Of a DNA stretch of 64,000 bases, positions 1-64,000 are shown piece after piece. Position numbers and translations under genes: made by a program. How positions within the stretch are numbered: position 1 is the first letter of the stretch; each line of letters starts with the position of its first letter. Origin of the DNA: Hirsutella rhossiliensis (taxonomy: Eukaryota > Ascomycota > Sordariomycetes > Hypocreales > Ophiocordycipitaceae); NCBI RefSeq assembly GCF_020360975.1, contig NW_025408667.1, positions 3,100,001 to 3,164,000 of the forward strand, in the 5' to 3' direction. The notes beneath the pieces are model-generated. The model was not told the origin of the DNA. It worked only from the letters and a program-made list of their open reading frames with translations, and searched no databases.

Positions 1-295
1 CTAACGGGACCGGGCCGGGCCCGGAGCAAGAGGCGGAGCCGGGGCCGGGCCTAGGGCAGCCGTTGATGACGGTGTTGATGCTCTCGGAGGAGGAGCCGAA
101 GGAGCAACAGCCGCAGCAGCAGCAGCAGCAGCGGGAGCCGCAGCAACAGGGGCTGCAGCAGCTGCAGGGGCAGCAGGTCGAGCCGTCTGGGTCGAGTGCT
201 GGCCACGAAGGAATAAGACTGCTTGTTGTTGTACTCGAGCAGCCTCTTCGTCTAGTTCCCGGCTAGCTTCTCGAAAGATAGTCGAGTAACCGTCA
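1..295 (-). pseudogene. copia-1 gag, C-terminal part with an Ala/Pro-rich tail
   Basis: This is the continuation of the interrupted gag. It begins SDGYSTIFREASRELDEEAA just after the target duplication and goes on through a low-complexity Ala/Pro stretch to the window edge. Frame arithmetic supports the join: codons upstream of the insertion begin at positions congruent to 1 modulo 3 and here to 0, exactly the shift that a 241-bp insertion makes. Six CAG triplets at 114–131 encode the Ala run on the minus strand. No stop or zinc knuckle is seen before the window ends, so the gene continues to the left. Confidence 0.65.
114..131. repeat. (CAG)6 microsatellite in gag
   Basis: Six perfect CAG triplets lie within a longer CAG/CAA-rich tract from about 100 to 175. 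On the gag strand they read as Ala codons, so length change here would not break the frame. Confidence 0.9.
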
Positions 296-300
296 CTAAT

Positions 301-536
301 TGTCACGGGCTGTGCCCGGCTGGTGGACCCGGTTGTACCGGGTCCGGTGGGTCGTGCTCCGGTGGCAACACCGGCCCCGCTCCGCGGACCCAGAAGCTGC
401 GAGAACATTCCGAGAAGGGTAATATAAGCTCGCACTCGAGGCTACGCCTCGAGTTCAGCTTCTTTTCCTCCTTAGCTCTAGATAGACAACATCTAGGCAC
501 CTGCTTGTTGAATAAACTCCGGGCCAGCCTTTCACA
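301..536 (+). repeat. Solo LTR (family S), 236 bp, inserted in copia-1 gag
   Basis: The insert starts TGTCACGGGC and ends CCTTTCACA, so it has TG...CA ends. It is flanked by the perfect 5-bp direct repeat CTAAT at 296–300 and 537–541. A TATAAG at about 424, an inverted repeat around GAGGCTACGCCTC, and an AATAAA near 510 fit promoter and polyadenylation parts of an LTR in plus orientation. A second, shorter copy lies at 59560–59726. No internal element sequence is present, so it is a solo LTR left by LTR–LTR recombination, or possibly a small non-autonomous element. Confidence 0.85.
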
Positions 537-541
537 CTAAT

Positions 542-1147
542 AGGCTTTATTAGCAGAGATATATCCCGTAGCCACTGGCCGGAAAGAGCTTCTGTGAGGA
601 AGTATTGATTAGCTTCCTCGAGGATTTCTTCCCACTTAGCTAGCCACGAAGAAGCTAGTAGGTTCCTAGCAGAAAAGGCTCCTAGGTGTGCCGTATAGGT
701 CTTCCTAATACGGTCAGTTATATAACCTCTTGAGGGAGCTGTCGAGGTCTCGAGCTTTAAAAGCCACTGCCTAGGAGTCTCTTCCTCTCGAAGAGAGATT
801 AGCTTTGCGGCACTAACGGATTCCGTTATTGCCGTACGAGCAGCAGTCAGCAGCTTCGTCTCGTAAAGGTATTCCTTTCGGTGACTCTCGTAGTCGCCTA
901 AGGCAGCAGAAAAAGCTCTCTGTTGTGCAGAGGTTAGCTCAGAGAAGAGGGTAGCTCCCTCTGCAAAGTCCGTTGCCCTAGGTCGAAGAGGGGGCTCGAG
1001 AGGGTCCTGCTTGTCAGAGAAGACCAAATTGTGGATGGTTCTGTCCACACGAGCCCGTAGCTCCTTTACCCATTTATCCCAATCTTGGGGCTCTGTAAGA
1101 ATCGTCCTACGGACCGTAGGGACGGCAGAGGAGTCGATTTTCGTCAT
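542..1147 (-). pseudogene. copia-1 gag, N-terminal part, interrupted by a solo LTR
   Basis: The gag polyprotein forms the capsid of the retrotransposon particle. The first about 200 residues are intact from the ATG at 1147. They include the motif TEPQDWDKWVKEL near residue 18 and a helical region with WLLKLETSTAPSRGY and WLAKWEEILEEANQ further on. This layout resembles the UBN2/copia-type gag domain of fungal Ty1/copia elements. The frame is broken at 541/542 by a solo LTR plus its 5-bp target duplication (241 bp, which shifts the frame by one). After it, the open frame runs 19 codons into LTR sequence and stops at 455. The same gag, RIP'd, occurs at about 4260–4870 on the plus strand. The homology call is secure between the two copies; the family name comes from memory of the fold. 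Confidence 0.7.
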
Positions 1148-1829
1148 TGTTGCGGGGAAAGGTAGAAAAGTCGGTTAAAAATCGGCTTTTCTAGTAAGAG
1201 GGGTAAAAGGGAGCCACGAGGGATGCAAGAAGGGTGCCTTTTGCAGCAGCCGGAAGGTACAGGAATACTATTCCTCCCGGGCTCATAACTCTCGCGAAGA
1301 GAGATGCGAGAAGTGCATATAAAATGCACGAAGGTGAAAGTAGAAGTAAGGGGTCGGACAGGCAGGGCAGAGATGTTTGAATCTTGCGGGGGCAGCAATT
1401 GCAGTAGGGGAGTGATTGTTATATTTCCTTGATTGTCCTTCTTTCCTCTATCCAACGCCCCTCTTTATACCCTTCTAGCATCTTAATTAACAAAGAAGAT
1501 CCTGCTTAAAGAAGCCACTAATGTCCTTTCGATTACCGAGCTTTTTGCCGGTTTTTCCCCTCCTTTCCAGCCGTTGCCGGCACATCCGTCTTATCTCTCG
1601 CCACCTCCATAGGAAGCCATCGCCACTTCTGCTTCCCCTCATGCCCCCACCCTCCTTTCTGCACCTCTTTTCAGCTCCTTCTTCCTTCTTCCACACCGGG
1701 TGTTTTTCAGCTTCCTTAGTCCCTCGTGCCAAGGGATATCTCCGAGAACTGCGAAATCAGGCCACGCTTCGCGACAAATATATAAAATCTAAGCTATCGC
1801 GGCGAATAAACTTAATTATATATAAGTAA

Positions 1830-3604
1830 TATTATAGGGTAGCGGAGTTTCCTAGTAATTTAATAGTAGGGTTAAATAACTATAAAGGATACTATTTAAT
1901 TAGGGTTTAATAACTTTTAGTAGAGTCTTTTTTATAAGGATTCTTAAGTATAAATAGATTTACTAATATAACTATATTATTTTAAGAGATTAAGAAAAAT
2001 AAAACCTTTAAAAAGTCCTAGAGGTAATTAACCTTTAAAATAAGCTTAGTAAATAAAAACTACTGCTTTAAAGAGATATAAAACTAGCTTATATAGTAAG
2101 GAGAGTAAGAAAAGAATAAACTATACTAGCTACCTTTATAAAGTAACCTAACTTAATCGCTTAAGCTATACGCGTTTTTTTTATAAATCTCTTTCTTAAA
2201 AAGACCCTTAACTATTTAGTCGCGCTAATAGGAATCGAGAATAAGCCTAGACCTTTATTACTTTAAGCGTTAACTAAATTAAGCTCCTTATTTAAACTAA
2301 GTAGCCTTTCCTTAAGTAGCCTTAAGATAGGATCCCTACCTTAGAGTCTATAAAAGAGAGAGCTAAGCGCCCTTATTAGTTCTTTTATTTATATAGAAAT
2401 AACGCTTTTATTTCCCCCCTTAAATATATAGCTAATTAGGCCTACTCCTCGCCCGCTACTAATAACTCCGTTAAACGTATAAAGAAGTAAAAGACTTATA
2501 ACTATACCCTTACTAATAACCTAATAAGAAGCTAGTAAGGAAGAAAGGTAAATAGCGTAGCTACTAACTCGCCTTAAGACTTTAAAATTACTAGGCGCTT
2601 AGTTAATTACCTTAAGGCTAAAGACTTTAATAATACCTATAGCGCGCCCTATTACTCCTTAGAAATAAAGTATAGTAATAGCCTCTCTAGCTATAGTCCT
2701 TATAAGGTTTATACTAAGCTTTAAACCCTCTTAGGTTAAAGGAGTTAAAAACCTAAGAATATATTAAAACTACTACTAGGATATTAATAACTATAATTCT
2801 ATATATTTATATAGGACTGTTAGTAACGAGATAATAATTAGTCTATAATACTCTATAGCTTATTTAATCTAGCTATACTTAAAGCTATAAACTAATAAAG
2901 ACGCTAACTACTTTATTTCCTTAACGCCCTTAAAAATAATAAGCGTAAATACTTAGGAGTATATATAAAAGGTAGTAGATAATTATTTAAAGAAGGAAGT
3001 ATATAAGTAAAGATAAGAAAGAGCTAAATAAGTAGCTTATAGGTAAAGGGAGGAATAAATAATATAAAGGGAAGGGATTATAGTAAAGGAGAAAAGTTCC
3101 GTTAACGGTTTATTTACTTACTTATATACTTAAGAAGAGAGCCTTACTTATTATTATCGCGCCCTTTCTATTAATATCTTAGGTCGGAAAGTTACTAAGA
3201 AGGAGTTTAATAAGTAAGATCGCACCCTTATAGATATTAGCCCGTTAAAGGGATAAGACCCTTAGTACTCCCTATCTAACTTCCTTTTAAGTATACTTAA
3301 TAGCTTTATAAAGACCTTAATTATTTAATTAAGTATCTTCCTTAATTATAATTAATTTAAATTTTTATTTTCCCTTTTTAAAGTAAAGGCTATTAATTAT
3401 ACGACTTTAGTAAAGATAAAGAAGTATAAAGTTAAGAAATCTCTAAGACTTATATTAATAACCTAAGACCCTTAAAGCTATATATAGGACCGATAATTAA
3501 ATAATTGTATAGTTAATTACTCTATTAATCCTTAGCTATATACTATACGTGCTTTAAGTATATACCCTTATCCTTATTAAAGTAAATCTTAATATTATTT
3601 AGTT
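1830..3604. other. RIP-degenerate sequence, unassigned
   Basis: This AT-rich, CpA-depleted stretch lies between the two inverted copia-1 copies. Minus-strand reading near 2180–2340 and plus-strand reading near 3110–3320 give fairly long stretches broken only by TAA/TAG, which hints at old coding sequence. I recognise no transposase, RT or gag motif, and found no LTR pair. It is probably one or more old transposons, but the class cannot be set by eye. Confidence 0.5.
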
Positions 3605-4870
3605 ATCGTAAAGTATAATATAATTTTATAGTTCTTAAAGATATCTTATAGTAAAAGGGACTAAGGAAGCTAAAAAATAAGGTTTAAGGAAGGAGCTAAA
3701 AGGAAGTATAGAAAGAAGGGTAAGGGTAAAAAGGGAAGTAAAAGTAGTAATAGCTTTTTATAAAAGTAGTAAGAGATAAGACGGATATACTAGTAACGGC
3801 TAAAATAAAGGGGAAAAACTAGTAAAAAGCTTAGTAGTTAAGAGGATATTAATAGCTTCTTTAAGTAAGATCTTCTTTATTAATTAAGATATTAAATAGG
3901 TATAAAAAGGGGTATTAAATAAAGGAAAGAAGGATAATTAAAGCAATATAATAATTACTCCCTTACTATAATTACTACCCCTATAAGAATTAAATATCTC
4001 TACCCTTCCTATCTAACCCTTTACTTTTAATTTTACCTTTATATATTTTTATATACTTCTTATATCTCTCTTTATAAAAGTTATAAGCTTAGGAGGAATA
4101 AAATTCCTATACCTTTTAGCTACTATAAAAAGCACTTTTCTTATATCCCTTATAGCTTCCTTTTACCCCTCTTACTAAAAAAGCTAATTTTAAACTAACT
4201 TTTCTACCCTTCTCTTATAATAATATCGAAAAACGATTCCTTTACCGCCCTTATAGTTTATAAGACGATTCTTATAAAGCCCTAAAATTAAAATAAGTAG
4301 GTAAAAGAGCTATAGGCTTATATAGATAGAACTATTTATAATTTAGTCTTCTTTAATAAGTAGGACCCCCTTAAGCCCTCTCTTTATCTTAAGGTAATAG
4401 AATTTATAAAGAGAGCTTCCCTTTTCTTTAAGCTAACCTATATATAGTAGAAAGCTTTTTTTATTACCTTAAGTAACTATAAGAGTTACTATAAAGAATA
4501 CCTTTATAAGATAAAGCTACTAACTACTATATATATAGTAATAACGGAATCTATTAATACTATAAAGCTAATCTTTCTTTAAAAAGAAGAGACTCTTAAG
4601 TAGTAGCTTTTAAAGCTCGAGACCTAAATAGCTTCCTTAAGGGGCTATATAACTATAAGAATATACCCTTATATTCCTATTTTACTATTATAAAGAAATA
4701 ATAGGTATAGGGAGGCTCTATAGAATAAGCTAGTAAAAAGAGGCTCTATAATATAGTCTAAGGGAATAACCCTTAAAGAGAAAGACCTCTACTAGATATT
4801 AATACCTTCCTTTAAGAAAAGCGGGTTAAGATAAGCCTATCCTAATAAAATAAAATATATATAAAATGCA
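3605..4870 (+). mobile_element. copia-1 copy 2: RIP'd leader and gag
   Basis: This segment aligns with the reverse complement of 1–1790: the leader around 3880–4060 matches 1500–1320, and gag follows in the same order. Hand translation from about 4260 follows the intact gag, with TAA or TAG where the intact copy has Gln or Trp and with many Thr, Ala and Met codons changed to Ile or Val. Similarity is clear through the equivalent of RGYITDRI (near 4660) and becomes weak beyond it, so the two copies are related but not recent duplicates. No pol follows; the element is truncated before 5178. Confidence 0.7.
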
Positions 4871-5177
4871 TAAGTTACTTACGAGTAGAACGGATACCCT
4901 ATTACCTATTTTAGCCTAGCGGTTCTAAAGATATCCGCGATATAAGAATAGGTAATAGAATATTCTAGTTAAATCTACTACTTATACTAGAACCTATAGT
5001 CTTACGTTAACTATTACGTTATAATTAGACTACCTACTAAGTTAAAAAGATATACTATAGATAGAGCTTTTTAAGCACTATAGAATATACTAGAAAGCTA
5101 ACTAATCGGTATACTAGTAAGCGAGCAATAGTCTATAAAAGATAAAGGATTTCCTTAAGAGTAGTAGATAAAATAAG
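4871..5177. other. RIP'd sequence, nothing recognised
   Basis: This short stretch lies between the copia-1 gag remnant and the gypsy-1A LTR. It may be the diverged continuation of copia-1. No motif or repeat end is visible. Confidence 0.4.
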
Positions 5178-5628
5178 TATAACGACTAGTATTATTCCTA
5201 AGGGATAAACCTATCGAGGGGGTTTATATTAGCAGATATAATAGGGCGTAGTCTAAGTAATAATATATATATTACGTTAGTAATAAGTTAGAGGTCGTAG
5301 ACCGTAGACTATAACTAGGTAATTAGAATTAAAGATAGAATTATAATAAAGATCTATATTAAAAGCTAGAGAGCTATCTATCTAAAGAAGTAAAAGTAGG
5401 TAGCTATATATACCTATAAAGACTATCCTTAGATTATAAGCCTAGCTATAATCCCTAACGTTAGATTATATAGAGCGTAGTAATCTCGTTAATCTTAGAT
5501 TACTTAGATCTCTATAATCCCCTCGATCCTATATCTATTAGATAGTCGTGCCGACTATTTATCCGTTAGACCGTATTACGTGCTTAACGCGGTCGACCGT
5601 TAGCGGCTTAGTAGCTATAGTCGTAATA
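5178..5628 (-). repeat. gypsy-1A 3' LTR (alpha type), 451 bp
   Basis: The ends TATAACGAC...GTCGTAATA are RIP'd versions of TG...CA ends with an imperfect terminal inverted repeat. The purine-rich tract of the minus strand (seen as CTCCCCTCC at about 5636 on the plus strand) adjoins the right edge, as expected for a 3' LTR. Its middle portion matches the right LTR of gypsy-1B (53479–53944) but not the left one. Confidence 0.85.
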
Positions 5629-5688
5629 CGATATCTCCCCTCCTTTTAGTCTTATCCGTAAGACTTACTATAGCTACCTTAGCCGCCG

Positions 5689-5698
5689 TATATAAATA
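5689..5698 (+). promoter_or_regulatory. TATA box of the gypsy-1A antisense ORF
   Basis: TATATAAATA lies about 85 bp upstream of the probable start (ATA, from ATG, at 5783) and reads opposite to pol. The same motif is at 46623–46632 in gypsy-1B, although the downstream ORFs differ. It may lie within element 3' sequence by chance, but conservation and spacing favour a promoter. Confidence 0.45.
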
Positions 5699-5782
5699 TA
5701 CCTTTATCGCGTTGTACGTAAGTATATCGTTCCTTATCTCTTTATCCTTTTAGGATATACTACTAATAGTATATCTAGTTAT

Positions 5783-6449
5783 ATACTAAAAAATCGTTCC
5801 CGAAAAGCCTTTAAGCGCGCTACTCTTACTAAATATATCGACTTAAGTAGAGATCCTACTAATATACTATATACTCGATACTTTAAGGCAAAGAAGATAA
5901 ATTATTAGATAGCCGAAAATTCTTCGCGCTATAATAATTATATTACTAGTAGTCGTCCCTATTATAATAGTATTTTAGTAGCCTCTTCTTATAAGTATCT
6001 TTTAATTCTTTCTATACGTAGTAGCTAATATATTTCTTTTAGTAACTAAATTATTAGTAAAGTAGCGTAGGCTATATTCTAAAGAGGAGGAAGCTAGGGA
6101 AGCCTTATTAGAGCTTTAGGTATAGCTTATAAATCTTTAGTTATAAATATCTATCGCCGTTAATCGTTTAGCTTATATCTAGAAGATTTAGAATCGTATA
6201 AAAGAAAAGAGTTTTAAGTTATTTCGTCGTAGTATCTAAGAAGTAGATACTAAGGATAGCGTTTTACCTACGCTCGATATATATAAGTATTAAGTAGTAA
6301 ATAACTTATAATCGTTAGGCGTTCTTAATAAGGCGAATTAGTCCTTATTTAGTATTAGTAAGGAGTTTATAGATCTTAGTCCTTTAATCCCTCCTAAACC
6401 TTTTAGTAAAATTATCGAAGTAGAGAGCTATAGTAGGTTAAGTACTTAA
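5783..6449 (+). pseudogene. Antisense accessory ORF of gypsy-1A: Cys6 motif plus coiled coil
   Basis: The ORF reads opposite to pol, between the 3' LTR and the pol chromodomain. Its first part (frame from 5783) holds six Tyr codons (TAT/TAC, probable RIP products of TGT/TGC) spaced x2, x7, x8, x2, x6. This is close to fungal Zn(II)2Cys6-type clusters. The second part, in the frame starting at 6045, is a charged coiled coil containing SKEEEAREALLEL, and ends at TAA 6447–6449. The two parts lie in frames offset by one. GT at 5970, CTAAT near 6024 and TTTTAG ending at 6042 would make a 73-bp intron that restores the frame. Most in-frame stops are TAA/TAG at expected Gln positions. The layout recalls hypothetical proteins common in fungal genomes; the role is unknown, perhaps DNA binding. 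Confidence 0.55.
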
Positions 6450-6450
6450 G

Positions 6451-9400
6451 TAGTTCCTAGGTATTTTCCTCTAGTTTATATCCCTTTTACTTAATAAGGT
6501 ATTCTTATTACTAACCTTATTTTCTTATATCTAGTATTTATTCTACTTTATATTCTTAATTATCGTTAACTTCGATTTTTTCCTATAGTTTAGCGTTTTA
6601 TAGCGCTAGTTTTAATAATAAGATATAAAATATCGGGTATATCTATATTATTATTAGTAGCGAAAGTTTATAGTTAACTTTTAAAATAGTTTCCTTAACC
6701 TTAAACGGTCTAAGTTTCTTAAAATCTAATTTATTGCTTAGTCGTTTTATTTTAATATTTCGTTATACGAGGTAGACTATATCTCCCTCTTAAAAGATTA
6801 GTCCCTATAATCTTTTCCGATTATAGTAAGTAGATATTTATTCTCTAATAAATTAAAGTTCTTATTATATTTCTTTATATAATTTTTATAGCTAGTTTAC
6901 TTATAGTATCGCTTATTCCGCTTATAGTCTTTATTAAGTAACCTTAAATGCTTCTAGGTTATATCTATAATTAGCGTATACTAGTAAGAGCTTAGTTATT
7001 TCTATAACTAAGCTATTATAAGCTAATTATACTATTAGTAGCTATTTAACTTAATCGTTTTATTTATAGCTAATATAGTATCGTAAATATTATTTAAGCG
7101 TTTAGTTAAGTCGTTCTATTTATCTATCTATTTATAGGTAATAAGCTATACTAAGCTTATATTTCGTCCCTAACTATACTATAAGAGCTTACTAAAACTT
7201 AGCTATAAATATACTTCTTTTATTAAAGATAATCTTATTTAGTAGTCTATAATTACTAATAATTATTTATAGGAATATATATACTAGCTCTTCTATATTA
7301 CCTACTTCTTTATACGGTAAAAAGTATCTATACTTCGTTAATCTATCGGTAATAACGAATATACTATTATACTTAACGTTAGTTATAGGTTCTTTTAATA
7401 GTAGTAGCTTTATAATATAGTCGAAAGCTATTAAATCCTATAGTTTCTCTAATACTAATAGCGGTTATAATTCTTTATATAGTTTATATCGTTTAGCTTT
7501 ACTTTATATATAAAGTTTATATTCTTTAATAACTTATTATACTACTTCTTTAAGCTATAAGAAGTTATATTATTATTTAATCCGTTTTATTATTCTTTAG
7601 ATTCCCTAGTATCTATATATTAGATATTTATATATATCTTATATAACTTTATCTTATATTTCTAGTAGTATCTATATTTTATTTTTATATATTAAAACTT
7701 CTAAATATCCTATATTATATCTATTTAGTGCTTTATATTCTTATATCTATTTTAGGATCTTTTAGTAAGTTAAGTTATTAGGTTATACTTTAAATATTAT
7801 ATTTAGCTATTATTACTAGTAGTTCCTATTTTCGTTAATTTCTAAGAGCTATCCTTTCGCTATAGGTACTCTTATATCGTAGTTACTTCGTCGACTAAAG
7901 GCATTAGCTCGACTATTTTCTATTCCTTTTTTATAGATTATTTTATAATCGAATTCTAATAAATATTTAGCCTATTAGATCTATCGTCTATTTAACTATT
8001 ACGTCGTTATAAAATATAAGATATTCTTATAGTCTATATAGACCTTAACTTTATATTTACTTTTAAGAAGGTAGTATTAAAATTCCTTAAAAGCTTAAAT
8101 AATTACGAGGAATTCTTTATCGTAGATAGGGTAATTAAGTTCTACGCTATATAGCTTTTTCGAATAAAATATAATTAGTTATAGTCTTCTTTTATTGCCC
8201 TTTTATCCGATTTATACTCTTAAAGTAAAGTCTAATATATTAGTTTTAAGTTTAATTTATTATTTTAGATCGAAGGTAGTTAAGACTAGTTCTTACGTAA
8301 TTATAGTCTTAATATATTCGAAAGCTTCGTTAGCTTTATCGTCCTATATAAATTCTTTTTCCTTCTTTATTAAGTCGTATAGTAATACTATAATCTTTCC
8401 GAAATCTTTAATAAATCGTTAGTAGTAATTTATAAATCTTAGGAAACTTTATACGTCCTTAACGTTCTTTAGCGTTAGCTATTCTTTAACTAAGTTAATC
8501 TTATCTTATTATATTTATATCTCTCTTAGTAAGATTATATATCTAAGGAAGTTTACTTCCTATATATAGAACTTACTTTTCTTTAGTTTAACTAGTAACT
8601 TTATATTTTAAAGTACGCGGAGTACCTTATAAACGTATTCCTTATATTCTTCTAGGGTATCCGAGAAGATTAGGATATTATCTAGGTATACTACTATAAA
8701 GATATCTAAGTATTTACATAGGATATTATTAATTATTTATTAAAAGGTAGCTAGTATATTTATAAGTCTAAATAGTATTACTAGATATTTAAATAGTCTG
8801 AATTTCGTTCTAAAAGCTATTATTTATTCGCGTCCCTTTTCTATATATATTAAGTTATAGGCGCCTTTAAGGTTAAGGGCTATAAACTATTTTTTACTAT
8901 ATAGTCGATCTTATAGTTTTAATATAAGCGGTAATAGTATTCGGTCCTTTATTATAATATCGTTTAAGCGTCTATAGTCGATAACTAGTTATAGCTTACC
9001 GTTTTTCTTTAAAATAAATATAACTAGATAGCTTACTTTAGATATTAATATTTATATATATCCTTTTTATAGATTCTTATCGAGGTAGTCGCGTAGCGTT
9101 TATAGTTACTTTTCGTTTAAGTTATAGATTTTATAGAACGTCGGCGTTATTCTATCCTTAAGATAAATTTCGTAGTCCTATTAGCTATATTCGGGTAACC
9201 CTATCTTAAGTTCTTCCTTAAAGAGTTTATTATATTTTCAGTATTCTTAAGGGATATTCTTTATTTTATCTTATAGGCTTTATTCTTTCTTTTAAGAGCT
9301 AGTTTCTCTTAACTTAAGCTCTTTATTAATTTATTTAAGGTCTTTCCTTAAAGTAATAATAACTCTTTAGATCTTTATATTATATCCTTTATTTTATTTA

Positions 9401-10335
9401 TATTAGATACTAAGTTATATAGCTATATTAGTTAGTATATAGGTCTTATTAATCGATTTTATTATATCTACTAGTTTAGTTATTATTTTCGTTTATATCG
9501 CTAAAGCCTATAATAATTTACTTAAACGGTTATCCTTTTTATCCTATTTAGTAGCTAAATTATTATAAAATTTTACTTTCTCTTAAATCTACTAGTCCTA
9601 GAAACTTATATCTTCGTTTTAATATAGCTAGCTAGTTCTCTAGTTAATTAGTAGGTTACTCTCCTATAGCTATAGAAGTCCTAATATAAGGTTATATTCT
9701 TTAATATCTATAATATTAAAGTTAACTTATTTATCGTAGCCCTAGATATTAATATTAAGGTAATTAATCTTTATATTAATAATTTCGTTATTATAGTTAA
9801 AGGCCTCTCCTTTAATATTCGTAAGTTTATATAGATCTATCTTATATCTCTATATAAGTTAGTAACGATTAACGACTTTAGGTAAAACGTAATTACCTAT
9901 CGCGCTATAGTCTAAAAGTATACGTACGTAATATCCTACGATTTAGATATCTAATACTATTTAGTCGCTATAGCTTACCGTTACTATATATAGGGTCCTT
10001 AGATCTTATTATATTATGCTAGTCTATAGCCCTTTTATAGATAGCGTACCTCGTTTTTTACTTAGTCCTTATTTATTTTATTTAAGTATTCTTCTTCGAT
10101 TTATTATAAATATCGTTTCTTTACGTTTTTATCGCGTAGTATTATATTAAGGCTTAAGAGATTAATTTCTTATAGCTAATTAAAGATTTCTTATTTCTTA
10201 ACGCTATATCGTTTATATTATACTACTTCGTAGTTAATTACGTACTATACTTTATAATTCTATTTATTTTTATACTAAAGGTTAAGTTTTTATTCTATAT
10301 CTTTCTATTTTTTATATAGTATTTCTATATTAATT
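6451..10335 (-). pseudogene. gypsy-1A pol (RT–RNase H–integrase–chromodomain), RIP'd and truncated
   Basis: Read leftward, this is the pol of a Ty3/gypsy chromovirus. The RT catalytic box is at 8677–8688 and reads YLDN, the second Asp having become Asn (GAT to AAT, a TpG-to-TpA change on the other strand). Downstream come RNase H, integrase and, at 6451–6555, a C-terminal chromodomain with the pattern EYKVE-ILDIRK followed by QEYLIK-KGY. Chromodomains of this type direct integration to heterochromatin. Numerous TAA/TAG codons replace Gln/Trp, so no product is possible. The N-terminal gag–protease part is missing because of the junction at 10335. Confidence 0.8.
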
Positions 10336-10539
10336 ATCTCTTTAAAGAGGGCGCCTCCCCCTTAAGGAAGCACTCCGCCCCTTCTTAGATAGATAGGAAG
10401 TATCGTAGCTATCCTAGAAGCGATTAGAAGCGCGACGGCTATCGAGAAGGATAAGGTTCTCGCTATACTAAGGGAGCTATCTACGAGACTAGCTTTAACC
10501 CCTACGACCTCTATAACGCCGGTTATAGCGGCGATACTA

Positions 10540-11480
10540 CTAATAAGGAAGCCGCTCTATTAGCCGACTTAGGATAGTAAGCTAGAGTCCTTTTACTTCT
10601 TCCTTAGCCGGCTATAGACGAAGTTTATAACCGATAAGAAATAGGGCCTAAATAGCTATCGCGATATAGCGTGGTATTCGCTCCTTTATATACTACCGGA
10701 GCCCTAGATATAGCGGATCTCTAGATTCTAGGATAAGGGTAGCCCTAGGGGCAGACGCGACCTATAAGACTTCTTTTAATACCTTATATATATATTCGGC
10801 AATGTATAGGAGCGGGAGAAGGTATAAGATAGGCTATAGACCCTTAAGTAAAGAGACGGATAAACCTTTAGCGAATTCCTTCTTAATTTTAAAGAGACGC
10901 TCTTATAGGTAGCGGGGACTATAGTATAAGAAGATAGCGCGAAGCTTATATAGCTATAGAATTCGATTACGCTAGCCTTATAAGAGCTACTTATCCCTAT
11001 AATTATACCTACTAACTACGGCGAGTATATAAGCTAGTTAATAAAGGTAGCTTAGGGCTATAAGTAGACGCTGCGTTTCTAGAAGCTCTATAAGCGCACG
11101 CTATATAGCGGCGACGGGATTACCGCCCCTTTATAAGATAAATAACTAGCTATCGATATAGATAGGGATACCTTAATATTAGCTACCTATATAGACTAGG
11201 CTAAACGCGGTAAGAAGACGCCGTCGACTACCCCTTATACCGCCCTATACTTTAAGTAGCGGGCAAAGTAAGTAATAAGCAAGGAAATTAAGAAGAGGAA
11301 GGCTAACGGCTACTACCTATATTACGGAGTATCTATGTACTTTATATTAAAATACCCCTTCCTTTTAGCTAAGCGGCCCATAGTAGTTTAAGTAGTAAAG
11401 ATAGAACCGCTCCTTGCCTTAAACGATAAGGAGGACTCCGCCCCCCTAGGCCTAGAGGAAAAAGAGTAGCTCTAGAGTAA
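10540..11480 (+). pseudogene. gypsy-2a gag with CCHC zinc knuckle
   Basis: The capsid-like region reads through about 10770–11100 with stops only at TAA/TAG. It has a segment around YIFGNVQEREKV and TFSEFLLNFKETLL (10780–10900), typical of gypsy gag. A RIP'd zinc knuckle lies near 11315–11360, where Tyr codons occupy the expected Cys and His positions with the C-x2-C-x4-H-x4-C spacing. Copies of the same gag occur in gypsy-2b (minus, about 25500–26450) and gypsy-2c (about 29000–29950). The start codon cannot be fixed. Confidence 0.65.
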
Positions 11481-11499
11481 AGATAGGCTCTAGAGCCTT

Positions 11500-14400
11500 A
11501 ATTACTAGTACTAGTAAAGGAGAAAGAAGAATTATCTGCCTATATAAAAGAGGAGCTTACTTTAATATAGGTTATAATTAATAACTCCTTGCCTATTACC
11601 GCCCTTATAAACGAGGGCTGCTAGTACTACGCCGTAGTTAACGAGGCGCTTACGCGAGAGATATAAGTACTAGTAGAAAAGATCGCCTTAAGGCGAGTAA
11701 AGGGCGCCTTAGGTATAATAAAGGGTACGGTAATTAAGGGTATTATATAGCTAGCTATACAGGTCGACGGTTACTATAAGCTTATTATAGCCTATATAAT
11801 CCCTTAACTAGAGTTTCCTTTAATCTTCGGGAAACCCTAGTTATTATATATAGAGTTATACTTAGTTCTATACTAAAAGAAGCTATAGTTTAGGCCTACG
11901 TAACGGTAGGTCCGCTATAACGACGGTTCTATAAGCATAGGACTAAGCGTATAAGCTTTATACTTAGTATAAGAAGTCCTTACCTCTATCTTTATAGGAA
12001 CTATATAATAGGTAGAGTAAGGGCAAGGCTAGGTAGCGGCTAACGTAGCGGTCTATATAGTTAGCCTAGCGGATATCGATAAGGCCTTTTAAATAAAGAA
12101 GCTAAAGTTGCCCTCTAAGCTATAGTAATAGATACCGGAGCGCTTTTACGACCTCCTACTACTATTTAATTCCTAGGAAGCGGATAAGCTTAACCTATAT
12201 AAGCTAGGGGTAGACTATAGGATTATACTCCGTACTAATAAGAAGGGGCAGGAACTACCTATACTATTTAGACCGCTATATAGTATATTATACGTAGAGC
12301 TACTAGTGCTAAAGAAGACGCTAAGGGACCTCTTAAATAAGGGTTTTATTTAAGTAAGTAGCTTTAAAGTAAGAGCGCCGGTCTTATTTATATATAAACT
12401 AAGGAGCGGGATATAGTTCTATTACGACTATAGGGCTCTAAACGTAATTACGAGGCTAGACCGCTACCCCTTACCCTTAATCTTAGATATACTCTATAAC
12501 CTTTTAAAGGTAAAGTAGTTTATAAAGCTAAATATAAAATAAGCGTTCTATAAGGTATAGATCTTAGAGGGTAATAAGTAAAAGATAGCGTTCTATATAT
12601 ACTATAGCTTATTTAAGTAGCTTATAACGCCCTTTAGCCTCTTAAGAGCGCCTACTACCTTTTAGTATTATATTAATAACGTGCTTTAAGACTTCCTCGA
12701 TAAGTTTACCTTTATATATATAGATAATATCCTTATCTATATAAGCGGCTCTTATAAGGACTATATATAGAAAGTATAAAGGGTCCTAGAGCGCCTTTAA
12801 CTTTATAAGCTTTACCTTAACCTAGATAAGTATAAATTTAAGGTTAAGAGGGTTAAGTACCTAAGCTTTATTATTTACGTAAGTATAAGTATATAGGCGG
12901 ACCCTATAAAGATCTAAGCGATTTAGGACTAAGCTGCCCTAACTACGTAAATAAGTATATAGAGCTTCCTTAGGTTCGCGAACTATTATAGGATATTTAT
13001 TAGGAACTTCTCCTATATTATAATACCCTTAAACGAGATTACTAAGAAGCGGACCGCTTTTCGCTAAGGGCCTATATAGGAAGGAGCGTTTTATACGCTT
13101 AAGGACTTATTCTCTTAAGCCCTAGTACTACTTTAATAGGACTTCGACCGGTCTATATTAGTTAAAGTAGACTATAGCGGCTAGGCACTTAAAGGAACGC
13201 TCTCTTAGGAGGTAAACGGGCGGAAGTAACTAATAGCGTTCTACTCCTATAAGCTAACCCTAGTAGAGCGGAATTACGCTATTTACGATAAGGAGATACT
13301 AGCGATTATTAGCTACCTTAAGTAATAGTAAGTAGAGCTCTAGAGCTATAAGAGCTTTAAGGTTCTTATAAACTATAGGAACCTCGAGTACTTTATAACT
13401 CGCTAGTACCTCTTAAAGCGGTAAGCCCGCTAAGCGGAGTATCTCTTACGCTTTAACTTCTCGATTAAGTACCGCCTTAAGCGGGACTCTATAGTCCTAG
13501 ACGCGCTTTTATAGAAAGATTAGGACCGGCCGATAGGAGCGGATATTAAGGCCTAGGATCTATAGCTTATCTTATAGGAAGTACTATAGACTTATATAGG
13601 AGCTTCCTTAGTAGAGGAAGACGTAGTACTAGCGAATAAGCTTCCCCCCGCGCCCTTACCTCGGTCTAGTAAGGAGGGATAGACCGGCCTAAGGGCGCGC
13701 GTAGCGAGAGTATTCTAAGATAAGGCCCTTTAACGCTTATAGGATAGGATAGCGGCTCTAGACTATACTTATAAGGGCGTACGCCGCGCCGTTAAGTCTA
13801 GCGCTTAATACTTAGATCCGAAGCTAAAGCTAAAGGTATAGGTAGCCGACTACTATATCGACCTATAGGGGCATCTATACTAGCGGGGGAGACTATAGGT
13901 ACCGGGCGCACTATATACTACGGAAGCTAAGGAAAAGGAGGGACCGCCGGAGCTAAACGAATAGAACGAGCTCTAAGGGAGGCTAGTCTAACTTATCTAT
14001 AACTCTAGTATCGTAGGTTACCTAGGTAGATAGGGTATAGTAGTAGGCCTTATAAGGGACTTTTACTAGCCCTTCCTATAGTACTACGTTCGTTACTTCC
14101 TCTATAACTACGATATTTATAGCTATATAAAGATCTAGAGGGCGTAGCTTAAGGGGCTACTTAAGTAGCTTTTAGTACTTAACCGGTTCTATATATATAT
14201 ATAAATAGACTTTATAACGGACCTCCTACTTATAAAGGGCGGTAACCGCTATATATAAGTAATTAAGGACCGACTTAATAAGTCTATAGTATTAAAGCCG
14301 ATACTCTCTATAAATATAAAGTCCTACGTAGAGCGCTTCCTATAGTACTAGGCCCGCTTATATAGCTAGCTAGCCTTTATTATAAGTAATAAGGGATCGA

Positions 14401-15340
14401 ATTAAACTAGCCGCTTTTAGTAATACTTATACTAGCTACTTTAGATTATATAGCTACTTAGTATAGTATATTACCTATAGACTAACGGAGGGCCTAAAAG
14501 GGTTAACTAAGAAGCGTAGGCTTACCTACGGGCTATTATAGCCTATAACTAAGTAAACTAAGACCGGTAGCTCCCCGCGGCCTAACTTATATTAAATAGT
14601 AGACTATATACCTCTATTAAGATAGCCCCTTTCTTTATAATATATAGCTTTAAACTACCCTTACTAGTTCCCTTTACTATAGATATAGTAGTAGAGTAGT
14701 ATAGTAATTCGTTACTAGAGGGCCGCGCCTCTATATTTATATAAAAGCTATAGGAGACTATAGATTATTACTAATCCGTAATAGCCGCCGCGGCGTAAGA
14801 TTAAGAGCGGCACGCTAAAAAGACTAGGGCCCTAATAGATAGGTTCGTAGTAAGAGATAAGGTATAGCTAGACCTCTATAACTATAGGTCGGTATAACTA
14901 AAGAAGAAGCTTAATTAGCTATATACGAAGTTTATAGTATAAAGGGTTATTAGCCTATAGGTTATAAAGCTCGATAGTCTCTTAATAAGGGTCTATAATA
15001 AGATTAATATAGACCTCCTTTATAAAGCCTCCTTTAACCTACTACTTAGATAAGAAGTAGCGGACGCTTAACCGCCTATAATCGAGGTAGAGGGAGAGGA
15101 TAAGTTTAAGGTTAAAGAGATATAGGCCGCGCGCTAGAAAAAGGTTAATAAGGGGAAATACTAAGAGGTCTTTATTAAGTAGTATAGGTATCTCGACCTT
15201 ATATAAGAACCTATATATAAGTTTATAGGAACTATAGCCTTTAATAAGTTTAAAGCCTTATTTAGAACGATAGATAAGAATAATAGACTAATAAACTACT
15301 AATAATAGCTTAAGCTAGGACTATAAAGTAGGTAAATTAA
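11500..15340 (+). pseudogene. gypsy-2a pol (protease–RT–RNase H–integrase–chromo-like tail)
   Basis: The RT box is at 12717–12728 and reads YIDN in the context FTFIYIDNILIYI, an Asp-to-Asn RIP change of YIDD. Upstream is the RT finger/palm sequence containing RAPVLFIYK and YYDYRALNVI (about 12370–12450). RNase H begins near 13100, and integrase lies at about 14100–14800. The end of pol (about 15060–15340) reads like the C-terminal chromodomain region of fungal chromoviruses (WGHPDPTQEP-like). Stops are TAA/TAG. The same reading is available in gypsy-2b (RT box 24196–24207, minus) and in gypsy-2c, where gypsy-4 splits the RT box. Confidence 0.85.
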
Positions 15341-15424
15341 AGTAGGTAGTTATAATAACGTAAGCGTAATTATATAAGTAGAGATAAAAATAGCGTTTAT
15401 TTTAGGGCAGAGCCCTTAAACTAC

Positions 15425-16444
15425 CTAGCCCTACTCCTTATCTTTATCGTTATCGTTATCCTTATCCTTATTATCCTCCTTTACCTTATTAGCGGCGGCG
15501 GCGCTCTCTAGGGCGCTTAGGCGGCCCTCTAGGCCCGCGAGCTAGTCGGCGGTAGCGGCGGCTCTAGGGGCTCCGGGGGTAAGGGAGGCCCGGCTAGTAG
15601 CAGCGGCGGGGGCAGCGGCGGGCACGGCTAAAAGGACCGCCGATAGGGCGATAGAGGTAGTATCCTTAGTGCTAAGAGAGTTAGTAGCGGAAGTAAAAGA
15701 GCTAAATAAGAGGAACTTACTTAGGGATAAGGCCCTAGCGCTCGAGGGCGCGGAGATTATAGTAGGCGGCGGCGGCGGCGGTAAGGCGCTTCTTAGTAGC
15801 CCCCCGTGCCTACCTATACGCGCCGGCCTTCTAAGCCGACGCCGTAGCGAGTAGGACGGGAGGCGCCGCCTTATAGGCGCGGCCGGCACGCGCGTACTAG
15901 TAATAACTACCGCTATAGCGGCGCCCGACTTAGTCGGCGTAGGGGAGCTCCTACGACGCGCACTATATATAAGAGGCCGCGTAGGCGGCTCCGGCTTATA
16001 CTTAGCGTTTATACTTTAAGAAGTTAGCGGAAAATAGCTACTACGCTCGCTAAGTAGCGGACTTATAGGGGTAGTAGTAGCGGAGGCGGGGGTAGAGGGG
16101 CCGGGCGTTATAGCCGGCGGCGGGGATAGCGTCGTTACCTAGAAAGGCGACGTAAGGGCGGCTAGCGTAGTAGAGGTAGAGGCGGCGGCGGTAGGCGCGG
16201 TCGCGGGGGCGCGGGTAGGAGCAGCGGTAGCGGCGGAGCTATCGTCGGCCGTGCCTAGCACGGCGTCGACGAACGACTCCGTACGCTCTAAGAAGGAGGA
16301 AGTAGGGGAGGGGGAGGTAGATATATCTATCGCGGAAGTTAGTATTATAGATTACGGCCTCTTACTTTATAAGGCGGAGAACTTACTAGTTAAAGTTATT
16401 ATTATTAAGGCTATTATTACTACTATAGCTATTACTATAAGTAT
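15425..16444 (-). pseudogene. Post-pol GC-rich block of gypsy-2a, probably an antisense ORF (340 codons)
   Basis: Between pol and the 3' LTR lies a CpG-rich block. The minus strand from 16444 (ATA, probably once ATG) to 15425 is open except for about five TAG/TAA codons. It reads as a Ser/Thr/Ala/Pro-rich protein with PPPPPP and ends in a heptad segment LAGLEGRLSALE plus a Lys/Asp-rich tail. A TATA motif and a pyrimidine-rich tract lie upstream on the same strand. The block is 1,020 bp in all three gypsy-2 copies. One plus-strand frame is almost as open and contains LRELVAEVKELNKRN, so the coding strand is not certain; the TATA box, heptads and analogy with gypsy-1 favour minus. The Ile/Val-rich N-terminus is probably RIP'd Thr/Ala codons, not a membrane segment. 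Confidence 0.5.
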
Positions 16445-16574
16445 ACGTTAATAAGGCGGCCTATATAGCTAGGAACGAACTAACGCCTTAAGTAGAGTAG
16501 AACTTACTTATTACTACTACTATTATAGTTAAAGAAGGAGGAGAAAGAAAGGAAGGAGGAAGGGGGGGATACCG

Positions 16575-16583
16575 CCTTATATA
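16575..16583 (-). promoter_or_regulatory. TATA box facing the gypsy-2a antisense ORF
   Basis: On the minus strand this reads TATATAAGG and is followed by a C/T-rich tract leading to the presumed start at 16444. That is the usual arrangement of a fungal promoter. Equivalents are at 20340–20348 (plus strand, gypsy-2b) and 42844–42852 (minus strand, gypsy-2c). Confidence 0.45.
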
Positions 16584-16609
16584 CCCCTAGGTAGAGGAGG
16601 CTGCCTAAG

Positions 16610-17177
16610 TATAAGGAACGGTGTTCCTACTATAAATAAAGCAGCTATAATATACTCTCTTAATTATATAAGCTAATAAGTAGTATATTAATTATAGGCA
16701 AAATCTTATCTTATAAAGTAAGAATCGCTCGTTATTTTATATATTATTATATATTAAACGGGTTACCGGTTATCGTATAATTAGGAATCGAAGGAATAGA
16801 GCTAGCTTAGAATACTAGCTAAGACCTCTTAAGAATACTAGCACGACTAACCTCCTTTAAATACGAATATTAGTAAAACTAAGATACTTTTAGACTTACT
16901 TAAGGTATTATAGAATTTCCTAGTCTTAGGGCTATACGGCAGCCTAAATCTAGTCCTAAAAGGTTCTTCCGTTTAGCTATAATTATCTATATAAGATAGT
17001 ATATCCGCTAGTAAATAGATAGAGAATTATTAACTTTAATACCTCTTCTATATACTAATATACTACTAATAAATTCCGTTGAAAATCCTACCTTATACTC
17101 CTTCTTCCCCTCTATTATATAGTCTTACGTAATTCCTTAATTTCCTAAAATTCCGCTTTTACTTATATACCTTAAGA
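16610..17177 (+). repeat. Solo LTR of copia-2 (568 bp) inside gypsy-2a
   Basis: It begins TATAAGGAACGG and ends ATATACCTTAAGA, closely matching the copia-2 5' LTR at 19274–19844. Perfect 5-bp target duplications CTAAG flank it (16605–16609 and 17178–17182). Removing the LTR and one duplication restores the sequence seen uninterrupted in gypsy-2b and gypsy-2c. Confidence 0.9.
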
Positions 17178-17459
17178 CTAAGGCTAAGGGGACGGGCAAC
17201 CTAAGGCTTACGTAAGTCTAGGCCGGCCGCCGGCTACCTAGGGGCGTATATAATAGGTTGCGCCCCTATTTAAACGGCTAGCTAGCTAATAAGTATAGAG
17301 CCCGGTTCCGGCTACCTAGGCTAATAGGCGCGGGGATAATAGGGCTAGTAGGGCTAGTATAATTAACGGAAAAGGGTAGGGTAGAGCTAGCGGCACGGGC
17401 CCTATAGTATAGAAGCCGTTAATAAGGTAACGCCGCGCCGCGCTTAAGGGAGGGCATTA

Positions 17460-17645
17460 TATAAGAGTCTTTAACTATTATAGGTTATAGGCTTAGGCTA
17501 CGGCCTAAGCTATATAGTTATATATAAAGGGCCGGATCCTATATATATATATATAGGCTAGCCGCGTATAGGAGAGCTCTATATAGCTTATTAATATTAT
17601 TTTATAGACGGTACCTACGCGTATACTTTTACTTACTCTATAATA
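17460..17645 (+). repeat. gypsy-2a 3' LTR (186 bp)
   Basis: It runs from TATAAGAGTC to TATAATA, RIP'd from TG...CA. It contains an AT repeat and the inverted sequence around GCTTAGGCTACGGCCTAAGC. It is one of six LTRs of identical length in this window. Confidence 0.9.
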
Positions 17646-18522
17646 ACGCCGCTACCTTTATTTAAGCTATAAATTTAAGGAAAAATCGTTAGTATAGTAA
17701 ATCCGGCCTTTATCTCCCTTATAGATTAATAAGGCTAAAACTAACTATTAGAGCCCTTTAATTATCCCCTATAAAAATTAGCGATCTTTAACTTTAGTAC
17801 TTCCCTTAATATTTATAATACCCTCTTATAATTCCAGTCTTTTAAGAAAGTATAAAGGGAATACTTTATTACTAAGGAATTAACTATATAGATAGAAGGG
17901 TATAAAAGGGTGAATTTTATAATAAAATTACTTAATAGGTTTATATAAATTCTTTAATAAAAAAGGGTAGCTTTTTACCTTTAATTCTTAATAAGCTTAA
18001 TTTCCTTTTACCTTTTTTAAAAGGAAGGAATCTTCTGGGATATAACTTTTAAGCCTATAAGGCTAGTCTAAAAGAATTAAATAATTAAGCTTATTAAAGA
18101 GAAATTTAATTAATTTATTCTTAAATTCCTACTTATCCTTAAGAAGGAATCTCTTAAAAAGTTAGCTTTCCTTACTAAAAGGAATAGGTTTATTATAAAG
18201 GACTTTCTTTTAATAGCTTATAAAGATAGTATTCTTTAGTATATATAACTTAGTTATATAGGCCCCCTAGCTTTATATAAGCTAGGCTAATAATAAAGCG
18301 TATAAATAAGGGGCCTAAAGACTATTAAATATAAATACTATAGCTAAGGAAAGACTAAGAGACGAATTTCTAAATAAACCCCTTTATAGCTAGACTAGCT
18401 ATATAAGGAAATTTAGGTCGACTAAACTAATATCTTTAAAGACTAAGAAAGCTTTATTAAGGTAATGTTTTTTATAAATACATTTTTAAAGATAGTTTTC
18501 CTTTATTTCTTATAGACCTACT
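17646..18522. other. RIP'd sequence, unassigned
   Basis: The stretch lies between the gypsy-2a LTR and a gypsy-2 solo LTR. Together with 18709–19273 it is probably the host of both the solo LTR and copia-2. No RT, transposase or LTR end is recognised. Confidence 0.4.
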
Positions 18523-18708
18523 TATTATAAAGTAAGTAAAGGTATATATATAAGTACTATTTATAGGATAATATTAATAAGCTATATAAAGCTTTTCTAT
18601 ATATAGCTAGCCTATATATATATATATAAGATCCGGCCCTTTATATATAACTATATAGCTTAGGCTATAGCCTAAGCTTATAACTTATAATAGTTAAAGA
18701 CTCTTATA
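18523..18708 (-). repeat. Solo LTR of gypsy-2 (186 bp, reverse)
   Basis: It is the exact reverse orientation of the 186-bp gypsy-2 LTR, with no internal gypsy-2 sequence on either side. The flanks CTACT (18518–18522) and CTACC (18709–18713) agree at four of five bases, consistent with an old target duplication. Confidence 0.85.
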
Positions 18709-19273
18709 CTACCTAAGTAAGTATAACTAGTTTGCTTTTTAGGACTTTATTAACTAGATAAAATCCTACTTTAGCTATAAGGTAAAGAAGATATAGTTTA
18801 ATAGAAAGCTATTTATAAAGGATATCTTAAATTAGCTTTAAAAAAAGGGTATTTTACCCTTCTTATTAATACTAAATACCTAGGCCTAGAATAAAAGGGT
18901 AGAAAGATTAAGGGGTACTATAATAAAAAGGGCCTATATAATAAAACTTATTATAAGGCTTCCTTATAACCTTTAAAAGGAAGTCGTTAAGACTACTTAT
19001 TACCTTTAAAACTAAACCCTAAGGGACCCTAGGGGCCTAAGGGGCTATAAGGACTTAGAGACCCTTTTTAAGACCTAAGAAATAGACTAGAAATCTATAC
19101 TTAAGCTCTTTATAAAGAAGAGGGCCTTACTAGCCTACCTTTATATATATAGATATAAGGTATATACTATAACTACTAATATATAGCTAAAAAGAAAGAA
19201 GAAAAGAAAGCTTAATCTTAAAGTCTTTATTAGTTACCTTATTAGTTATAATTATTATAAAATTTATCCTTCT
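18709..19273. other. RIP'd sequence, unassigned
   Basis: This continues the unassigned host sequence up to the copia-2 5' LTR. No domain is recognised. Confidence 0.4.
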
Positions 19274-19844
19274 TATAAGGAACGGTGTTTTCCTATTATA
19301 AATAAAGTAGCTATAATATACTCTCTTAATTATATAAGCTAATAAGTAGTATATTAATTATAGATTAAATCTTATCCTATAAAGTAAGAATCGCCTATTA
19401 TTTTATATATTATTATATATTAAATAGGTTGGCGGCTATTATATAATCGGGAATTAAAGGAATAAGAGCTAGCTTAAAATACTAGCTAAGACCTCTTAAG
19501 AGTACTAGTACGACTAACCTCCTTTAAATATAAATATTAATAGAACTAAGATACTTCTAAATATACTTAAGGTATTATAGAATTCCTTAGTCTTAGGGCT
19601 ATATAGTAGCCTAAATCTAGTCCTAAAAGGTTCTTTTATTTAGCTATAATTATTTATATAAGATAGTATATCCGCTAGTAAATAGAGATAGTATTATTAA
19701 CTTAAATACTACTTTTATATACTAATATACTACTAATAAATTACGTTAAAAATCCTACCTTATACTCCTTCTTCCCCTTTATTATATAGTCTTATATAAT
19801 TCCTTAATTTCCTAAAATTCCGCTTTTACTTATATACCTTAAGA
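19274..19844 (+). repeat. copia-2 5' LTR (571 bp)
   Basis: It matches the solo LTR at 16610–17177 over its whole length, with scattered transitions and a few small indels. It starts TATAAGGAACGG and ends CCTTAAGA, next to the primer-binding-site-like GGTTAT. Confidence 0.9.
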
Positions 19845-19850
19845 GGTTAT

Positions 19851-20036
19851 TATTATAAAGTAAGTAAAGGTATATATATAGGTACTATCTATAAGATAAT
19901 ATTAATAAGCTATATAGAGCTCTCTTATACGCGGCTAGCCTATATATATAAATATAGGATCTAACCCTTTATATATAACTATATAGCTTAGGCTATAGCC
20001 TAAGCCTATAACCTATAATAGTTAAAGACTCTTATA
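19851..20036 (-). repeat. gypsy-2b 3' LTR
   Basis: A 186-bp LTR in reverse orientation. Its outer flank GTTAT pairs with the flank of the right LTR. Confidence 0.9.
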
Positions 20037-20339
20037 TAATACCCTCCTTTAAGCGCGGTATAGTATTACTTAATTTATAGCTTTTATACTATTAGGCCTA
20101 TACTACTAGCTTTACCCTACCCTTTCCTATTAATCGTACTAGCCTTACTAGCCTTATTATCCCTATGCTTATTAGCCTAGGTAGCTAGAACTAAGCTCTA
20201 TACTTATTAGCTAGCTAGCCGTTTAAATAGGGGCGTAACCTATTATATACGCCCCTAGGTAGCTAGTAGCCGGCCTAGACCTACGTAAGCCTTAGGTTGC
20301 CCGTCCCCTTAGCCTTAGGTAGCCTCCTTTACCTAAGGG

Positions 20340-20348
20340 TATATAAGG
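20340..20348 (+). promoter_or_regulatory. TATA box of the gypsy-2b antisense ORF
   Basis: TATATAAGG is followed by GCGG, a C-run and a TTTCTTTC-rich tract, about 130 bp before the presumed start at 20479. It faces opposite to pol. Confidence 0.45.
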
Positions 20349-20478
20349 CGGTATCCCCCCCTTCCTCCTTTCTTTCTTTTTCCTCTTTCTTTAACTATAG
20401 TAATAGTAGTAATAAGTAAGTTCCGCTTTACTTAAGGTATTAGTTCGTTCTTAGCTATATAAGTTACTTTATTAACGT

Positions 20479-21498
20479 ATACTTATAGTAATAGCTATAG
20501 CTATAATAATAGCCCTAATAATAATAACTTTAATTAATAAGTTCTTTACCTTATAATATAAGAAGCTATAATCTATAATATTAACTTCCGTAATAAATAT
20601 ATCTACCTTCCCCTCCCTTACTTTCTCTTTCTTAAAGTATATAAAGTCGTTTATTAACGCTATACTAAGTATAGCCGATAATAGCTCCGCTACTACTACT
20701 ACTCCTACCTATGCCCCTATAACTACGCCTACCGCCGCCGCTTCTACCTTTACTATGCTAGCCGCCCTTATATTGCCCTTCTAAGTAATAACGCTATCCC
20801 CGCCGCTAGCTATAACGCCCGGCCCCTTTACCCTTACTTTTACTTTTATTACCCTTATAAGTCCGCTACCTAGTAAGTATAATAGCTATTTTCCGCTAAC
20901 TTCTTAAAGTATAAACGCTAAGTATAGGCTAGAGCTACCTACGCGGCCCCTTATATATAGTACGCGTTATAAGAGCTCCTTTATATTAACTAAGTTAGGC
21001 GCCGTTATAGTAATAGTTATTATTAATACGCGCGTGCCGGCTATACTTATAAGGCAGCGCCTCCCGTCTTACTTACTATAGCGTTAGCTTAAAAGGCTAG
21101 CGTATATAGGTAGGTATAGGGGGCTACTAAAAAGCGCCTTACTACCGCCGCCGCCGCCTATCGTAATCTCTACGCCCTTAAGCGCTAGGGCCTTATCCTT
21201 AAGTAAGTTCCTCTCCTCTAGCTCTTTTACTTCCGCCGCTAACTCTCTTAGTACTAAGGATACTACCTCTATCGCCTTATTAGCGGTCCCTTTAGCTATG
21301 CCCGCCGCCGCCCCCGCTACTACTACTAGCTAGGCCCCCCCTACCCCTAGAGCCCTTAAAGCCGCCGCTACCGCTAACTAGCTCGCGGGCTTAAAGGGCC
21401 GCTTAAGCACTTTAGAGAGCGCCGCCGCCGCTAATAAGGTAAAGGAGGATAACGAGGATAAGGATAAAGATAATAATAAAGATAATAAGTAGGTTTAG
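20479..21498 (+). pseudogene. Post-pol antisense ORF of gypsy-2b (340 codons)
   Basis: The plus-strand frame from ATA at 20479 to TAG at 21496–21498 is antisense to this element's pol. It carries fewer than ten internal stops, all TAA/TAG at plausible Gln positions. The reading is Thr/Ala/Pro-rich, has PPPPP near 21153, and ends with LAGLKGRLSTLESAAAANK and an Asp/Lys-rich tail. Its length equals that of the 2a and 2c versions. The function is unknown, and the opposite strand is also fairly open in this GC-rich block. Confidence 0.5.
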
Positions 21499-21559
21499 GT
21501 AGTTTAAGGGCTCTACCTTAAAATAAACGCTATTTTTATCTCCGCTTATATTATTATAC

Positions 21560-24500
21560 TTATATTATTATAACTACCTACTTTACTTTACTTACTTTAT
21601 AATCTTAGCCTAAGCTACTATTAATAGTTTATTAGTCTATTATTTTTATTTACTATTCTAAATAAAGCTTTAAACTTATTAAGGTCTATAGTTCCTATAA
21701 ACTTATATATAGGTTTTTATATAGGGTTAAGATACCTATGCTACTTAATAAGGACCTCTTAGCGTTTCCCCTTACTAACCTTTTTCTAGCGCGCAGCCTA
21801 TATCTCTTTAACCTTAAACTTATCCTCTCCCTTTACCTTAATTATAGGCGGTTAAGCGTTTATTACTTTTTATCTAAGTAATAGGTTAAAGGAGGCTTTA
21901 TAAAAGAGGTCTATATTAATCTTATTATAGACCCTTATTAAGAGACTATTAAGCTTTATAACTTATAAGCTAATAACCCTTTATACTATAAACTTTATAT
22001 ATAGCTAGTTAAGCTTTTTCTTTACCTATACTAACTTATAGTTATAAAGGTCTAGCTATAACTTATCTTTTATTATAAACCTATTTACTAGGGCCTTAGT
22101 CTTATTAGCGTACTACTCTTAATCTTATACTATAGTAGCTATTATAGATTAGTAATAATCTATAGTTTCTTATAGCTTTTATATAAATATAGAGGCGCGG
22201 CCCTTTAGTAAAAATTACTATACTACTCCGCTACTATATTTATAGTAAAGGGAATTAATAAGGGTAGTTTAAAGCTATATATTATAAAGAAAGGGGCTAT
22301 CTTAATAAAGGTATATAGTTTACTATTTAATATAAGTTAGGCTATAAGGAGCTACTAGTCTTAGTCTACTTAGTTATAAGCTATAATAGCCTATAAGTAA
22401 GCTTACGCCTCTTAGTTAACCCTCTTAGGCCCTTTATTAGTTTATAAGTAATATACTATACTAAGTAGCTATATAATCTAAAGTAGCTAGTATAAGTATT
22501 ACTAAAAGCGGCTAGTTTAATTCGATCTCTTATCCCTTATAATAAAAGCTAGCTAGCTATATAAGCGGGCCTAGTACTATAAGAAGCGCTTTATATAAGA
22601 CTTTATATCTATAAATAGTATTAGCTTTAATACTATAGACTTACTAAGTTAGTCCTTAATTACTTATATATAGTAGTTACCGCCCTTTATAAGTAAGAGG
22701 TCTATTATAAAGTCTATTAATATATATATATATAGAACTAGTTAAGTATTAAAAGCTACTTAAGTAGCCCCTTAAGCTATACCCTTTAAATCTTAGTATA
22801 GCTATAGATATTATAGTTATAGAGGAAGTAGCGAACGTAGTACTATAAGAAGGGCTAGTAAAAATCCCTTATAAGGCCTACTACTATACCCTACTAACCT
22901 AGGTAGCCTACGATACTAAAGTTATAAACGAGCTAGACTAGCTTCCTTTAAAGCTCGTTTTATTTATCTAGCTTTAATAGTCTATCCTTCTCCTTAGCTT
23001 TTATAGTATATAGCGCGCCTAGTACTTATAGTCTCCCCTACTAACGTAGATACCCTTATAGGTTAATATAATAGTTAGCTACTTATACCTTTAGCTTTAG
23101 CTTTAGATCGAGGTATTAAGCGCTAAACTTAATAGCGCGGTATACGCTCTTATAAGTATAGTCTAGAAACGATATCCTATCTTATAAGCGTTAAAGGACC
23201 TTATCTTATAATACCTACGCTATATATACCCTTAGGCCGGTTTATCCCTCCTCGCTAAGCTAAGGTAAGGGTATAAGGAAAGGCTTATTTATTAGCGCTA
23301 TACTTTCCTTTACTAAAGAAGCTCTTATATAAGTCTATAGCGCTTCTTATAAGATAAGCTATAGATCCTAGGCCTCGATATCCGCTCTTATTAGCTAGTC
23401 TTAATCCTTCTAAGAAAGTATATCTAGGACTATAAAGTCTTACTTTAACTAGTACTTAATTAAAAAGTTAAAGCGTAAGAGATACTCTACTTAGCGGGCT
23501 TACTACTTTAAGAGGTACTAATAGGTTATAAAGTACTTAAGGTTCTTATAGTCTATAAGAACCTTAAAGCTCTTATAGCTTTAAAGCTTTACTTACTATT
23601 ACTTAAGGTAGCTAATAATCGCTAGTATCTTCTTATCGTAAATAGCGTAATTCCGCTTTACTAGGGTTAGCTTATAGGAGTAGAACGCTATTAGTTACTT
23701 TTACTTATTTACCTCTTAAGAGAGCGTTCCTTTAAGTACCTAGCCGCTATAGTCTACTTTAACTAATATAGACCGGTCGAAGTCTTATTAAAGTAATACT
23801 AGGGCTTATAAAAATAGGTCCTTAAGTATATAGAACGCTCCTTCCTATATAGGCCCTTAATAAAAAGCGGTCTATTTCCTAGTAATCTTATTTAAGGGTA
23901 TTATAATATAAGAGAAGCCCTTAATAAATATCTTATAATAGTTTATAAACCTAAGGAAGCTTTATATACCTATTTATATAGTTAGGGCCGCTTAGTCTTA
24001 GATCGCTTAGATCTTTATAAGATCTACTTATATACCTACGCTTATATAGATAATAAAGCTTAGGTACTTAACCCTTTTAACCTTAAATTTATACTTATCT
24101 AAGTTAAGGTAGAGCCTATAAAGTTAAAGGCGCTTTAGGACCTTTTATACTTTCTATATATAGTCTTTATAAGAGCCGCTTATATAGATAAGGAAATTAT
24201 CTATATATATAGAGGCGAACTTATTAAGGAAGTCTTAAAGTACGTTATTAATATAATACTAAAAGGTAGCGGGCGCTTTTAAGAGGCTAAAGGGCGTTAT
24301 AAGCTACTTAAATAAGCTATAGTATATATAGAACGCTGTCTTTTACTTATTACCTTTTAAGATCTATACCTTATAAAACGCCTATTTTATATCTAGCTTC
24401 GTAAACTACTTTACCTTTAAGAGGTTATAAAGTATATCTAAGATTAAGGGTAAGGGGTAGCGGTCTAGCTTTATAATTATATTTAGAGCCCTATAGTTAT

Positions 24501-25400
24501 AATAGAACTATATCCCGCCCCTTAGTTTATATATAAATAAGACTAGCGCTCTTACTTTAAAGCTACTTACTTAAATAAAACTATTATTTAAGAGGTCCCT
24601 TAGCGTCTTCTTTAGTACTAGTAGCTCTATATATAATATACTATATAGCGGTCTAAATAGTATAAGTAGTTCTTACCCCTTCTTATTAATATAGAGTACG
24701 ATCTTATAGTTTATCCTTAGCTTATATAAGTTAAGCTTATTTACTTCTTAGGATTTAAATAATAGTAAGAGGTTATAAAAGCGCTTTAATATCTATTACT
24801 ATAGCTTAGAGGGCGACTTAAGCTTCTTTATTTAAAGGGCCTTATTAATATCCGTTAAGCTAACTATATAGACCGCTATATTAGCCGCTACCTAGCCTTA
24901 CCCTTACTTTACTTATTATATAGTTCTTATAAAGATAAAGGTAAGGACTTTTTATACTAAGTATAAAGCTTATATACTTAGTCTTATACTTATAGAACTA
25001 TCGTTATAGTAGACCTACTATTATATAGGCCTAAACTATAGCTTCCTTTAATATAAAACTAAGTATAATTCTATATATAATAACTAAGGTTTCCTAAGAA
25101 TTAAGGGAAACTTTAGTTAAGGGATTATATAGGCTACGATAAGCTTATAGTAACTGTTAACCTCTAAAACTAGCTATATAAAACCCTTAATTACTATACC
25201 CTCTATCGCGCTTAAAGCGCCCTTTACTTACCTTAAGGCGATCTTTTCTACTAGTACTTATATCTCTCGTATAAGCGCCTCGTTAACTATAGTATAGTAT
25301 TAATAGCCCTTATTTATAAAGGCAGTAATAAGTAAGGAGTTATTAATTATAACTTATATTAAAGTAAGCTCCTCTTTTATATAGGCGGATAATTCCTCCT
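21560..25400 (-). pseudogene. gypsy-2b pol, RIP'd
   Basis: This is the minus-strand counterpart of the gypsy-2a pol. The RT box at 24196–24207 reads YIDN in the context SIYIDNFLIYI. The integrase and chromo-like end lie towards 21600. Stops are dense and of TAA/TAG type. It is more decayed than the 2a copy, since many CpG sites have also become TpA. Confidence 0.8.
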
Positions 25401-25499
25401 TCTCTTTTACTAGTATTAGTAATTAGGGCTTTAGAGCCTATTTTTACTCTAGAGCTACTCTTTTTCCTTTAAGCTTAAGGGGGTAGAGTCCTTTTTATT

Positions 25500-26450
25500 A
25501 TCTAAGGTAAGGAGAGGTTCTATCTTCGCTACTTAAACTACTATAAGCCGCTTAGCTAAAAGGAAGGGGCATTTTAATATAAAGTACGTAGATACGCTAT
25601 AATATAAGTAGTAGCTATTAGCTTTTCTCTTCTTAATTTCCTCGCTTATTACTTACTTCGCCTACTACTTAGAGTATAGGGCGGTATAGGAGATAGTTAA
25701 CGGCGTCTTCTTACCGCGTTTAGCTTAGTCTATATAGGTAGCCGATATTAAGGTATCTTTATCTATATTAATAGCTAGTTATTTATCTTATAAAGGGGCG
25801 GTAATCCTATCGCCGCTATATAGTATACGCTTATAAAGCTTTTAGAAATATAGCGTTTACTTATAGCCCTATACTACCTTTATTAACTAGCTTATATACT
25901 CGCTATAGTTAGTAAGTATAATTATAAGGATAAGTAGCTCTTATAAGGCTAGCGTAATCGAATTCTATAGCTATATAAGCTTAACGCTATCTTCTTATAC
26001 TATAGTCCTTATTACTTATAAGAGCGTCTCTTTAAAATTAAAAAGGAATTCGCTAAAAGTTTATCTATCTTTTTACTTAAGGGTCTATAGCCTATCTTAC
26101 GCCTTCTCCTACTCTTATATATTACTAAACGTATATATAAGGTATTAAAAGAAGTCTTATAAGTCGCGTTTACCCTTAAAGCCGCCCTTATCTTAGAATC
26201 TAAAGATCCGCTATATCTAGGGCTTTAGTAGCGTATAAAAGAGTAAATACTACGCTATATTGCGATAGCTATTTAGGCCTTATTTCTTATTAGTTATAAA
26301 CTTTATTTATAGCTAGCTAAGGAAGAAGTAAAAGGACTCTAGCTTACTATCCTAAGTTAGCTAAGGGAGCGGCTTTTATATTAGTAGTATCGCCGCTATA
26401 ACCGGCGTTATAGAGGTTATAGGGGTTAAAGCTAGTCTTATAGACGGCTC
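25500..26450 (-). pseudogene. gypsy-2b gag, RIP'd
   Basis: It is colinear with the gag of gypsy-2a in reverse, including the region equivalent to the zinc knuckle near 25570–25620. It has many stops and no usable start. Confidence 0.6.
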
Positions 26451-26620
26451 CCTTAGTATAGTAAGAACCTTATCCTTCTTACTAGCTATCGCGCTTTTAA
26501 TCGCTTTTAGGATAGCTACGATACTTCTTATCTATTTAAGAAAAGGCAAAGTACTTCCTTAAGAAAAAAGCGCCTTCTTTAAAGAGATATCTATTAGATC
26601 TATTAGTTAATAGCTTATAC

Positions 26621-26806
26621 TATTATAGAGTAGGTAAATATATATATATAGGTGCCGTTTATAAGATAATATTAATAAGCTATATAAAGCTCTTTTATAC
26701 GCGGCTAGCCTATATATATATATATAGGATCTAGCCCTCTATATATAACTATATAGCTTAGGCTATAGCTTAAGCCTATAACCTATAATAGTTAAAGACT
26801 CTTATA
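26621..26806 (-). repeat. gypsy-2b 5' LTR
   Basis: A 186-bp LTR, followed on its inner side by the 32-bp leader also found in gypsy-2c at 28772–28803 (in reverse here). Its outer flank is GTTAT. Confidence 0.9.
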
Positions 26807-26899
26807 GTTATAAGCTTAGCTTACTCCTTTTAAGCTAGGAAATTAGCTTATACCTTTAAAATTCCTTATTAATATACTTAATTAAAGTTCCTTTTAAAA

Positions 26900-27790
26900 T
26901 TCCCCTTAAATTCTTTTACCTTCTTATACTTTTAAACTCCTATTTAAACTTCTTAATACTTATAAACGAAATAATACTAAGTTTATATAAAATAGGTAAA
27001 TAAAAAGAATATAAATTTACTAAACTTAAGGGAAATTTAAATTATACCTTATAGACTATAAGGATAGAAGCTATCCTTATAAAAGAAAGGCTTATTACTA
27101 CTTTAAAGTAAGTAAATTATATATAAACTATAAAAGCTTTATCTATAGTATTCCTTTAAGTTAAAGATAGTCCCTTAATATAAATTCGGTATCTAAAAAA
27201 TACTAAAGAAGCGTAGGATAAGCTTAAAAAGCTATATAATCCGTTAAATATTTTATTAAATTATCTACTTATTAAGTAGCTCTTTAATCTTAGTTCCTTA
27301 AACTTTAATTTAGAAAAATACCTTTATAAGGTAAAGGAAATTTATAAGGTTTTAAAACCCTATAATATAGAAATTCTAGAAGTTATTCTTATAGTATAGA
27401 TTCTTAATTACCTTAATAAGGAATTAAAAAGCTATATTATAAGTATTATATAGGGCCTTAAGTATAATTCTATAGCGTTTACCCTTAAAAGCTTAATAGC
27501 TAGTCTTTTAGATAATACTAAAAGAATAAAGGATATAAATAAATCTTTAAAGAAAGCCTTCTTAATATAAAGGAAGCCTTAGAAATCCTATAGAAATTCT
27601 ATACATACTCCTTATTATAAGGAATATAAAAAACCAGGGTATTTTATAGTAAATTACTATAAATTATACCTAAATAAGGCTCCTATATCTTAGGTTTTAA
27701 ATAAAGGAAAAAAGGATAATAAGACTTAAATTTCTAAGAAGAGAAAACCTTCTTTTTCTTTTAAGAAAAAATCCCTTTTTAATAGTATTT
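26900..27790 (+). pseudogene. copia-2 gag with zinc knuckle
   Basis: The reading shows a helical gag body (about 27080–27560) and a zinc-knuckle segment at 27604–27680. Its Tyr codons occupy the expected Cys/His sites around YYKEYKKPGYF and NYYKLYLNKAP. This pattern is typical of Ty1/copia gag before the protease. Stops are of TAA/TAG type. The segment retains CATAC and CCAGG, two of the few CpA sites here. Confidence 0.65.
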
Positions 27791-27839
27791 CTATTACTAA
27801 TAAAAGAAAGAAAGGCTTAAATTATAAAGCTAGAGTCCG

Positions 27840-28585
27840 ATTTAAACGACTATAATAAGGTCTTAAATATAGCTTTATAAGAAACTAATATAGACCTAGA
27901 TATTAACCTTATAGACCTCTTTAAGGCTCTAACCCCTATATAAATATCTAAGGATTTAAAGGTAATTTTAACTTCTATAATTACCCGTATAATAGAAGCT
28001 AATAAAGACTCTCTTTTAAGACCTTTAAAAGCTTTAATTCCTAGAATAAAGGAATTAGTTTTAAAAGTAAGAAAAGAAGGATTTCTTAGTTATAAAAATA
28101 AAAGGATCTTTAATTTTATATATAATACTAAAGCTACTAGGTATATAGTATCTAATAAGAATTTCCTTATTAACTATAAAGAAATTAAGTTTAAAGTTTA
28201 CTAAGGAAAAGCTTCCTTTATATTAGTAAAAGGAAAGGGAGACTTAGTATTTAAGTTCTTATATAGTAAAAAAAAGTATATCCTTTAAAACTACCTTTAT
28301 ATACTTAAATTAAAGGTAAATATACTATCTTAATCTTATTTTAATAATACCTATACCTTAATAAAAGGGAATAAAGTCCTTTTATTAAATAATAAAGCTA
28401 AGGTCCTTACTAAAGGATTTCTTAGAAATAAATTATATTATATTCTTATAAAACCTTTATTAAAAAGCTAATCGATCCTTATTATATCTTTAAAAGTAAA
28501 GGATATAGATTTTTATACTTAGTACTTATACTTAGGGTATATAAATAGTAAGGCTATTTTAGAAATATTAAAAAGATACAATAAG
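27840..28585 (+). pseudogene. copia-2 protease and integrase zinc-finger start
   Basis: The reading frame passes through a region where protease is expected and reaches the integrase HHCC finger at 28508–28585. There the motif LGYINSKAILEILKRYNKY matches the LGH-type first half, with RIP'd His. The frame is cut at 28585 by gypsy-2c and resumes at 43348 with the Cys half of the finger. Confidence 0.7.
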
Positions 28586-28771
28586 TATAAGAGTCTTTAA
28601 TTATTATAGATTATAAGCTTAGGCTATAGCCTAAGCTATATAGTTATATATAAAGGGCCGGATCCTATATATATATATATAGGCTAGCTAAATAAAAGAG
28701 AGCTCTATATAGCTTATTAATATTATCCTATAAACGGTACCTATATATATACCTTTACTTACTTTATAATA
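28586..28771 (+). repeat. gypsy-2c 5' LTR
   Basis: A 186-bp LTR with a perfect 22-nt palindrome at 28616–28637 centred on GGCTATAGCC. It is followed by the 32-bp leader up to 28803. Confidence 0.9.
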
Positions 28772-28999
28772 GTATAAGCTATTAACTAATAGATCTAATA
28801 GATATCTCTTTAAAGAGGGCGCCTCCTTCTTAAGGAAGTACTCTACCCCTCCTTAGATAAATAGGAAGTATTATAGCTATCCTAGAAGCAATTAAAAGCG
28901 CAATAGCTAGTAAGAAGGATAAGGTTCTTACTATACTAAGGGAGCTATCTATAAGACTAGCTTTAACCCCTATAACCTCTATAACGCTAGTTATAGCGG

Positions 29000-31183
29000 T
29001 AATACTACTAACGTAGAAGCCGCTCCCTTAGCCGACTTAAGATAGTAAGCTAGAGTCCTTTTACTTCTTCCTTAGCTAGCTATATATAAAGTTTATAACT
29101 AATAAGAAATAAGGCTTAAATAGCTATTATAATATAGCGTAGTATTTACTCTTTTATACGCTACTAGAGCCTTAGATATAGCGGATCTTTAGATTCTAAG
29201 ATAAGGGTAGCCTTAGGGGTAGACGCGACTTATAAGACTTCTTTTAATACCTTATATATATATTCGGTAATATATAGGAGTAGGAGAAGGCGTAAGATAG
29301 GCTATAGACCCTTAAGTAAAGAGATAGATAAACCTTTAGTAAATTCCTTCCCGATTTTAAAGCAACGCTCCTATAAGTAGTAAGGACTATAGTATAGAAA
29401 GATAGTATAAAGCTTATATAGCTATAGAATTTAATTACGCTAGCTCTATAAGAGCTACTTATCCTTATAATTATACCTATTAACTATAGTAGGTATATAA
29501 GCCGGTTAATAAAGGTAGTATAAGGCTATAAGTAAACGCTGCGTTTTTAAAAGCTCTATAAATATATACTATATAACGGTAATAAGATTACCGCCCCTCT
29601 ATAAGATAAATAACTAGCTATTAATATAAATAGGGATACCTTAATATCGGCTACCTATATATACTAGGCTAGACGCGGTAAGAAGACGCTATTAACTACC
29701 CCTTATACCGCCTTATACTTTAAGTAGTAAGTAAAGTAAGTAATAAGTAAGGAAATTAAGAAAAGGAAGGCTAGTAGCCGCTACTTATATTACGGCGTAT
29801 CTATATACTTTATATTAAAATACCCTTTCTTTTTAGCTAAGCGGCCTATAGTAGTTTAAGTAGTAAAGATAGAACTACTTTTTACCTTAAATAATAAAAA
29901 GGACTTTACCCCCCTAGGCCTAGAGGAAAAAAAGTAGCTCTAAAGTAAAGATAAGCTCTAAAGCCTTAATTACTAATACTAGTAAAAAAAAAGAAGGAAT
30001 TATCCGCTTATATAAAAAAAGAGCTTACTTTAATATAGGTTATAATTAATAACTCTTTACTTATTACCGCTTTTATAAATAAGGGCTATTAGTACTATAC
30101 TATAGTTAATAAGGCGCTTATATAAAATATATAAATACTAATAGAAAAGATCGCCCTAAGGTAAGTAAAGGGCGCCTTAAGCGTAATAAAGGGTATAGTA
30201 ATTAAGGGCATTATATAGCTAGCTATAAAGGTCGATAGTTACTATAAGCTTATTATAGCCTATATAATCCCTTAACTAAAGTTTCCCTTAATCTTTAAGA
30301 AACCTTAGTTATTATATATAGAGTTATACTTAGTTTTATATTAAAGGAAGCTATAGTTTAGGCCTATATAATAGTAGGTCTACTATAATAATAGTTTAAT
30401 AGGTATAAGACTAGGTATATAAGCTTTATACTTAGTATAAAACCTCTATCTTTATAAGAACTATATAATAAGTAGAGCGGGGGTAAGGCTAGGTAGCGGC
30501 TAATATAGCGGTCTATATAGTTAGCTTAGCGGATATTAATAAGGCCCTTTAAATAAAGAAGCTAAAGTCGCTTTCTAAGCTATAGTAGTAGATACTAAAG
30601 CGCTTTTACGATCTCTTACTACTATTTAAGTCCTAGGAAGTAGATAAGCTTAACTTATATAAGCTAAGGGTAGACTATAAGATTATACTTTATACTAATA
30701 AGAAGGGGTAAGAACTACCTATACTATTTAGACCGCTATATAATATATTATATATAGAGCTACTAGTATTAAAAAAGACGCTAAGGGACCTCTTAAATAA
30801 GGGTTTTATTTAAGTAAGTAGCTTTAAAGTAAGAGCGCTAGTCCTATTTATATATAAACTAAGGGGCGGGATATAGTTCTATTATAACTATAGGGCTCTA
30901 AATATAATTATAAGGCTAGACCGCTACCCTTTACCCTTAATCTTAGATACGCTCTATAACCTTTTAAAGGTAAAGTAGTTTATAAAGCTAAATATAAAAT
31001 AAGCGTTTTATAAGGTATAGATCTTAAAGGGTAATAAGTAAAAGATAGCGTTCTATATATACTATAGCTTATTTAAGTAGCTTATAACGCCCTTTAGCTT
31101 CTTAAGAGCGCTTACTACCTTTTAATATTATATTAATAATATACTTTAAGACTTCCTTAATAACTTTGCTATTATATATATAA
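29000..31183 (+). pseudogene. gypsy-2c gag and pol N-terminal part up to the RT active site
   Basis: This is the RIP'd equivalent of 10540–12724 of gypsy-2a. It ends inside the RT box, where IIYIN corresponds to IYID of 2a. The remainder of pol continues at 38998. Confidence 0.8.
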
Positions 31184-31188
31184 ATAAT

Positions 31189-31445
31189 TATAAGAGCGCT
31201 ACTAAGAGGTATAAGCTAATAAAGTACTTAGGTACGTAGTACTAGTATATTAGTAGGGTATTAGTAGGGAATCGTGCCTACCCCGCTTATATATTATAGA
31301 CCTCTTACTACTCCGACTAAAGAGGAGAAATCCCTCTTCTAGTAAGCTTTAGTCTTATAATAAAGAGAATATAATATATATAGCATAGTACCTCTAGCTA
31401 TCTCTACTACCTAACTAATCGTACTATAATATATATTCCCTTATA
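31189..31445 (+). repeat. gypsy-4 5' LTR (257 bp)
   Basis: It begins TATAAGAGCGC and ends TTCCCTTATA, RIP'd TG...CA ends with a short inverted repeat. The right LTR differs only by scattered transitions. Confidence 0.92.
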
Positions 31446-31679
31446 ATTTCTAAAGCTCTTTTTAGTTACCTAGTAAAGATAGCTACTTAAAGAAGACTAC
31501 GTAACGCTCTTATAGCGCTATATAATAGTTAACTAGTCGAGGCCTCTTTATTATATATATTAGGTATCTACTTAAGAGATAAAGAACCGGAAGATATATC
31601 CTTAGAATAGACCCCTATTATAGATAATATTCTAGCTATATCGAAGATATCGCTACCTATAGGCATAAGACTACCGACT

Positions 31680-32420
31680 CGCTAAAAAAAGCTTATAGCT
31701 CTATAAGCGCGTATTAAGGAGCTAGAGGAGATAAAACGCCTATAAGACCGCGTTATATAATTAGAGGAGGAAATTACTAAACGCGCTTATACTATTACTA
31801 TCCGTTTAGGAAAGCGTCGATAGTCTTACTCCCTTAAATTAGATAGTAGTCGCGGTAGCGAGGTTAAGATTAAAAATATCGCTTAATTATCCTAACCTAC
31901 TAATATATAAAAACGTCTAGACTAAACTTACGATCTAAAGGATACCTTTAGGGTAGCGCTTAAACGCTTTCGTTATAATAAAACAAAGATCCTCTATATA
32001 GTAAATTATATATATAGCGACTATAAAGTAAGATAGCGCCGATACCTTAAAGAATAGACGCCGATTAACCGAACTAAATATAGTATAGATTAAGTATACT
32101 TTAAAGAATAGATATTTATCTTAATTAAGGATACTATAAATAAGGAGATACTATTAGCGACGTAATTAAAGGAGGCTCGCTAACGAGAAAGCTAGTCCCC
32201 CTTAGAGTTTAGCTTATACCTTAACTTCTTAAAGAGGTATTTTAAACGCCTATTAGAAAAGGCGCGTACTCTTATATTTTTTGCTAAGCTAGAGCTATAA
32301 CTTTAAGACTAAATTAACCTTTATTTAATACCTATTTATACCTATTAATAGGAAGAGCTTATATAAGTCGCTTAACGATATTAAGATACTACTATTAATA
32401 AGAGGTAATATACTAATACT
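31680..32420 (+). pseudogene. gypsy-4 gag
   Basis: The plus-strand reading includes a coiled-coil start (ELEEIKRL-like, then LEEEITKRAYTITIRLG at about 31760) and a capsid-like region with SPLEFSLYLNFLKRYF (about 32185–32240). Stops are TAA/TAG. No zinc knuckle is evident. Confidence 0.55.
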
Positions 32421-33399
32421 ACTTTTACCCTTAGAGGAACTAGAAATAGAAGTAGTACTATACCTTAAAGCGGTATATATAGGGGAAGGAATTAAAGAGG
32501 CCGATAAGCTAGGCTAAATCGTTAAGGAAATACTACCGATTTAACCGATAACTAGTAAGCTAGTAATATACCTATTAAGGGCTAAACTAAGGGACGTTAT
32601 TAAGGAAGAGGATCTTTTACTTAATCGGGAATTATATATTTCTAATATAATAAGCTAGGATACCTATTTATAGAATATACTAATTCTTTAAAAGTAGAAA
32701 CCCTAGTAAAGACTCTTAGACTTAATACTATAAAATAAGGAAAAAGTAAGATATTAAGGTAAACGCCTCTCCGTTAGTAAACTTAATACTTATAAGATAG
32801 TTACTTAAAACTCCTATAATAATATTAAGGTAAAACCCTATTAAAGTCCTTATATACTTAGATACTTATAATACCGTTAACCTTATAAACGTATACTTTA
32901 CTTAATAGTAAGGATTACTATAAGTAGCGCTATTATACCTTAAGTTATTAGGGCTTAATAATAGTAGGGTAAGGGAGTATAAAGTATAGTTAGTACCGCT
33001 TTAAATAATAGATATAAAAGGCACTAAAAAGATAATTACTTATTTTTATATTAGTACTAATAAGTTAACGCTAAACGATTAAGTACTAATCCTTTTATTA
33101 GTTACTACCTTAAAGGATAAACGTATTTATATTATCCTATAAAAATAATAGTAGTAGTTTAAGTATTAACTAAGTAGCGAAACCTTATAGAATCCTTATA
33201 GATTCCTTTAAGAATATAAAAATAAGGTAAGGGTATATATAATAGCGCTTAATCCTAAGCTAATCTTACTATTAAATAAAAACGAGGATAAAGGGATTTT
33301 ATAGGAAGAATAGGCCGAAATCCTACTAACTCTCTATTAGTTTAAAGATACTTTCTTAGCTAATAAATCCGACTTATTACTAGCTAGAAAGGGAATAGA

Positions 33400-36300
33400 T
33401 TACTTAATTAATTTAATCCTTAATATAGAACCCCCTTATAGACCGATTTACCCTTTATTATAAAGCGAACTCTAAGTATTACGCGACTAGATCTAAGATA
33501 TAATAAAAAGGAAAATAATCTAAGAGTTAAAGAGGTTAGCTAGGGCGCCTATCCTTTTCGTTTTAAAAAAGGATAGTACCTTATAGCTATATATAAACTA
33601 CTAAGGACTTAACTAGGTTATATAAAAGAATTAGTACCCTTTACCTCTTATTTTAGAGATTATTAACCGCTATTAAGGAGCTAAGTATTTTTCTAAGATT
33701 AATATACGGAATATATATTAATATATTCGAATTTAAAAAGGAGATAAATAAAAGACCGCTTTCTAAACGTATTATAAATATTTTAAATACCTAGTAATAC
33801 CCTTTAAACTTACTAATATACTAGCTACGTTTTAGAGCTATATCTATTAAGCGCTTAAGGGGCTTATAGATATAATCTATATAGTCTACCTTAACGATAT
33901 CCTTATATACTTTAAGATAAAAGAAGAATATATTAAATACTTAGGATAAGTAATAAAAAGGCTAAGGGCTATAGAGCTCTATATAAAACTATCGAAGTAT
34001 ATCTTTTATTAATAGTTAGTTAAGTTCCTTAGGTTTATATTATTTATTAATAAGGTATCGATAAACCCTTAATAGGTAAAGGTAATAGCTTAATAGCTTA
34101 AACCTATAACCTACTATAGTATTTAGGTTTTCCTTAGGTTCTATAATTTTTACTAACGATTTATATATAGGTACTTAAAAGTTATAGCGCCCTTAACTAT
34201 ATTACTAAAAAGGAGTAAGAATAAAAAGAAGCTAGGGAGTATAAAGCTAAACCTCGCTAAAAGGGTAGCGTTTTAAGCTCTTAAGGATACTTTTTAAGGA
34301 GCCTTACTCCTTTAATATTATAATCTAAAAAGATATATTTATATTAAAATAGATATATCGTAATTCGTAATAGTAAGGATTATCTCTTAACCTAATAATA
34401 AAGGGCGTTACTATCTAATTATATTTTAGTTAAGGAAGTTTACTAGAGCCGAACTTAATTATAATATTTTAGACTAAGAACTCTTTACTATCGTTAAGTT
34501 ATTTAAATACTAGCGATATTACGTTAAAGGGGTAGTATATAAAGTAAAGGTATTATCGGACTACTATAACCTTTAAACGTTTGTATACTAAACCTCCTTA
34601 AATAAAAGGTAAGTAAGATAGTATATATATTTAGTACTATTTACCTTTACGATTAAGTATTATATAGGTAAATCTAACCTAGCGGAAGCGCTATTAAGAA
34701 TGCCTAGATATAAGGGCGAGAAGCCCTTATCTATAGAACTATTACTAGAGCTATAAGCAAAACTAGCTACTATTAATACTATATTTATATAAAGAAATAA
34801 TAAGGCGTTTTTATAGGTAAAGAGATACTTAACCTTAAGTTAATATAAGTATAGTAAAGTGCCTTTATATAAGGAAAATATATAAACATCTATGGCATGA
34901 AACTATAATAATTTAAGCGCGAGACTTAAATAATTAGCTAATTAAGCTAAAGAGAGCTAGTTATAAATAGTTACTCTTAAGGAAGACCGCTAAAAAAGCG
35001 GCCTACTATATAAAGGTTTATATAGTAAAAGTTCTAGAACCGTTACTAGAGTTATTAAAACGTACTTAGTTAGTTAATATAGCGATTAATAGGCTAAAAG
35101 AGACTAAAGACTTCTTAAAAGGGAAGGGTTTCTAGTTAGTATACTTAGATAGACTACTACTATAAAAGGGTTATATTATAGTACTTCTAGAGGCGGCCTT
35201 ATAATAAGAGCTAATATAGCTCTTTTATAACGATTTATTAATAAGATACTTTAGCTCTTAATATACTAGCGAACTACTAGCGAGGAACTTCTACTAAGAT
35301 AAAATAACGAAAAACGTAAATAAATACGTTTAGTTATACTTAGTATATTAAGGTATAGTATTTAAGAGGCATTGCCCTTATAGTACTATATAATCGTTAC
35401 TATATCCTATACGACCGTAAGAAGAATTATTAATAGACTTTACTATAGGTCTACCTAAAGTATAGTATAATAGATAAAACGTTAATACGATCTTAGTAAT
35501 TATAGACCGATATACTAAGTATTACCTTTTCTTTCCTATCTCCAAGATAATAATAGCTCTAGAGCTAGTAGAATTATTCTATTTCTAAGTTAAATTAGTA
35601 TATAGACCTTTAAAAAGCATTATCTTAAATAGAAGGTCCTTATTTATAAGTAAGTTTTAGTTAGATCTCTATTTTATCTTATAAGTAAAATATAGGCTAT
35701 TAATAGTATTTTACCTATAAACTAATAGGTAAATAGAACGAATAAACTAAGCTATATAGTACTACTTAAGATACTTTACTAACTTAAAATAAACTAACTA
35801 AGCGTTACTCCTATATATTACTTAATTTATATATAATAATATAAAGAACGCGATAACTAGGTTATTACTTAATAAAGCGTTAATAGGTTACTAATTAAAC
35901 TTCTATATTAATATCGAGGACGATATTACTTAAAGGGGGGTACTTAAAGTAAGAGTAAGAGTTACTAAGCTATAAGAGCTATAAAAGAGGCTTAAGGAAT
36001 ACTAAAGAAAAGCTATTAAATCGTAAGCGAAATACTATAATTTAAGGTACTAACTATTTATACTAAAAGTAAGAGACCTTATAGTATTATCGATAAAGAA
36101 TTTACGCTTTAAGGATAAAAAAAGATAACTCTTACTTAAGTATATTAAACCGTTTTAGGTCCTATAAGCTATTAGAAAGTAAGTATATTATCTTATACTC
36201 CCTAAGAAGTACTTACGCCTTTATAACGTTTTCTATATTAGTCTCTTAGAGCTATAAAAGGAGCGAAAAGGCACCTATAAAGATAGCGAAACCCTATTAA

Positions 36301-36400
36301 TACTAAACTTAAAGGATAATAAAGGTAAATAAGAAGTCTAAGAGATTAAAGACTAAAAGAGATCTAAGGGTAATACCTTTTTCCTTATTAAATAGAAAGG
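33400..36400 (+). pseudogene. gypsy-4 pol (RT–RNase H–integrase)
   Basis: The RT box at 33887–33898 reads YLND in the context IVYLNDILIYF, a RIP change of YLDD. Upstream is the segment resembling LFVLKKDSTLQLCINYQGLN (about 33555–33620). RNase H ends with NLADALSRMP at about 34675–34705, a motif typical of gypsy RNase H–integrase linkers. The integrase region follows to about 35950. No clear chromodomain was recognised. Confidence 0.75.
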
Positions 36401-37175
36401 ATAGCTAGCTAAGTATAACTAATAGGTCGATACCGAAGATATAGTAAATAGCTAAGACCTTATTAAAGAATATACTACTTACTTAACCGGGAAAAAGAGG
36501 TATAAGAATAAGTAAGGTAGGGAAACCTATTAATATAGGGAGACGCTATTAAATCGGTAATAAATCCCTACTAAATCGCTACTAACTTATTAATATATCG
36601 GTACGCTTAAACGTCTTATAACTATATATAAAATAGTAAAATAAGAGAATAACGGAAAACTATCTATACTACCTATTAAATATTATTAAGGAAAATAAAA
36701 CTAAACTATAACTTTATTAAGACCCTAATAATAAAGGAGAGAAGGATAGTTATAGCTAAATAAAAGAAAGATAAGACCTATTTATTACTTCTAACTACCC
36801 CTCTTCTTCGCTAGTATAGCGGGAACTAACTAAGGCGCCCCCTTTACTATACTAAATACCTCTAGAAATACTAAAACTACCCTATCCTCCGCTCCTTCCT
36901 TATCCTTTACGTTAAGACCTATCTCTATTAGTATAGTACTTACCTTAGCCTTAGTAAATAGTAAGGTATATTACTATAAAGTATAGCCTATATCGCCGTC
37001 GATAAAGTAGAGTTTTAACTAGGATTCCTAGGCTTAGTACTCTAGGCTTATATAAGCGATATGGAATAAGGGTATAAAGTTAAGGTAAATAATAAGCTCG
37101 CGGCGCTTATTAATTAGCGTATAGTAGTCGGCACGCTTAACCTAGTATATTATTAAGCTATCGCTAATAAAAGGG

Positions 37176-38354
37176 TTAGATAAAACTTATAATAGTAGAC
37201 TTTTATATACCTATAGTCTTAAAGGACTTACGATAGGCTATCTCGGCGGCGTCGAAAGCCTTAGCTAAATACTATACTATAATAGTAAGACGGCGCTAAT
37301 TAGCTTCCTTAAAAATAAGTACGCCCGCGTCCGAGCTATCGTCCTTAGTATCTTTATTACTAGTCTTTAACTTATTAAGCTTACGTAGGTACTTAACGAT
37401 AGTAACTATATCGGCCTAGTTATTAAATATAAAAGTAGTAGCCTTAAGAAGGATTAGCTTATTAATCGTAATATTTAAAGTTAAAGGGAAACTTACTTAG
37501 TTATAGGTCGCGGTATATTTATAGTATTACTTATAATATATCGAGGAAACCCCTAAGAAAATATAGCTAATTAAAAGCACTTTAATAGGTTTAGGCTTAG
37601 TTATACTATACTCCTTAACGACTATCTTAAAATAATATATATACTAAAGCTTATAAGGGATAACCTTATAGGCCCTAACTAAGCGGGCTTTAGCTTTAAA
37701 TTAAGTACGCTTCTTTATAAGAGCGCGACTGCCTTATACTACTACTTAGGTACCCTTATTTCTAGTACCGCCGTTCTTAGGTTTATTAGTAAAAGGAGTT
37801 AGATCGGGGCTATCTTTATTATTACCGTTATTATTATCTTAGCCCTTATTTAGCTAGGTATTAAGATTATTTTAGCCCTTATTTAGCTAGGCCTCGTCGT
37901 TAATATCGGCCTACTTATTCTAAGGAGCGGCCTAGGCAACGACCTCTTATTAGCTAGAGCCGCCTTATTAAGATAAAGTAGCTAGGTTATCGGCACTTAC
38001 TTAAGATCGCTTAAGTATAATCTCCTTACTAGTATTAATATCGCTAACAGGGGTAATAAACTTATAAGTTTCCTAGCCTATAAAGGTAGGCTTATCGGTA
38101 GTCGGAGTTAAGGTATTTAGCGGGGTAATAAGGGTATAACCCTTACTAACGTTAGGTCCTAGACTAAAAGTCTCCTAGGACTAAGATTCCCTTATACCTT
38201 TCTTAGCTTTATTTACTAAGAGGGAACTAGCGTCGCTATAAGACTTCTAGGCCGATCGCTTACGCTTTAAAGGCGAACCCGCCGCTACCTACTCCTATAT
38301 ATAGTATAGGAAATCGGCGTTATAGTTCTTTATCTTCTTTAGCGTAGAAGGTAT
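37176..38354 (-). pseudogene. Antisense ORF between pol and 3' LTR of gypsy-4 (~392 codons)
   Basis: The minus strand from ATA at 38354 (probable ATG) reads for 1,179 bp with in-frame stops of TAA/TAG type only, at plausible Gln positions. The C-terminal 190 codons (from about 37750) hold only about six, among long readable segments such as YLRKLNKLKTSNKDTKDDSS and AKAFDAAEIAYRKSFK. The middle part is Asn/Gly/Lys-rich and contains an 11-residue repeat (see 37841–37891). No known domain is recognised. The TAA at 37176–37178 may be a true stop or a RIP'd Gln codon. In position and direction it corresponds to the antisense ORFs of gypsy-1 and gypsy-2. Confidence 0.5.
37841..37891. repeat. 33-bp-period direct repeat in the gypsy-4 antisense ORF
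   Basis: An 18-base sequence beginning AGCCCTTATTTAG occurs at 37841–37858 and again at 37874–37891. The period is 33 bp, or eleven codons in the antisense frame, so the repeat keeps that frame. Confidence 0.8.
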
Positions 38355-38735
38355 TATCGTTAATAAATCGTTAATAAAAAGTAATATAAAAAGGTATAAG
38401 GGATTAATAAAAAAAGGTATAAAACTCTATAGTAATTATAAGCGGAAGAGTTAAAGAAAAAAATAAAATAAAAAAAGTAAGAGAGATATATATACGCTCT
38501 TTATATTATAGTTACGCGGCCGATATATAGGCGATACTATAATAGTTACTTAGCGGTAACCGCTAGTATAATAACTATTAATATTATAGAGTATAGACTA
38601 ACGTATACTTATATAGGTATATATATATAATATATAACCGAAACTACCTCTCTTCCTAACTAAATATATATAGTATGGCGAAAGTAATATATATTAAAGA
38701 TATAGCTAAGACGTTTATATAGGAAGGGAGATAAT

Positions 38736-38992
38736 TATAAGAGCGCTACTAAGAGGTATAAGCTAATAAAGTACTTAGGTACGTAGTACTAATATATTAG
38801 TAGGTTATTAGTAGGGAATTATACTTACCCCGCTTATATATTATAGACCTCTTACTACTCCGACTAAAAAGGAGAAATCCTTCTTTTAGTAAGCTTTAGT
38901 CTTATAATAAGGAGAATATAATATATATAGCGTAGTACCTCTAGCTATCTCTACTACCTAACTAATTATACTATAATATATATTCCCTTATA
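38736..38992 (+). repeat. gypsy-4 3' LTR (257 bp)
   Basis: It matches 31189–31445, is preceded by the purine tract AGGAAGGGAG and is followed by the ATAAT duplication. Confidence 0.92.
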
Positions 38993-38997
38993 ATAAT

Positions 38998-41600
38998 ATC
39001 TTTATCTATATAAGTAGCTCTTATAAGGACTATATATAGAAAGTATAAAGGGTCTTAAAGCGCCTCTAACTTTATAGGCTCTACCTCGACCTAAATAAGT
39101 ATAAATTTAAGGTTAAAAGGGTTAAGTACCTAAGCTTTATTATCTATATAAGCATAGGTATATAAGTAGATCCTATAAAGATCTAAGCGATCTAAGACTA
39201 AGCGGCCCTAACTATATAAATAGATATATAAAGCTTCCTTAGGTTCGCGAACTATTATAAGATATTTATTAAGAGCTTCTCTTATATTATAATACCCTTA
39301 AATAAGATTACTAAGAAATAGACCGCCTTTTATTAAGGGCCTATATAGGAAGGAGCGTTCTATATACTTAAGGACCTATTCTTATAAGCCTTAGTATTAC
39401 TTTAGTAGGACTTTAACTAGTTTATATTAATTAAAGTAGACTATAGTAGCTAGGTACTTAAAGGAACGCTTTCTTAGGAGGTAAATAGGTAGAAGTAACT
39501 AGTAGCGTTTTACTCTTATAAGCTAACCTTAGTAGAGCGGAATTATACTATTTACGATAAAGAGATACTAGCGATTATTAGCTACCTTAAGTAATAGTAA
39601 GCGGAGCTCTAGAGCTATAAAAGCTTTAAGGTCTTTATAGATTATAAGAACCTTAAGTACTTTATAACTTACTAGTACCTCTTAGAGTAGTAAGCTTACT
39701 AGGTAGAGTATTTCTTATACTTTAACTTCTTAATTAAGTACCGGCTAAGGCGGGACTTTATAGTCCTAGATACGCTTTCTTAAAAGGATTAAGACCGGCT
39801 AATAGGAGCGGATATTAAGGCCTAGGATTTATAGCTTATTTTATAAGAAGCGCTATAAACTTATATAGGAGCTTCCTTAATAAAAGAAAGCGCGGCGCTA
39901 ATAGATAAGCCTTCCTTTATACCTTTGCCTCGGCCTAGTAAGGAGGGATAGACCGGCCTAAGGGCGTATATAGTATAGGTATTTTAAAATAAGGTCCTTT
40001 AATACTTATAGGATAGGATATTATCTCTAGACTATACTTATAAGAGCGTATACCGCGCTATTAAGTCTAGCGCTCGATGCCTTAATTTAAAGCTAAAGCT
40101 AAAGGTATAAGTAGCTAACTATTATATTAACTTATATAGGTATCTACGTTAGTAGGGGAGACTATAGGTGCTAGGCGCGCTATATACTATAAAAGCTAAG
40201 GAGAAAGATAGACCGCTAGAGCTAAATAAATAAAACGAGCTTTAAAGGAAGCTAGTTTAGCTTATCTATAACTTTAGTATTATAAGCTACTTAGGTTAGT
40301 AGGGTATAGTAGTAGGCCTTATAAGGGATTTCTACTAGCCCCTCTTATAGTACTATATTTACTACTTCCTCTATAACTATAATATCTATAGCTATACTAA
40401 TATTTAAAGGGCATAGCTTAAAGGGCTACTTAAGTAGCTTCTAGTACTTAACTAGTTCTATATATATATATAAATAGACTTTATAATAGACCTCTTACTT
40501 ATAAAAGGCAGTAACCGCTATATATAGGTAATTAAGGACCGACTTAGTAAGTTTATAGTATTAAAGCTAATACCGACTATAGATATAAAGTCTTATATAA
40601 AGCGCTTCCTATAATACTAAGCTTACTTATATAGCTAGCTAGCTTTTATTATAAGTAATAAGGGATCGAATTAAACTAGCTACTTTTAATAGTACCTATA
40701 CTAACTACTTTAAATTATATAGCTACTTAGTATAGTATATTATTTATAGACTAATAGAGGGCCTAAGAAGGTTAACTAAAAAGTATAGGCTTACCTATAA
40801 GCTATCGTAGCCTATAACTAAGTAGACTAAGACTAGTAGCTCCCTATAGCCTAACTTACGTTAAATAGTAAACTATATACCTTTATTAAGATAGCCCTTT
40901 TCTTTATAATATATAGCTTTAAACTACCTTTACTAGTTCCTTTTACTATAGATATAGTAGCGGAGTAGTATAGTAATTCGTTACTAAAGGGCTACGCCTC
41001 TATATTTATATAAAAGCTATAAAAGACTATAGATTATTATTAATTTATAATAGCCGCTATAGTATAAGATTAAGAGTAGTACGCTAATAAGACTAGGGCC
41101 CTAGTAAATAGGTTTATAGTAAGAGATAAGGTATAGCTAGACCTTTATAACTATAAGTTAATATAGCTAAAAAAGAAGATTAACTAGCTATATATAAAGT
41201 TTATATTATAAAGGGTTATTAGCCTATAAATTATAAAGCTCGATAGTCTCTTAATAAGGGTCTATAATAAGATTAATATAAACCTCCTTTATAGAGCCTC
41301 CTTTAACCTACTACCTAGATAAGAAGTAGCGGACGCTTAACCGCTTATAATTAAAGTAAAAGGAAAAAATAAGTTTAAGGTTAAAGAGATATAGGCCGCG
41401 CGCTAGAAAAAGGTTAGTAAGGGGAAATACTAAGAGGTCTTTATTAAGTAGTATAGGTATCTTAACCTTATATAAGAACCTATATATAAGGTTATAAGAA
41501 CTATAGCCCTTAATAAGTTTAAAGCCTTATTTAAAATAGTAAATAAAAATAATAAACTAATAAACTACTAATAGTAGCTTAAGCTAGGACTATAAAGTAA
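38998..41600 (+). pseudogene. gypsy-2c pol, remainder after gypsy-4
   Basis: It resumes with the codons after the RT box (ISLSI.. equivalent to ILIYI of gypsy-2a) and runs through RNase H and integrase to the chromo-like end near 41590. It is colinear with 12729–15340 and more decayed. Confidence 0.8.
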
Positions 41601-41693
41601 GTAAAGTAAAGTAAGTAATTATAATAACGTAAGTATAATAATATAAGTAAAGGTAAAAATAGCGTTTATTTTAAAGCAAAGCCCTTAGACTAC

Positions 41694-42713
41694 CTAAACC
41701 TACTCTTTATCTTTATTATTATCTTTATCCTTATCCTTATTATCCTCCTCTACCTTATTAGCGGCGGCGGCGCTTTCTAGGGCGCTTAGGCGGCTCTTTA
41801 AGCCTACGAGCTAGTTAGCGGTAACGGCGGCTCTAAGGGCTTTAAGGGTAAGGGGGGCCTAGCTAGTAATAGTAGTAGGGGTAGCGGCGGGCACGGCTAA
41901 GGGGACCGCCGATAAGGCATTAAAGGTAGTATCCTTAGTACTAAGAGAGTTAGTAGTAGAAGTAAAAGAGCTAAAAGAGAGGAACTTACTTAAGGATAAG
42001 GCCCTAGCGCTTAAGGGCGCGGAGATTACGGTAAGCGGTAGCGGTAGCGGTAAGGCGCTTCTTAATAGCCCACTATACTTACCTATATACGCTAGCCTTT
42101 TAAGCCGACGCTATAGTAAGTAAGATAGGAGGCGCTGCCTTATAAGGGCGGCTAGTACGCGCGTATTAGTAATAACTACTACTATAGCGGCGCCTAACTT
42201 AGTTAGCGTAAGGGAGCTCCTATAATATATACTATATATAAGGGGCCGCGCGGGCGGCTCTAGCCTATACTTAGCGTTTATACTTTAAGAAGTTAGCGGA
42301 AAATAGCTATTATACTCGCTAGGTAGCGTACTTATAGGGGTAGTAGAGGTAAAGGCGGGGGTAAAGGGGCCGGGCGTTATAGCTAGTAATAGGGACGGCG
42401 TTATTACCTAGAAGGGCGATATAAGGGCGGCTAGCGTAGTAGAGGTAAAGGCGGCGGCGGTAAGCGCGGTCGCGGGGGCGCGAGTAAGAGTAGCGGTAGC
42501 GGCGGAGCTATCGTTAGCTATACCTAGTATAGCGTTAATAAATAACTTTATACGCTCTAAAAAGAAAGAAATAAGGGAGAGGGAGGTAGATATATTTATT
42601 ATAGAAGTTAGTATTATAGATTATAGCCTCTTACTTTATAGGGTAGAGAACTTACTAGTTAAAGTTATTATTATTAGGGCTATTATTATTACTATAGCTA
42701 TTACTATAAGTAT
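41694..42713 (-). pseudogene. Post-pol antisense ORF of gypsy-2c (340 codons)
   Basis: It is the third version of the 1,020-bp block, aligning end to end with 15425–16444 without net length change. It is more RIP'd, including conversion of CpG to TpA. The sense strand is about equally open, as in 2a. Confidence 0.45.
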
Positions 42714-42843
42714 ATATTAATAAAGCGGCCTATATAGCTAAGAATAAACTAATGCCTTAAGTAGAGCGGAACTTACTTATTATTACTACTACTATAGTTA
42801 AAGGAAGAAGAGAAAGAAAGGAAGGAAGAAAGAAGGGATACCG

Positions 42844-42852
42844 CTTTATATA
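42844..42852 (-). promoter_or_regulatory. TATA box facing the gypsy-2c antisense ORF
   Basis: It reads TATATAAAG on the minus strand, at the same place as in 2a and 2b, with one base changed. Confidence 0.4.
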
Positions 42853-43156
42853 CCCTTAAGTAAAGGAAGCTACTTAAGGCTAAGAGGATAGGCAACCTAA
42901 GGCTTACGTAGGTCTAGACCGGCCGCTAGCTACCTAAGGGCGTATATAATAGGTTACGCCCTTATTTAAAATAGCTAGCTAGCCGATAAGTATAGAGCCT
43001 AGTTCCGGCTACTTAGGCTAATAAGCGTAAGGATAATAAGGCTAGTAGGGCTAGTATAATTAATAGGAAAGGGTAAGGTAGAGCTAGCGGTATAAGCTTA
43101 ATAGTATAGAAGCCGTTAATTAAGTAACGCTATACTATGCTTAAGGGAAGGCATTA

Positions 43157-43342
43157 TATAAAAGTCTTTAACTATTATAAGTTATAAGATTAAGCTATAG
43201 CCTAAGCTATATAGTTATATATAAAGGGCCGGATCTTATATATATATATATAAGCTAGCTATATATAAGAGAGCTTTATATAGCTTATTAATATTATCTT
43301 ATAGATAGTACTTATATATATACCTTTACTTACTTTATAATA
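43157..43342 (+). repeat. gypsy-2c 3' LTR
   Basis: A 186-bp LTR, preceded by the purine tract AAGGGAAGGCA and followed at 43343 by the copia-2 target duplication and pol frame. Confidence 0.9.
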
Positions 43343-43347
43343 ATAAA

Positions 43348-44450
43348 GATATAAAAATACTTTTAAAAAAGGAAAATAAAATAAGGTAGTATAAAATATA
43401 TATTAAAGCTAAAGTAATAAATAAGGTTAATAAATAACCCTTATATAAGTCTTATTACTATTTAAAAAATAGTATTAGATATTTAAGGGCTAATTAAAGT
43501 ACCTACTTATAATAAATATTACTATTATATTTCTTTCCTAGATATAGGTACCTAATATCTAGAAATATACCTTATTTAAAGAAAAGGGGAAGCTTTAAAT
43601 AGGTTGCTAGAATTTAAAAATAAGGTAGAAAATAACCCTAGAAATACTAGGATTAAAGAAGCATTTTCTAATAATACTAAAGAATTTATATATAAAATAA
43701 AGCTCTACTATAAAAAAGAAGGAATTACCTTTAATTCTAGTCCTCCTAGGACGCTTAAATTTAATAGTAGAATAAAAAGAATAAATCGTATAATATTAAA
43801 AAAAGTATAAGCTCTTTTATTTACTACTAGGCTTCTTAAATACTTATAAGGAGAAGCTATTTTAATAGCTACTTATTTATAAAATAGATTACTATATTCT
43901 ACGATAGGATTTAAAAGTTCTATAAAAAAGAAGGATAATATAATACTACCCTTTAAGACCTTAAATAAAATTAAGACCTTCGGACGCCTTATATATTATA
44001 AGAATAAAGAAAGACCTTAAGGATAAGCTAGATAATAAAGCTTTTAAGGGAATAATAGTAGGCTATTTAAAAAATATATATAAAATCTAGGAATTTTCTA
44101 AGAGAAAGATTACTATTTCTAGAAATATTACTATACTAGAAAATAAATTTATATAAAATCTAGAAAATTCTAGTAATAATAATACCTTTAATTTTAATTT
44201 TATTTTAAATAAAAATAAGTTAGAAAGCTATATCCTTATAAAAGAAGCTATTAAAGAACCTAGAGATAAAAGTCCCTTACCTTTTATAAAAAAAGAGTCT
44301 TTAAATAACGATCCTATTCCTACTACTAGTAAAATAGTAGTAGAACTACCTAAAAAGCTAAAAGGGTTCGATTTTAACTATATTAAATACCTTAATATTA
44401 ATTTATTTTTAAACTACGATTATAGAGAGTTAATTCTAATAAGTATAGAA
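43348..44450 (+). pseudogene. copia-2 integrase, remainder
   Basis: It continues the integrase HHCC finger (YKIYIKAK, a RIP'd CxxC). It reaches the end of the DDE core at about 43730–43800, where SPPRT-KFNSRIKRINRIILKKV shows the family's RIERIN-type Glu as Lys. The C-terminal GKR-like region and a linker to RT follow. Only TAA/TAG stops are seen, and this stretch is relatively open; 43604–43810 has no stop at all. Confidence 0.75.
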
Positions 44451-44539
44451 AATTAAGATCTAAAAGTTCTAAAGACCTATAAATAGGTAATAAATAGCCC
44501 TAAAGTAGTATTTTAAAAAGAAGCTATAATTAAGGAAAT

Positions 44540-46104
44540 AATATAGCTAATTAAATATAAAACTTAGGAATTTTCCTACCTCCTTAGGAATAAGGAGGCT
44601 ATAAGAGGCCGCTAGGTCTATACTATTAAGAAGGATAGTTAAAATAATATAATAAAATATAAAGCTTATTTTATAATATAGGGATTTAAGTAGATCTATA
44701 GCTTAGATTTCCTAGATACCTTCTTAACTATAGCTAGACCTAAATCTATTAGAATTCTACTTATTTTAGCTATTATCTATAAATTTAAAGCTTTATAAAT
44801 AGATATAATAAATACCTTTATATATACTAATATAGATAGCGAAGTATATATTAATCTTTTTATAGGCTATAAAGAATACGCTCTTAAAGATATTATTTAA
44901 AATATAGATTAGCTTATAAAGCTAAATAAATTAAATTAACTAAATTACTAGACCTATATAAAACCAGCTAAATTAAAGTAAAGCTAAAGAAAGTATTATA
45001 TAGCCTAAAATAAAGCCCTAAGCTCTAGTATAATTATTTAAAAATTATACTAAATAAACTTAGATTTCTTTCTCTTTTAATAGATAAAGGAGTATTTATA
45101 AATAAGGACTATAGTATAGCCTTAGTAATTTACGTCGACGAATTTCTTATAGTAGGGCCCTTTAAATCTATAATAAAAGAAAGATTATTTAAAGAATTAT
45201 CTAAATTCCTAGATTTTACTATCTTAAGAGATATAAAAGACTTCTTAGGTTTAAATATTATATTAAACCGAGAAAATAAAGAGCTATATATATCCTAAGA
45301 AGATTATACCTTAAAAATATTAAAGGAATTTAATATAGAAGGTTTAGGAACTTTAAATTTACCCGCTATAGTAGGCTTTAAGCTTATAAAAGTAAAGGAA
45401 TTACCTTTTAAGGAAGATATATTATAATTTTAAAAAGAAATCGGATCTTTATTATACTTAGCTTTATTTACTAGGCTAGATATCTTATATTCTATAAGTT
45501 CCTATACTAGATTCGCGGCTAAGCCTAACTAGATATATTCTAAGGCTTTAAATATAATTTAGAAATATTTAAATAAATTTCCTAGCCTAAAGATTAAATA
45601 AAATTATAATATCCCTTTTACCTATCTATATATATAGGGTTTTACCGACTCTAGCTAAGCGTCGGACTTAATAGATAGAAAATCCTTTTCCGGTTACTAT
45701 TTTTATATATATAATAATATAATAAGCTAGGCTTACTCTAAGTAAAAAGCTATTACCCTTTCTACTTATAAAGTAAAGTATATTAGCCTTAAGGAGGTAA
45801 ATAAAGAAGCTATTTATTTAAATATGCTTTTTAAATATATTACTAAGGATCTATCTATTAAGATTCTTAATACTATACCTTTTATTTTAACGGATAATAC
45901 TACTACTATTAAATTAATAGAAAATCCGTAATTTTATAAAAGGTCTAAGTATATAAGATTAGCTTATTACTATACTAAAACTAATATAAGAGAAAGGGAA
46001 ATTAGAGTTTTTTATATTAAATTAAAAGATAATATAGCTAATATTCTTATAAAGGAATTAAGACCTAGATTACTTTATAGATTTAGAGATAGTCTATCCT
46101 TAAT
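44540..46104 (+). pseudogene. copia-2 RT and RNase H, truncated at 46104
   Basis: The RT catalytic box at 45131–45142 reads YVDE instead of the usual YVDD; GAC to GAA is not a RIP change. FLGLNIILNRENKELYISQ (about 45240–45300) and the RNase H motifs GFTDSS-ASDLIDRKSFSGYYF (45640–45710), YISLKEVNKEAIYLNMLF and DNTTTIKLIENP follow in the usual order. The reading ends with LLYRFRDSLSLII just before the gypsy-1B LTR, close to the natural end of pol. Confidence 0.8.
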
Positions 46105-46568
46105 TATAACGACCGGTATTATTCCTAAGGGATAAACCTATCGAGGGGTTTATATTAGTAGATATAATAGGGCATAGTCTAACTAATAATAAGTATATTA
46201 CGTTAGTAATAAGTCGGAGGTTATAGACCGTAGACTATAATTAGGTAATTAGAATTAGAGATAGAATCGTAATAAAGATCTATATTAAAAGCTATCGAGC
46301 TATCTATTTAAAGGAGTATTCCGTTCCTTCCTTATATATCTTAAGAGCTTCCCTAGATCGCCGAGAGCACTTAGTAATCCCGTCGCTTAGGAGCGCTAGG
46401 GCGCTAGAGCGATCCTATGATCTAGCTATAGAGCGTTAGAGCGCTAGAGTAACCCGTTGCTCTAAACTTAATTAGCCCGTCGGTCCGTCTAATATTCCTT
46501 GCTCCCTACGTTACTTATCCTCGTAATATATACTAGTCCCCGCGGTTCGTTAGACCGTAGTCGTAATA
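46105..46568 (-). repeat. gypsy-1B left LTR (beta type, 464 bp)
   Basis: The outer about 200 bp match the other gypsy-1 LTRs (TATAACGACC start, GTCGTAATA end). From about 46315 to 46550 it is unrelated to them. This middle includes GAGCGCTAGGGCGCTAGAGCG and CGTTAGAGCGCTAGAG, short GC-rich repeats, and keeps rare TG/CA such as CCTATGATC. Confidence 0.8.
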
Positions 46569-46622
46569 GGATACCTCCCCTCCTTTTAGTCTTACCCTTA
46601 AGACCTACTACCTTAGCCGCCG

Positions 46623-46632
46623 TATATAAATA
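46623..46632 (+). promoter_or_regulatory. TATA box of the gypsy-1B antisense ORF
   Basis: TATATAAATA stands in the same context as at 5689–5698 (following GCCGCCG), upstream of the antisense ORF. Confidence 0.45.
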
Positions 46633-46722
46633 TACCCTTATTACGTTATACGTAAGTATATTATTCCTTATTCCTTTATCCTTTTAGGATATACTACTAA
46701 TAGTATATCTAGTTATATTTAA

Positions 46723-47353
46723 AAATCCCGTTCTCGTAATTCCGATAAATCGCGTTAACGATCGGAGCTAGTATCCTAGACCGAGATCTATAGTATTAAA
46801 ATTATACCTTACTCCCGTTATTTTCGGTTAGGCCTAACTTATAAAGTCGGCGAGCGTTTTAATTAGTATTTTAAATATGCCTTTATAGGCCGTTCTTATA
46901 ATAGGTATAATATAGCGTCCGCTTATTTATTTTATCCCTTTCCTTCTTTATTATTCTTTTTTACTAATATTCCTTCTTTTTCTAGTTCGTTATATTATAA
47001 ACTAATAGTAAAAGATTAATTTAGATAAATAGAAAGTAAAAGAAGCGTTAAAGGAAGTAATAGCTCGCTTAGCTCGGATTAAGAAATAAAAGCGTTTCTT
47101 AAAGGACTAAGGTAGTAAGTTATTTTAGTAGGGTATATAAGCTATTAATAAAGAAGATAGTATAACGCGTTCTTTTTAAGATAAATCGGTTTATTTATTA
47201 AATAAGGAAACTATTACTATTAGCGAGGTTTAATCGTTTAGTACCTTAGATATATTAGACTAGGATACTATTCTTAGTAACCCTATATTTCTAAGTAAGG
47301 GTTCGCTTAGTAGAACTATTAAAGTAGAGAACTATAATAGGTTAAGTACTTAA
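46723..47353 (+). pseudogene. Antisense accessory ORF of gypsy-1B: Cys6 motif plus coiled coil
   Basis: This is the counterpart of 5783–6449 but a different sequence. The first part (frame from 46723) has six Tyr codons (expected Cys) spaced x2, x6, x8, x2, x6 between about 46834 and 46899. The second part, shifted by one frame as in gypsy-1A, is a strong coiled coil (KVKEALKEVIARLARIKK, about 47029–47085) followed by a Ser/Thr/Leu-rich tail ending at TAA 47351–47353. Between them TACTAAT near 46965 and TTTTCTAG ending at 46985 look like intron branch and acceptor sites; the donor is unclear, perhaps lost to RIP. The start is uncertain. Confidence 0.55.
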
Positions 47354-47354
47354 G

Positions 47355-50300
47355 TAGTTCCTAGGTATTTTCCTTTAGTTTATATCCCTTTTACTTAATA
47401 AGGTATTCTTATTACTAACTTTATTTTCTTATATCTAGTATTTATTCTACTTTATATTCTTAATTATCGTCGACTTCGATTTTTTCTTATAGTTTAGCGT
47501 TTCGTAGCGCTAGTTCTAATAATAAGATATAAAATATCGGGTATATCCGTATTATTATTAGTAGCGAAAGTTTATAGTTAACTTTTAAAATAGTTTTCTT
47601 AACCTTAAACGGTCTAAGTTTCTTAAAATCTAATTTATTACTTAGTCGTTTTATTTTAATATTTCGTTATATAAGGTAGACTATATCTCCTCTTAAAAGA
47701 TTAGTCCCTATAATCTTTCTAATTATAGTAAGTAGATATTCGTTCTATAATAAATTAAAGTTCTTATTATATTTCTTTATATAATTTTTATAGCTAATCT
47801 ACTTATAGTATCGCTTATTCCGCTTATAGTCCTTATTAAGTAACCTTAAATACTTCTAGGTTATATCTGTAATTAGCGTATACTAGTAAGAGCTTAGTTA
47901 TTTCCGTAACTAAGCTATTATAAGCTAGTTACGCTATTAGTAGCTATTTAACTTAATTGTTTTATTCGTAGCTAATATAGTATTATAAATATTATTTAAG
48001 CGTTTAGTTAAGTCGTTCTATTTATCTATTTATTTATAGGTAATAAGCTATACTAAGCTTATATTTCGTCCTTAATTATACTATAAGAGCTTACTAAAAC
48101 TTAGCTATAAACGTGCTTCCTCTATTAAAGATAATCTCGTTTAGTAGTCTATAATTACTAATAATAGTTTATAGGAATATATATACTAGCTCTTTTATAT
48201 TACTTACTTCTATATATAGTAAGAAGTATCTATACTTTATTAATCTATTAATAATAATAAATATACTATTATACTTAACGTTAGTTATAAGTTCTTTTAA
48301 TAGTAGTAGCTTTATAATATAGTTAAAAGCTATCGAATCCTATAGTTTCTTTAGTACTAATAGCGGTTATAATTCTCTATATAGTTTATATCGTTTAGCT
48401 TTACTTTATATATAAAGTTTATATTCTTTAATAACTTATTATACTACTTCCTTAAGCTATAGAAAGTTATATTATTATTTAATCCGTTTTATTATTCTTT
48501 AGATTCCTTAGTATCTATATATTAGATATTTATATATATCTTATATAACTTTATCTTATAATTCTAGTAGTATCTAGATTTTATTCTTATATATTAAAAC
48601 TTCTAAATATTCTATATTATATCCCTTTAGTACTTTATATTCTTTTATTTATTTTAAGATCTTTTAGTATATTAAGTCATTAGGTTATACTTTAAATATT
48701 ATATTTAGCTATCGTTACTAGTAGTTCCCGTTTTCGTTAATTTCTAAGAGCTATCCTTTCGCTATAGGTGCTCCTATATTATAGTTACTTCGTTAACTAA
48801 GGGTATTAGCTTAACTATTTTCTATTTCTTTTCTATAGATTATTTCGTAGTTAAATTCTAATAAGTATTTAGCCTATTAAATCTATTATCCGTTTAACTA
48901 TTATATTATTATAAAGTATAAGATATTCTTATAATCTATATAGACCTTAACTTTATATTTACTTCTAAGAAAGTAATATTAAAATTCCTTAAAAGCTTAA
49001 ATAATTATAAGGAATTCTTTATTATAGATAAGGTAATTAAGTTCTATACTATATAGCTTTTTTAAGTAGAATGCAATTAATTATAGTCTTTCTTTATTGC
49101 CCTTTTATCCGATTTATACTCTTAGAGTAAAGTCTAATATATTAGTTTTAAGTTCGATTTATCGTTTTAGATTAAAGGTAGTTAAGACTAGTTCTTATAT
49201 AATTATAGTCTTAATATATTGGAAAGCTTCGTTAGCTTTATCGTCCTATATAAATTCTTTTTCCTTTTTCGTTAAGTTATATAGTAGTACTATAATCTTT
49301 CTAAAATCTTTAATAAATCGTTAGTAGTAATTTATAAATCCTAGGAAACTTTATATATCCTTAACGTTCTTTAGCATTAGCTATTCTTTAACTAAGTTAA
49401 TCTTATCTTATTATATCTATATCTCTCTTAGTAAGATCGTATATCTAAGGAAGTCTACTTCCTATATATAGAACTTACTTTTCTTTAGTTTAACTAATAA
49501 CTTTATATTTTAAAGTATATAGAGTACCTTATAAATATATTCCTTATATTCTTCTAGGGTATCTAAGAAGATTAGGTTATTATTTAAGTATACTACTATA
49601 AAGATATCTAAGTATCTACGTAGGATATTATTAATTATCTATTAAAAGGTAGCTAGTATATTTATAAGTCTAAATAGTATTACTAGATATTTAAATAGTC
49701 TAAATTTCGTTTTAAAGGCTATTATCTATTTATATCCTTTTTTATATATATTAAGTTATAAGCGCCTTTAAGGTTAAGGGCTATAAACTATTTTTTACTA
49801 TATAGTCGATCTTATAGTTCCGATATAAGCGGTAATAGTATTTAGTCTTTTATTATAATATCGTTTAAGCGTTTATAGTTAATAACTGGTTATAGCTTAC
49901 TATTTTTCTTTAAAATAAATATAACTAGATAGCTTATTTTAGATATTAATATTTATATATATCCTTTTTATAGATTCTCGTTAAGGTAGTCGCGTAGCGT
50001 TTATAGTTACTTTTCGTTTAAGTTATAGATTTTATAAAACGTCGGCGTTATTCTATCCTTAAGATAAATTTTATAGTCCTATTAACTATATTTAAGTAAC
50101 CCTATCTTAAGTTCTTCCTTAAAGAGTTTATTATATTTTCGGTATTCTTAAGGGATATTCTTTATTCTATCTTATAGGCTTTATTCTTTCTTTTAAGAGC
50201 TAGTTTCTCTTAACTTAAGCTCTTTATTAATTTATTTAAGGTCTTTCCTTAGAGTAGTAATAACTCTTTAGATCTTTATATTATATCCTTTATTCTATTT

Positions 50301-51300
50301 ATATCGGATACTAAGTTATATAGCCGTATTAGTTAGTATATAGGTCTTATTAGTCGATTTTATTATATCCGCTAGTTCGGTTACTATCTTCGTTTATATC
50401 GCTAAAGCCTATAATAATTTACTTAAACGGTTATCCCTTTTATCTTATTTAGTAGCTAAATTATTATAAAATTTTACTCTCTCTTAAATCTACTAGTCCT
50501 AGAAACTTATATCTTCGTTTTAACGTAGCTAGCTAGTTTTCTAGTTAATTAGTAAGTTACTCTCCTATAGCTATAGAAGCCTTAATATAAGGTTATATTC
50601 TTTAATATCTATAATATTAAAGTTAACTTATTCGTTATAGCCCTAGATATTAATATCGAGGTAATTAATCTCTATATTAATAATTCCGTTATTATAGTTA
50701 AAGGCTTCTCTTTTAATATTCGTAAGTTTATATAGATCCTTTTTATATCTCTATATAAGTCGGTAACAATTAATAACTCTAAGTAAAATATAATTGCCTA
50801 TCGCGCTATAGTCTAAAAGTATATATATATAATATCCTACGATTTAGATATTTAATACTATTTAGTTACTATAGCTTACCGTTACTATATATAGGGTCCT
50901 TAGATCTTATTATATTATACTAGTCTATAGCCCTTTTATAGATAGTATACCTTGTTTTTTACTTAGTCCTTATTTATTTTATTTAGGTATTCTTCTTTAA
51001 TTTATTATTAATATCGTTTCTTTATATTTTCGTCGCGTAGTATTATATTAGGGCTTAAGAAACTAATTTCTTATAGCTAATTAAAGATTTCTTATTTCTT
51101 AACGCTATATCGTTTATATTATATAGCTTTATAGTTAATTACGTACTATACTTTATAATTTTATTTATTTTCGTATTAAAGGTTAAGTTTTCGTTTAGCG
51201 TTTTTTTATTTTTTATATAGTATTTCTATATTAATTCTTCCTTAGTTAAATATAGCTTATAGCCTTTATATATATTACTAATAATCTTTTAGTATACCGT
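47355..51300 (-). pseudogene. gypsy-1B pol with C-terminal chromodomain
   Basis: Read leftward: RT (box at 49579–49590 reads YLNN, both Asp changed), RNase H, integrase and chromodomain at 47355–47460. It is nearly identical to gypsy-1A pol apart from scattered transitions, some in each copy, so RIP acted on both independently. Confidence 0.8.
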
Positions 51301-53478
51301 TATATCGTTTATACTATACTTATACTTTTTTATATTTATAAACTCTATAGTTTAGGTATATATATTTATTATAATCTTCTTTATTATATTTAATTCGTTA
51401 TATAAGTCTTTAAAAGATTAATAGTTTAGATGCCTTAAAGTAAGTAGCGCTATACTATTCCTTTATTTTAGCGTATTTATAGATTTTATATATCTCTAAA
51501 AGATATCTCGTTAATAAACTATAATTATCGCGGTATTTAAGTAGTATACTATAATCGGGTTTTAATAATATAACTTAGTCGTTTAGGTAGCGTTAATCGA
51601 TTTTCTAGTAGTTTAGTTCTATACTTAAGTAGGGTTTTAAAAGTACTTATCCTTTAAACCTAACTAAGAAGGCGTCGTATTATACCTTTATCTAGAAGTA
51701 TATTATATAATCTAGGTAGATATATAATATCTATAAAATATACTTATAGTGCTTATAAGTAAGTAGTATTTATAGATCGTCTCTAAATTCTCCTTATAGT
51801 TACTATTCTTATTATAAAGCTATAAAGGTATCGATTATAGCGATAGCTATAGTATAGTCTTCTCTACGTAGTACTAGTTAATACTAAATTAATATAGCTT
51901 ATTAGTTTTCTATAAGAATTTAAGGTATTTATTAGGTTCTAATTTTAAGTATTTCTTTAAATTCTTTAAAGTATAGAGCGTATTCTTTAATTATAGTATT
52001 TTCCCTTAGTAGCGAGGGTAGTAGTATAAGTTTATTCTTATCTTTCGTTTCTCTAAGTATTTCTTATTCTTTAAAGCTTATATCGTCGATACTTTATTAT
52101 TCTTCCTTAGGTTATTATCCGAGTTTCGTAAGTATAAGGGCTATATCTATATCTTCCTTCTTATATTATTTATAAACTACTTATTATTATTATTAATTTT
52201 TATTTCGTATATCTTCTTAGAATCGTTTACCGTTCTTCTTAATCTAGTCCTAGGAGACTCCTTTAAAATAGGGGTATTCTAGTTCTACGAATTTAACTTA
52301 TTTCTATATTTTAGGATCCCTTTATTATATTATTATAAGGGTTTTCTTTAGTAACTTTAAGAACTATCTAGTACCGTTTTTATCGCTTAAGTATACTATA
52401 TATTTATCGTCGTAGTATATAGTCTAACTAAGGAGTTTATACTTTAGTTCCTATCTATTAATAGCGTTTAAGTATTTCTTACCTTTTAAGGCTAGTACCT
52501 AATAGGTTTTCTTCTCCTTATAAGGTTATCTATATTCTTTAAAGTAATATCTAGGTTTCTTATAGTTAAAATACTTTCCTTTACTTTTCTATATTATATT
52601 TAGATCTATCCTACTTAGGTTAGTTATATAAGTATAGGTAATAGGAGTTTCGCGCTTCTTTTTATAGTTAGCGTTAGTTAAAGTTATTCCTATAAAAAGG
52701 GTTCTAGTTTCCTCTTCCTTATTTCTTTTCTTAGCGTCGCGTATACTATCTATCGTCGATTCGTACTACTATAGTAATATAGTTTAAGAGGTTATTAGGT
52801 CGATTTTCCTTATAGAGCTCGTCCTTAACTTTTTCTTTAAGCTTATTATAGAATTAGGATATAAGAGGTTCGTTATCTTAATTAAGTTTTAAGGTAACTT
52901 AACGGAACTTTAAAGTATAATCTAATACTAAAATCCTTTATTAAAGTTCTTAAAGTTTCTATTTAGCTTCTCGTTCCTTATTAGTTATTCTAAATACCTT
53001 TATAATAGCTTCTTTAAATCCTTAGAAACTAGTAAAGACTTTATCTATCTTATTATCTTATTGCGCTAGTTAATTATCGAGAAAATCCCTTATAATAGGT
53101 CTAAACTAAGCGAGTACCGTTCTAGATAAATAATTTCCTACGTAGAGTACCTTTTCGACTAGGTCTAAGAGTTTAATAGGGTAAAACCGGTAGTAGGCTT
53201 TAAGTTAAGTAAGAAAGTCTCGAAGTATACTATAAGTACTATTAAATAGTCCTAGCTATTTTAGTTTAACTACTTCTCTAAGGTCCTTAACTTATCTATT
53301 ACCTCCTCCGTTCCTAAGTAACTATACCTTATATTAAAGGGTAATAATCTCGCGTATTATATCCTAAGGCGATATAGTAGCTCTAGAGTTAGTTAATCTA
53401 GTTTACTATATAGGTATATTAATAGTTACGATATTACTTAGAGTAACGCGGTATTATACTAAATAAGAGCTTTTAATG
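51300..53478 (-). pseudogene. gypsy-1B gag region
   Basis: This is the 5' portion of the element between pol and the 5' LTR, absent from gypsy-1A. By position it should hold gag and the leader. Reading leftward gives interrupted coding-like stretches, but I could not pick out a capsid motif or zinc knuckle with confidence. Confidence 0.45.
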
Positions 53479-53944
53479 TATAACGACCGGTATTATTCCT
53501 AAGGGATAAACCTATCGAGGGGTTTATATTAGTAGATATAATAGGGCGTAGTCTAAGTAATAATATATATATTACGTTAGTAATAAGTCGGAGGTTATAG
53601 ACTATAGACTATAACTAGGTAATTAAGTAATTAGAATTAGAGATAAGATCGTAATAGAGATCGTAATAATTATATTAAAAGCTAGAGAGCTATCTATCTA
53701 AAGGAGTAAAAGTAGGTAGCTATATATACCTATAGAGACTATCCTTAGATTATAGGCCTAGCTATAATCCCTAACGTTAGATCGTATAGAGCGTAGTAAT
53801 CCTATTAATCCTAGATTACTTAGATCTTTATAATCCCCTTAATCCTATATCTATTAGATAGTCGTGCTAACTATTTATCTATTAGACCGTGTTACGTGCT
53901 TAACGCGGTCGACCGTTAGCGGCCTAGTAGCCGTAGTTATAATA
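53479..53944 (-). repeat. gypsy-1B right (5') LTR (alpha type, 466 bp)
   Basis: It matches the gypsy-1A LTR (5178–5628) along its whole length, with one short duplication near 53640–53670. It ends GTTATAATA and abuts gypsy-3 pol sequence. Confidence 0.85.
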
Positions 53945-53989
53945 TTAAACCGTTACTAAAGTCTCCCTAAATTAAAAGACCTACTAAGG

Positions 53990-56900
53990 ATAAAGTATTC
54001 CGTTCCCTTAGGGAGAAGACCCTAAGTATATTACTTATATCTATAGTCGTCTACCGCCCTAGCTTACCTATTTAGAGGGATTCTTCTTAAAGAAAGAGGC
54101 CTATACCCTACCTTCGAGCCGACCTAATTACGATATAGTCCTAGAGCTTAAGAAGCCTCTTTCGCCGATAGGACCCCTATTATACTACACGCCTATTAAG
54201 TATCTACTTCTAGAGAAAGAGACTATCGATTACCTCTAGGAGATAGACTTTATTAAGCCCGATCTAAGTCCGTACGCCGCTTCTATCCTCTTTACTCCGA
54301 AACTAAATACGACCGCCCGCTGCTTTTATATTAACTACTATTAAATAAACGATTATCTTAAAAGTTATATTACGCTTACTCCGTCCTTTAAAGGTACTGC
54401 TTTTAGTTACCGTAAAGCTTAACGCTTTATAAAGATCGATATAATCTAGGCCTTCTACCGTCTCCGTATAGACCCTAACTCTAAGTATTTAACCGCCTTT
54501 TATACCTATTTTAGAACTTTCTACTAGAAAGTCCTCTTATTTAGTCTAAAGGTAAGTCCCGCTTAGTTCTAATAGTTTATTAACGTATAGCTTTATAATC
54601 TCCTTAACCGGTGCGCTAGCGCCTATATAGATAACGTCCTAATCTACTTAGATAAAGAAGAAGACTACTAGAAAGACTATTAAGAAGTAATCTAGCGACT
54701 TTATTAAGCTAACCTTTAAGGAGATATTAAGAAGTTTAGATTTAACGTAACTAAGGTTAACTACCTCGGCGTTTTACTTAAAGCCGGTATAGGCCTTAGT
54801 ATCGACCCTTAGAAAGTTCGATCGATATAAGACTAGAAGTTTAAAGACCTCCGAGACTATACCGCGATCCGATTATTTATTAGCCTATATAACTTTATCT
54901 ATATTTTCTACTACTACGCCTTAGGAGTAGTAGAACCCTTAAACCGGTTACTTAAGAAGGATATTGCCTTTATAATAGGCCCGGAGTAACGCGAAGTATT
55001 TAATTAACTTAAGCGCCTAGCTATTAAAGCCCCGGTCCTTGCTTTCTTTAGACTAAAACTACCGACCTAATTAAAGACTAATGCCTCCTAGAATACTATA
55101 GCTAGTATTCTATAGTAAGAACAGCCTAATTAGACCTAGAAGCTTATTAGATTCTTCTCTAGGACTATAACCCTAGCCGAGCGAGCCTACTTAATCTAAG
55201 ATTAAGAGCTCCTCGCCGTTATATAAAGTCTAGAGTACTTCTACTTAGAGCTCTTAGGCTAAAAGTTCGATATAATTACCGACTATAAAGCCTTAGTCTA
55301 TTTCTCTATAAAGCGCCTACTCTTAGTATAATAGATTAAATAGTCCGACTTTCTTACCTAGTTTAATATCCGTTTCCTTTACCGCCCTAGTCGACTAAAT
55401 ATAGTCGCCGATACCTTTTCTAGGAAGATAGCGGAGCTCCCTACTATAAAGGCCTAGGAAGCCGAGGAACGTACGGTGACCTTAATCCCTCTAGAAAGGC
55501 TAGGCTTCGCGACCGACTCTTTAAACCCTACGGCCGCCGGCTACCTACCCCCTTAGAACTTTAGTCCCGAACCTAAGCCTACTAGACTATTAGTTTTAAG
55601 GGCTACGAGTGCCCTATAGACCCTAAAAGACTAAGGGATATAGTAGACGCCCGATTAAGACCGCCTAAAACTAGACCTAAACTTAGTCTTAAAGGGAGCT
55701 AAACTCGTTTCGTTAATCCGCTAAGAGAACCTCCTCTAAGACCTCGGCACCTATAGAACATACCTAATTATACTAGCCTAGACCTTAGATAAGTAAACGT
55801 TTCTTTAAACCGCGCTTATTCGCGAAGCTTATAAGCCCTAGATCTTCGCTTACGCTAGATAGAATAAGGTAATTAAGCTGCTTTAATAAGACTTTTACTA
55901 GCTAAGGATAAAAGAGGATATCTGTTATTATATTTAGAACTACTATAACTACCGCTATAATAAAACCCCTTAAGATAAGACCCCTAGACTGCTCTATCTA
56001 CTACCTATACCGACTTCTATTTAAGAGCACGTTAAATATAATAGGAAGGATATGCTAAAAGACCGTTATAGATATAACTATATTTAGACCTTTATCTATA
56101 AGCTAAGCCGGATTATCGCTACGCTCCTAGGAAAGAAAAACGATATAATAGAAGTCTTAGCTAGCCGCTACTTCCGCTACCTCTATTATTTCTTTAGTAT
56201 GCCCCTTATATAGATTTCTAATAATGCTAGATAGTTTATTTCTACCTTCTTTATAAAGATTAACTAGCTTATAAGAATAAAGTATTATTATAGAAGCTCC
56301 TTATACCCTTAGACCTAAGGGGGTATAGAAGTTATAAATTAATACCTAGATTAAAAGCTATAATTCTACGTAACGAAGTATTAAGATAACTAGAGTTCCC
56401 TACTACCTGCCCTCGACTTTGCCTATAACTCGTCTTAGTACTCTTCTATTAATATAGTACCGTTAAAAGTAGCCCTAGGCCGAGATATCTAGAACCCCTT
56501 ATTACTGCCCCCGACTAATAAGACCGCTGCTACTAGACCCGCTGCTAGAGCTAGGGAACTTATATAGACTGCCTAGGAAACCTAGGAAGACGCTAAGAAT
56601 ACTACTACCGCCGCTTAAGAACGTTAAAAGAAATAGGCTAATAGGAAACAACGACTAACTAACTTTACTATTAGTAACTAAGTTTTTCTTAGTAGGAAAG
56701 GCTTCGCTATAAACGCTTTAACTACTTAGCTAGATAACTAATAGTTAGGTCCGTTTATAATCTTAGAAGAACGCGGTTATAGCTACGTACTATAGCTGCC
56801 TAAGTTATATAAAATAAAGAACCTATTTTACGCCGACCGTCTTCGAAAAGCAGCTAATAACCCCTTACCTTAGTAGATCTAGATACCTCCGCTACCTAAG

Positions 56901-57250
56901 GAGATTAACGGAGAACCTAAGTAGGAGGTTAATTAAGTCTAGTAGTCTCGAGTAACCGGTAGGAGTTAACGACTAAAATACTAGGTCTTATAGAAGGGAT
57001 ATAACCTTAATAAGACCTAGTACCCGGCTAGGAATTTCCGTAACATACTAATAGTATTAAAGGTATTCTACGATAAATATCCGGATATAGTAGGCCTACC
57101 TATTAACCTATAATACTAGATCGAATATACTATAGCGGAGGAGGGCTACGAGGAACGAGACGATAATAATATAGCAGAGAAAGCCGTAAAACTAAGAACC
57201 CGCCGCTATAACTAACTACCTTAATACGTATATTAAGGCCTTAGATAGGG
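53990..57250 (+). pseudogene. gypsy-3 pol (RT–RNase H–integrase–chromodomain)
   Basis: The RT box at 54624–54635 reads YIDN in SAYIDNVLIYLDKEEDY. RT is preceded by SILFTPKLNTTARCFYINYY (about 54285–54345). RNase H lies at about 55010–55420 and ends with LNIVADTFSRK. Integrase spans about 55780–56550. The C-terminal chromodomain (about 56940–57115) reads GRSQRLKYQVLQKGYNLNKT followed by YPARNF-NILIVLKVFYDKYPDIVGPP. That is the usual fungal chromovirus form, in which the aromatic cage and W are altered by RIP. Stops are TAA/TAG only. Confidence 0.85.
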
Positions 57251-57255
57251 GGTAG

Positions 57256-57512
57256 TATTACGACCCTACGCGCTAGCGTAGAGACACTAGCGTAAAACCT
57301 TACTAGTGTTACGTGCCTAAGCAGCATCACGTGCCTACGTGCGACCTCGTGCTTACCTAAGCGCTGCTAAGGTAACCTCGTATATATATATATAAGGGCT
57401 AGCTCGGTCGTATAGTCTAGTCTTTCTTTCTTGCTCTTTAGCTTTAAGTCTTCGTTTATAGTGCCAATATATCTTTATAGCCGTTAAGGCTCGTATGTGC
57501 CTGGCCGTAACA
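57256..57512 (+). repeat. gypsy-3 3' LTR (257 bp), only partly RIP'd
   Basis: It starts TATTACGACCC after the purine tract TAGATAGGGGG and ends GGCCGTAACA. It contains a TATATATATAAG promoter-like run near 57387 and a pyrimidine-rich segment after it. It keeps about a dozen CpA/TpG sites, several in ACGTG, and so marks the edge of the RIP domain. Confidence 0.8.
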
Positions 57513-58009
57513 AGGAGATAGTAATAGACCTCTACGGCCGAGAGTTATCGCTCGGAGAAGATCCGATTTGCCGTTCTTATTAGGAATTAACGGTTTTTAT
57601 TTAATACTGCCTGCTGCCTGTTATCGGGCAGGGTGGGATCTAGTGCGCGAGACGTCGGACGACCGGCTTCGCGAAGTTGGTGGGCAACCTCGGTGGCGAG
57701 AGCAATGCGCTTCCACATCGGCGTATCTAGTTTGGTGGCGTAGTTCGTGATGTACCTATACCTCGCCTTCGCACCGCCCTTCGTTACATCGACATTCGTT
57801 AGGCTAGACAGGCATTCGAGGAAGGCCTCTATAAACTCGTTTATACGCCTACTTCCCAGATAATCGCAGACGGCCTCACAAAGGCTCTGCCAGGCTAGAA
57901 ATTCAACACTTTCGTCTAATAACTCGGCCTCATTAATGTCTCTACCTTGCTAGGAATTTAGCTTTCTTTTAGTTTGCACTGCCAATCGCCAGCACAACCT
58001 GGGGGGGTA
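57513..58009 (+). pseudogene. copia-3 RNase H tail, not RIP'd
   Basis: From about 57735 to 57955 the plus strand reads LRTALRYIDIR, then EEGLYKLVYTPTSQIIADGL and KFNTFV--LGLINVS. This is the conserved end of copia pol (HVDI...LVYVPT-QM-ADGLTKAL). A few TAG/TAA codons interrupt it, but CpA/TpG are otherwise normal, so it is old and broken but not saturated by RIP. The purine tract GGGGGGG at 58001–58007 precedes an LTR. The part upstream of 57735 is not recognised. Confidence 0.65.
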
Positions 58010-58170
58010 TGTTACATAGAGTACATCAGCCTTCAACAGTCTGAAACCCTAACTCGCACAGTAGCCACCACCTCAACAGTCACAGAACCTTCTATCAGCT
58101 TCTAGTCACTCATTCGCATCGCCTATAAAGATGCAGCACATTATACACTCTTGTCGGCTAGTATAGGCAC
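58010..58170 (+). repeat. copia-3 3' LTR (start clear, end uncertain)
   Basis: It starts TGTTACATAGAG directly after the purine tract. A CCTATAAAG promoter-like motif lies at 58122–58130. The 3' edge cannot be fixed without a second copy; 58170 is a guess at a change in sequence character. Confidence 0.5.
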
Positions 58171-58929
58171 CTCTGTTAGTAGGTCACCTGAAGGATTAAG
58201 GGAGGGCCACCTGAAGGATCATTATGAGGCCATGTATCGGGGACCCATAAAGACCTCACGTATGGGGCCAGTTTGGTGCCTATGTAAGTCACCTGAGGGT
58301 CCCTCTGACTACGGCATAAATACGGCCCTATGGCCGCTTCTTTCTAGCTAGATCATGCATCTTTATCCCTTCTTGTGCTGCCCCTACCTCATGAGTACCA
58401 GAGTAACAGTCCATCGACACTATCCTCTAATGGCGGGGTTTCGTCTAACTAGCACTTAGTTGGGTCGTGTCAGAACGGTGGTTCTGCGGCTCGGGCCTAA
58501 TGAGGAAATAGGTGGGTATGCACGATGGATCAAGGCTTAATGCAGCAGCTTGTGTGCAGCTGCAAAAGAGGTTGTATTTTTTGTGATCATGTGTGTTCTT
58601 GAGGCCTCATTTCTCCCTAGGTAAAGGGGGAAAATTGGTTACCAGATGTATCTGGATTGTGCACGTGATTATACACGTGATCCGACAAGTGTTTTGACCG
58701 GTCAGTTCCGACAGGTCGTGACACTAGGCAGCTGAAAAAAGCGAGACAGCCAGCCAGCGAGTAAGACAATGGTGAGACAACGGTGAGACAGCCAGCTAGA
58801 GAGTGAGACATAAGCTAACCTTTAAGGTAGTCTTTAACTATAGGCCACCCTTACAACACTAACGCGTCGATATATCTTACATATAATCACCCTTTCTTAC
58901 GCATCTTCTACTTTCTTATTTATAGTATC
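58171..58929. other. Non-coding sequence with small repeats
   Basis: No gene is convincing here. The segment CACCTGAAGGAT occurs at 58185–58196 and 58208–58219, with a weaker third copy near 58288. Two CACGTG palindromes lie at 58662–58667 and 58674–58679. It is probably decayed repeat and intergenic DNA. Confidence 0.5.
58743..58810. repeat. Two 26-bp near-direct repeats
   Basis: GAGACAGCCAGC... at 58743–58768 recurs at 58785–58810 with three mismatches. A GGTGAGACAA motif lies between them. Confidence 0.8.
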
Positions 58930-59286
58930 TGTTGAGGAGAGTGGGCATAAGAAGCCACAGTCATGCCCAGTGGACCTAATAGTCATGCACAAGGAAGCCT
59001 GCCTGACCAACATGACTCCCCTAGCCCAAGGACATTATGTAGGCCTGACTCAGGTATAGGAACATCCCAATGCCCTCTTTTGGCTAGCTATGTGTGGTCA
59101 CTGTACCTATATAAGCCCCTCCCTTGTCCCAATAGATAGACCAAGACATGCATTACTAAATTCACCTTTCTGTGCCCCTATTTCTTCCACTGTGCTCTCA
59201 AGCCACTGCTTGAGAGTATCGTATTCGAACTTCTTATTGTTTCGAGAGTCTAGATATACTAAAGCCTATATTAAGTTCGCGGTATA
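58930..59286 (+). repeat. Probable solo LTR, 357 bp
   Basis: The segment starts TGTTGAGGAGAGTGGG and carries CTATATAAGCCCC near 59107 with a following pyrimidine-rich tract. It ends near TTCGCGGTATA. This layout is that of a fungal copia-type LTR. No clean target duplication was found (AGTAT/AGTAG at best) and no second copy exists here, so the call is tentative. Confidence 0.4.
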
Positions 59287-59559
59287 AGTAGTGAAAATAA
59301 GTATGCCGTAGAGGTACGCCTATAGTATGTAGGGAATTCTAAGAGGGTTTGTATAATACTATCCTAATAGAGCTCTAGCAATAAGAGTGGCTAAAGAGCC
59401 CTCTTAAAGACCATGGGTTCTAGTTCATCCGTATCGCATGTCACATAAAATGTACCGGTTCAAGTGGGTCGCACTTCGATAAGGCAATGGGCATCGCCTT
59501 AAGTCTTTCAAAAAAAAACCAGACATCATTATAATCATGAAGCCCGAGAGACCCGAGAT
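59287..59559. other. Intergenic, nothing recognised
   Basis: Normal-composition DNA between two LTR remnants, with an A9 run at about 59512. No ORF or RNA gene is supported. Confidence 0.5.
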
Positions 59560-59726
59560 TGTCACGGGCTAGGCCAGATGTAGTGGACCCCGTTATACTG
59601 GATCCAGGCCGAGATTTGGCTCTGGCTCGAGGTTACGCCTCGGGTTTCTCTTTCTTTCCCCTTAACTTTAGAAAGACAATACTAAGACACTAGCTTGTTG
59701 AAGAAACTCCAGGCCAGCCTCTCACA
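59560..59726 (+). repeat. Solo LTR (family S), 167 bp, internally deleted
   Basis: It starts TGTCACGGGCT and ends GGCCAGCCTCTCACA, like the copy at 301–536, and shares the CTCGAGG-TACGCCTCG inverted repeat and the CTTGTTGAA segment. About 70 bp from the front half are absent. The flanks GAGAT (59555–59559) and GCGAT (59727–59731) differ at one base. Confidence 0.8.
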
Positions 59727-60277
59727 GCGATCACGGTTACCAATCTCTGTACTTTCCTGCATTAGCGAAGAACATGCATACACCTACGCCGAGCTGCTTC
59801 GTTAGGCACGACAGGGACATGGGAGGGGAATCCGCCAATCAACTAAGCCATGAACACCAAGCACGTTTCTGGGCGTTTAGCAAGGGCAAGAAACTAGCAC
59901 GGCTTTGATGAAGAGACGAACAGCCATCGTGGAGTGATTCGCTTCCCTGTACATGAGCATCCCAGAGTCCGGGCAGCCGGATATGGCGCGTCGTCGGTAC
60001 GTAGTACCGGTATCAAAATTGATTGATTGACAATTTATTACGTCCGGTGGTGGAGCCAACAGGGCAACTGACACTTTTCGTACATGTGCCCTTCCAAAGC
60101 TTTGTCTTGATTTCCCAATGCCCATATAATGTTCGTTTCTTGCTTATCTACTGTCTCAGCGGGTTCTCGCAAGGGGATTAGTAACAAGTCAACTTGAAGC
60201 AAACCCTCCAAGTGTTCGGTTTCCTACTTTCGGCTGCGAAGCAGTCTTTTCTGTCGAAGCACGAGGTGTTGGTATGG
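59727..60277. other. Intergenic, no supported gene
   Basis: Ordinary composition. An 82-codon minus-strand ORF (59877–60125) shows no domain, and I see no reason to call it. Confidence 0.5.
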
Positions 60278-60825
60278 TTAAGAGGGGTGAAGGGAGTTCA
60301 GTCTGTGTGAACTATCTCTCCTCGAGTCGGCCGGTGGCAATAGCTGCAATATGAAATGTCTAATGAAGAGTTCGACTGAAGATACGAAGCCCCCATTGGT
60401 GCCAGGACAGACATACATATGCATGTCTCTGCTGAAAGTAGAGTAGCAGATCACAGTTGGTTCAAGGCGTATGGGGCATTGCATGTTGTGGGACATGGTT
60501 GCTGCCTGATCCACAACACCATCTATGTGCACTATTCCGTACCCGATCCGGGCTGTGCAGATCTCTGAGACTTTCCCCGGAGATGTATGAATTTGAAAAG
60601 CCCCCTGCCCCTGATGTGCCTTGCTAGTAAGGGCTGCTCCAATGCCTCCAACTGGCAATGATGCGACATTGTCGGCAAGGTCGGGTTAGTGATTGTACTC
60701 TTGCATTGTATTCTTGCATTAAGCTGCCTTGCTTTAAACGTCATTGTGAATCTGGGCCCATCAGGGCTGGCCAGAGACTTAAGACCACCGTAACACTTGC
60801 TGCTGGGACTATATATTGGTTTCAA
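60278..60825 (-). CDS. Possible small gene, unknown product
   Basis: Two overlapping minus-strand ORFs (60532–60825 and 60278–60658) could be exons of one gene. An intron-like end (CTAAC branch, then TTGCCAG) lies at about 60700–60650 on this strand, in front of a reading that contains GGIGAALTSKAHQGQGAFQI and a Cys-containing segment up to YVCPGTNGGFVSS. I find no good GT donor, so the exon structure is not settled. No domain is recognised. It is head-to-head with the plus-strand sequence at 60881, with TATATATT near 60811 between them. Confidence 0.3.
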
Positions 60826-60880
60826 TATCCACCATGACGCGCCATGTTAGCAGCACACTACTGTCCGTTTATTGATTGAC

Positions 60881-61093
60881 ATGGCAAACGAAATGGACCG
60901 AAATACGTTTGACCCCGCCTCCCACATAGTCTTTAATGCTCCTGAGCACCTTATTTACACACTGAGAAGATTTTTAACGGCGAACAACGTTATCGTGGCT
61001 GGGAAGGCCAAATTATCAATGCATAGGGCAGATGGATTGAACCTTATGACTCATAGTATTGTCTTGGAAGCTGAAGTCCTGTCAACAAGGTAA
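60881..61093 (+). CDS. Possible upstream exon or small ORF, unknown product
   Basis: From the ATG at 60881 the reading MANEMDRNTFDPASH continues for about 70 residues with no recognised domain. It ends at TAA 61091–61093. An AAGGTAAAG donor-like site at 61090 could make this the first exon of the gene to the right, but joining it to an acceptor at 61307 gives the wrong phase, so the link is not supported as it stands. Confidence 0.3.
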   Translation: MANEMDRNTFDPASHIVFNAPEHLIYTLRRFLTANNVIVAGKAKLSMHRADGLNLMTHSIVLEAEVLSTR

Positions 61094-61480
61094 AGCCTAA
61101 GGCAATACAGTCCAGATCTAGACCTGTTAAAGAGGTAACAAATGAGCGCTAACTCCGGAGCACTGTGTTATGAACCCAAAGCGATTCCTCGTACACCCAA
61201 ACATTGGTTCACGACAATAGCATGGGGGAAATGGTTACTGGTAACGGGACATGTAAGTCCTCGGCATCTAAATCGGAACTGAGAAATGGACTGACTGATC
61301 TGGTCAGTGGTCGACGATGAGGCTCAATCATCTCGTATAATAATCGCCTCTAGCTCCCCCGTCCTTAACGAAAACACCCTTGGGAGGGGAAATCCGAGTC
61401 GTGTCGACTCTTGGGGGGATAACTACGTAGACTCGGTTGCTACATCATCGTTTTGTTCAGGAGACCGATCTGAAGAAGGA

Positions 61481-62540
61481 ATGTATGGGGTTTGGGCAGG
61501 AGATTTTGCTGTCTCTGACAATACATCGTCCTCGATGGATCTGGCTACAGCCAATCTCGGGAACCCTGTTCAGTAAGTCGAAATAACCCCAGCCTTGACT
61601 GGTCCTCGGCATATGAATGCAAGCATGAACAGACATCCGTTGAAGAATTCTGATACAAACATTATCAATGTCCAGACAGGTAACCAGGCAAAGATGCCAA
61701 GCGCTCTGTTCGCCCAGCCCAGGCTCAGCTTCATCGACAAACAGCAGTCTTATAACTAGCGGAACCAAAATACTCGTGACATCAGCCGCCCGGTCAATTT
61801 TCCGGACCAATTTCCTGGAGTATTTAGAGGCAGAGCTTCCACGTTGGGCCAACGGAGGGCTATTGCGTGTCAGCAACTTTGTGGTAGAACCAGATGCTGT
61901 CTATTACGACTTGCAAGTTGCTTACTCCACCGTTTGCTTGCTCCATACTCACATGGAAGACGACGCTATCCGCACCCGCATAGCCCTAGTCAAACTGCAT
62001 GAGGAATATCTACGAGCATTTGAGACATGGCAGTCGCGGCGAGACAAGCGTGGCATCGGTCGAGGAAACGCAACCTGCATCATCGACCATATATTACAGA
62101 AGATTCATCACGATTGGCCTGCGCGAAATAAGATACAGCGAAAAGCTTTGCGGACCCAGTTTCATAGCCGTAAGCGCTACGGCAAGCGATGGGCAAAGCT
62201 AGCAGATGAGCTCGGTAAAGGCATATTATTACTCTGCTCCCCAAAGGTGGAAAAAATGGTGTAAGTGAAGCATCGAGCCTATTTCCTCGTTCTCAAGAGT
62301 GCATACCAAACGCACACAAGCTTACGCATGTTCTACAGGTGTAATACCACAGTCACATTCACAATGCTTGGGAGTCTCACTAAGCAGGTGCGCTCTCACG
62401 GAGGGGACGACATGTTTCTGCTTGACAGCATGAGGCCGCTGGCAGAAAGCCTATACCGTAGCGACATCTGCAACGCTCGTGACGTGGAAATTCTGCTCGA
62501 GGAAGTCCGACGTCTGAAGTCAACCGCTGGCACCACATAA
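61481..62540 (+). CDS. Three-exon host gene, unknown function
   Basis: The exons are ?–61572, 61676–62260 and 62339–62540 (TAA). Intron 1 (61573–61675, 103 bp) has GTAAGT, CTGAT near 61650 and CCAG. Intron 2 (62261–62338, 78 bp) has GTAAGT, CTTAC near 62321 and ACAG. Both introns interrupt after the second codon base, and both joins keep the frame. The first in-frame ATG is 61481, giving about 292 residues; the frame is open back to 61295, so an upstream exon may add about 60 residues. The middle part is helical and charged (FLEYLEAELPRWANG; YLRAFETWQSRRDKRGIGRG; then a Lys/Arg-rich stretch). There is no signal peptide or known domain. Composition is ordinary, unlike the RIP'd surroundings. 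Confidence 0.65.
61573..61675 (+). other. Intron 1 of the three-exon gene
   Basis: GTAAGT...AG, 103 bp. Exon 1 leaves CA, and exon 2 supplies A to complete a Gln codon, which then runs in the long frame of exon 2. Confidence 0.7.
62261..62338 (+). other. Intron 2 of the three-exon gene
   Basis: GTAAGT...TTCTACAG, 78 bp. It joins a GT remainder to G for a Val codon and continues in frame to the stop at 62540. Confidence 0.7.
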
Positions 62541-63134
62541 CGCCTGCACCGGACTGTGTTATAATAGAAAACCAAGTGCACAGTAGATCGACATGTTCCT
62601 CTAACTGAGGCACACAAGAACGACGAATCAGAGAGTGAAAAGCGGGGGCGAGTGATTCAATTGTGGATATCTGAAGAGCCGTGGTCGTAACGAAGCCCTT
62701 ATACGAGTATCGGTAGGGCGCAGTGGCTAGCCCAGCCACTGCAAGCAATCAACCAGCCACCCCACTGCGGCCCTAGTCCATAGGCGCGTGACAGGCGCGT
62801 GACAGTGGCCGAGGCTGTCTGCGGGCATACCCAGTTACGCAAAGATTTGATTATTTATATATGTAATTTCGCACATGGATGATATTCAGCAGGGGAAGTT
62901 GCTTCAATCAGGATAATCAAAGAACAGACCCAATTTATACTTCAAATGCATATTAGGCGTTATTCAGCCGTAGGCTGACTTAATATTAATCGGATAAGTT
63001 TTCCCAATATAAGGGTTTGGTCTAGATAGGGATTATAAGTTTTTCTAGATCTAATTAGTTTAGATTTTATATGGTCGAATGCAAAACGAGGCGCAACTAG
63101 ACAACGCTGCCTAAAAAGTAGAGCCTAATTATCT
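62541..63134. other. Intergenic, then transition into RIP-like sequence
   Basis: After the gene there is ordinary sequence to about 62,950. It has a GGCGCGTGACA direct repeat near 62783–62804. CpA/TpG then become rare. No gene is supported. Confidence 0.5.
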
Positions 63135-63170
63135 AGCAGCCCCTAAGTTATAGAGCAGCCCCTAAGTTAT
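63135..63170. repeat. Tandem 17-bp repeat at the edge of RIP'd sequence
   Basis: AGCAGCCCCTAAGTTAT occurs at 63135–63151 and 63154–63170 (period 19) and still has its CpA. It may be the end of the element that follows, duplicated, or a target-site feature. Confidence 0.8.
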
Positions 63171-63289
63171 TCTATTTTGCTTCGTATAGGAACTTTATTT
63201 ACGCAACACCTCTTTACGTCTTTTATAATAAAATAAGTTCTAGGTCTACTTATTTACGAGTTTAAGATTATTTAACTTCTATTATCTAT

Positions 63290-64000
63290 ACCCGCTATAG
63301 CGAGAAGAAACCGACGGCGACTTCGTATATAAACGAAAATCTGCTAGTAATACTAAGAACTGCCTAGATTGCCGTAACTAGCATAACTCTTATATCGGCT
63401 CCGTCTCCTATACCGTAAGATATTTACCGCTAACTAAGTAAAGCGTTCTAGATCTAGGCATACGATCTAAATATTAAAGAACCTCGCTATCGGCCCTTCC
63501 TTAAATAATAGTTCGTCCTACTCTAAAGAGAAGAGAAGAAGATGCTAGTCTATCGCCTTTAAATAATATATCTAGAACCTAGCCTATATCGTCGGACGGT
63601 CGGAGAGGGTACGGTAATATTATATAGCGAGGATATTATTTAAATCCTCGATTAGCTAACCGCGTATATAGCTAGAGACGCTATTATCGCTAACCTAACG
63701 AAGCTTAGGGCTCTTCTAAATAATAGCTCCCTTACCTCCTATATAGCGAACGACCTATCTAATAGGGAAGGACTCGTAAGATAGCCCTTCTATAGCCGGG
63801 GCGAGGGTTAAGATCGCTACTATCTAGCGCGACTATTGTTTAGGACGCCGTATAGGGGAAACTATATTACTAACGTATATAATATCTTAGCTAGGCAACT
63901 TTTAAGGTTCGGAGGCTACTAGAGAAGGTATCTACCGAGGCGACTATACTATCTATCCTAGGAGTCCTAGAAGCTCCTCTCTAGCTATATATAGGCGAAG
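63290..64000 (+). pseudogene. RIP'd coding remnant, unknown family, runs off the window
   Basis: The plus-strand frame from 63290 reads to the window end with only TAA/TAG interruptions, roughly one in thirteen codons, and contains long readable segments such as YRRTVGEGTVILYSEDII and LTAYIARDAIIANLTKLRAL. It is rich in Leu, Ile, Tyr and Arg. No RT, gag or transposase motif is recognised. It may be part of a DNA transposon, given the repeat just upstream, or a duplicated host gene. Confidence 0.45.

What the first reader, a model, noticed from the sequence alone, without database searches (positions are those of the whole stretch)
5689..6449. Antisense Cys6/coiled-coil gene inside a Ty3/gypsy element
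gypsy-1A and gypsy-1B both carry, between pol and the 3' LTR, an ORF on the opposite strand. It has a TATA box, six aligned Cys-derived Tyr codons in zinc-cluster-like spacing, a frame offset that an intron would explain, and a coiled coil. It ends tail-to-tail with the pol chromodomain. Fungal proteins of this Cys6-plus-coiled-coil type are, as I recall, common unannotated ORFs; this places one inside a retrotransposon. A DNA-binding role (silencing, target choice or self-regulation) is a guess.
Basis: partly seen in the sequence, partly recalled or inferred. Interest (0 to 1): 0.78.

Follow-up and report, generated by a model that had tools for sequence, protein, structure and literature searches.

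The report
Swappable antisense regulator gene in retrotransposon
A fungal jumping gene carries, on its opposite strand, a small gene for a DNA-binding-type protein that comes in three very different versions, each found with its own version of the element's promoter, which suggests that the element carries its own matched switch.

Summary
The antisense gene is real. Window 5689-6449 lies between the chromodomain end of pol (minus strand) and the 3' LTR of a RIP-saturated Ty3/gypsy chromovirus in an 81.8-Mb fungal-type genome. Less-mutated genomic copies read a Cys6 zinc-cluster exon (1A equivalent 5864-5965), a probable short intron, and a second exon with heptad periodicity whose end overlaps the chromodomain code. 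Codon-position bias supports protein coding.

Unexpected: one backbone carries three allelic versions of the gene (A, B, C; 12, 16 and 12 of 40 chromodomain hits scored). Between types, transversions are 23-25% in the gene and 19-30% in U3, against 0-0.9% in the chromodomain stretch, 0-4.6% in R-U5 and 0.7-5.2% in the leader between U3 and gene. U3 type and gene type agree in 62 of 62 copies read.

Best mechanism: a self-encoded, dimeric zinc-cluster-like regulator of the element's own LTR promoter; gene and U3 form a specificity cassette, as in phage immunity regions. Splicing, binding, and repression are inferred. Antisense genes between pol and 3' LTR are known in plant Retand elements, with an unrelated domain; nine paper searches listed no fungal case. 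Spread to other fungi could not be tested.

The parts
5177..5391 (-). R-U5 part of the 3' LTR of gypsy-1A (border with U3 by sequence comparison, approximate)
   Evidence: Shared by all three types; matches both LTRs of 1B
5392..5628 (-). U3 of the 3' LTR of gypsy-1A, type A: first variable block
   Evidence: 19-30% transversions between types, 0-0.8% within; linked to gene type in 62 of 62 copies
5635..5647 (-). Polypurine tract (written here as its complement CTCCCCTCCTTTT)
   Evidence: Sequence; conserved in 1B
5633..5780 (+). Leader: conserved island between U3 and gene, with TATA box 5691-5700
   Evidence: 0.7-5.2% transversions between types; TATAAATATA in 60 of 62 leaders
5864..5965 (+). 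Exon 1 of the antisense gene: zinc-cluster-like Cys6 region, mutated in 1A
   Evidence: Less-mutated A, B and C copies read six Cys
5966..6042 (+). Probable intron region (3' end at 6042; 5' end uncertain)
   Evidence: Frame offset and candidate sites
6043..6449 (+). Exon 2 of the antisense gene with heptad region about 6084-6248; stop at 6447-6449
   Evidence: Codon-position bias, heptad moment, reading frame
6403..6552 (-). Chromodomain at the end of pol, overlapping the antisense gene tail to tail
   Evidence: Pfam Chromo in 1A below cut-off and in L069 above it; frame comparison
7951..8244 (-). RNase H region of pol
   Evidence: Pfam RT_RNaseH E 5e-14
8539..8982 (-). Reverse transcriptase region of pol
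   Evidence: Pfam RVT_1 E 3.5e-12
46105..46316 (-). R-U5 of the 3' LTR of gypsy-1B
   Evidence: 91% to 1A
46325..46550 (-). U3 of the 3' LTR of gypsy-1B, type B
46575..46714 (+). Leader of gypsy-1B
   Evidence: 88% to 1A, 1 transversion in 140
46804..47353 (+). Antisense gene of gypsy-1B, type B (zinc region from 46804, second exon to about 47353)
53478..53944 (-). 5' LTR of gypsy-1B, with a U3 of type A: discordant with its 3' LTR

Best explanation
The retrotransposon encodes its own regulator. An antisense gene, driven by a TATA promoter next to the polypurine tract, makes a small protein with an N-terminal zinc-cluster-like region and a dimerising heptad region. The protein binds the U3 of its own element type and sets sense transcription, most likely as a repressor that limits copy number. 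Gene and U3 form a matched specificity cassette. Three cassettes (A, B, C) occur on one backbone, so that an element with a new cassette would escape the resident regulator, as heteroimmune phages do. Shown: the gene, its coding character, three alleles, the shared backbone, the U3/gene linkage. Inferred: splicing, expression, dimerisation, binding to U3, repression rather than activation, and selection by escape.
For: Block pattern: between types the gene has 23-25% and U3 19-30% transversions (changes that RIP does not make), the chromodomain stretch 0-0.9%, R-U5 0-4.6%, leader 0.7-5.2% (windows). U3 and gene type agree in 62 of 62 copies read: A 42, B 17, C 3. By coordinates 22 of 22 adjacent and 18 of 19 5'-LTR-distance pairs agree. 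Protein coding: transversions 70, 44, 99 at codon positions 1, 2, 3 in exon 2 over 309 codon pairs. Six Cys kept in A, B and C. Heptad moment reached by 79, 123 and 37 of 5000 shuffles. U3 of type C holds GCTCAC 5-6 times in 3 of 3 copies and never in the A or B U3s examined.
Against: No binding, RNA or function data. Linkage is also expected without function, from a block inherited as a unit; copies were chosen mainly by gene type. gypsy-1B has a type A U3 at its 5' LTR, and one 5'-side pair of 19 disagrees. Iterated U3 motifs are weak: type B copy L069 has none beyond shuffles, type A GATCC is matched by windows outside the LTR, and in type C copy L075 32 of 169 outside windows reach its 6-mer count. 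CGG/CCG half-sites are not clearly enriched. Pfam Zn_clus is below cut-off.
Confidence: 0.48

Rival explanations
1. Passive block exchange. Template switching during reverse transcription moved one 3' block (gene, leader, U3) between related elements. One border would be the R/U3 junction, where strand transfer happens. The gene is a real protein gene, but its linkage to U3 is only physical.
For: The U3 border of A against B sits near the R/U3 junction and the other at the chromodomain end, as one block transfer would give; 1B is itself chimeric.
Against: The leader inside the block is nearly unchanged (1 transversion in 140 for A against B; 4-5% for C) between two blocks at 20-30%; this needs strong constraint on 140 bp or further exchanges. 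The A/B against A/C leader difference rests on few sites.
Confidence: 0.28
2. Counter-defence. The antisense protein blocks host silencing, and its divergence reflects an arms race with the host.
For: The genome silences hard (RIP saturation); gene alleles are strongly diverged.
Against: Does not predict that U3 changes with the gene; second codon positions change least, so constraint is visible rather than an excess of protein change.
Confidence: 0.1
3. Target choice. The protein guides integration by binding host DNA, beside the chromodomain.
Against: Types share the chromodomain stretch and nothing in this reading explains the U3 linkage. Insertion sites of the types were not compared.
Confidence: 0.05
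4. Chance or decayed frame: no protein is made; at most a non-coding antisense transcript.
For: Every less-mutated copy examined has 5-6 stops in exon 2; in type A another frame has fewer (4 against 6).
Against: Six Cys aligned and 32-38% identity in exon 2 without stops and without the tail shared with the chromodomain across alleles that differ at about half of their gene bases; third-position excess.
Confidence: 0.05

Closest known systems
Retand (plant non-chromovirus Ty3/gypsy) antisense ORFs between pol and 3' LTR, TRP28 domain, PF04195 (PMC11963269, passages seen)
   Same: Place and orientation of the extra gene; a DNA-binding regulatory role is proposed there too
   Different: Plant, no chromodomain, region of 2.9-6.6 kb, unrelated domain; no allelic pairing with U3 in the passages seen
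Ty1 copy number control by p22 (PMC7055915, abstract; PMC10951436, passages)
   Same: Self-encoded, subfamily-specific control of a retrotransposon, with specificity moved by recombination
   Different: p22 is a Gag fragment acting on particle assembly, not an antisense DNA-binding-type protein paired with U3
Immunity regions of temperate phages (recalled, no call)
   Same: Regulator gene and its operators exchanged as a unit on a common backbone
   Different: Bacterial virus, different protein folds, function established there and not here
Fungal Zn2Cys6 DNA-binding proteins such as Gal4, Hap1, Leu3
   Same: Cysteine spacing, two short predicted helices, following heptad region
   Different: Below the Pfam cut-off; about 150-160 residues with no large effector domain; encoded inside a retrotransposon
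HTLV-1 HBZ (mentioned in passages of PMC11963269)
   Same: Antisense gene of a retroelement with a nuclear product
   Different: Animal retrovirus, different protein; no three-allele cassette known to me

Membership tests
Ty3/gypsy chromovirus | RT and RNase H in pol | tested here: met
   RVT_1 E 3.5e-12, RT_RNaseH E 5.1e-14 in 1A pieces
Ty3/gypsy chromovirus | C-terminal chromodomain | tested here: met
   PF00385 34.6 bits in copy L069 (cut-off 25.1); 22.9 bits in 1A, below cut-off
Ty3/gypsy chromovirus | Integrase core before the chromodomain | tested here: inconclusive
   No Pfam integrase match in the mutated 1A pieces; only an integrase-like stretch by eye at 7267-7437
Ty3/gypsy chromovirus | LTRs and polypurine tract | tested here: met
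Fungal Zn2Cys6 proteins | Cys spacing C-x2-C-x6-C-x5..12-C-x2-C-x6..8-C (spacing recalled) | tested here: met
   B and C: 2-6-8-2-6; A: 2-7-8-2-7, one residue long in the first loop
Fungal Zn2Cys6 proteins | Pfam Zn_clus (PF00172) above curated cut-off | tested here: not met
   13.9 bits (C), 13.4 bits over a part (B), no match (A), cut-off 21; hence 'zinc-cluster-like', not filed as a member
Fungal Zn2Cys6 proteins | Gal4-type fold | tested here: inconclusive
Fungal Zn2Cys6 proteins | Zinc-dependent DNA binding | not testable with these tools
   Needs protein
Retand-type antisense ORF | TRP28 domain (PF04195) | tested here: not met
   No match in Pfam scans of antisense pieces
Regulator-operator immunity cassette | Regulator gene and promoter region vary together on a shared backbone | tested here: met
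Regulator-operator immunity cassette | Type-specific repeated operators in the promoter region | tested here: inconclusive
   Suggestive for C, partly B, not A
Regulator-operator immunity cassette | Type-specific binding and repression | not testable with these tools
   Needs binding and reporter assays
Ty1-type copy number control | Restriction factor is a Gag fragment | tested here: not met
   The antisense gene lies on the other strand beyond pol

The most novel reading that the evidence does not exclude
A eukaryotic LTR retrotransposon carries a heteroimmunity cassette: an antisense zinc-cluster repressor and its cognate U3 operators, kept as at least three alleles on one backbone by selection for escape from resident copies.
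Probability: 0.35. Interest if true: 0.9.

Novelty: new variant of a known kind. Interest (0 to 1): 0.74.

Why it matters
How retrotransposons limit themselves, and how subfamilies coexist in one genome, is little understood outside Ty1 (my recall). A self-encoded regulator paired with a type-specific LTR promoter would make self-recognition among retroelements testable with simple binding and reporter assays, would explain three coexisting types on one backbone, and would give a role to one class of short fungal zinc-cluster-like proteins.

Tried and rejected
Homologues outside this genome: three searches of the large protein collection gave no hit (36, 372 and 2 candidates; limits E 1, 0.1 and 10); one scan of viral contigs gave none. 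With only 2 candidates for a little-mutated zinc cluster the collection seems poor in fungal proteins, so absence elsewhere means little. PDB sequence search: none.

Ordinary Zn_clus genes of the genome were read first: of the 18 loci read none was the target family.

CGG/CCG half-sites in U3: no clear enrichment. Iterated U3 motifs: kept only as a hint. Target-site duplication of 1B: looked at, not settled.

Papers: nine answered searches (listings only) showed no fungal gypsy element with an antisense zinc-cluster gene. The fungal LTR survey PMC3248453 does not hold the words antisense, additional ORF, extra ORF or third ORF in its main text (find). The library is open-access only.

A first Pfam test of type A used a piece that began after the first Cys; it was repeated with the whole exon, with the same result.

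Full report
What was checked. The window lies in an unnamed 81.8-Mb genome of 40 contigs; that it is a fungus is inferred from RIP and from the 100 Zn_clus matches. Window DNA from about 2 to 55 kb has almost no CpA or TpG in the stretches tested, for example 9 CA+TG against 320 AC+GT in 6450-10330: saturated RIP. gypsy-1A runs on the minus strand from its 3' LTR (5177 to about 5628) to 10335, where it is cut off; gypsy-1B spans 46101-53944 with two LTRs. Minus-strand pieces of 1A match RNase H and RT, and SH3_Tf2-1 and Chromo just under cut-off.

Anatomy. From the LTR inwards on the plus strand: U3 end; polypurine-tract complement 5635-5647; TATAAATATA 5691-5700, inside the leader of 60 of 62 copies read; a start-codon position at 5864; the zinc-cluster exon to 5965; a short non-coding stretch ending at 6042; a second exon to the stop at 6447-6449. 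The chromodomain frame continues to about 6403-6409 on the other strand, so the genes overlap tail to tail by about 40-47 nt. In 1A and 1B all six Cys positions read Tyr.

Three types. The 30 copies fetched nearest to the 1A region have 0-11 CA+TG in about 849 bp. Protein queries then found less-mutated relatives. Their zinc clusters read MPCTRCFKAKKTNCRMAENSSRCNNCVASGRPHCD (A, L076), MPCSRCFRLGLTCKVGERSNRCSECAFVGRSCN (B, L069) and MPCSFCSSRGFRCKMLEKSSKCAECVRRGRSCD (C, L074). Protein identity between types is 44-50% in exon 1 and 36-43% in exon 2 without stops; 32-38% if the tail shared with the chromodomain code is dropped too. Scored copies: 40 A, 150 B, and 150 rows, of which 5 are B by coordinates and about 145 look like C by score; all are capped lists. 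Of the 40 chromodomain hits scored (of 754 candidates), 16 are B and 12 are C by coordinates, and 12 are A by sequence (one, L084, is interrupted). I sorted these by hand. That sample favours copies like L074. No fourth type was seen in it.

Coding evidence. In exon 2, transversions at codon positions 1, 2 and 3 sum to 70, 44 and 99 over 309 codon pairs of the three type pairs; the pairs are not independent. Exon 1 gives 26, 20 and 31 over 104. The zinc exon has no stop in 5 of 5 less-mutated copies, but it is short and other frames are open too; the coding frame of exon 2 has 5-6 stops in each, the fewest of the plus-strand frames in B and C but not in A. The heptad moment is reached by 79 (A), 123 (B) and 37 (C) of 5000 shuffles; no coiled-coil program was run. 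Zinc and second exons are offset by 1 in A and B and by 0 in C. Introns of matching length can be drawn: 51 nt for C with GTAGGT, 52 or 61 for B and 46-79 for A with poor 5' sites. No RNA was seen.

The block pattern. Transversions, which RIP does not make, were counted in 1A against 1B in 100-bp windows: R-U5 2-5%; U3 27-37%, with 13% in a mixed window; leader 0%; gene 22-31%, with 11% in its last, mixed window; then from 6471 to 10270 0-1%, one window at 4%. All three types show it: gene 23-25% and U3 19-30% between types, chromodomain stretch 0-0.9%, R-U5 0-4.6%, leader 0.7-5.2%; within types gene 0-0.1% (seven copies; 50-bp windows). A and C share the first 35-56 bp of U3, around a TATA-like stretch; B does not. 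So U3 and gene look like old, diverged alleles on a recent common backbone. The backbone beyond the chromodomain region was compared for A and B only.

Linkage. In 62 copies whose U3 and gene were read, A goes with A in 42, B with B in 17, C with C in 3, and no other pair occurs. L084 was left out, since an interruption pushes its U3 off the fetched stretch; the two window copies are included as L009 and L057. Copies were mostly chosen by gene type, so this is not a random sample, and C rests on three copies. By coordinates, in capped lists of 40 U3 A and 40 U3 B hits, 22 of 22 adjacent pairs are concordant, and 18 of 19 pairs at 5'-LTR distance (40 A and 152 B gene copies entered). gypsy-1B itself has a U3 of type A in its 5' LTR and was not in those lists; it is a chimera or two insertions, which I did not resolve.

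Mechanism. A zinc cluster followed by heptads is the layout of dimeric fungal DNA-binding proteins (recalled). If the target were the U3, protein and U3 should change together while the rest stays the same, and the promoter of the antisense gene itself (the leader) need not change. That is the pattern seen. I favour repression by analogy with Ty1 self-limitation (PMC7055915, abstract; PMC10951436, passages) and with phage immunity (recalled), because matched cassettes on one backbone are what escape from a resident repressor would select; an activator would fit the linkage equally well, and a passively moved block remains a serious rival. U3 of type C has GCTCAC 6, 5 and 6 times in three copies (0 of 500 shuffles reach the 6-mer count in each) and none in the A or B U3s examined; but in L075 32 of 169 windows outside the LTR reach its count, while in L074 none of 170 does. 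Type B shows GAGCG-type repeats in 2 of 3 copies; A's GATCC count is matched outside the LTR. These tests were made after looking.

What is known. Antisense genes between pol and the 3' LTR are standard in plant Retand elements, where a DNA-binding regulatory role is also proposed (PMC11963269, passages), but the domain differs. Nine paper searches listed no fungal case.

Limits. 

Noticed in passing
window 1-1750 and 3689-4654: A stretch with little sign of RIP (CA+TG 166 in the first 1.7 kb) holds a 230-aa minus-strand ORF at 455-1147 that looks gag-like to me (recalled, not searched), and lies 2-3 kb from an inverted, RIP-mutated relative, 72-76% complementary.
   Followed up: no
window 46101-53944: gypsy-1B has unlike U3s in its two LTRs (type B at the 3' side, type A at the 5' side): a chimera or two insertions.
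   Followed up: partly
L084 (G000:C2:3007060-3008260): A type A gene is split by about 745 bp of other sequence inside the antisense gene.
   Followed up: no
L049, L050, L051 (C15, C8, C7 of G000): Near-identical Zn_clus ORFs of about 226-228 residues occur at several places without RIP-like loss of CA and TG: a multi-copy zinc-cluster gene of another kind.
   Followed up: no
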